Part shown: in pieces, positions 1-29,820 of the stretch
How the letters are laid out: every line of letters begins with the position of its first letter
Numbering within the stretch: position 1 is the first letter of the stretch
From: a virus
Reading direction: 5' to 3' (one strand)
DNA: 29,820 bases
Virus record (IMG/VR): IMGVR_UViG_3300050821_004691
Coordinates: 1-29,820 of that record
Made by a program: the position numbers and the translations under genes
The notes under the pieces: generated by a model
Database searches by the model: none
What the model was told of the DNA's origin: nothing
What the model saw: the letters and a program-made list of their open reading frames with translations, nothing else

Positions 1-530
1 ACGAGCTTGCGGCTCCAGAGCAGCCAACAAGCGCCTCCAACGTTATAGTTCAATCCTTGGAACTCGACGTTGAGAACTGGACCGACGCCAGGAGCCTTAA
101 GTTCATTGACTTGAAGATTCTTGAACATCAAGCCGACGATGAAAGGAGCGGCTGACCAAAGATCCCAGGATTGATTCTTGGTGATCTCGAACATCGCATC
201 GACGGAAGGAGTGGCATCTTTAAGTTCCTTCTTAACCTTCGTCAGCCACTCCTTATCATCCATCCCTTTGATGTTCTCGATCATCTCCTTCTTGAAGACC
301 TTCCACGCCTCTTTGATGTCGACGACTCCATCGTGAGTGACCTTCGCTTCGACCTTCTTGAAAGCCTTCTCTCTTCCTTCTTCAGGAGTGGAAGACTTCG
401 ATCTCAGATAGAACTTCTCGAGCGTGTCGAACATATTAAGGGCAGTCGTATATTGGCAACTGCCCCACTCGTTCACGCCGAATGAACGTCCGCCTGTCTT
501 CTCAACCAGCTTGTCGAGGTTAATCGTCAC
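1..530 (-). CDS. Hypothetical protein, 3' end outside window (partial)
   Basis: An open frame of at least 176 codons on the minus strand runs off the left edge without a stop. It begins at a GTG that overlaps the stop of the upstream gene in a GTGA (527-530), as many neighbours do. The N-terminus reads VTINLDKLVEKTGG. The product is mixed and charged, with several Trp and Lys/Glu-rich helices and no membrane segment or Cys cluster. It is the longest gene-like frame at this end and its codon pattern is convincing. I do not recognise the family. Confidence 0.8.
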   Translation of the reverse strand, partial: MTINLDKLVEKTGGRSFGVNEWGSCQYTTALNMFDTLEKFYLRSKSSTPEEGREKAFKKVEAKVTHDGVVDIKEAWKVFKKEMIENIKGMDDKEWLTKVKKELKDATPSVDAMFEITKNQSWDLWSAAPFIVGLMFKNLQVNELKAPGVGPVLNVEFQGLNYNVGGACWLLWSRKL

Positions 531-724
531 ACGTTCTCTTCGAAGCTGACCGAGTTGAAGACCTTCCCAGGGAACTCAACCAAGTGAAGCTTGGTATGAT
601 ACGAGTGCACTTCCCTCTCTTTGAGGGTGAAGACGTCTCCCTTCTTCATCAGAGGGCGGGGGTCGTCATTGCCTCCCCAGCGAACCTGCTCGTCCGTCGC
701 TTCTACGAATCGAACTTTAATCAT
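527..724 (-). CDS. Small conserved phage protein with EVHSYHTK motif (65 aa)
   Basis: The start is the ATG at 724, chosen because GGAGG sits 4 bases upstream and because it overlaps the previous stop as ATGA. A longer upstream reading would run into the preceding gene. The C-terminal half, REVHSYHTKLHLVEFPGK followed by FNSVSFEE, resembles a small family common in phages with the pattern vHSwHTkv.L..f.g.FNSv.Fe, probably a small beta-barrel. That resemblance is from memory. The function is unknown in the family. Confidence 0.8.
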   Translation of the reverse strand: MIKVRFVEATDEQVRWGGNDDPRPLMKKGDVFTLKEREVHSYHTKLHLVEFPGKVFNSVSFEENV

Positions 725-945
725 GTGCCTCCGAAGATCATTTCGTCTACGACCTTTACCTTCTTGAGATTGGTGTCTGTCGACATCGCTATCAATGCAC
801 CGCATCGGGAGCAGTGACCTACGCTGTCAGTACATTCAGGGAACACTTTGCAACGCATCGAACAGATGAGATGGCTTTCTCCCACAAGACAGACGAGGTC
901 GTTAGATCCCGCTCTAAGAAGTCTCCACGCTCTATCTTCTGACAT
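721..945 (-). CDS. Cys-rich hypothetical protein (74 aa)
   Basis: It runs from an ATG at 945, which overlaps the upstream stop (TAATG), to a TGA that overlaps the next start (ATGA). The middle holds CSMRC, then FPEC, then HCSRCG, a spacing that suggests a zinc-binding knuckle. Binding is inferred from the Cys pairs only. The ribosome binding site is weak, so translation probably depends on coupling to the upstream gene. The family is not recognised. Confidence 0.7.
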   Translation of the reverse strand: MSEDRAWRLLRAGSNDLVCLVGESHLICSMRCKVFPECTDSVGHCSRCGALIAMSTDTNLKKVKVVDEMIFGGT

Positions 946-1250
946 TAGATCTTGTGTACGGCGAGAGTGAACTTGTGTCCGCGTATCTCTTCTTCGGTCG
1001 CCGGACGAATCCATTCTTTGATAAACCACCAAGTACCTATCTCGCGACCCATGTTGATAGATATCCATTCTGGATGCTTGTCGGCCTTAGCCGACCTTAC
1101 AATTCCTATCTGCCCTGGACAAGTCGCTTCCATTGAATCGGTATACGTAGGAAGGATACTCGCCCACTTCTCCTGAAAGGGGAGACAGACGATATAGGTT
1201 CCTGTCGTGTACATAAAGCGGGACCGAAGGTATAATGTAGGATCTTTCAC
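945..1250 (-). CDS. Hypothetical protein, SH3-like, ends in RPATEEEI motif (101 aa)
   Basis: The start is a GTG at 1250 with AGGG about 8 bases upstream. An internal ATG (residue 13) is an alternative but has no ribosome binding site. The product carries GQIGIVRSAKADKHPEW, then GTWWFIKEWIRPATEEEI. This layout is seen in many small phage proteins, where a beta-barrel ends in a W-x-L/I-RPAT-x-EEI tail. The family resemblance is inference and no role is known. It overlaps the next gene by three bases. Confidence 0.75.
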   Translation of the reverse strand: MKDPTLYLRSRFMYTTGTYIVCLPFQEKWASILPTYTDSMEATCPGQIGIVRSAKADKHPEWISINMGREIGTWWFIKEWIRPATEEEIRGHKFTLAVHKI

Positions 1251-1262
1251 CTACCTACCCTT

Positions 1263-1331
1263 TTACGGGTTCGGTCTAACACCCGGCACTGGTGCTCCAC
1301 AACCGAAGTCACGGATCGGCTGAATCCGCAT
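1263..1331 (-). CDS. Possible 22-aa peptide
   Basis: A very short frame (MRIQPIRDFGCGAPVPGVRPNP) fills the gap between the 29-aa lipoprotein-like gene and the gene starting at 1250. It has no clear ribosome binding site. It is listed only because it accounts for an otherwise empty interval; it could equally be untranslated leader. Confidence 0.2.
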   Translation of the reverse strand: MRIQPIRDFGCGAPVPGVRPNP

Positions 1332-1343
1332 AGCTGACCGTAA

Positions 1344-1433
1344 TCACGGAACGGCTGGTCCGTCCGAGTTGCGATCTCGGAGCGGTAGCCCGCAAGCCAT
1401 CACTCCGATGGCGATGAAGAGGAGCTTGTTCAT
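1344..1433 (-). CDS. Tiny lipoprotein-like peptide (29 aa)
   Basis: It starts at an ATG overlapping the upstream stop (ATGA, 1430-1433). The sequence has a basic N-terminus, then a short hydrophobic stretch (LLFIAIGVMAC) and a polar, Pro-ending tail. The VMAC segment is close to a lipobox, so the Cys at residue 14 could be acylated. Short Pro-containing lipoproteins are typical of outer-membrane spanin subunits, but nothing else here supports a lysis role. Treat as a hypothetical exported peptide. Confidence 0.45.
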   Translation of the reverse strand: MNKLLFIAIGVMACGLPLRDRNSDGPAVP

Positions 1434-1600
1434 AGTTGTTTCCGGATCTCCTTGGCCAGCGTATAAGATGAATAGGTCTTCCATTTCTTCTTAGGAGTGT
1501 TGCTCCCGCGGAGATCATCTTCCTGGTCACTAATCCAGTAGTCGAGGATATCGATCAGGAGCTTCCCTTGATCTGGATTTACCGTCAAAGTCTTGGTCAT
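1430..1600 (-). CDS. Hypothetical protein (56 aa)
   Basis: It starts at the ATG at 1600, the first gene after a gene-free leader containing a palindrome and the TCTACTACTA element. The product is MTKTLTVNPDQGKLLIDILD followed by an acidic, then a basic, helical region ending in KEIRKQL. There is no strong ribosome binding site, only AGAGAAC and AAGAA. It resembles the many small unknown early phage proteins. Confidence 0.65.
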   Translation of the reverse strand: MTKTLTVNPDQGKLLIDILDYWISDQEDDLRGSNTPKKKWKTYSSYTLAKEIRKQL

Positions 1601-1634
1601 TTCTTATGTTCTCTACTAGTAGTAGATTGAACGA

Positions 1635-1653
1635 TGTTAGGTCTAACCTAACA
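1635..1653. promoter_or_regulatory. Palindrome upstream of the 1600 gene, possible operator
   Basis: Perfect inverted repeat TGTTAGGT-cta-ACCTAACA (8-bp arms, 3-base spacer), placed 35-53 bases upstream of the first gene of the leftmost unit. The position suggests an operator or an RNA hairpin in the leader. No regulator can be assigned. Confidence 0.4.
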
Positions 1654-1737
1654 TAAACCGGAAATTGATCCTACATTTGACCTAAAACGTGTACGGATAG
1701 TTCGACAATGTTATGATTTGTGTCGGGGTGCTACTTG

Positions 1738-1750
1738 TTATAGTAGTAGA
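1738..1750 (-). promoter_or_regulatory. TCTACTACTATAA element, possible -10 region
   Basis: On the minus strand this reads TCTACTACTATAAC. The same 13-mer occurs at 9768-9780, and a 10-base partial copy lies at 1617-1626. All three are outside confident genes and point leftward. TATAAC could serve as a -10 box for the unit starting at 1600. No convincing -35 box was found. Confidence 0.35.
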
Positions 1751-1760
1751 CGACCCCGGC

Positions 1761-1800
1761 AAAAACCCCTCAGGCGACCGCCGACAGCGGCATGAAGAGG
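1761..1800 (-). terminator. Likely intrinsic terminator
   Basis: On the minus strand a nested hairpin (CCTC...GAGG enclosing CCGC-tgtcg-GCGG) is followed by GGTTTTTGCC. It lies just after the 48-aa membrane gene. A 26-codon frame (start 1818) spans it and is considered spurious. Confidence 0.5.
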
Positions 1801-1814
1801 ACTGGAGGCGACGA

Positions 1815-1961
1815 TCATCCTCCGACAAACCAGGTGAAGATGCGATGACCGATGATCGCCGTGATGAACATAACCCATGGAAGGATCTGAACCTTCTTGT
1901 CGTACCACTGGATGATTTGGATGCTGAACGCCATCACGAACGCTCCGCCGATGAACTCCAT
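1815..1961 (-). CDS. Small membrane protein (48 aa)
   Basis: The start at 1961 is fixed by GGAGG five bases upstream. The product has two hydrophobic segments, about residues 5-18 (GGAFVMAFSIQII) and 28-45 (PWVMFITAIIGHRIF), split by a charged YDKK turn, so a two-helix inner-membrane hairpin is likely. It lies in the unit headed by the promoter at about 2.5 kb, 66 bases after a zinc-ribbon gene. Function unknown. Confidence 0.7.
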   Translation of the reverse strand: MEFIGGAFVMAFSIQIIQWYDKKVQILPWVMFITAIIGHRIFTWFVGG

Positions 1962-2027
1962 CTGTCCTCCGTCATGTGCGTAAAGAGTGGCAGCAACAGT
2001 TGCCTGTCGTCAACGATCTGGAGCTGC

Positions 2028-2390
2028 TCAGCACCAGGTTCGATGTCCATTGTCGGTGCAAGTCTTGCAGTCAGGCTCGTAGCAGTCGCCGGGGTAATCC
2101 GGATGCTTCTCGACCTTCGCCGGCTCAGGAAGCACTACTCCAAACTCCATTCGCTGCCGCTCCCAAGCCATCGTCTCCTCGATCGTCTCGACGAAGGAAG
2201 GGATGCGTTCGCCCTTGTCGCTCGTCAGGATAGCCCAGTTGTCCTTGCGGCCGCAGCCAGGGCAAGGGTGAGTGGTGAGGATCGCCTTCACGCCATCGAC
2301 CGGCACGCATTCCGTCTGTGAGCGATAGCGGACTCCGCACTTACAAATGACCACGTCGTCCAGGATCTTCATCTTGATCTTGTCTGTCAT
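2028..2390 (-). CDS. Zinc-ribbon-like hypothetical protein (120 aa)
   Basis: It starts at the ATG at 2390, preceded by GGAG at a normal distance. CKCG near residue 17 and CPGCG near residue 43 form a plausible zinc ribbon. The C-terminal tail has a second Cys/His cluster (CYEPDCKTC, then GHRTWC). The middle is a charged helix containing Trp. Metal binding is inferred from these pairs. It is the first gene after a repeated phage promoter element, so it is probably expressed early and strongly. Family not recognised. Confidence 0.8.
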   Translation of the reverse strand: MTDKIKMKILDDVVICKCGVRYRSQTECVPVDGVKAILTTHPCPGCGRKDNWAILTSDKGERIPSFVETIEETMAWERQRMEFGVVLPEPAKVEKHPDYPGDCYEPDCKTCTDNGHRTWC

Positions 2391-2477
2391 TTCATCTCCA
2401 CCAGCTCCAGAAGAATGATAAGCCTTGACCTTGAGTCACCATGTAGAATAAGTTCCTCAGGAAGTCGCTCATGACTT

Positions 2478-2511
2478 ATTATACGCAGAGTCCTATGGAT
2501 CTTTTGTGAGG
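2478..2511 (-). promoter_or_regulatory. Phage promoter element, copy 1
   Basis: Minus strand: CCTCACAAA (2511-2503), 19 bases, then TATAAT (2483-2478). The 19-base spacer has GGAC at its positions 10-13. This matches three other copies with identical spacing. The predicted start is near 2471, giving a leader of about 80 bases before the 2390 start. A perfect -10 box paired with a non-consensus upstream box suggests a phage-directed or activator-dependent promoter. Confidence 0.8.
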
Positions 2512-2534
2512 AGTTGTCAGCTCCGTTAAATGGT

Positions 2535-2583
2535 GGTGCTAGACGCCGTCGTTCGGTTTTCCGTTCCGCCGACGACTAGCACC
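2535..2583 (-). terminator. Hairpin closing the membrane-gene operon
   Basis: Perfect 8-bp arms GGTGCTAG and CTAGCACC enclose a secondary stem (CGG-aacggaaaa-CCG on the minus strand). It lies between the last small gene (ending 2658) and promoter copy 1, as expected for a terminator. The downstream U-tract is weak. Confidence 0.5.
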
Positions 2584-2657
2584 TTCCCTACTGAGGTCTA
2601 TCCGTGTTTAAGCACGCTCGGGCGTCACGACCTAGATCGCTGCCCTGACCTCGTCTT

Positions 2658-2816
2658 TCAAATTTGTCCGACGAACCACGGAAAGTAAATCGTTGCATGG
2701 AGACATAGAGTCCCGCACACGAACATCCAACAGTGTCGGAACCCTCTCGCTCTAAAGACCTTCCAGGTGATCTTAATCCATCCGTCGGTCATCCAGTTGA
2801 TTCCATTGTCAGTCAT
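2658..2816 (-). CDS. Small membrane protein (52 aa)
   Basis: It begins at the ATG at 2816 inside the end of the previous gene (8-base overlap). A polar N-terminus (MTDNGINWMTDGWIK) is followed by a basic stretch and a hydrophobic C-terminal half containing HCWMFVCGTLCLHATIYFPW, likely one membrane helix with three Cys. It is the last gene of the leftward operon before a hairpin. Function unknown. Confidence 0.55.
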   Translation of the reverse strand: MTDNGINWMTDGWIKITWKVFRARGFRHCWMFVCGTLCLHATIYFPWFVGQI

Positions 2817-2922
2817 AACGGAGCCAATGGATCTTACGACCCCAGCCTAGTATGCCACAGACTCCTACCATCGCACTAGCCATGTTACAGATGGCGGATA
2901 TGAAATAGTAACGTTCAGTCAC
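2809..2922 (-). CDS. Small membrane peptide (37 aa)
   Basis: The start is the GTG at 2922, supported by an unusually good GGAGAGAGG six bases upstream. The product VTERYYFISAICNMASAMVG continues into a hydrophobic helix (VCGILGWG) and a basic tail. It probably sits in the membrane as a single helix. It overlaps neighbours at both ends by eight bases, in keeping with translational coupling. Confidence 0.6.
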   Translation of the reverse strand: MTERYYFISAICNMASAMVGVCGILGWGRKIHWLRYD

Positions 2923-2992
2923 TGTCGCCCTCTCTCCACAGTCCTTGCGTTGGCGTGGGAAGTAACCAGGCAAAGATGCGAATGATCCACAC
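2915..2992 (-). CDS. Possible 25-aa peptide
   Basis: It starts at a GTG that shares one base with the stop of the 67-aa gene (TAGTG) and reads VWIIRIFAWLLPTPTQGLW before a short acidic end. It is hydrophobic and coupled at both ends, so it may be a real micro-protein. Length alone gives little support. Confidence 0.4.
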   Translation of the reverse strand: MWIIRIFAWLLPTPTQGLWREGDSD

Positions 2993-3195
2993 TAGGGTCG
3001 TCTCCAGTTCGACCGAATGTTCAACGTACATCCACGACGAAAGCTTCCGCTCTTGCCTGCCTGCTCAAACGCGGAAGCAACCATACGATCGTAGCCTCCG
3101 GGAGCTTTGTCATCCTTCACTTCGAAGTCTCTGGCGACGATAGGATCGCCAGGGAAGTCTGCTGACCCAACAACCGTCATGACGAGTTTAATCAT
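2992..3195 (-). CDS. Hypothetical protein (67 aa)
   Basis: It starts at the ATG at 3195, overlapping the upstream stop (ATGA), with AGGG seven bases before. The sequence begins MIKLVMTVVGSADFPGDPIV and continues with a charged, Gly-rich region ending in basic residues (NIRSNWRRP). It is soluble, with no Cys pair; Cys occurs once. No family recognised. Confidence 0.7.
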   Translation of the reverse strand: MIKLVMTVVGSADFPGDPIVARDFEVKDDKAPGGYDRMVASAFEQAGKSGSFRRGCTLNIRSNWRRP

Positions 3196-3332
3196 TTCGT
3201 TACCCTGGTCGACTTGTTGTCCTTGTACTGAAGATACAGAGCGTAGGCCATCAGAAGGACAGGGATCCAAGACAGAGGAGAAGCCCTGTACCAAAGGTAT
3301 GCAACGATGGCTACGACGTATTGATCCTTCAT
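3192..3332 (-). CDS. Small membrane protein (46 aa)
   Basis: The start at 3332 is set by GGAGG four bases upstream and an ATGA overlap with the previous gene. Two hydrophobic blocks (YVVAIVAYLWY and WIPVLLMAYALYL) are followed by a basic tail (QYKDNKSTRVTK), suggesting a membrane hairpin or one long helix with a cytoplasmic tail. Confidence 0.7.
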   Translation of the reverse strand: MKDQYVVAIVAYLWYRASPLSWIPVLLMAYALYLQYKDNKSTRVTK

Positions 3333-3487
3333 TTGTCCTCCGGCGTTAGTCGGTTGGTGATGATACCGAGGTTGATAACGACGGCGACGAGATTGATCCA
3401 GAAGACGAAAGGGGTGGTAGCTATCCAACAGGCAGCCGCACAAGCGACTAGGAAGAAGATGTGAACGGCTGTCGGGATTGGCTTCAT
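3329..3487 (-). CDS. Small two-helix membrane protein (52 aa)
   Basis: It runs from an ATG at 3487 (ATGA overlap upstream) to an ATGA at the next gene. Two strongly hydrophobic segments, AVHIFFLVACAAACWIA and FVFWINLVAVVINLGII, are joined by a short TTP turn and followed by a charged tail (RLTPEDK). This is a membrane hairpin. There is no ribosome binding site of its own, so coupling is likely. Confidence 0.7.
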   Translation of the reverse strand: MKPIPTAVHIFFLVACAAACWIATTPFVFWINLVAVVINLGIITNRLTPEDK

Positions 3488-3708
3488 ATGTGTAGAGAGA
3501 TGTAGACGAACTTACCTACGCCTTCCTCCTCCTTTACTTCCCAGACTCCTTCGACAGGATACATATGGTATTGATCGCACCGCGCTTCGGTGTCGACCAT
3601 CACTTCAAGACTCTCATCGAACTTCGATAACTGTCGCATCAAGGCAGCGACTGTGATCGTCTTAGGTCGAGGGACGGCAGAGTAGACGACCTTATCCGGT
3701 TCACTCAT
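3484..3708 (-). CDS. Small soluble phage protein, TVAALMRQL / VMVD motif (74 aa)
   Basis: It starts at the ATG at 3708, overlapping the upstream stop. The segment KTITVAALMRQLSKFDESLE followed by VMVDTE recalls a small protein found in many phages and bacteria (T-V-x-x-L-x-x-x-L-x-x-x-x-x-x-x-V-x-V/I-D). The C-terminus alternates strands (GVWEVKEEEG, KFVYISL). Family resemblance is from memory; its role is unknown. It is the only clearly soluble gene in this stretch of membrane peptides. Confidence 0.7.
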   Translation of the reverse strand: MSEPDKVVYSAVPRPKTITVAALMRQLSKFDESLEVMVDTEARCDQYHMYPVEGVWEVKEEEGVGKFVYISLHI

Positions 3709-3815
3709 ATCGGTTTCTTTCTGATCGCCGTAGCGATCGTGTTAGCCCCAAACAGGATAGCAAAGCCGATGATGACCGAACCAGCTAAGATGGCATAGCA
3801 GATCGCTTCGATCAT
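3705..3815 (-). CDS. Single-helix membrane peptide (36 aa)
   Basis: ATG at 3815 overlaps the upstream stop as ATGA, and its own stop overlaps the 3708 start in the same way. GAGGA lies ten bases upstream. The product MIEAICYAILAGSVIIGFAI continues LFGANTIATAIRKKPI: one membrane helix with a basic C-terminus. Confidence 0.6.
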   Translation of the reverse strand: MIEAICYAILAGSVIIGFAILFGANTIATAIRKKPI

Positions 3816-4024
3816 GGTAAGCATTCCTCGAGGTGGACGACATTGCTCTTCCGAGCCTTCTCCCGGATGCAGTTACGTATCCTAGATGTCACGTGGTCGC
3901 TCTGAGTCTTGTAGTATCCGGAAAGATAGAGGCGGTCGTTCGTATCTTGGATGTCCTGATACTTGAGCGTGGTGATTACGAACACGAAGATGAAGGCGAT
4001 GACGGAAGGGATGTACTTGTTCAT
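3812..4024 (-). CDS. Membrane-anchored protein (70 aa)
   Basis: It starts at the ATG at 4024 with AAGAGAG upstream. A single N-terminal anchor (YIPSVIAFIFVFVITTL) is followed by a soluble charged domain of about 45 residues containing two Cys (RNCIREK and EECLP). The arrangement fits a periplasmic or cytoplasmic domain tethered to the inner membrane, as in some i-spanin or superinfection proteins, but nothing specific supports those roles. Confidence 0.7.
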   Translation of the reverse strand: MNKYIPSVIAFIFVFVITTLKYQDIQDTNDRLYLSGYYKTQSDHVTSRIRNCIREKARKSNVVHLEECLP

Positions 4025-4131
4025 GAATCGACTCTCTTGCGCCAGGGAATAAGGTTGTGTACGTCGATGTGCATCGCGACCAAAAGAACGACAAAGAGGG
4101 TTACTATTCCGTATACGACTCGGTTATCCAT
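4021..4131 (-). CDS. Single-helix membrane peptide (36 aa)
   Basis: ATG at 4131 has AGGGAAGA directly upstream and lies eight bases inside the previous gene; its stop overlaps the next start (ATGA). The product is MDNRVVYGIVTLFVVLLVAM then a His/basic tail, a typical single membrane helix. Confidence 0.6.
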   Translation of the reverse strand: MDNRVVYGIVTLFVVLLVAMHIDVHNLIPWRKRVDS

Positions 4132-4309
4132 TCTTCCCTAAGACCCAGTTCAACGTATTGATCTCTCCTTGGACGGAGGTAGCATTGTCGGTATAAGTAT
4201 CTCCTCTCATACCTACTTGACGACAAGTCTGAGCTTCCTTTTCATACTTAGCCTTGAGGGCTTCGAGGACTAAGATCTGATCGTTGATCTGTCGTATCGT
4301 CTTTCTCAT
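4124..4309 (-). CDS. Coiled-coil hypothetical protein (61 aa)
   Basis: The ATG at 4309 is preferred over an upstream TTG (4324) because TGAGG sits five bases before it and it forms the ATGA overlap seen throughout this operon. The N-terminal half (MRKTIRQINDQILVLEALKA) has heptad-like hydrophobics, consistent with a short coiled coil. Soluble; unknown role. Confidence 0.7.
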   Translation of the reverse strand: MRKTIRQINDQILVLEALKAKYEKEAQTCRQVGMRGDTYTDNATSVQGEINTLNWVLGKNG

Positions 4310-4413
4310 TTCATCCTCAGCCAACGTATAAGATCCCGAACGTCGAACAGATCACCTATCAACGCCAACGTAGCGATGACGGATATGATAGTCATGAAAG
4401 TGTGAGTCGTCAT
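4306..4413 (-). CDS. Single-helix membrane peptide (35 aa)
   Basis: ATG at 4413 and stop at 4306 both form ATGA overlaps. The product begins MTTHTFMTIISVIATLALIG and ends with a basic amphipathic tail (VRDLIRWLRMK). Too short for family assignment. Confidence 0.6.
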   Translation of the reverse strand: MTTHTFMTIISVIATLALIGDLFDVRDLIRWLRMK

Positions 4414-4592
4414 AACACGTTAAAGTAGTACGCTCTCGTCCGACCTTTAAAACATCCATAGGCGAACTTAACGTCGTACTCTCTCGCCATCGAGATGTAG
4501 TCTTCGAGGTAAGGAAAAATTGGTACGGGTGACAGAACAAGGATTACGACAACCCACGTAAAGTAATACGCTACATGGATTAGATTGATCAT
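4410..4592 (-). CDS. Membrane protein (60 aa)
   Basis: ATG at 4592; stop overlaps the next start. An N-terminal hydrophobic segment (HVAYYFTWVVVILVLSPVPI) is followed by an aromatic, charged tail. It is probably anchored by one helix. The ribosome binding site is weak, so translation probably depends on the upstream frame, which itself is ambiguous (see the 4589-4678 entry). Confidence 0.65.
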   Translation of the reverse strand: MINLIHVAYYFTWVVVILVLSPVPIFPYLEDYISMAREYDVKFAYGCFKGRTRAYYFNVL

Positions 4593-4678
4593 ATCGTTAG
4601 AGCGACAGGAAGAACCAAATGATACCTATCAGTAAGGCTAAAGCGGATAGGACAATCCCTATTACCTAGATAGATCAT
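4589..4678 (-). pseudogene. Short frame, possibly a frameshifted membrane peptide
   Basis: The ATG frame (4678 to 4589, 29 aa, MIYLGNRDCPIRFSLTDRYH...) is not hydrophobic, unlike nearly all its neighbours. The frame one base over (4665-4597) reads VIGIVLSALALLIGIIWFFL and stops four bases before the next gene, a perfect membrane helix with no ATG/GTG/TTG start of its own. A single-base change near CTAGGTAAT would join MIYL to that helix. This is either a real frameshift, an assembly error, or use of a rare ATT start. Confidence 0.4.
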
Positions 4679-4685
4679 CTTATCG

Positions 4686-4763
4686 CTACCAAGGGATAGA
4701 ACGTATGTAGTTGATGAGGGAGAGAAGAACAATCGCGCCTATCAAGACGGAGATACAATACAT
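4686..4763 (-). CDS. Single-helix membrane peptide (25 aa)
   Basis: ATG at 4763 with AAGGAAG about nine bases upstream. The product MYCISVLIGAIVLLSLINYI ends in RSIPW and is almost entirely a membrane helix. Confidence 0.5.
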   Translation of the reverse strand: MYCISVLIGAIVLLSLINYIRSIPW

Positions 4764-4842
4764 TATCGCTACTTCCTTATCGTAGATTTGTCGCTACCAC
4801 ATCAAAACGGTACGCGCGTCTCGCTGTCCGCGTCTTCCTATC

Positions 4843-4977
4843 CTAAATTTTAGGTTCGGGTTTATCTGTCGTCAGTGCCGCCGCGGCGACAAGGATAAAG
4901 CCGACAGCTAGGTAGATGACAACGCCGAAGCCGAAGAAGGTGAAGAGAAAGATTACTCCTATCAGAATCGAAGACAT
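4843..4977 (-). CDS. Small two-helix membrane protein (44 aa)
   Basis: A very strong AAGGAGGAAG ribosome binding site precedes the ATG at 4977. The product is hydrophobic almost throughout (SSILIGVIFLFTFFGFG and VIYLAVGFILVAAAA) and ends in a polar tail (LTTDKPEPKI). It most likely forms a membrane hairpin. About 80 bases follow before the next peptide. Confidence 0.7.
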   Translation of the reverse strand: MSSILIGVIFLFTFFGFGVVIYLAVGFILVAAAALTTDKPEPKI

Positions 4978-5006
4978 GATGATACTTCCTCCTTCTCTTA
5001 CGTTTC

Positions 5007-5246
5007 TTATACAGCCTTATCCTTATCAGCCACTTCTTGTTTGGCGCGGAGAGGAAGTTGTCGGACGATCCACGACAGCGCGAAGGAGAAGATGACCACG
5101 ATCCAAATGTTCAGACCCTGGCTGATCGCGAACAGGAGCATGAAGCACCCGACGATGTACGACAGGGCGGCTTGGATCCCTCTCTCCTTGTAGTGGCAGT
5201 AGGAGAAGTACAACAGGATGGATAGGAGAAGTAGGGCCATGATCAT
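5007..5246 (-). CDS. Membrane protein with three hydrophobic segments (79 aa)
   Basis: The start is the ATG at 5246 (AAGGA seven bases upstream; ATGA overlap with the previous stop). Hydrophobic blocks MALLLLSILLYFSY, ALSYIVGCFMLLFAI and IWIVVIFSFALSWIV are followed by a charged cytoplasmic-type tail rich in Lys/Asp. This is the largest membrane protein in the chain. No family recognised. Confidence 0.75.
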   Translation of the reverse strand: MIMALLLLSILLYFSYCHYKERGIQAALSYIVGCFMLLFAISQGLNIWIVVIFSFALSWIVRQLPLRAKQEVADKDKAV

Positions 5247-5500
5247 TTTGGGTTCCTTGTTCGGTAGTGTCTGGTGGAGATGGGAATCAGGCGGGCCATG
5301 GCGCGGGTACGAATCTTTCCTGTCCGGTGGTAGTCCGCCTTGTGGAGCCGGCACATCAGTTTGATCTTGTCGCCGACCAGAACTCCGATCAGCTCTACGG
5401 CCTGGCAGCGTCTCGCGGGGAGCGAGGTGGTAGGCATGGACCAGTGAACGCACGTGGGCTTACGACCATCATACCTGTTCACGAAGATAGTCATGGTCAC
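5243..5500 (-). CDS. Basic Cys/His-containing protein (83-85 aa)
   Basis: Two starts are possible: GTG at 5500 or ATG at 5494; GAGGTGA lies immediately before the ATG. The product is basic, with Cys in CVHWSMP, RRCQAVEL and LMCRLHKADYH, which could bind metal. It opens the leftward membrane-gene operon. Its ribosome binding site directly abuts a 20-bp imperfect hairpin (5501-5553), suggesting translational control. Confidence 0.7.
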   Translation of the reverse strand: MTMTIFVNRYDGRKPTCVHWSMPTTSLPARRCQAVELIGVLVGDKIKLMCRLHKADYHRTGKIRTRAMARLIPISTRHYRTRNPK

Positions 5501-5553
5501 CTCTGTATGGAAGCTCCAGGCGGGGGTCTGATCCCTGAAGCTCCCGTACAGAG
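5501..5553 (-). promoter_or_regulatory. Leader hairpin abutting the ribosome binding site of the 5243-5500 gene
   Basis: Arms 5501-5520 and 5534-5553 pair over about 20 positions. On the minus-strand RNA there is one C/A mismatch and two G-U pairs, and on the plus strand two A/C mismatches, so the minus RNA folds better. The arm ends in CAGAG, immediately followed by GTGACCATG, so the stem covers part of the ribosome binding site. Confidence 0.5.
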
Positions 5554-5580
5554 GCCCGGCCGTAGATGATACGGCCGGGC
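5554..5580 (-). terminator. Strong GC-rich hairpin after the winged-helix gene
   Basis: Perfect 11-bp stem GCCCGGCCGTA / TACGGCCGGGC with a 5-base loop, 22 bases past the stop of the 5603-5986 gene. No U-tract follows, so it may act as a terminator with help or as an RNA-stabilising end. Confidence 0.6.
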
Positions 5581-5602
5581 TACTGATTCGGCGGGTACTG
5601 AC

Positions 5603-5986
5603 TTAGGCGGTGACGCTCTCGTCCTCGGTCTTGGCCGGAGCCTTGACCACGGGATTGGCGAGGTGCCAAGCCTGTCCTTCCGCGGACTCGTCGAACCGCT
5701 TCTCCGCTTCCGACTTCGCCGCGAGGCGCGTCGCCTCGGGCACCGCGTTGATGGACACGCGGCCCAGCTCGGTCAGCTCGTAGCCGACATCCGCCTTGCT
5801 GACGAGGCCCTTGCCGATCAGCTCCTTGGTCTTCATGTAGAAGGCCGTGGTGGCGGTGTTGGTCTTCGCGCGGCCGATCCCGAAGTACGCGATCCGAAGC
5901 TTCCCGAACTTCACGGGCCCGTTCATCAGGGTCCGCAAGATCACGATCGCTCCGTCCTTCAACGACACCGGTTTCACGTCGCTCAT
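5603..5986 (-). CDS. Winged-helix DNA-binding protein, paralog 1 (127 aa)
   Basis: It starts at the ATG at 5986 with GGAGAC upstream. Residues 10-75 contain GPVKFGKLRIAYFGIGRAKT, NTATTAFYMKTKELIGKGLV and GYELTELGR, a helix-turn-helix followed by a beta wing ending in a T-x-x-G-R segment. Three other genes here share the pattern GP-x3-G-x-LR-x-AYFG...NT-x2-T-x-FY. A charged C-terminal extension with Ala/Glu helices follows. It has its own promoter (copy 2) and terminator, as expected for a regulator. DNA binding is inferred from fold-like pattern only. Confidence 0.75.
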   Translation of the reverse strand: MSDVKPVSLKDGAIVILRTLMNGPVKFGKLRIAYFGIGRAKTNTATTAFYMKTKELIGKGLVSKADVGYELTELGRVSINAVPEATRLAAKSEAEKRFDESAEGQAWHLANPVVKAPAKTEDESVTA

Positions 5987-6066
5987 GGTATGTCTCCTGC
6001 CTTGGATGCAGAGTATCCTACCGCCAAGGACTTATATTTTTGATGGTACTGTTACGTCGATGAATT

Positions 6067-6100
6067 ATTTTACTTAACGACCCCATTCAAATTTGTGAGG
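6067..6100 (-). promoter_or_regulatory. Phage promoter element, copy 2
   Basis: Minus strand CCTCACAAA (6100-6092), 19 bases containing GGTC at positions 10-13, then TAAAAT (6072-6067) followed by AATTCATC. Predicted start near 6060, serving the winged-helix gene that begins at 5986. One base off the perfect -10 of the other copies. Confidence 0.75.
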
Positions 6101-6103
6101 ATA

Positions 6104-6121
6104 GGGCAGACTGATCTACCC
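6104..6121 (-). terminator. Hairpin between the 6139 gene and promoter copy 2
   Basis: Minus-strand RNA GGGUAGA-ucag-UCUGCCC (7 bp with one U-G pair) lies just past the 187-aa gene and directly before promoter copy 2. No U-tract is present; terminator function is positional inference. Confidence 0.4.
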
Positions 6122-6138
6122 GAACAACGGTTCCTATC

Positions 6139-6702
6139 TTACTTGACGTCGTCCTTACCGATGGTCCGCGTCTGGGACTCGAGGGCGATCCGGGCATTCA
6201 TGGCCTCGGTCCTCTTGACCTTCGCCAGCGCCCGGGCCTGTTGAGCCTTAGCGTACCTGGTCTTCAGCGACTCTTCATACGTACCATCGTTGTCCCTGTT
6301 GAGACGGATGACTTGATTCATCCCAGGAACCTTACCTGCGATCCCGGTGATCAGGGTGATGTCATCGTTGACCAACCGGTACATCTCGTCGCGGATCGGA
6401 ATGCCTCCGCCTCCGGTCTTCTCTTCCCTGGTGAAAGGGTTAAGCCATTGACCGAAGTGAGGATCGAGTATCCCGGTGGACACCTCGCACGAGCCCCCGC
6501 TGCTTCGCCCCGGATCATCTTCCTTCCGGGCCTTGGCGTGGGTGAAACAGATCGCCAGGGTGACTTCAACCAGGATCTTCTGGAAGGCCGGTGCGTAAGG
6601 GACGTTGACGTACGCGAAGGCGGGAGACGCCGAGCCCATGTTCCAGCACAGGACGCAGCCAGATCTTGCACGAGGGTTCTTCAATTTGTTACCGCGGATC
6701 AT
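6139..6702 (-). CDS. Hypothetical protein with CxxC...CxxH (187 aa)
   Basis: The ATG at 6702 follows GGAG by eight bases and lies about 22 bases downstream of the predicted start of promoter copy 3. Near the N-terminus CVLCWN and, about 35 residues later, ICFTHAK give a possible zinc site. The middle is Gly/Ser-rich (SSGGSC, KTGGGGIPI) and the C-terminus is a long basic Ala-rich helix. Two tandem promoter copies precede it, so it is probably made in quantity. Not recognised. Confidence 0.75.
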   Translation of the reverse strand: MIRGNKLKNPRARSGCVLCWNMGSASPAFAYVNVPYAPAFQKILVEVTLAICFTHAKARKEDDPGRSSGGSCEVSTGILDPHFGQWLNPFTREEKTGGGGIPIRDEMYRLVNDDITLITGIAGKVPGMNQVIRLNRDNDGTYEESLKTRYAKAQQARALAKVKRTEAMNARIALESQTRTIGKDDVK

Positions 6703-6730
6703 ATAATGGTCTCCGAGTGGTTGATGGATT

Positions 6731-6764
6731 ATTATACTTTATGACCTCTAGATATTTTGTGAGG
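6731..6764 (-). promoter_or_regulatory. Phage promoter element, copy 3
   Basis: Minus strand CCTCACAAA (6764-6756), 19 bases with GGTC at positions 10-13, then TATAAT (6736-6731) and AATCCATC. It drives the 6702 gene with a short leader. Confidence 0.8.
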
Positions 6765-6802
6765 TAAGGACATCTAGGGATCATATAAAGAACCATGGCT
6801 AT

Positions 6803-6836
6803 ATTATAGTCATTGTCCAGTGGTCAATTTGTGAGG
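6803..6836 (-). promoter_or_regulatory. Phage promoter element, copy 4
   Basis: Minus strand CCTCACAAA (6836-6828), 19 bases with GGAC at positions 10-13, then TATAAT (6808-6803). It lies 72 bases upstream of copy 3, forming a tandem pair ahead of the same gene. An ATG at 6796 falls at the predicted start and opens a 35-codon frame that spans copy 3; that frame is not trusted. Confidence 0.8.
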
Positions 6837-6871
6837 AGCGAGCCGAAGGGGTTGGTAAGACTAATGCCTGT

Positions 6872-6889
6872 CCCCTGGGCCCAGTGGGG
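6872..6889 (-). terminator. GC-rich palindrome after the 6890 gene
   Basis: CCCCTGGGCCCAGTGGGG folds on itself with a bulged T. It touches the stop codon of the 74-aa winged-helix gene. It separates that gene from promoter copy 4; no U-tract. Confidence 0.4.
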
Positions 6890-7114
6890 TTAACGGTACT
6901 GCTTACGCCCAATGTCCGTGATCGAATACATTCCCACCATCGTCTTTTGAATCAACTCAGCTTCCATCATACGCTGAAGCTGATTGTAGAACGAAGTGTT
7001 CGACGGGTTCTTACATCTCTCTTCGCCGTAGTAAGCCAAGCGAAGCTGTCCATGAGTCTTAGGTCCTGATGCTAACGCCATCAGGATCTTCATCTTCTCG
7101 TTAGTGACAATCAT
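6890..7114 (-). CDS. Winged-helix DNA-binding protein, paralog 2 (74 aa)
   Basis: The start at 7114 is set by GGAGAGAT upstream; longer readings run into the preceding gene. The product is a minimal version of the family: ASGPKTHGQLRLAYYGEERC, then NTSFYNQLQRMMEAELIQ, a short strand turn and YSITDIGRKQYR. It lacks the C-terminal extensions of paralogs 1 and 3. It follows a zinc-ribbon gene by one base, so the two are probably co-translated. Confidence 0.75.
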   Translation of the reverse strand: MIVTNEKMKILMALASGPKTHGQLRLAYYGEERCKNPSNTSFYNQLQRMMEAELIQKTMVGMYSITDIGRKQYR

Positions 7115-7115
7115 G

Positions 7116-7298
7116 TTATCTCTCCGTGATACAGTCCGTCTCGTTACACGTCGGGCAGTTGTCCTTGTTCTTGCCAAGCTGATCTGCCGTGAGAACGTCG
7201 AAGCATGCGGTGCATAGGTACTCCAACGCCGTCAACGTCTCCTGAGGTACTTCTTCCGACTCTTCAACGAACTCTTCTCCTTCGTTATCTCGATTCAT
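7116..7298 (-). CDS. Acidic zinc-ribbon protein (60 aa)
   Basis: A strong AAGGAGATCAA precedes the ATG at 7298. The N-terminus is very acidic (NEGEEFVEESEE) and is followed by YLCTACFDVL and NCPTCNETDC, a clear two-knuckle C-x2-C...C-x2-C zinc ribbon. Such small ribbons are common in phages as accessory nucleic-acid or polymerase-binding proteins; the role here is unknown. It sits downstream of the structured 7299-7608 region. Confidence 0.75.
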   Translation of the reverse strand: MNRDNEGEEFVEESEEVPQETLTALEYLCTACFDVLTADQLGKNKDNCPTCNETDCITER

Positions 7299-7608
7299 TT
7301 GATCTCCTTGAGACAGACTGCTAGCAACACATCCCGCACCTCTGCTACGTACCGTATTCGCTTATACATCTAACATACGTTAGCTCCCTTTTTGTGACCT
7401 CGTGAGTATGCCTACTACGGTACATCTCAACGTACAACCGCGGTAGGCTTAGCAACCTCCTATGCAGATACCCCTATCCGGGACGTTGCTACCCTTGGTA
7501 GGGCCGACGGGTGCATGTACTGCGGCCCAGTACGTGCATGCTATAGACGTCATAGCAAGACGGCACACCAACCATTTAGATTGATGTGCCGAATGCTACG
7601 GCGTCAGC
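7299..7608 (-). other. Gene-free, hairpin-rich region (possible structured RNA or leader)
   Basis: No credible gene on either strand over 310 bases. The right half holds successive hairpins: GGCACACCAA/TTGATGTGCC (7562-7590), TGCTAT/ATAGCA (7539-7557), TGCATGTACT/AGTACGTGCA (7512-7538), CTACC/GGTAG (7489-7501) and AGCAAC/GTTGCT (7451-7490, competing with the previous one). A palindrome CTAACATACGTTAG (7370-7383) lies near a TATAAG. It may be an untranslated leader for the 7298 gene, a small RNA, or both. Confidence 0.5.
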
Positions 7609-7953
7609 TTAGGCTTGCGGGTGCTCCGCTTCCCACTTCAGCTGCGCTTCCGACTTGATCGCGGACAGGAACGTCATCCACTGATCGCCCTTCTCCTTCT
7701 TGATGAAGGCGAGCATCAGCTCGCCCGCAACGTCGAGGCTGTAAGGCCCCTTCACGACGTCCTGCTTGACCAACTTCTCCACAACAGCCTGCTTCAGCTT
7801 GTTGTAGAACGACGTGTTGGCCGTGTTGCCCTCAGCGCGTCCCTTCCCGAAGTAGGCGATGCGCAAAGCCCCGTGCGTCTTGGGGCCGCTCGCCAACTCC
7901 CGAACGATGATCAGACGGGGATTGGACAGCTTGAGGATTTCCGTGTCGCTCAT
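7609..7953 (-). CDS. Winged-helix DNA-binding protein, paralog 3 (114 aa)
   Basis: ATG at 7953 with GGAG seven bases upstream. The core ASGPKTHGALRIAYFGKGRA, NTANTSFYNKLKQAVVEKLV is nearly identical in places to paralogs 1 and 2. The usual T-x-x-G-R end of the wing is replaced by YSLDVAGELM, and a C-terminal helical extension with several Trp follows. A leader with competing hairpins (7981-8055) lies directly upstream. Confidence 0.75.
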   Translation of the reverse strand: MSDTEILKLSNPRLIIVRELASGPKTHGALRIAYFGKGRAEGNTANTSFYNKLKQAVVEKLVKQDVVKGPYSLDVAGELMLAFIKKEKGDQWMTFLSAIKSEAQLKWEAEHPQA

Positions 7954-7996
7954 TGTATTACTCCTTACATCTTACGTCTTGGCTACGCTACGCCTT

Positions 7997-8055
7997 GTAG
8001 CCTTAGTTAACCAGCCAAGGCCTGTGCGAGCGCCTTGGCTGGTCCGTAAGGCTAC
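7997..8055 (-). terminator. Long hairpin after the methyltransferase gene / before paralog 3
   Basis: Outer arms GTAGCCTTA (7997-8005) and TAAGGCTAC (8047-8055), inner arms CCAGCCAAGGC (8011-8021) and GCCTTGGCTGG (8032-8042), all perfect. It starts at the stop codon of the upstream gene. GTAGCC (7997-8002) can instead pair with GGCTAC at 7981-7986, so two alternative structures are possible. Confidence 0.6.
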
Positions 8056-8483
8056 TAGTACTGCACTCCCTTCTTCGAGCAAGTGCATAGACGGAAGAAG
8101 ACTCTCCCTTCATCTCCTACCATACTATCCACGATCTTGAATCCAGCATCTTGGAACGGACGAATGAACGTCCTCTTGTACGTTTCCAAGCTTACGTTTC
8201 TACCTGTGTAAGGATTTTCCAGGTAATCGATTATCTCGATGATGGCTTCCGGGGTCATTATCTCTTTCAGATGTTTCACCATCCGCTTCATCTGTCCGCC
8301 ATTGTAGCGGAGACTGTAAGAGAAGAAGGCTAGACCGAAGCCGCTGTGCCTTATCTTATCCTTACCCAACCACTTGAACTCATTCCTTACTCCGAAAGGA
8401 ATGTCTGCGTAGTGCACGTTGAGTTCTACGTTCAACGCTTTAACCATGAAGCGTTCACCTGATCCAATGTTAAGTACTTTCAT
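8055..8483 (-). CDS. Small SAM-dependent methyltransferase-like protein (142 aa)
   Basis: ATG at 8483 preceded by AGGAGAAC. The N-terminus MKVLNIGSGERF matches motif I of class I methyltransferases (V-L-x-x-G-x-G), HYADIPFG supplies the acidic residue expected after strand 2, and GLAFFSYSLRY looks like the motif IV strand. A helix with MTPEAIIEIIDY and a C-terminal FKIVDSMVG strand complete a Rossmann-like layout. At 142 residues it is shorter than typical members (about 200 or more), and several helices seem trimmed. The substrate cannot be told. It is the last gene of the 9515-8055 operon. Confidence 0.65.
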   Translation of the reverse strand: MKVLNIGSGERFMVKALNVELNVHYADIPFGVRNEFKWLGKDKIRHSGFGLAFFSYSLRYNGGQMKRMVKHLKEIMTPEAIIEIIDYLENPYTGRNVSLETYKRTFIRPFQDAGFKIVDSMVGDEGRVFFRLCTCSKKGVQY

Positions 8484-8492
8484 TTTGTTCTC

Positions 8493-8627
8493 CTATACTG
8501 AACGCATCATGCTTCTTACTATCTTCCGGATGAACTGTGCCAGGTATGCATGCATAGGGCACAGCGTAGCGTCTATGTCGTGATCGTACTCCGCCTTCTC
8601 TTTACAGTCGGGGTATTCGCACTGCAT
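8493..8627 (-). CDS. C4/C2HC zinc-finger-like protein (44 aa)
   Basis: Two adjacent ATGs exist (8630 and 8627); AGGAG is five bases from the second, while the first forms an ATGA overlap. MQCEYPDCKEKAEYD followed by LCPMHAYL gives C-x4-C...C-x2-H, a compact zinc finger of a type seen in many phage small proteins. The tail is basic (FIRKIVRSMMRSV), consistent with nucleic-acid contact, which is inference. Confidence 0.7.
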   Translation of the reverse strand: MQCEYPDCKEKAEYDHDIDATLCPMHAYLAQFIRKIVRSMMRSV

Positions 8628-8776
8628 CATTTCTCCTTGACGTCGAATACGTCTACCGTCATTGCTCCTCTATAGAGAGCAACGCGGACACCATTCTTAA
8701 ACTGTTCAAGCTCTTCCTTGAACCGTTCTTCTTCGCCATCGTTCATCTCAACGCGCAGCAGTATGATCTTGGTCAT
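8627..8776 (-). CDS. Hypothetical acidic protein (49 aa)
   Basis: ATG at 8776 begins inside the previous gene (29-base overlap) and the stop overlaps the next start. The product MTKIILLRVEMNDGEEERFK continues with a charged helix and two strands (VRVALYRGAMTVDVFDV). The ribosome binding site is probably GGAGG at 8781-8785, within the upstream gene. Unknown function. Confidence 0.6.
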   Translation of the reverse strand: MTKIILLRVEMNDGEEERFKEELEQFKNGVRVALYRGAMTVDVFDVKEK

Positions 8777-9029
8777 GTGCCTCCTTCCAGAACTCTAAGC
8801 CTTTCTTTGTAAGAACGTAAACGATGTTGACCGCTCTTCCCGTCGTCGTGTAGTAGTGAGTGCTCACTCTCCTTATGAGCTTCATATCGATTACATAGCT
8901 CATCGCCATGTAGAAAGATATCGTATGATTCTTGTGCGGGAAGAATGCAAAGTACTCTCTACGTATAGTAGAGAAGTTCTTTGGTCCAGCTTTCAACGTA
9001 TCGGTAAAGAAGAATCTCGATGTCTTCAT
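8748..9029 (-). CDS. Winged-helix-like protein, divergent paralog 4 (93 aa)
   Basis: ATG at 9029 with GAGGTGA upstream and an ATGA overlap. The pattern of the family is kept but degenerate: KAGPKNFSTIRREYFAFF, then HTISFYMAMSYVIDMKLIRR, a longer wing with Thr/Tyr (THYYTTTGR) and VYVLTKKGLEFW. The Gly-Leu-Arg core (G-x-LR) is replaced by STIRR. It lies mid-operon, unlike paralogs 1 and 3. Confidence 0.6.
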   Translation of the reverse strand: MKTSRFFFTDTLKAGPKNFSTIRREYFAFFPHKNHTISFYMAMSYVIDMKLIRRVSTHYYTTTGRAVNIVYVLTKKGLEFWKEAHDQDHTAAR

Positions 9030-9190
9030 TGAGTCTTCACCTCATCGATCTTGATTTTCGTCTGAGTCTTGCCCTTCGAGTCAGCTGCATCTCGAAGCAG
9101 TTCGTATCTCCATCGGAACAGAGATGCTCTGACAGCATCTTCCGCCAAATGGAACGTATCCACTTGAATGACGAACACAAGTTTCTTCAT
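9026..9190 (-). CDS. Hypothetical protein (54 aa)
   Basis: The ATG at 9190 is chosen over one at 9229 because GGAGGT lies nine bases upstream and it overlaps the previous stop. It begins MKKLVFVIQVDTFHLAEDAV and then turns basic and helical. Small and soluble; no match recognised. Confidence 0.65.
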   Translation of the reverse strand: MKKLVFVIQVDTFHLAEDAVRASLFRWRYELLRDAADSKGKTQTKIKIDEVKTQ

Positions 9191-9384
9191 CCTATTTTGA
9201 CCTCCGATCCATTTTTGGTAACCTTCCATCCGGATTGTTCCATGAGAGAGATAAACCCTCTCCTGTCTTTACGAACGAGATCGTCGAGCGTCCGACGGAA
9301 CTGAACAAGAGACATAGCCGCCTGTCCCTTGATACGACGATCCTTACGATACATCATGTACATCCTATCGTACGGTATCTTCAT
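9187..9384 (-). CDS. Basic hypothetical protein (65 aa)
   Basis: ATG at 9384 with GAGGT five bases upstream; three bases separate it from the preceding stop codon. The product is strongly basic (MYRKDRRIKGQAAMS, LDDLVRKDRRGFISLM) and ends with two short strands (GWKVTKNGSEVKIG), a layout that could be a small DNA-binding wing, though no motif is decisive. Confidence 0.7.
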   Translation of the reverse strand: MKIPYDRMYMMYRKDRRIKGQAAMSLVQFRRTLDDLVRKDRRGFISLMEQSGWKVTKNGSEVKIG

Positions 9385-9386
9385 CG

Positions 9387-9515
9387 TTACCTCTTAGGTA
9401 TGATCACCGCGTCGTAGAAGATAGTGACTCTACCCTTCGACGGCTTCTTAACATCCTTGAGTATCGACTTCGCGATCGCCTTCGCCAACTTCACTATCTC
9501 AGGTCTAGGTTTCAT
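9387..9515 (-). CDS. Basic hypothetical protein, first gene of leftward operon (42 aa)
   Basis: ATG at 9515 has an excellent AAAGGAGATAGC ahead of it. The product MKPRPEIVKLAKAIAKSILK is Lys-rich and probably helical, ending RVTIFYDAVIIPKR. It heads a seven-gene unit that runs to the hairpin at 7997-8055. Confidence 0.65.
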   Translation of the reverse strand: MKPRPEIVKLAKAIAKSILKDVKKPSKGRVTIFYDAVIIPKR

Positions 9516-9767
9516 TGCTATCTCCTTTAAAGCATACTGCTGGTGCCCTAGTCTATCTCATATCTCTCGATGTAAGAATCTACTAGGGGTGGGCGGGGTA
9601 TATGACGCCGGGGTCATATACCGTATATACATGGGGGACGTATACCGGGGATATAACGGGGGTGCATATACCCCGGCGATTTCGTGCATTTTACGAAATA
9701 GTTTGTAATTATGTGTGTACCCGGGTTTTACCAAAATTGGCATTTTTAACTTCATTTTTGAGGTAAC

Positions 9768-9780
9768 TTATAGTAGTAGA
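9768..9780 (-). promoter_or_regulatory. TCTACTACTATAA element, second copy
   Basis: Same 13-mer as at 1738-1750, again leftward and again in a gene-free region. TATAAG could be the -10 of a leftward promoter with a leader of about 250 bases through the iteron-like repeats. Confidence 0.35.
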
Positions 9781-9839
9781 TCTCCCGCAAATAAGGCTGA
9801 CCCTGACCCGCTAATCACCCTGTAAAATCCAGAAATGCA

Positions 9840-9883
9840 CCCCAAAAAATTTACAAAATTTACAACAGAATTTGGGGTATAAT
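9840..9883 (+). promoter_or_regulatory. Rightward promoter with flanking inverted repeat
   Basis: A perfect TATAAT (9878-9883) follows an inverted repeat CCCCAAA (9840-9846) / TTTGGGG (9871-9877) that encloses a tandem AATTTACAA. There is no good -35 hexamer at 17 bases. The repeat could be an operator. The start of transcription would fall almost on the ATG at 9889. Confidence 0.5.
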
Positions 9884-9888
9884 TGTCT

Positions 9889-10005
9889 ATGAAAGAGAAG
9901 TATTGGTGGATCGCTGAGCTGCTAGCTGCGGCTGTGACGATCCTTTTGTTGATTGCATGGGCTGCAATCTACTTCTTAATCAAACCGCTCACTGGAGGAT
10001 CATAA
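9889..10005 (+). CDS. Single-helix membrane peptide (38 aa)
   Basis: ATG at 9889 lies six bases after TATAAT, so its message would be leaderless or nearly so; there is no ribosome binding site. The product MKEKYWWIAELLAAAVTILL continues as a membrane helix and ends KPLTGGS. Its stop overlaps the next ATG (TAATG), which supports it being translated. Confidence 0.5.
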   Translation: MKEKYWWIAELLAAAVTILLLIAWAAIYFLIKPLTGGS

Positions 10006-10292
10006 TGGAAGAGAAGATTGAGGAGAAGCCCGATCCGGATGTGGTATTTAATAAGCTTATGAATACGCCAGAGGGCTGGCGTAAGGTAGCATCTTGCATG
10101 GTGAATCCAATTCGCCTCAAGCTTAAAGATCTTTACGCATACGAAATGACAAAAGAACAAGAATATATAATTTATGCTGAAGTTTATAAAGCACATCTGC
10201 TGAGAGCTGCCACGTTTAATTATAAAGAAGCTCTCAGGATGGAAGATAGACTGGTTGGAGAATTCAAAGGTAACAAAACGATAATCTCATGA
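10005..10292 (+). CDS. Hypothetical protein (95 aa)
   Basis: The start at 10005 is set by GGAGG seven bases upstream and the TAATG junction; the in-frame ATG further left lies inside the previous gene. The product is charged and helical, with MNTPEGWRKVASCMVNPIRL and a YKEALRMEDRLVGEF tail. First well-translated gene of the rightward operon. Not recognised. Confidence 0.75.
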   Translation: MEEKIEEKPDPDVVFNKLMNTPEGWRKVASCMVNPIRLKLKDLYAYEMTKEQEYIIYAEVYKAHLLRAATFNYKEALRMEDRLVGEFKGNKTIIS

Positions 10293-10495
10293 AAGAAAAG
10301 AAAACAAAAGTAATCTGGGCCGCAATAGTAGTTCCAGACGATAAAGAAGTAATTGCAATAGAACCACTAAGAATTAAATGTAAAAATGGATGGTTCGACG
10401 TAGAAACGATCACGATTGAAGGGCATACGAGCAAGCCAGACGACTTTCTAAAGAAAGTGTCCGAGCTAATCATCAATGCTCCCGCACTGTTATGA
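10289..10495 (+). CDS. Hypothetical protein (68 aa)
   Basis: ATGA overlap with the previous gene. The product MKEKKTKVIWAAIVVPDDKE is followed by strands (EVIAIEPLRIKCKNGWFDVE) and ends with a short helix, suggesting a small beta-rich fold. No family recognised. Confidence 0.7.
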   Translation: MKEKKTKVIWAAIVVPDDKEVIAIEPLRIKCKNGWFDVETITIEGHTSKPDDFLKKVSELIINAPALL

Positions 10496-10686
10496 AGAAG
10501 AAAGATAAGTTAGCTCTTGTACGCCCTGAGAAACTGAGAGAAAAGATATATGACATTGTTTATTCTGGCCTTGATTGTCCTGTTTTATATGACAAACTGA
10601 TAAAAATATTAGAGGATCACGGAACATACCTCGATCATAGACTAGAGAAGACGAACAAGAAGTGGAAGAGAGGAGAGTTTGTCTGA
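10492..10686 (+). CDS. Basic hypothetical protein (64 aa)
   Basis: ATGA overlap with the previous gene, no separate ribosome binding site. Lys-rich, helical product starting MKKKDKLALVRPEKLREKIY and ending KTNKKWKRGEFV. Unknown role. Confidence 0.7.
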   Translation: MKKKDKLALVRPEKLREKIYDIVYSGLDCPVLYDKLIKILEDHGTYLDHRLEKTNKKWKRGEFV

Positions 10687-10877
10687 TGAAACTAGCTTCT
10701 AACCTGTGCTGCACACTATCTCCTATCATGTACTGTCGCAACTGTCGGTGGAAGTTATGCCAGGAATGCAAAGATAATCTATATCCACGTCCGTCTCTAG
10801 GCAAGGGAGCAGAGATAGCTCTGCATCATTCCTATCATTCTCTGTGTATCAAACGAGATATTAATTATTTTAAATGA
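10686..10877 (+). CDS. Cys-rich LCCT-type protein (63 aa)
   Basis: The ATG shares one base with the previous stop (TGATG). MKLASNLCCTLSPIMYCRNC is followed by KLCQECKDNL, giving several Cys pairs suited to one or two metal sites. The opening LCCT...C-x2-C pattern recurs in the leftward gene at 11505-11735 (KLCCTVNP, then VCQRC), so the two are likely paralogs. Confidence 0.7.
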   Translation: MKLASNLCCTLSPIMYCRNCRWKLCQECKDNLYPRPSLGKGAEIALHHSYHSLCIKRDINYFK

Positions 10878-11038
10878 ACGAAAAGAAATTTCTATCGACT
10901 ATCTGTCGCATTCTCGGTCATAATATCTTTAAGGATGCCAATGACTTTGCCGACATCTGCACCAGATGCGGGTATAGAGAGTCATGGATGGATAAGTTTA
11001 TCAACCATAAGAAGAAAGGATGCGAGGGTTGCAAGTGA
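10874..11038 (+). CDS. CRxxGH-type zinc protein (54 aa)
   Basis: ATGA overlap. MNEKKFLSTICRILGHNIFK is followed by DICTRCGY and GCEGC. The C-R-x2-G-H ... C-x-R-C-G layout matches small phage/prophage proteins of the DUF1660 type as I remember them. The same motif occurs in 11035-11328 and 11737-12087. Confidence 0.7.
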   Translation: MNEKKFLSTICRILGHNIFKDANDFADICTRCGYRESWMDKFINHKKKGCEGCK

Positions 11039-11328
11039 ATATCTCTGCTGCTAAGAAGATTCGTCGTGATATTTGTCGTACGATGGGTCATCAATGGGAG
11101 ACTTACAAGTGGGTAACTGCAGGCGGGAGTCACTCAGGTGACCTTTGTTCTCGTTGTAAGAAGAGAGTAATCACTGCCTCGAGAGTCAATATAGACACGT
11201 GGCCTATCAGTTCTGGTCCTTCGATAAAGTATGATGAGATCAGTGTCCGTAGATTTGACATCCTGAAGCGGGCTCAAGTGCGAGCGGATATAGACATCAT
11301 GGGCATGCAACCACCTGAAGAACTGTAA
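11035..11328 (+). CDS. CRxxGH-type zinc protein (97 aa)
   Basis: I take the GTG at 11035 (GTGA overlap, GAGGG six bases upstream) over the ATG at 11020, which has no spacing for a ribosome binding site. RRDICRTMGHQWETYKW then DLCSRCKKR repeats the zinc motif of the previous gene, followed by about 50 extra residues. Last gene of the rightward operon. Confidence 0.7.
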   Translation: MNISAAKKIRRDICRTMGHQWETYKWVTAGGSHSGDLCSRCKKRVITASRVNIDTWPISSGPSIKYDEISVRRFDILKRAQVRADIDIMGMQPPEEL

Positions 11329-11350
11329 GTTCTGAAGAATTAGATTGCTG

Positions 11351-11390
11351 ATGCTGCATTACGAAGTAATGTAAATGCAGCATTCTTTCT
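11351..11390 (+). terminator. Terminator hairpin of the rightward early operon
   Basis: ATGCTGCATT (11351-11360) and AATGCAGCAT (11374-11383) form a perfect 10-bp stem with an inner CATTAC-gaa-GTAATG alternative, followed by TCTTTCT. It lies 22 bases past the last stop. Confidence 0.7.
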
Positions 11391-11399
11391 GCCCATTGG

Positions 11400-11504
11400 A
11401 TGAAAAATTCGCGTGAGCACAACGTAAAACAGAAAGGTTGCGGCTTGAATCAGGAGGGGGATGAGGGAGGAACAACAGCAGGACCGGGCAGATGGCGACA
11501 ATAG
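11400..11504 (+). CDS. Possible 34-aa peptide
   Basis: A short open frame (MKNSREHNVKQKGCGLNQEG...) between the terminator and the converging leftward gene. It lacks a ribosome binding site and may be noise. A second option is a 15-codon frame at 11461 preceded by AGGAGGGGG. Confidence 0.15.
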   Translation: MKNSREHNVKQKGCGLNQEGDEGGTTAGPGRWRQ

Positions 11505-11735
11505 TTAGTCGCTTCCGCCGCCAAGATCCCACTCAGGATAGATATAACTCGCACGTAAGAGCTCAAAACACCGCTGACATACTTGTTTTTTATAAATAAC
11601 GGCAACTGGGTTGACTGTGCAACACAACTTCGAGACAAATTCTTTTATGTTGGCGTCGACAAGAACGGGGGTCATGTCTGGAAGATCCGGCGACATCATT
11701 GCTAAAAGTATATCTACTAGATTGAAATTGGGCAT
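11505..11735 (-). CDS. LCCT-type Cys-rich protein (76 aa)
   Basis: It starts one base after the stop of the upstream gene. A hydrophobic N-terminal region with DILLAMMSPDLPDMTPV is followed by KLCCTVNPVAVIYKKQVCQR and C. The Cys arrangement parallels the rightward gene at 10686-10877. The ribosome binding site is weak, consistent with coupling to the upstream gene. Confidence 0.65.
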   Translation of the reverse strand: MPNFNLVDILLAMMSPDLPDMTPVLVDANIKEFVSKLCCTVNPVAVIYKKQVCQRCFELLRASYIYPEWDLGGGSD

Positions 11736-11736
11736 A

Positions 11737-12087
11737 TTAACCGTTGAAAGTTATATTTGTCGTAATATATTCTACGGAGAAGGTAGGTCTTATACTAACT
11801 GTTATCGCTAATTGTCGCGTTGAGGGGGAGTAGTTGACTTTTAGTTGGTCGTATGAGTCAATGGCTCCTCTATGCATTGCGTCTGTTAAGATCATATGTG
11901 CAGAAGTGGCGAGTTGATGGGGAAGATATGCAGTAACTTTACTCCCCAGGTACTGATTGGATAATGATTCTTTAAGCATTTCACAGATGAGATTGTATTC
12001 ACATCGTGTGCAGACATAGGTAGTTTCATCGGGTTCGTGACCGAGAATTCTACAAATGTCATGCTTGAACTTCTTTTCTTGATCCAT
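11737..12087 (-). CDS. CRxxGH-type zinc protein downstream of the tmRNA (116 aa)
   Basis: ATG at 12087, only four bases past the CCA end of the tmRNA, so both are probably on one transcript. KHDICRILGHEPDETTYVC then TRCEYN repeats the zinc motif found in the two facing genes; a C-terminal region of about 85 residues is new. No usual ribosome binding site exists; the AGG of the tmRNA acceptor stem is the only candidate. Function unknown. Confidence 0.7.
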   Translation of the reverse strand: MDQEKKFKHDICRILGHEPDETTYVCTRCEYNLICEMLKESLSNQYLGSKVTAYLPHQLATSAHMILTDAMHRGAIDSYDQLKVNYSPSTRQLAITVSIRPTFSVEYITTNITFNG

Positions 12088-12091
12088 AAAT

Positions 12092-12463
12092 TGGTGGACC
12101 TGGGGAGAGTCGAACTCCCGTGCTATGTAAGTCTTTGATTAAGTACTACCATCATGTTCGGTTTAAGTCCGACAACTTACGTATTTGGGGGCAGTCAGTA
12201 CTCGCCGACCACCACACTCCACCAGCTCCCTTCGCTAACCCGATAGTAAGAAGAGAGCGAAGATCTATCGGGGTGACACAGCGTATTAGGCTGAGGGCTT
12301 ACGCTACTGCGAGTTCGCGTGCGAATGCTGACTCGACAATTGCGGACGCCTCTGTTAACAACGTGTTAGCAGTTATGTTTTTGTCGGCTTTTAACCTGGC
12401 CAACCGACAAACCAGGGATGGCACTTAAGCGAAGAACTTAACAGTCGAACCCAGTTCAGGCCC
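12092..12463 (-). ncRNA. ssrA: tmRNA (one-piece, phage-encoded)
   Basis: The minus strand starts GGGCCUGAACUGGGUUCGAC, matching the conserved tmRNA 5' end, and finishes with a T arm (GGGAGUUCGACUCUCCC) and CCA. The acceptor stem pairs over 7 bp with a G-U at the third position, the alanine identity element. A PK1-like fold (UUGUCGG...CCGACAA) precedes the resume codon GCU at 12370. The tag frame runs 12370-12299: 23 codons from ANTLLTEAS to ARELAVA, then UAA. It would rescue stalled ribosomes. The tag is long and does not end in the usual ALAA. Confidence 0.93.
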
Positions 12464-12483
12464 ATATTGTCGCTTACTACATA

Positions 12484-12489
12484 ATTATA
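12484..12489 (-). promoter_or_regulatory. -10 box of the tmRNA promoter
   Basis: TATAAT on the minus strand, 21 bases upstream of the mature 5' end. No clear -35 hexamer. The predicted start near 12476 leaves a short 5' leader to be trimmed. Confidence 0.55.
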
Positions 12490-12502
12490 CACAGCGAACC
12501 AT

Positions 12503-12531
12503 TTGAAAACACTGTTATCGATCTATTTAAT
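12503..12531 (+). promoter_or_regulatory. Candidate promoter for the virion module
   Basis: TTGAAA (12503-12508), 17 bases, TTTAAT (12526-12531), close to the host consensus and divergent from the tmRNA promoter. A second candidate (GTCAAA, 17 bases, TATAAG at 12568-12573) overlaps a T7-like CACTATA sequence. Confidence 0.5.
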
Positions 12532-12587
12532 TAATAGAAGTAACGTCAAAAATTTAAGTTAAGTCACTATAAGCAGAGGATCATCAC

Positions 12588-13913
12588 ATGGAACCACTAG
12601 ATGGAAAGTTTAAAGCGGTCGACGCGGCCCGCCGCAAGGATTCGGCAGACGACCATCGTCTAGCTGAGGCTAAGGCGCGGTTGGTACTAAAGGCTGAGCG
12701 TTCACTTACTGCTCATCTACGAACGGTCGCGGGGGCGAAGATCCTTGATACCAAGTTCGACAATTTGAGTGTTACAGATAGCACAGAGTCCAACTCTCTC
12801 GTCTATACTGGAAAAATTATTGCACAGGTATCGTTTCTTGACGGAGCGCAAGAGAAAATTGCGAATGTACCCGTCAATGTCACCAATTCTGAAGTAGAAA
12901 TTGTTGACACTGCAGTCAAAGAAGCTCTGTCGAGTGCGACCCTGAAGCAGGAAGCGCCTGTCGCTACTAGTTCATCAGTAGTCACTGCAGCCCTAAACGG
13001 CTTCAAAGTCGTTGACGACGGATCACGCTACCTAAAGATTTATCACACTGCAGCCTATGGAGATCTAGAACCAATTGGTGCCGTCTCTAAGGATGAGTAC
13101 AATACCGCAGACAAGAAGGTTCTTCTCTCTGAGATGCTAAAGGATGAAGCAGTCTCATGGCCAGCGGACGTAAACTTCGTTGGGGAATTTGCAGAACCGT
13201 CAGTCATCGAAGCTCATACAGCTGAAGAGGCTCGCTTCGTTGTCAAGGCGGACTCGCGTGAGCTGCCAGCTGGTACAGAAGATGATCTTGCATGGAAGGA
13301 CAAGATTGCAGACTCTTCTCGCTTAGCTGCTGAAGCTGCTCAGAAGAACTATGATACTCTTAAGTCTCGAGTGACTCAGAGAGCAATGTCTGCGTTCACT
13401 GATGCGTGGAAGACTCGCGGAACGGGTAATATTAAGGTGAAGAATACAACTTCTTCATGGGAACCTGAGTCGGGAGTTGGTGATATCACCATCGAAGCTG
13501 AGGTACTTGACGGTAAGGAAACTAAGCTAGTACCTTTCAAGGTCAGCGTTAGTGGTAACAATATGAAGCTTCCTGACTTTGCAAACTTGTCAGCGATGCT
13601 TAAGGAAGCAAAGGTAGTTGCAACTGAGATCACTGGGGAGAATACGAAGAAGAATATCCCTCTGACGAAGAAAGCAACGCCGATGTCTCCTAACAACACA
13701 GGCTTCCAGGAAGTAGTTCGCTTGCCGAAGGATTTCCTTCCAGCGACTCTCAAGGTGGGAGATGTTGTTGAAGTTGATGGTCTCCATTACAAGCTCGCCT
13801 CTAAGTCCGAGGGACAGTTGAGTAAGGAAAAAGATACCGCTAGCTACTGGACATTCACACGCTGCCCGAATGATTGGGGTAATCCTCCAGTGTATAAACA
13901 GGACGCGTACTAA
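12588..13913 (+). CDS. Large structural-type protein (441 aa), unrecognised
   Basis: ATG at 12588 with AGAGGA upstream, first gene of the rightward virion module. The N-terminal 50 residues are charged and helical (KAVDAARRKDSADDHRLAEA). Two regions resemble each other: VYTGKIIAQVSFLDGAQEKI near residue 75 and GDITIEAEVLDGKETKLVPF near residue 305, each followed by strands and an Ala-rich helix, so an internal domain repeat is likely. The C-terminus has an SH3-like stretch (LKVGDVVEVDGLHYKLASKS). Probably a virion component by position. Confidence 0.85.
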   Translation: MEPLDGKFKAVDAARRKDSADDHRLAEAKARLVLKAERSLTAHLRTVAGAKILDTKFDNLSVTDSTESNSLVYTGKIIAQVSFLDGAQEKIANVPVNVTNSEVEIVDTAVKEALSSATLKQEAPVATSSSVVTAALNGFKVVDDGSRYLKIYHTAAYGDLEPIGAVSKDEYNTADKKVLLSEMLKDEAVSWPADVNFVGEFAEPSVIEAHTAEEARFVVKADSRELPAGTEDDLAWKDKIADSSRLAAEAAQKNYDTLKSRVTQRAMSAFTDAWKTRGTGNIKVKNTTSSWEPESGVGDITIEAEVLDGKETKLVPFKVSVSGNNMKLPDFANLSAMLKEAKVVATEITGENTKKNIPLTKKATPMSPNNTGFQEVVRLPKDFLPATLKVGDVVEVDGLHYKLASKSEGQLSKEKDTASYWTFTRCPNDWGNPPVYKQDAY

Positions 13914-13926
13914 AGAGGAGCTCACA

Positions 13927-15117
13927 ATGGCACACCGACCTATTAAGAAAATCGATCTAGTTCCTACCTGGATCAGAGAAGCCGTTGCGGATACGATGCA
14001 ACCCGGCGAACCCTCGCAAGCAGAATTGCCTGGTGCTCCTAAGCCTATGACTAATGGACCTACAAAGCAGAGCTTTTCAATTGTAGATCCGTATGCACCG
14101 GGCAAGGGTGAGCAGACGATCATGCGTAGCGTCAAAGCGGAGTACAACGAAGATCCCGAAAGTGGTACTACGGTTGTTCAACTAGGATGGGAAGGTACTC
14201 AGCCGCCCATTCCGATCTTCTATAAGAAGTTTGCTTCGTCCAATGATGCTCGAATGGTTTCGAGTGAGATGCTCAAGGAGCTAGGACAAATTGCTAGCTA
14301 CGCTGAAACTAACCCCGATAAGGCGAAGACGAAGGCGAAGGAGTTGTTTGACAAGTACAAGGGTCAGTCCGATCCTATTATGTCAGCACCTGGTGAAGGT
14401 ACTGGCTCGCGTTCTAACTCTTCTCTTCATACCAAGATCGCGGATGGATGGGAAGTTATTAATAAGGAAGGGAAGCTTTCCGTGAGCTTCTCCGACGACT
14501 TCCTAGCGAATGTCTTCTCCAAGTATAAAGAAGCGTCTGCAACACCAGTCTCTCCTAGCGAGTACATCTACTCCACTGCGACACGTCCTCACTGCGGTAC
14601 CGATGACTTCGTTGTGAGCTACTGGAGAAAGGCGAAGCTATCTGATGGTAACATCATCCGCAACGCGGCCATGATCAGTCGCGCGGGTGGTGAGACCTTC
14701 CTAGTCGCTAACATCCCTCTGGAAGACTACAATACGCTTTGCTCCGCACTGACTCCGAGCCCTGCGCACTATGGTATCTCCTACGATAGCATCACGGGTC
14801 AGTGGGTTAAGACTGCCGCCGTAGTCGAAAGATATTTTGCTAACAATGCCGACGAGCTTGATAAGATTTTAGATTACCTTGGAAAGGGTAAGAAAGCTCC
14901 TGAGGAAGCAAAGCCTGAGAAGAAGGAGAAGGGTGAGAAGAAACCCAGCGACGAAGAGAAGAAGCTCGATGAACTCCTCGGCGAGCCACTACCTGGTGAG
15001 AGTAAGACAGAAGAGTCACTACCTCTAGCAGGTGAGGGGCAGACCGCTCCTATGGGCGGTGGTTCTAACGAACAGGATCTAGCAGACCTCTTAAAGAAGG
15101 AAGCAGAGAAGAAATAA
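13927..15117 (+). CDS. Virion-module protein with charged C-terminal tail (396 aa)
   Basis: The start at 13927 follows GAGGAG; an upstream in-frame ATG lies within the previous gene. The product opens MAHRPIKKIDLVPTWIREAV, has a central mixed domain, and ends in a Lys/Glu/Pro-rich low-complexity tail (EKKEKGEKKPSDEEKKLDEL). Part of the middle (YSTATRPHCGTDDFVVSYWR) looks globular. I do not recognise the family. Its place next to two other large unknown genes suggests a minor capsid, scaffold or connector role. Confidence 0.85.
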   Translation: MAHRPIKKIDLVPTWIREAVADTMQPGEPSQAELPGAPKPMTNGPTKQSFSIVDPYAPGKGEQTIMRSVKAEYNEDPESGTTVVQLGWEGTQPPIPIFYKKFASSNDARMVSSEMLKELGQIASYAETNPDKAKTKAKELFDKYKGQSDPIMSAPGEGTGSRSNSSLHTKIADGWEVINKEGKLSVSFSDDFLANVFSKYKEASATPVSPSEYIYSTATRPHCGTDDFVVSYWRKAKLSDGNIIRNAAMISRAGGETFLVANIPLEDYNTLCSALTPSPAHYGISYDSITGQWVKTAAVVERYFANNADELDKILDYLGKGKKAPEEAKPEKKEKGEKKPSDEEKKLDELLGEPLPGESKTEESLPLAGEGQTAPMGGGSNEQDLADLLKKEAEKK

Positions 15118-15123
15118 AATTGC

Positions 15124-17751
15124 GTGGAACTAGACAATCTTAAGATTGGACAAGATGTTTACTACATCGACAAGTCCGAAGGTCCGGGAGTAGTAGAATA
15201 CATCCATGGTACAGTTATTAGTGCCAGCGGATCGAAAGTTACTTTGGAAATTAGTAAGGCTGGTTGGCTTGTAAGCGCGGGCGATGAAGAGCCGTGGTCT
15301 CTCAACTACCAGCAGGGTGATACTCTGTCCGTAGATATAGAGGGAAGATATAAGTCTATACTCACACCCGCAGAGTTTACTGCTCTAGGTAAGGAGTACG
15401 CACCAGCAGTAGCGCCAGCTCCAGTAGCTAAGCCTAAACAGGAAGAGATTGTCGAGGACGAAGATGAGCTTGCTAAGACTCCTGAAGAGTTAGATGAAGC
15501 TCAGCGTCGGAAGGAAGAGTCGCCGGAAGTTGTTGAAGAAGGTAATCCGGAAGGATACGAAGAGAACTATGAAGAGGAGTATGGTCTCCATCTTGCAGCG
15601 AGTCTTGATTCTTGGAGTCGCTCTCCTGGCGTTGATATTTATTGGCCAGAAGGGTTCCTAGAGACGTACGGTCCCCAATTAGAAAAGGTCTACGAGGGGA
15701 TCCCCAAGGGTACAAAAGGTACTACGCAGAACGCTTTACCTCCGTCGGCTAGAGGGAAAGAGGTTTCTAAGTCAGGACCCGGCTCTAATTATGAATTACC
15801 TACGGTAGCTATCCCGGGAGGAAAGGGCGCAGGCGTACCTCCACATCTTCGTGAGTTTACCGAGGAAGTAATAAAGGGAGCACCTCCAGGTGTTCAAGAA
15901 GAATTTAACGTGGCTAGTGAAGCTGTTCAGAAGGCGAAAGATGCGGAAGAGACTGCCCGTAAGGATGCCGATGAGAATCCGCAGCTTGAACAGAAGTGGA
16001 AGTTTAAAAAACAAGAGCTACGTGACGCCGTCAAACAATTTACGGACGTTAACAAGAAGCTTCAGAAGCTTTTGAAGAGGCCCCCTCAGGGTGATAAGAA
16101 GCAGAGACAGCCTGAGAATACCTTTACTCAAGTTCCAGGACGCCGAGCGCCCTATGATATTGGAATGAGAGGCAGGGCAGGTCTGCGTGAGGAACTTCGT
16201 ACTCTTTCTGATAAGTATCGCAAGACCCATGAGCTTCTAGAAGAAGTTGAAGAGAAGGAAGACAATGTTAGTAATGGTTCTAGAGAGATAGACATCATCA
16301 AGAACCTTCGCAGGAATCGTCTTCGAGGGACTCCTGTGGAAGGACTGGAGTACGCTCTTAAGAAACTTAAGTTTCAAGAGTATGCCCAGAATCCTTACTT
16401 ATGGTCTTCTTCTCGTAATACCCGAAAAGGGGAAAACCCTTTAATCTCTGAGCGCGACCGTATTCTTAACGCGGCGACGTACGGGGAAGTACCTAATAAG
16501 GGTGAAGCGAAACAATCGACACCCGACCAGTTGTATAAGGAAAAGGTAGGTGGCGCTCGCACCTTCTTTGATTTAACTCCAGAAGAAATTAGCCACTTCA
16601 GCAAGATGGATGCGAAGAAGTTTGGACCTCTGCCTCTGGAAGATATCAAGAGTAGAGCGTGGAAGTATGCTGAGGAGTACATCACTCTCGTAGATGAACA
16701 GGTTGGTTGGAAAGATTTGTCAGACGAGATCCGTGACTATGTTCGCGCTAATTATCATATCGTTATCTCACCGGAGCGCGCTGATAGACTTGAGCATGAA
16801 ATCTATGATAAGACTATCAAAGAGGTAAGCGCTAAGGGTCACGATACTGAAACTAAAGAGATTGTTGAGCGTAAGATCCCTGTTAGCGAGATTCACAACA
16901 ACGTTATCAAGAGGACTAAGAACAATTTTACTAAGCGCATCAAGTGGCTAGAGAATCTTCAGAAGCAGCGTGAAAAAGATTTAGCTGTAGAGAAGGGCAA
17001 GGTGCGTCGCTACCTCGTTGAGAAGAAAGACAACAAGGAAGGGCTTATCGATGACCAGAAGTATACTGAGGCGGTCCTCGCTCTCTTTCGCAAGTATGCC
17101 AAGGCTTCTCATGAGTCCGTTGAAGAGAATGAGAAGAATCTACCGCATCCGTACGAGGTGGAGCATAGCTATCGAGCGTACGAAGAAAAGCTCAATGAGT
17201 GCAAGGATCTTAACGCTGAGCTAACTAAATTGAACGACGAGCTAGAAAATTTGAAGCAGCAGCGTCGAGCCGCCTACTTACCTTATAAGAACGCTCTTGG
17301 CGAACTAGAACTACGTCAAGATGACATTGGGCGTCTAAGTGATCCAGATGAATCTCAGGGACGGGTTCTACAGGGTATAATGGCTGCATCGGACCGACTC
17401 ACTCGCGAGATAGAAAAGCAGGTTAGTCGTCGCGAAATCCTTTTAAATTTCTTCAAGAACCGGAAAGATTGGCAGGGGAAGGTTCAAAAGGGATTACACA
17501 CTATCGATAGTGCGATAGCCGGTCTCGAAAATGAGCGCACTAGACTTTTCAAGGCGGAGATGGAGCCGCCGAAGGTAGCGGATGAGATTCGTCACCTAGA
17601 TGAGATTGTAAAACAAGAGTTAGCTAAGTGGACGGATACAGAGCGCAAGTTGGACAAGCAGGTGGGAATGATTTACGACAAGAGGAATGAAGTTGAGCAA
17701 AAGAAGAGTAAACTTCAGGATCTCGGTATCGTTTGTGAAGAGGAGAAATAA
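15124..17751 (+). CDS. Long coiled-coil protein (875 aa)
   Basis: GTG start at 15124, six bases after the previous stop. The first 90 residues form an SH3-like beta-domain (IGQDVYYIDKSEGPGVVEYI). A Glu-rich linker and a Pro/Gly-rich stretch follow. From about residue 255 the protein is dominated by long charged coiled coils (for example DVNKKLQKLLKRPP and LAVEKGKVRRYLVEKKDNKE) to the end. Candidates are a scaffolding, tape-measure-like or internal virion protein. It lacks the hydrophobic segments usual in tape measures. No family assignment. Confidence 0.85.
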   Translation: MELDNLKIGQDVYYIDKSEGPGVVEYIHGTVISASGSKVTLEISKAGWLVSAGDEEPWSLNYQQGDTLSVDIEGRYKSILTPAEFTALGKEYAPAVAPAPVAKPKQEEIVEDEDELAKTPEELDEAQRRKEESPEVVEEGNPEGYEENYEEEYGLHLAASLDSWSRSPGVDIYWPEGFLETYGPQLEKVYEGIPKGTKGTTQNALPPSARGKEVSKSGPGSNYELPTVAIPGGKGAGVPPHLREFTEEVIKGAPPGVQEEFNVASEAVQKAKDAEETARKDADENPQLEQKWKFKKQELRDAVKQFTDVNKKLQKLLKRPPQGDKKQRQPENTFTQVPGRRAPYDIGMRGRAGLREELRTLSDKYRKTHELLEEVEEKEDNVSNGSREIDIIKNLRRNRLRGTPVEGLEYALKKLKFQEYAQNPYLWSSSRNTRKGENPLISERDRILNAATYGEVPNKGEAKQSTPDQLYKEKVGGARTFFDLTPEEISHFSKMDAKKFGPLPLEDIKSRAWKYAEEYITLVDEQVGWKDLSDEIRDYVRANYHIVISPERADRLEHEIYDKTIKEVSAKGHDTETKEIVERKIPVSEIHNNVIKRTKNNFTKRIKWLENLQKQREKDLAVEKGKVRRYLVEKKDNKEGLIDDQKYTEAVLALFRKYAKASHESVEENEKNLPHPYEVEHSYRAYEEKLNECKDLNAELTKLNDELENLKQQRRAAYLPYKNALGELELRQDDIGRLSDPDESQGRVLQGIMAASDRLTREIEKQVSRREILLNFFKNRKDWQGKVQKGLHTIDSAIAGLENERTRLFKAEMEPPKVADEIRHLDEIVKQELAKWTDTERKLDKQVGMIYDKRNEVEQKKSKLQDLGIVCEEEK

Positions 17752-17754
17752 AAG

Positions 17755-17943
17755 ATGACACACCTAGAAGAGATGCTACAGGCGAAAGTTAAAGAATTAG
17801 ATGGTCTCAGAGCTAAGATTAACGAATCTGAAGTGACTAAGCAGAAACTCCTTCAGCAAGCTCTAGAAGTACAGGGTGCTGCTAAAGTACTCGTTGAATT
17901 AGTCAATGAAGAAAAAGCTAAGTCTTCAATAGTACAGGCGTAA
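17755..17943 (+). CDS. Small coiled-coil protein (62 aa)
   Basis: ATG three bases after the previous stop, with GAGGAG upstream. The product THLEEMLQAKVKELDGLRAK is one heptad-patterned helix, ending with a short tail. It may pair with the large coiled-coil protein encoded just before it. Confidence 0.8.
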   Translation: MTHLEEMLQAKVKELDGLRAKINESEVTKQKLLQQALEVQGAAKVLVELVNEEKAKSSIVQA

Positions 17944-17952
17944 AGGGATACT

Positions 17953-19872
17953 GTGAGCTACGATTTAAAGGCGTTCTACGATAGCGTAGATGAACTAACA
18001 ACTAGGGACAGAGCTATTGCTGTTCAGTATGGTCGCGTACCTGACTCAATGGGTGGCGGATTAGTTCCTCTCAACGTGGATGCGCAGGGACATCTCCTTA
18101 TTGGATCAGGACTTACTCTGAACGTAACGGATATCACTCCCGTTACCTGTGTACAGCCAAATCCCGCGTTGCTGAACGCGACTGTTAACATAGGTCAATT
18201 CGGCGGCACACCTGTCACTATAGGGCAGAAACTTGCCGCTCAATCTATACCGGTTGTTCTCGCGTCCGATCAAACTATCACAGTCGGCGCTATCACCGTG
18301 GGAACGCTTGACGTCACTGTTCCTCCTGTAATAGTGACGGGGAGCATATCATCAGCAGGTCAGACAGTTGTTATTGAATTAGATGGTAGACAAGGGTTAG
18401 CGCTACAGATTGCAGGGACTTGGTCAGGGGTACTTAACGCACAAGTTTCTTCAGACAACGCAGCTACGTGGCGTCAGACTTCTCTACTCGTGGTGATTCC
18501 TGGCGGCTCTCCTATCGAATCTGATGATATATCGGGGAATAACCTTTATCGCATAAACGAGCTCGATGGTATTACTCACGTACAGGTTATTGCGATAAGT
18601 ATGACGTCAGGTACCGCTAGTATAACGTTAACGGCAACGGCGGCACCGTCACACATCGATCGTTCGATAATCTCACTGGATCAGAGTTCACCTACTGTTG
18701 CAGGATTCTCCAGATTGCGTGTAGCCAATCCGTTTGCGCTCTTCGACAGTCAGCATACTTTAGATACGCAGCCCTTGACTTGGGATTCTAATCTCACGCT
18801 AGGAGGTACAGCAGCGTGGTTGCCTAATGAAGCGGCGATGCTCCTCACTATTAGTTCTAGCGCGGGATCGATTAGTCAGAGACGTACAAAGGAGCGATTT
18901 AGATATCAAGCAGGTAAGTCTCAGCAGATCCTCGCGACAGGTGTTTTAGGTACTGCTACTGCTAATGTACTTCAAAAGATTGGGTACTACGACAATTTGA
19001 ACGGCGTTTACTTTCAGCTATCCTCAACGGGATTATCCGTAGTGATGCGCACGAGCACTAGCGGATCGCCTGTAGAATCTGTTGTACCGCAGAGTCAGTG
19101 GAACGTAGACTCTTTTGATGGAACGGGTCCTAGTGGTATAGCAATTGACCCGACGAAGAGTAATATCTTCTTTATGGAGTTAGAGTGGCTGGGTGTTGGT
19201 GCCGTTAGAATGGGTTTCAGTGTCGATGGTATTTTGTACGTTTGTCACGTCTTCGAAAATACTAACGTCATACCTAGTGTTTATATAGGCACAGGTTCGT
19301 TACCTATCACCTACGAAATCCTTGCGACGTCTAACACAGCGGGCGGCATATCTATGAAACAGATATGTACATCCGTCGTTAGTGAAGGTGGCCAGCCATT
19401 AACTCCGCTGTTCTTCACTGCAGGCACAGGTACTACTCCTACGCAGGTTAAGGCAGATGCTAACTACAATATCGTCCTTTTTAGACCTTCGCTGACGTAT
19501 CAGGCGTTCACCAATAATGCACAATTTTATCCTTATGCTTTCGATGTAATTACTACGGGAACTGTGCCTGTTTTCGTTCAGGCGATACTCAATCCCACGA
19601 TTACGGGTTCGCCTGTGTGGACTCCTTACAACACTGGAGTGAGTGGAGCAGAGTACTCGATCACGTCTGGTGTGACGATCACGGGGGGCATGCCTGTCTT
19701 CAGCTTGTACATACAGCCAGGAATAGCGTACCATCGAGATGTTCCTAGTACCACTTTTCCTCTTTCAGTGAGTGGTAACGGAACCGTTCAAAATGTTGTA
19801 GCTTTCGTGGGTACAGGTTTTTCAGATATATCTCCAGTTTACGGAACAGTGAGCTGGAAGGAATTCCACTAA
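17953..19872 (+). CDS. Tail-fibre/baseplate-type structural protein (639 aa)
   Basis: GTG start at 17953 with AAGGGAT upstream. Residues 1-120 carry the VTIGQKLAAQSIPVVLASDQ segment, common at the N-terminus of phage fibre-like proteins and repeated in the next gene. The central part (GFSRLRVANPFALFDSQHTL, then GKSQQILATGVLG, SQWNVDSFDGTGPSGI and FMELEWLGVGAVRMGFSVDG) matches a beta-rich domain I recall from many phage tail or fibre proteins. It probably builds part of the host-contact apparatus. Confidence 0.85.
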   Translation: MSYDLKAFYDSVDELTTRDRAIAVQYGRVPDSMGGGLVPLNVDAQGHLLIGSGLTLNVTDITPVTCVQPNPALLNATVNIGQFGGTPVTIGQKLAAQSIPVVLASDQTITVGAITVGTLDVTVPPVIVTGSISSAGQTVVIELDGRQGLALQIAGTWSGVLNAQVSSDNAATWRQTSLLVVIPGGSPIESDDISGNNLYRINELDGITHVQVIAISMTSGTASITLTATAAPSHIDRSIISLDQSSPTVAGFSRLRVANPFALFDSQHTLDTQPLTWDSNLTLGGTAAWLPNEAAMLLTISSSAGSISQRRTKERFRYQAGKSQQILATGVLGTATANVLQKIGYYDNLNGVYFQLSSTGLSVVMRTSTSGSPVESVVPQSQWNVDSFDGTGPSGIAIDPTKSNIFFMELEWLGVGAVRMGFSVDGILYVCHVFENTNVIPSVYIGTGSLPITYEILATSNTAGGISMKQICTSVVSEGGQPLTPLFFTAGTGTTPTQVKADANYNIVLFRPSLTYQAFTNNAQFYPYAFDVITTGTVPVFVQAILNPTITGSPVWTPYNTGVSGAEYSITSGVTITGGMPVFSLYIQPGIAYHRDVPSTTFPLSVSGNGTVQNVVAFVGTGFSDISPVYGTVSWKEFH

Positions 19873-22800
19873 ATGAATGATATAGCACTGACCAGTTGGA
19901 CTTCTTTTAAAGTATATCTCGCTGAGAAGAGCGGGCTAATCCAGTATGTTCAATTCCCTGCATACTACGAAATCTATTTCTTTGAAGCATCCTTCAGATA
20001 CGTCGTTTCCATCTACATGGATGGCGGTGCTGACCAAGTCGATTTCGAAACCAACTTCAAACCCTCAGCAAATGCTCCTGTCCCTCTACCCGTTACGATC
20101 ACAGGGGATCCCTTCTTCCTTTCCGAAAATATAGCGGAGTGGGGAGGCGTAGCTACGAGTCTAGGACAGAAGGTGTCTGCCTCTTCCGTACCTGTCACCA
20201 TCGCGTCAGATCAACCAGCATTCCAGGTGACGCAGAGCGGTCTCTGGAACATAAATAATATTTCGGGTACTATCAGCTTACCCGCAGGTGCTGCAACGTC
20301 CTCCAAGCAACCCTCGCTAGGGACTGCTGGATCACCTTCCACTGACGTTATTTCGGTCCAAGGAGTCCCGGGCGGAACTGCTATCAACGTTAACGGTTCC
20401 GGATTTACTCAGCCAGTTAGTGGAACAGTTACCGCTAATATCGGCACGACAGGTGGGTTAGCTCTCGATTCATCCGTTTCAGGGTTGTCATTAACGCAGT
20501 CATCCACAACATCATCGCAGCACGGCGTTCTAGATATGGGTGCAGTCACTACCTCTGCGCCGACGTACGTGTCAGGTCAAACTGATCCACTCTCCCTCAA
20601 CACATCCGGAGGTCTACGCGTAGATGGCTCTGGAGTTACTCAGCCAGTTAGCGGTACAGTTACCGCTAATGCGGGTACTGGTACGTTTACTGTTGGTCAA
20701 GCAACTGGAACAAATCTACACGTCGTTGTTGATTCAGGTACCGTCGCAGCGACGCAGACGGGTACGTGGAATATCAACAACATTACAGGAACGGTGTCTC
20801 TCCCTACGGGTGCCGCAACGCAAGCCTCTCAGACTACAGGCAACGCAAGTCTAGCTAGTATAGATAGTAAGTTGACAGACACGGGCGGCGGAGCACTCAA
20901 GGTTGATGGTAGCGCAGTTACTCAGCCAGTTAGCGGCACTATTACAGCTAACGCTGGAACTGGCAACTTTACAGTTGTACAACCGACTGGAACAAATCTA
21001 CACACCGTTGTAGATAACTTCCCAGCTACCCAGCCAGTTAGCGGTACAGTGACGGCTAATGCGGGTACGGGTACATTTACTGTTGGTCAATCAACTGCAG
21101 CTAATCTTAACGCAACCGTTGTCGGATCTGGTAACTTTACAGTCGTACAGCCGTCTGGAGCTAGTCTTCACGTAGACGTTGATAACTTCCCAGCTACCCA
21201 GCCAGTTAGCGGTACAGTGACGGCTAACCAAGGTACATCTCCTTGGGTAACATCTGATCTAGCAGACGGGTCAGTTGCTCCGGGTACTGCTGGTACAAAG
21301 TCGATGCTGGCGGGAGGAGTGTATAACACCGCCACGCCGACGCTCACAAACGGACAGCAGGTCGCGCTACAAACAGATGTTAATGGCAATCTAAAAACGA
21401 CGGCAGTATTATCTGGTTCGACTGTGACAGTCATACAGCCGACCGCTGCGCAATTAAATGCCACTGTTGTTGGATCTGGTAACTTCACAGTCGTACAGCC
21501 GACGGGATCTAATTTACATGTTGACGTTGACAACTTCCCAGCTACCCAGCCAGTTAGCGGTACAGTGACGGCTAACGCTGGCTCTGGTAACTTCCAAGTT
21601 GTTCAACCAACCGGAACTAATTTACATACGGTCGTCGATAGCGGTACCATCACGGTTACCCAAGCAACTGGAACTAATCTTCATACAGTTGTTGATTCAG
21701 GCGCAGTGACAGTCACTAACGTAAATCCCGCCAACTTGAATGCGCTCGTCGCGGGAGCGGTTACTTCCGCAGCGCCATTGTATGTAAATGGAACGGATGC
21801 ATCTCTGTCTCTCAATACTGCAGGTGGTTTGAGAGTAGATGGCTCTGGAGTTACTCAGCCAGTTAGTGGAACGGTTACCGCTAATGCGGGTACTGGTAAC
21901 TTTACTGTTGTACAAGCGACTGGTGCGAACTTACACGTTGATGTAGATAACTTTCCTGCTACGCAGCCAGTTAGCGGAACTGTCACAGCTAACCAAGGTA
22001 CATCTCCTTGGGTTGTCAGTGGTACAGTTACATCCAATATCGGCACTACTGGTGGTCTAGCGTTAGATACTACGGTAGCTGCGCTACAGGTAGCACAGGC
22101 GTCTACAACCGCAGGTGAGAAGGGCACCCTCACGATGGGCGCGGTCACTACGGCTGCTCCTACATACACGACAGGACAAACAGATCCGATATCCTTAACG
22201 ACTGCTGGCGCGCTCCGAGTAGACGGATCAGGTACAACTCAGCCAGTCAGCGGTACTGTTACGGCAAATGCCGGTACGGGAACCTTTACTGTAGGTCAGG
22301 CGACGGGTACCAACCTCCACGTTGTTGTTGATTCAGGTACGACGGTCGTTACTCAACCTACAGCGGCTAACTTGAACGCTACAGTCGTTGGATCTGGTAA
22401 CTTTACTGTTGTACAGCCTACTGGAACTAATCTTCACACGGTAGTTGACTCAGGAACAGTTACGGCTAATATCGGAACTACAAACGGACTAGCGCTAGAT
22501 GCAACCGTAGCGAAACTTACGCTAGCCCAGGCTTCTACTACAGCGGGTGAAACTGGTCCGTTAATTCAAGGCGCCGTTACAACGGCCGCTCCAGCTTACA
22601 CTACTGGCCAAACAGATCCTCTTTCGCTAACGACAGCGGGTAGCCTCCGTGTAGTGGATAACAGTACCGTCGCCCAAGCGTCTACTACATCAGGACAGAC
22701 TGGCGGACTGATTCAGGGTGCTGTTACAACTGCGGCACCATCATACACTACAGGTCAGACAGATCCATTATCGCTTACTACAGCAGGCAGCTTACGCGTA

Positions 22801-23382
22801 ACGGATACTAACGCCGTTGCGCAAGCTTCTACGACCGCCGGAGAGATAGGTCCACTTGTTCAAGGGGCTGTCACTACAGCTGATCCAGCTTATACCACTG
22901 CGCAAACGGATCCTTTATCTCTTACAACGACGGGACGTCTTCGCGTTGATGCAACAGGTAACGTCGCTTCATTGGCCGCAGACTCGGGCAATCCTGTTAA
23001 GGTAGGAGCTGTCTACAACACTACTCCTTCGGCACCTACTACGGGCCAAAGAGTTGATCTCCAGGCAAACCAATTTGGTGCATTATCTATATCCCAGCGT
23101 AACAAGTTTTTGAATATAGCAGGAAATGCGACTACTACGGTAAAGTCTGGCGCAGGGACGCTAAGTTGCGTCACCATCAATAACCCCGGATCCGGAGGAA
23201 CGTGCACGATATATGATAACACAGCAGGAAGCGGTACGATAATTATGACTCTCACGATATCTTCTGGAGGAGTCAACCCCGTCAGTACTGCTCTCTCAAA
23301 TCTAGGGTGTGAGTTTGCTACAGGATTAACCGTTGTCACTGCGGGAAGTGCTGCGAATAATTTCACGTTCTTCTACAGGTAA
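19873..23382 (+). CDS. Giant repetitive tail-fibre/adhesin protein (1169 aa)
   Basis: It starts directly after the previous stop. An N-terminal attachment-like domain (about 115 residues, with DQVDFETNFKPSANAPVPLP and SLGQKVSASSVPVTIASDQP) is followed by about 850 residues of Thr/Val/Gly-rich beta repeats. Nine copies contain TQPVSGT(V/I)TAN, and six of a second unit contain GAVT(T/S)-x-AP...QTDPLSL-x-T-x-G-x-LRV. A unique C-terminal domain (from about KFLNIAGNATTTVKSGAG) has paired Cys and probably forms the tip. The form suggests a trimeric beta-solenoid fibre. Confidence 0.88.
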   Translation: MNDIALTSWTSFKVYLAEKSGLIQYVQFPAYYEIYFFEASFRYVVSIYMDGGADQVDFETNFKPSANAPVPLPVTITGDPFFLSENIAEWGGVATSLGQKVSASSVPVTIASDQPAFQVTQSGLWNINNISGTISLPAGAATSSKQPSLGTAGSPSTDVISVQGVPGGTAINVNGSGFTQPVSGTVTANIGTTGGLALDSSVSGLSLTQSSTTSSQHGVLDMGAVTTSAPTYVSGQTDPLSLNTSGGLRVDGSGVTQPVSGTVTANAGTGTFTVGQATGTNLHVVVDSGTVAATQTGTWNINNITGTVSLPTGAATQASQTTGNASLASIDSKLTDTGGGALKVDGSAVTQPVSGTITANAGTGNFTVVQPTGTNLHTVVDNFPATQPVSGTVTANAGTGTFTVGQSTAANLNATVVGSGNFTVVQPSGASLHVDVDNFPATQPVSGTVTANQGTSPWVTSDLADGSVAPGTAGTKSMLAGGVYNTATPTLTNGQQVALQTDVNGNLKTTAVLSGSTVTVIQPTAAQLNATVVGSGNFTVVQPTGSNLHVDVDNFPATQPVSGTVTANAGSGNFQVVQPTGTNLHTVVDSGTITVTQATGTNLHTVVDSGAVTVTNVNPANLNALVAGAVTSAAPLYVNGTDASLSLNTAGGLRVDGSGVTQPVSGTVTANAGTGNFTVVQATGANLHVDVDNFPATQPVSGTVTANQGTSPWVVSGTVTSNIGTTGGLALDTTVAALQVAQASTTAGEKGTLTMGAVTTAAPTYTTGQTDPISLTTAGALRVDGSGTTQPVSGTVTANAGTGTFTVGQATGTNLHVVVDSGTTVVTQPTAANLNATVVGSGNFTVVQPTGTNLHTVVDSGTVTANIGTTNGLALDATVAKLTLAQASTTAGETGPLIQGAVTTAAPAYTTGQTDPLSLTTAGSLRVVDNSTVAQASTTSGQTGGLIQGAVTTAAPSYTTGQTDPLSLTTAGSLRVTDTNAVAQASTTAGEIGPLVQGAVTTADPAYTTAQTDPLSLTTTGRLRVDATGNVASLAADSGNPVKVGAVYNTTPSAPTTGQRVDLQANQFGALSISQRNKFLNIAGNATTTVKSGAGTLSCVTINNPGSGGTCTIYDNTAGSGTIIMTLTISSGGVNPVSTALSNLGCEFATGLTVVTAGSAANNFTFFYR
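20401..22955 (+). repeat. Coding tandem/interspersed repeats of the fibre gene
   Basis: Nucleotide repeats built around ACTCAGCCAGTTAGCGG(T/A)AC and around CAAACAGATCC(T/A). Copies of the first are often nearly identical while others differ at third positions, so both recent duplication/conversion and older drift are present. Reading frame is kept throughout. Confidence 0.8.
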
Positions 23383-23385
23383 ACT

Positions 23386-24156
23386 ATGAAATGTTTAAAC
23401 TGGTCAGATTTCAAGAACACGTGCATAACTATTAAGGGTTTAAGTATTCAGTTTGAAGATCTAGGGGTGCAGTACCGCGTTTATGGGCCCGACTCAAATA
23501 ACCTCACCTGGGAAATAACCTTAGATAAACTTCTAGACGATGGGACCGTAAATCCCGATGCGACTGATTTCGAAACTACAGTAAAACCTACTGCCAATGG
23601 TAAAATAGCTTTAGCGCAACTCGATACGGATGGTGCGATACTTAGTCGCGTCAAGGTGGCCCCCACAGGCTGGAACTTTAACTACCGCATGGTTGAACTT
23701 CAGCTCTCAACCGTAGGTGGGATAGTCAATAATGATCAAAATGGGAATCCTGTAGGAGATGCGACCATTACTATATACGACGTTAATGGCGCGGTTATTA
23801 CTGATCCGGCTCTCCAGGGTAATGCAGTTAAAACTGTTGTTGATCTTGAGCCTCCTTACAACATATGCGTAGCAGGCGGGACTCTTCGTATGGATAGCAT
23901 GCCCAGTAGCGATGTCATCCTCAATGTTATTGCTGTTCCCGATGTTCCTGTCAATATGGGTGGGTCAAAGAATTTTGTTCAAAATGTAAATCTGTCTTAT
24001 ATTGATGGACAAACAGGACTGGATGCTAACGGTCGCGCAGCCAAGATGCTCAACTATAGTCCTGTGTATCACACTAACAAATTTAGATTTCAATTCAACC
24101 ACGTTGCCGGATATCAACTTTGGGTCGCAATTCTAATGGAGATCTACAGGCAATAA
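23386..24156 (+). CDS. Fibre-associated structural protein (256 aa)
   Basis: ATG four bases after the fibre stop. The N-terminal 75 residues mirror the start of the giant fibre: both contain a W-S/T-x-F-K opening and a DFET-x-x-KP-x-AN stretch (here DATDFETTVKPTANGKIAL). The rest is beta-rich with a Gly-containing middle (GNPVGDATITIYDVNGAVIT). It probably attaches at an equivalent site, as a short fibre, adaptor or receptor-binding partner. Confidence 0.8.
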   Translation: MKCLNWSDFKNTCITIKGLSIQFEDLGVQYRVYGPDSNNLTWEITLDKLLDDGTVNPDATDFETTVKPTANGKIALAQLDTDGAILSRVKVAPTGWNFNYRMVELQLSTVGGIVNNDQNGNPVGDATITIYDVNGAVITDPALQGNAVKTVVDLEPPYNICVAGGTLRMDSMPSSDVILNVIAVPDVPVNMGGSKNFVQNVNLSYIDGQTGLDANGRAAKMLNYSPVYHTNKFRFQFNHVAGYQLWVAILMEIYRQ

Positions 24157-24158
24157 CT

Positions 24159-24671
24159 ATGAATGATTCAATCATCATCGGCTTTTCCCGTCCATCGAAG
24201 TTATGGCCATTGCCTTTATTTGCATGGGCCATCATGCTTTTTGACTGGAGCAACTTTTCGCACGCGTACATTCGTTTCAGTATGGATGCATACGATCGCG
24301 AAATGGTATTCCAGGCAAGTGGGCTACGTGTTAACTTTATGCCGTGGACAACGTTTCAGACAATGGAAGTTATCGTTCATGAATTTGAAATACCCGTATC
24401 AGCTGAAACGAAGCAAGCAGTTATTCAATATGCTCTCGATGAAGTGGGTACTCCTTATGCTCTTTTGGCGGCATTCGGTATAATACCTGTCAAGATCGCG
24501 GCTTTATTTGGAAAAAAGATTAAGAATCCCATAACGCAGAAGGGAGATTGGTGTTCTGAAGAAGCAGCCATCGTTTTAAAAGATTACGATCAGATACCCT
24601 TCACGGCAGATCAAGTCCGGTGTATGACTCCAACGGATGTGTATAATTATCTCGTGAAGGTATTAGGCTAA
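24159..24671 (+). CDS. Permuted papain-fold (NlpC/P60-like, YiiX-type) peptidase or amidase (170 aa)
   Basis: The start at 24159 is two bases after the previous stop. An N-terminal His in NFSHAYIRFS and a Cys near the C-terminus in KGDWCSEEAAIVL, with EVGTPYALLAAFG between, follow the order of the circularly permuted NlpC/P60 group (His first, Cys later). Such enzymes cut peptides or acyl groups in cell walls or lipids. Its place among fibre genes suggests a virion-borne wall or envelope enzyme, or self-processing of a neighbour; which is not known. Confidence 0.7.
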   Translation: MNDSIIIGFSRPSKLWPLPLFAWAIMLFDWSNFSHAYIRFSMDAYDREMVFQASGLRVNFMPWTTFQTMEVIVHEFEIPVSAETKQAVIQYALDEVGTPYALLAAFGIIPVKIAALFGKKIKNPITQKGDWCSEEAAIVLKDYDQIPFTADQVRCMTPTDVYNYLVKVLG

Positions 24672-24752
24672 TTCAATTTGTCACAAGGATCAATTAGGCA
24701 ACGGAGTCGTCTGTAGTTGATTGGTTCATAAAATAACGCGGAGGTCTCACTT
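24672..24752 (+). promoter_or_regulatory. Leader of the 24753 gene, shared ribosome binding block
   Basis: The end of this leader, AAATAACGCGGAGGTCTCAC, is nearly the same as the leader of the 25909 gene (AAATAACGGAGGTCT). A duplication covering both gene and leader is the simplest explanation. No confident promoter was found. Confidence 0.4.
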
Positions 24753-25814
24753 ATGTCATCTTATAATGGTCAATCGTTGTACAACGGTCTATTCGTTAAG
24801 GCATCATCGGTTCCTGACTTAAACGTAAATTGGTCAGAAGGTCTTTTCACTTCACCAAGTCCTAATGCAAATGGTCCTCTAACTTATGTCCAGAGAGGGT
24901 TAGCGGCTATGGGTAACCCTGGTTCTGGGTTTGAATATGTAGCTATTCTTCAGATCCAGGGAACCGATACAGGCGCAGTAAGTCTTCTTCCTATTCCGGC
25001 GGGACAGGGATCAGCTTTGTTAGCTGCTTCTGCCATCACTAACACCGGTGCTACGCAGATCTTCGGTGATGTTGATATGTCTCCTGCTGGAGCTATCACA
25101 CCCGGAGGTTGGACTGTTCACGGAACAATTCACAACGGAGATGCGCAAGCTGCAACGGTTAAGTCACAGGCGCAGGCGTCTTTCACTGCGAAGCAGTCCC
25201 TTGGGTTAGCTGGTACAGTAATTCCTTCAGTCCTTGATGGACAGACTCTCACTCCTGGAAATTATCGGTTCGCATCGACAGCGGCAACGTTAAACGGAGT
25301 TCTAACGCTTAATGGTGCGGGAACGTATATCATCTACACGGGCAGCACTCTTACCGTAGGAAATACTTCTTCGGCCACCGTGACTCTTTCGGGTGGCGCT
25401 TCTGCCGCTAACGTTTATTGGATCGTTGGATCTTCAGCTACCGTACAGGGTGCAGGAACAGTATTCAATGGAAGTATTACTGCTCAAGCTAGTATCTCGC
25501 AGTCTGGAGCAGCGGGTGGAGTCTATAACGGTTCATGGGCAGCTCTAACGGGTGCGATTACATTCGCATCTGCTACAACTGTTACATCTTCTGCACAGTC
25601 TGGAACTATTCCTCCTGCAGGAACGATCAGCATCAAGTACGGTACACCGGTTGCGGCGGGTTCGGGACTTGCGGTGTATCCATCGCCTGATCCAGATAAC
25701 TTCGTACTCGCAGAGTTGTTTTACCCTGCGGCTGCAATGCAATTCGGAACAACGACGATCACAAACGCAAACATTAGCAATGTTGTTTTAAGCGCAGAGT
25801 TCGGCGGACGTTAA
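24753..25814 (+). CDS. Virion-type protein with inserted DUF3494 ice-binding-like domain (353 aa)
   Basis: Strong GGAGG upstream. Residues 1-80 and 285-353 match the whole of the next gene (shared SEGLF near the start, KYGTPVAAGSGL, NANI-x-N-(V/L)VLSAEFGGR at the end). Between them lies a domain of about 200 residues with DUF3494 hallmarks: SAITNTGATQIFGDVDMSPA, HGTIHNGDA, LTPGNYRFAS, GTYIIYTGSTLT, ANVYWIVGSSATVQGAGTVF and GSITAQASI. That family folds as a beta-helix and binds ice in several microbes, or serves as an adhesin module. There is no signal peptide, as expected for a virion protein. Ice binding itself is not shown. Confidence 0.85.
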   Translation: MSSYNGQSLYNGLFVKASSVPDLNVNWSEGLFTSPSPNANGPLTYVQRGLAAMGNPGSGFEYVAILQIQGTDTGAVSLLPIPAGQGSALLAASAITNTGATQIFGDVDMSPAGAITPGGWTVHGTIHNGDAQAATVKSQAQASFTAKQSLGLAGTVIPSVLDGQTLTPGNYRFASTAATLNGVLTLNGAGTYIIYTGSTLTVGNTSSATVTLSGGASAANVYWIVGSSATVQGAGTVFNGSITAQASISQSGAAGGVYNGSWAALTGAITFASATTVTSSAQSGTIPPAGTISIKYGTPVAAGSGLAVYPSPDPDNFVLAELFYPAAAMQFGTTTITNANISNVVLSAEFGGR

Positions 25815-25832
25815 AAGTAGTTAAAGTAATGT

Positions 25833-25874
25833 CGACGGCGTAAAGATTTGCTAGGCAATCAGGCCAGGCCGTCG
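25833..25874 (+). terminator. Hairpin between the two paralogs
   Basis: CGACGGC (25833-25839) pairs with GCCGTCG (25868-25874), followed by TAAAATAAATG. No T-run; it may be a terminator or an RNA-stability element. Confidence 0.4.
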
Positions 25875-25908
25875 TAAAATAAATGAGTTAAATAACGGAG
25901 GTCTTATT

Positions 25909-26319
25909 ATGCTATATCACGGTCTATATGTTAGATCAACGTCGTCAGCGTCGTTACCTGCAGTTGCTCCGGATGACTTAAATGCAAACGTTTCAGAGGG
26001 CCTTTTCTCTGACCCGAACGCAATCGGAGCAGGTCCTATGGTTTATGTTCCGCCTACAGCTCTTCTTATGGCTGTAACAGGGGTAGGTCTTGAGAATGTC
26101 GCTATCGCTCAGATCAGCCTTACTGGGACACTAAGCCTTAAGTATGGTACGCCAGTAGCAGCAGGTTCTGGCTTATCCGCGTATCCCGCGCCGGATACTA
26201 ATAACTTCTTGCTAGCGGAATTGTTTACCCCTGCGGTGCCTCTTACTCACACGACCACAATGGTTACAAATGCTAACATCAACAACTTAGTACTTAGCGC
26301 AGAGTTCGGCGGACGCTAA
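25909..26319 (+). CDS. Decoration-like virion protein, paralog without insert (136 aa)
   Basis: ATG at 25909 after GGAGG. Small beta-rich product (LNANVSEGLFSDPNAIGAGP, LKYGTPVAAGSGLSAYPAPD, NANINNLVLSAEFGGR). It equals the flanks of the preceding gene joined together, with the DUF3494 segment absent between QISLTG and TLSLKYG. Abundant beta-rich proteins near the terminase/portal cluster are often capsid decoration or head-surface proteins; this is inference. Confidence 0.82.
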   Translation: MLYHGLYVRSTSSASLPAVAPDDLNANVSEGLFSDPNAIGAGPMVYVPPTALLMAVTGVGLENVAIAQISLTGTLSLKYGTPVAAGSGLSAYPAPDTNNFLLAELFTPAVPLTHTTTMVTNANINNLVLSAEFGGR

Positions 26320-26346
26320 TCCGTTAGATCACAATTCGACAGCGTG

Positions 26347-26378
26347 CCGGTGCGCTATATCACCGGTTTCGTTCTTTT
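26347..26378 (+). terminator. Terminator hairpin
   Basis: CCGGTG-cgctatat-CACCGG followed by TTTCGTTCTTTT, 27 bases after the decoration-like gene. It closes the late-structural unit. Confidence 0.65.
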
Positions 26379-26387
26379 GGGGGTTAC

Positions 26388-26546
26388 ATGGAAATTCAAC
26401 AGTACCATGCCGTAACCTTTACGATTGATGCTAACATCACGACGACACTCCAGAATTGGTTTACAGCTAATCCTGGAGCTATTGTTGTCTCCACGGATGT
26501 GTTATCATCTACTTCCTTACTCGTAATCTACTCAGGAAGAAAGTAA
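26388..26546 (+). CDS. Small beta-rich protein (52 aa)
   Basis: ATG at 26388 preceded by GGGGGTT. The product MEIQQYHAVTFTIDANITTT continues QNWFTANPGAIVVSTDVLSS and ends in two strands. It sits one base before the terminase GTG and could be co-translated with it. Not recognised. Confidence 0.7.
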   Translation: MEIQQYHAVTFTIDANITTTLQNWFTANPGAIVVSTDVLSSTSLLVIYSGRK

Positions 26547-26547
26547 A

Positions 26548-28143
26548 GTGGATAAGATTCAGCAAGAAGTTTGGCGCCAGCTACTTGCAAAGGCGACGGA
26601 ATTTACTCTGCAGGTGAACGATCCTGTTCGCTGGGCGAAAAATTTCTTGAACGTAGAGCTAGAGAGTAACCAAGAAGAGATCATCCGAGAGCTCTGCGAT
26701 CCTAGAGTTAATTACTTAGGTATTCTCGGTGCACGTGGTTCTGGAAAAACATTTGCTGTCTCTATCGGACTAGTTAAGATGTGCGAAGATAATCCTGGGC
26801 TCGACGTAGGAGTCTTCGGTCCTAGAGCTGATCAGGCTACTAGAATCATCGGTGAGACGAAGAAGATGTTGTATACTTCTCCGCTCAAGGATCAGATCGA
26901 TTGGGATCGTACGACGAACGATAAGATCATTTTCAAAAATGGGTCGAGTATGTTGGCTCTATCCGCTGCCGAAACGTCCTTACAGGAAGGTTGGCACTTC
27001 TCTGTCGTAGTCGTCGACGAAGCTCACCGCGTGTCTAATGCGTCTATGTCTGAACGTATTATTCCGATGCTAGGTTCTAAGAAGATTGCCAAACTGATTA
27101 AGATTGGTATTCCTCTCTTTAAGAATCACTTCTATGCAAGTTACTCCGACGATAAGTACATCTTTCTAGTACATGATTGGGCACATGCTCCTATTCTTCT
27201 AAAGCCGGGTTATAAAGAATTACAAGTTGAGGAGGAAAGCAAGGAGTGGGTCACTAGACAGTTTCCTTCTCTGGTACTTGATCGTATGCCGAAGGCGCTC
27301 AAGGCGTCGATGTTCCCCAAGAATCCGGAAATCCATTATGACGGTGATATGACCGAAATGGAATTTAATACACAATATGGAATGGTATGGATGGATGATA
27401 TCAATACCTTCCTGCGTGGTGAAGAGCCCGAGATACTTGTAGGTACCCACGAGCCTTTGATGATGGCACGTCCCGGGGAACACTACTTCTTCGGATTAGA
27501 TACAAGTTCAGGTACTTTAACTCCTGGCAAATACGATTTAGACTATACTGCTTTAACTATCTGGCGCAATAGTGGTATGGGTGTTAAAGAAAGAGTATGG
27601 TCACGTGAGTGGCAAAGTGTTGAGACACTTGCGATGGCGGAAGAGATCGCAGGAATTGTTCATCCCCAAACTGGATTATTCCCTTGCGACTTTGGTTGTG
27701 TCGACTATAGTAATGCAGGTATTACGTCCGTGGAAATGTTTAAACGGTTAAAGATTCCCGTGGCTGGTGTAATATTTGCAACGACTGACCCAACGTCACA
27801 TAAGAATTATAAGAACGCAATGGCGAATCAGTTTCAATTCGAATTGCAAGCCGGTCGTGTTAAGTACCCAAGGATGGAATTCATCGATAGGGACAAAATT
27901 ATGCGTAAACACTACCACCAGTGGTTAGCGCTCGAAAGAAATGTGAGCGTTGGTATTAATGATAAGATTGCAGCTCCTCCTGGGCTGCACGACGACGGCT
28001 GTATGGCAGATCTCCTAGCTGTATGGGCTATCGATAAAAACTCCACTTTCAAGAAAGTACATTCTACTTACCGTATTGGCGTTGCATCCACTAATACGAG
28101 CATTGTACAGAAGCGTCCAGGCGGGCAGAAACGCTTCCTATAA
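26548..28143 (+). CDS. terL: Terminase large subunit (531 aa)
   Basis: GTG start at 26548 after GGAAGAAAG. The ATPase half has Walker A GARGSGKT (about residues 61-68) and Walker B VVVVDEAHR (about 151-159). The nuclease half has the RNase H-like acidic sites FGLDTSSG, the CDFGCVDYSN loop and LHDDGCMADLLAVW. Length is normal for TerL. It translocates genome DNA into the prohead through the portal and cuts it; the portal is encoded two genes on. No small terminase gene was identified nearby. Confidence 0.95.
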   Translation: MDKIQQEVWRQLLAKATEFTLQVNDPVRWAKNFLNVELESNQEEIIRELCDPRVNYLGILGARGSGKTFAVSIGLVKMCEDNPGLDVGVFGPRADQATRIIGETKKMLYTSPLKDQIDWDRTTNDKIIFKNGSSMLALSAAETSLQEGWHFSVVVVDEAHRVSNASMSERIIPMLGSKKIAKLIKIGIPLFKNHFYASYSDDKYIFLVHDWAHAPILLKPGYKELQVEEESKEWVTRQFPSLVLDRMPKALKASMFPKNPEIHYDGDMTEMEFNTQYGMVWMDDINTFLRGEEPEILVGTHEPLMMARPGEHYFFGLDTSSGTLTPGKYDLDYTALTIWRNSGMGVKERVWSREWQSVETLAMAEEIAGIVHPQTGLFPCDFGCVDYSNAGITSVEMFKRLKIPVAGVIFATTDPTSHKNYKNAMANQFQFELQAGRVKYPRMEFIDRDKIMRKHYHQWLALERNVSVGINDKIAAPPGLHDDGCMADLLAVWAIDKNSTFKKVHSTYRIGVASTNTSIVQKRPGGQKRFL

Positions 28144-28146
28144 GAT

Positions 28147-28437
28147 ATGACAGATCCACTTGCTATTGTAACAGAAGGAAATGAACATCTCACACATTTA
28201 ATAGATGCTCTCTCAAGTATCTACGACCAATTGTATTCGCAGGACATAGATATCGATGGATTGGGTGAGGCTATCGATGGACTTATTTTTGCGAACGATA
28301 AACTTCAAGATACAAAGATTAAGCTAGAAGCACAAAGAAAAGATTTAAGAAGTGAAATAACTTTAAAATATGGAGACGACCAATGGGAAAGCGAAAGGCC
28401 ACAACGCCAAGGATTGCGAAGACCGGGTCTTACTTAA
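28147..28437 (+). CDS. Small acidic protein between TerL and portal (96 aa)
   Basis: ATG three bases after the TerL stop. Helical acidic N-terminal 75 residues (EHLTHLIDALSSIYDQLYSQ) end in a basic tail. It overlaps the portal start by 55 bases in another frame, so the last 18 residues are shared coding. Role unknown. Confidence 0.75.
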   Translation: MTDPLAIVTEGNEHLTHLIDALSSIYDQLYSQDIDIDGLGEAIDGLIFANDKLQDTKIKLEAQRKDLRSEITLKYGDDQWESERPQRQGLRRPGLT

Positions 28438-29820
28438 GCGGTTCAGCAAGTTCATACAAGAGCGCAATTAGTAAAGCCGGTTCAATAGATAAGACTGCGG
28501 GTAGTACTGGCGGTGGAGGTATGGGTGGATTCGTTGCCGGAGGAGCATACCCGACATCTAACTCTCCTTCACAGTTCTATAGCCCTGAATTAACTGTCGA
28601 GTCTTTCTTATTACCCAAGTCGCGACAAGAAATTCTAAAGTGGTGTAGAATTTTCTTCAACTTAGAAGCGTATATCCAAAGCATTATCACGATGCACGCA
28701 GATTATCCTTTCTCTAAGTTTGATATTATAACAGAAGATCCGTCGGTCACTGAATTTTATAAGGACGTTGCATTCAGCGATACGCTCGATCTCTACGATT
28801 TTATTCGTAAGGCTAGCTTAAGTTACTGGAAGTTCGGTGAAGCTATTCCGTTCGGCAATATGGAGAAGGGTGAAGATGGTATGTGGCGTTGGACCAGTTT
28901 CATTCTTTTGGAGCCTGAATTAGTAGAAGTGCGTCAGGAAATCTTTGAAGACAATCCCCACTTCGAGTTAGTACCTACTGAAGAACTTAAACAGATCGTC
29001 AAGTCTTCGGACCCGACGGCTGTTAAGAGACAAGAAGGTATTCCCGATGTCGTTAAAGAATCTATTGCGAACAATCGCTTGATTCCCCTTGATTCAGAAT
29101 CAGTAAGTCTTATTGGTCGTATTACTGACCCTTCTGCGACGAGAGGAACTCCGATCATCCAGTCTTTGTTTAAAATCTTAATCTATCAGGACTGGATCCG
29201 ATTAGCCCAGGCTGCATTCGCTCAGCGGTACGTATTCCCCATTGAGCTATGGTCTATCGGAGATGCCGCAGCAGGCATCTGGCCGACACAAGAAGAGCTT
29301 GAGGTATTCAAGAACACCATCAGTTTGGCAGTTCAGAATCCTCCATTCTCGTTGGTCTTCCCTCCTGTAGTCAAGTACGAGAGCCTTTCTACTCAAGGCC
29401 GCTCTTACTTCCCTGTCACTAACGAATATCAATATATTCACGATCAGATTCTTGTTGGTCTAGGAGTTAACAAGAACCTTATCTTAGGAGAAGGTCCTAG
29501 CTTCTCGAACGTACGTACAATGTCTCTACATAAGCTTATGATGGTCTATAAGGCTATTAGAGACCAGTTTGAGAACTGGATGATCAAACACTTCTTCAGA
29601 CCGCTCGCAGTCAAGAATGATTTATTCAAGATTGTTAATGGTCGCAAGAAGTATATTCTTCCTACCATCTCTTGGTATAAGTCTCTTGACCTTGAAGAGC
29701 GTGACCAAGAGCGTAAGCTTTATTGGGATATGTACAAAGCGGGAGTCGTTAGTACTGAGACGTTGTTCGGTAAGTTTCCTGACCTCGATTACACGACTGA
29801 GGGTATTCGCCTTGAGAAGG
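28383..29820 (+). CDS. Portal protein, C-terminus outside window (partial, at least 479 aa)
   Basis: The frame opens at ATG 28383 inside the previous gene and runs off the right edge. A basic Gly/Ser-rich N-terminus (TAGSTGGGGMGGFVAGGAYP) is followed by the portal-like core: WCRIFFNLEAYIQSIITMHA, SYWKFGEAIPFGNM, GTPIIQSLFKILIYQDWIRL and LVGLGVNKNLILGEGPSFSN. Position after TerL and these segments support a dodecameric portal at the capsid vertex. No ribosome binding site is evident. Confidence 0.9.
   Translation, partial: MGKRKATTPRIAKTGSYLSGSASSYKSAISKAGSIDKTAGSTGGGGMGGFVAGGAYPTSNSPSQFYSPELTVESFLLPKSRQEILKWCRIFFNLEAYIQSIITMHADYPFSKFDIITEDPSVTEFYKDVAFSDTLDLYDFIRKASLSYWKFGEAIPFGNMEKGEDGMWRWTSFILLEPELVEVRQEIFEDNPHFELVPTEELKQIVKSSDPTAVKRQEGIPDVVKESIANNRLIPLDSESVSLIGRITDPSATRGTPIIQSLFKILIYQDWIRLAQAAFAQRYVFPIELWSIGDAAAGIWPTQEELEVFKNTISLAVQNPPFSLVFPPVVKYESLSTQGRSYFPVTNEYQYIHDQILVGLGVNKNLILGEGPSFSNVRTMSLHKLMMVYKAIRDQFENWMIKHFFRPLAVKNDLFKIVNGRKKYILPTISWYKSLDLEERDQERKLYWDMYKAGVVSTETLFGKFPDLDYTTEGIRLEK

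Follow-up and report, generated by a model that had tools for sequence, protein, structure and literature searches.

Why would a virus carry a domain known from ice-binding proteins in the middle of a small gene and keep, right next to it, a copy of the same gene that has no such domain? This question is raised by positions 24753-26319 of a stretch of 29,820 bases from IMG/VR record IMGVR_UViG_3300050821_004691, the whole of which we call the window. The answer that we favor, at a probability of roughly 0.8, is that the first gene encodes a virion-module protein of 353 amino acids (aa) into which an intact DUF3494 has been inserted as a display domain, and that this domain binds surfaces weakly and belongs to a mobile lineage.

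The initial annotation described two adjacent open reading frames (ORFs) with common leaders, N-termini, and C-termini, the first having about 200 additional residues, and alignment bears out this description. The 353-aa ORF lies at 24753..25814 on the + strand and its 136-aa paralog, which lacks the domain, at 25909..26319 (+). A leader with a GGAGG ribosome-binding site (24731..24752, +) precedes the former, and the leaders of the two copies (AAATAACGCGGAGGTCTCACTTATG and AAATAACGGAGGTCTTATTATG, respectively) are similar. The N-terminal flank (residues 1-69; 24753..24959, +) is 47% identical to the paralog over ~62 columns (BLASTP E 6e-13), and the C-terminal flank (residues 288-353, PAGTISIKYGTPVAAGSGL...LSAEFGGR; 25614..25811, +) is 68% identical over 66 columns (BLASTP E 2e-29). 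The segment between them that is missing from the paralog comprises 218 aa (residues 70-287; 24960..25613, +). Its placement between the flanks was correct as first described, and only the exact junction residues needed amendment, to ...QI(Q/S) on the N side and (A)GT(I/L)S(I/L)KYG on the C side. The flanks of the 353-aa ORF match no Pfam or PHROG family and were modeled by AlphaFold2 at pLDDT <50; scans for wider relatives of the 136-aa flank returned only one other viral contig, L002 (IMGVR_UViG_3300014501_000982).

The assignment of the insert to DUF3494 is confirmed by profile and by fold. The profile of Pfam family PF11999 (208 positions) aligns almost end to end, at 2-206, with residues 90-275; the match has E 1.3e-25 and 90.8 bits, the curated Pfam cut-off being 28.7 bits, and an independent genome-side search gave E 1.3e-27. 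The AlphaFold2 model, for which the input was 58 sequences, has at residues 86-283 (25008..25601, +) the discontinuous beta-solenoid of this fold (strands 87-278) with a single long bracing alpha helix (131-152), with pLDDT mostly >90. A Foldseek search of the PDB yielded 31 significant matches, every one of them an ice-binding or antifreeze protein, and VIA-align gave Z-scores of 26-29.6 against 25 ice-binding protein structures, the highest at 1.6 Å rmsd over 195 residues. The whole domain is shared with the type 1 ice-binding proteins (7bwx, 6eio, FfIBP 4nu2, and SfIBP_1 6bg8), including the solenoid, the bracing helix, and an Ala/Ser/Thr-rich b-face. A PHROG search with the 353-aa protein or the inserted domain itself produced no match.

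DUF3494 is common among bacterial genomes, and one must ask whether the fusion is a chimeric assembly or mis-binned bacterial DNA. The reading frame, however, is open along the full fusion, and the independent contig L002 contains a fused gene (6001-7170; its product is 61% identical to the 353-aa protein), a domain-free paralog (7264-7701), and a terminase gene, in the same order as in the window; many further DUF3494 fusions occur in other contigs. An assembly error was ruled out for the fusion by the recurrence of the whole arrangement in L002, and an artefactual origin of either kind can be dismissed with near certainty. This contig provided the only orthologue found for the 353-aa ORF.

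The pair in L002 also bears on the origin of the pair in the window. Between the two viruses, the N-flanks are 63% identical A-to-A and 61% B-to-B, as compared with 44-59% A-to-B, so the duplication predates the split of the window virus and L002. The C-flanks leave this A/B pairing ambiguous, perhaps through gene conversion. The initial annotation proposed the duplication of a decoration-like gene followed by insertion of the domain. The duplication stands, given the paralog pair in both viruses; the order is plausible as the simplest one, the alternative being loss of the domain from one copy, and "decoration-like" is best kept as a putative label for the flanks of the 136-aa and 353-aa proteins.

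What kind of protein, then, received the domain? Upstream of the pair there is a 639-aa virion structural protein of the cyanophage/HMO-2011 type (17953..19872, +; phrog_1645, E 3.7e-81), and downstream there is the 531-aa large subunit of terminase (26548..28143, +; phrog_2, E 4.4e-26; tblastn), so the pair sits in a structural/packaging module. Cyanophage S-RIM32, too, encodes relatives of both proteins near each other, that of the phrog_1645 protein just upstream of the terminase. The term "virion-type," which was applied to the pair at the outset, is upheld by location and by the presence of the same domain in recognized virion proteins elsewhere; for the 353-aa ORF itself, we infer from these that the product is on the virion and displayed outward.

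Some other features of this neighborhood deserve mention. The nearest named relative of the terminase is gp1 of Bacillus phage G (30% identity over 89%), a phage of 497 kb, and on this ground the window could be one piece of a large phage genome. At 19873-23382 the window encodes a 1169-aa fiber-like protein with degenerate repeats (QPVSGTVTAN..., ...NLHVDVDNFPATQ), and in the corresponding place L002 has a different protein, of 461 aa (4525-5910). A 170-aa protein at 24159-24671 weakly resembles the C92 permuted papain-like amidase family and phrog_1128 (1.2e-8).

Viral contigs with PF11999 have been reported previously: three such genes in Arctic viral contigs were proposed as possible host cryoprotection genes (PMC11515562). 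Applied to the window, this proposal would make the 353-aa ORF an auxiliary gene that protects the infected cell against cold. By simple hydropathy rather than a signal-peptide predictor, an N-terminal hydrophobic stretch is present in 79 of 96 bacterial DUF3494 proteins versus 7 of 39 phage proteins. The cellular proteins sampled mostly have this leader, whereas the 353-aa protein (maximum mean hydropathy 0.83) has none and carries its domain internally; it thus lacks what marks a secreted or surface-anchored ice-binding protein. Since most of the phage proteins have no such stretch, the product is probably synthesized in the cytoplasm and released when the cell lyses, in the manner of virion parts. 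The domain is, moreover, fused within the flanks of a protein encoded near packaging genes, and its relatives are found inside tail sheath and baseplate proteins, that is, parts of the particle. A cryoprotective role for the host is for these reasons very improbable. The same publication names Synechococcus phage S-SKS1 as carrying PF11999 homologues (PMC11515562); the S-SKS1 genome gave no PF11999 match at E 0.001, but neither did any control genome, so this negative falls short of proof. Both data sets place PF11999 in viral contigs, but here the domain is within particle-type proteins. This suggests that the products of viral PF11999 genes are, in some cases at least, parts of the particle, and it calls into question the reading of such genes as host cryoprotection genes.

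The relatives just mentioned come from a domain profile search in which 39 IMG/VR contigs were found to encode DUF3494, mostly as part of a larger protein; the set takes in 7 contigs of an earlier search, and all viral loci are metagenomic contigs. As expected of a display domain, it has been inserted into or fused to proteins of the tail sheath, Baseplate_J proteins, head-region proteins, and small proteins of the particle module. The sheath is represented by a protein of contig L018 that matches phrog_279 (E 9.8e-35) and whose C-terminal half matches the Mx1 sheath; sheath homologues with the domain occur in nine contigs. Relatives of baseplate J with the domain occur in six, among them a 2,580-aa protein in L005 (Baseplate_J PF04865, E 3.5e-16; phrog_6, 5.7e-30). 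Its DUF3494 stretch (~1250-1677) is absent from the Mx1 baseplate J, in which the flanks meet within 25 aa.

The flank-insert-flank layout recurs not only in L002 but also in L017. There, a 451-aa DUF3494 protein encoded downstream of a major-head-like gene is preceded by a 220-aa protein that lacks the domain and is 60-68% identical to it in the flanks, a repetition of the situation of the window in an unrelated protein. The same carrier is encoded in L019 with portal and head genes upstream. In L033 the domain is joined to the front of a duplicate of the gene before it. Contigs L037-L044 encode DUF3494 proteins of ~400 aa, and in the three tested (L037, L041, and L043) the ends resemble the neighboring gene, weakly in places.

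A single phage may use the domain several times. The 85.6-kb contig L004 (IMGVR_UViG_3300044824_000100) has five PF11999 matches in three structural genes (DUF3494 regions 50822-51604, 70849-71409, and 78858-80048), which encode a sheath, a baseplate J, and a ~1500-aa protein with two copies. With L003, L005, and L021, in which at least the sheath and a baseplate protein carry it, this makes four phages with DUF3494 in both places. That some tails are coated in ice- or surface-binding solenoids, with the mobile lineage occupying many virion proteins at once as an adhesion coat, seems to us somewhat better than an even bet.

Three further sets of matches should be noted. A 105-kb viral contig has two adjacent genes, each with DUF3494 near the N-terminus (L030:4913-6897). 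The viral-labeled locus L020:876-1982, with a weak pAdhesive_15 match, could be DNA of a host or have been acquired recently; since the first of the trees described below puts its domain among Bacteroidota copies, it was left out of the named carriers. Low-scoring DUF3494-like BLAST matches in other large phage proteins were set aside as composition-driven. Three DUF3494 queries run by tblastn against isolate phages gave nothing, a weak result as the low-complexity filter was on.

How can one domain be accommodated in so many proteins? The sheath copies are instructive, as they are circularly permuted: profile positions ~25-45 to 200 come first and 2-41 follow, which places the helix and main solenoid first and the N-terminal coils last. 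This order is seen at L018:4180-4944 and in homologues in L010, L014, L016, L021, L027, L131, L133, L135, and L138. AlphaFold2 modeled it with pLDDT ~91-97 for the helix and main solenoid and ~79-86 for the transplanted coils, and sequential Foldseek with a permuted domain aligned mostly ~140 residues, as expected. In the published map of the fold (PMC12337378), the first strands occupy row two as counted from the top, and the last strands row six as counted from the bottom. This face-and-row map together with the permuted relatives suggests that the first and last coils stack and that the termini are close together, which would allow both insertion into a loop without breakage of the carrier and circular permutation. 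The natural permutation on the sheath may also inform how whole domains move between virion proteins.

The descent of the domain was examined in two trees, for which the cellular set is a sample (the best 80 of 148 loci, obtained with one pattern). The first tree comprised 118 domains, 28 viral and 90 from cellular contigs. The domain of the window paired with that of L002 (100/99), within a virus-only clade of ten rows (98/88) made up of copies from small proteins, sheaths, post-head proteins, baseplates, and L015. In the second tree, with more viral copies and with the sheath domains restored to normal order for alignment, a 24-row virus-only clade (96/82) united six carrier types, including that of the window, and this fits one phage lineage that moved between carriers. 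Other viral copies were placed in different parts of the tree, which makes a single entry of DUF3494 into viruses improbable. The virus clade could break up under fuller cellular sampling.

With the location and lineage of the domain in view, its role may be considered. Under the display reading, the domain would sit between the halves of a small particle protein while an unmodified copy is supplied from next door; its adjoining termini would let it be dropped whole into a loop of a carrier, and one lineage could in this way be reused on tail sheath, baseplate wedge, fiber-like, and post-capsid proteins. Many displayed copies, each with a flat face rich in Ala/Ser/Thr, would give weak multivalent attachment to a surface, for which the host envelope, extracellular polysaccharide, ice, and mineral are candidates, and such attachment might keep phages near their hosts. 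The binding of surfaces in this proposal is, like the display itself, inferred.

Ice binding as the selected function, by which particles would be held at ice-water or brine interfaces or protected in freeze-thaw, is a special case of display. Every one of the nearest solved structures is an ice-binding protein, the b-face has an outward A/S/T-x-T ladder (AIT 94-96, AIT 114-116, TLT 199-201, and AIT 268-270), and only 7 residues in 200 of the domain are D, E, K, or R; comparable residue columns have been named putative ice-binding sites (PMC12337378). The ladder is nevertheless common to most DUF3494 sequences examined, and substrate binding or adhesion has been described for other members of the family (PMC12337378), which leaves the ladder compatible with ice and not diagnostic. 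A literature search by dataset number, aimed at the habitats of the contigs, found no paper. We consider ice as the selected ligand a tentative idea, on the doubtful side.

One may also suppose that the domain has no ligand and is a passive spacer that adds size and is tolerated through its adjacent termini. The many unrelated insertion places, even of a permuted form, indicate that a stable, self-contained fold could suffice, and the paralog without the domain is retained. The domain has, however, been kept time and again in different carriers and at several sites in one phage, and its flat Ala/Ser/Thr face is conserved. These facts speak against a mere filler, and we think this explanation unlikely, although a good deal less so than host cryoprotection. 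We therefore keep to weak surface binding by a displayed domain.

Ig-like and other adhesive domains displayed on the structural proteins of tailed phages are a known class, with a recent example from gut phages (PMC13370021). Domains of this class are portable, occur inserted in or fused to unrelated virion proteins, and are proposed to bind weakly and multivalently, much as we propose for DUF3494. In contrast to them, DUF3494 has an unrelated fold, the beta-solenoid, and is inserted internally; on the tail sheath it is, in addition, circularly permuted. The fold is also found in proteins of Hyperionvirus (BFVD A0A3G5A745, A0A3G5ACG7, and A0A3G5AEI1), which is a giant virus of eukaryotes, unlike the phage of the window; Foldseek significantly matched giant-virus DUF3494 only and no phage entry in BFVD. 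The impression, voiced early, that display of DUF3494 on phage particles is little described agrees with a literature search for ice-binding domains on phage tails, sheaths, or particles, in which no description was found.

Phages appear to reuse DUF3494 as a surface-display module across unrelated particle proteins, and the pattern is wider than the single insertion first noted: the carriers are many, their domains unite in one virus clade, a phage may have several of them, and the fold also occurs permuted. A well-studied "ice-binding" domain would thereby have a new role as a reusable module of tailed phages, and the proteins given here offer concrete material for testing whether phage particles bind to ice or to other surfaces.

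Elsewhere in the window, small ORFs on the minus strand (5603-5986, 6890-7177, 7609-7953, and 8748-9029) have a motif like GPK(T/F)HGxLRxAYxG and are apparently a small multigene family.
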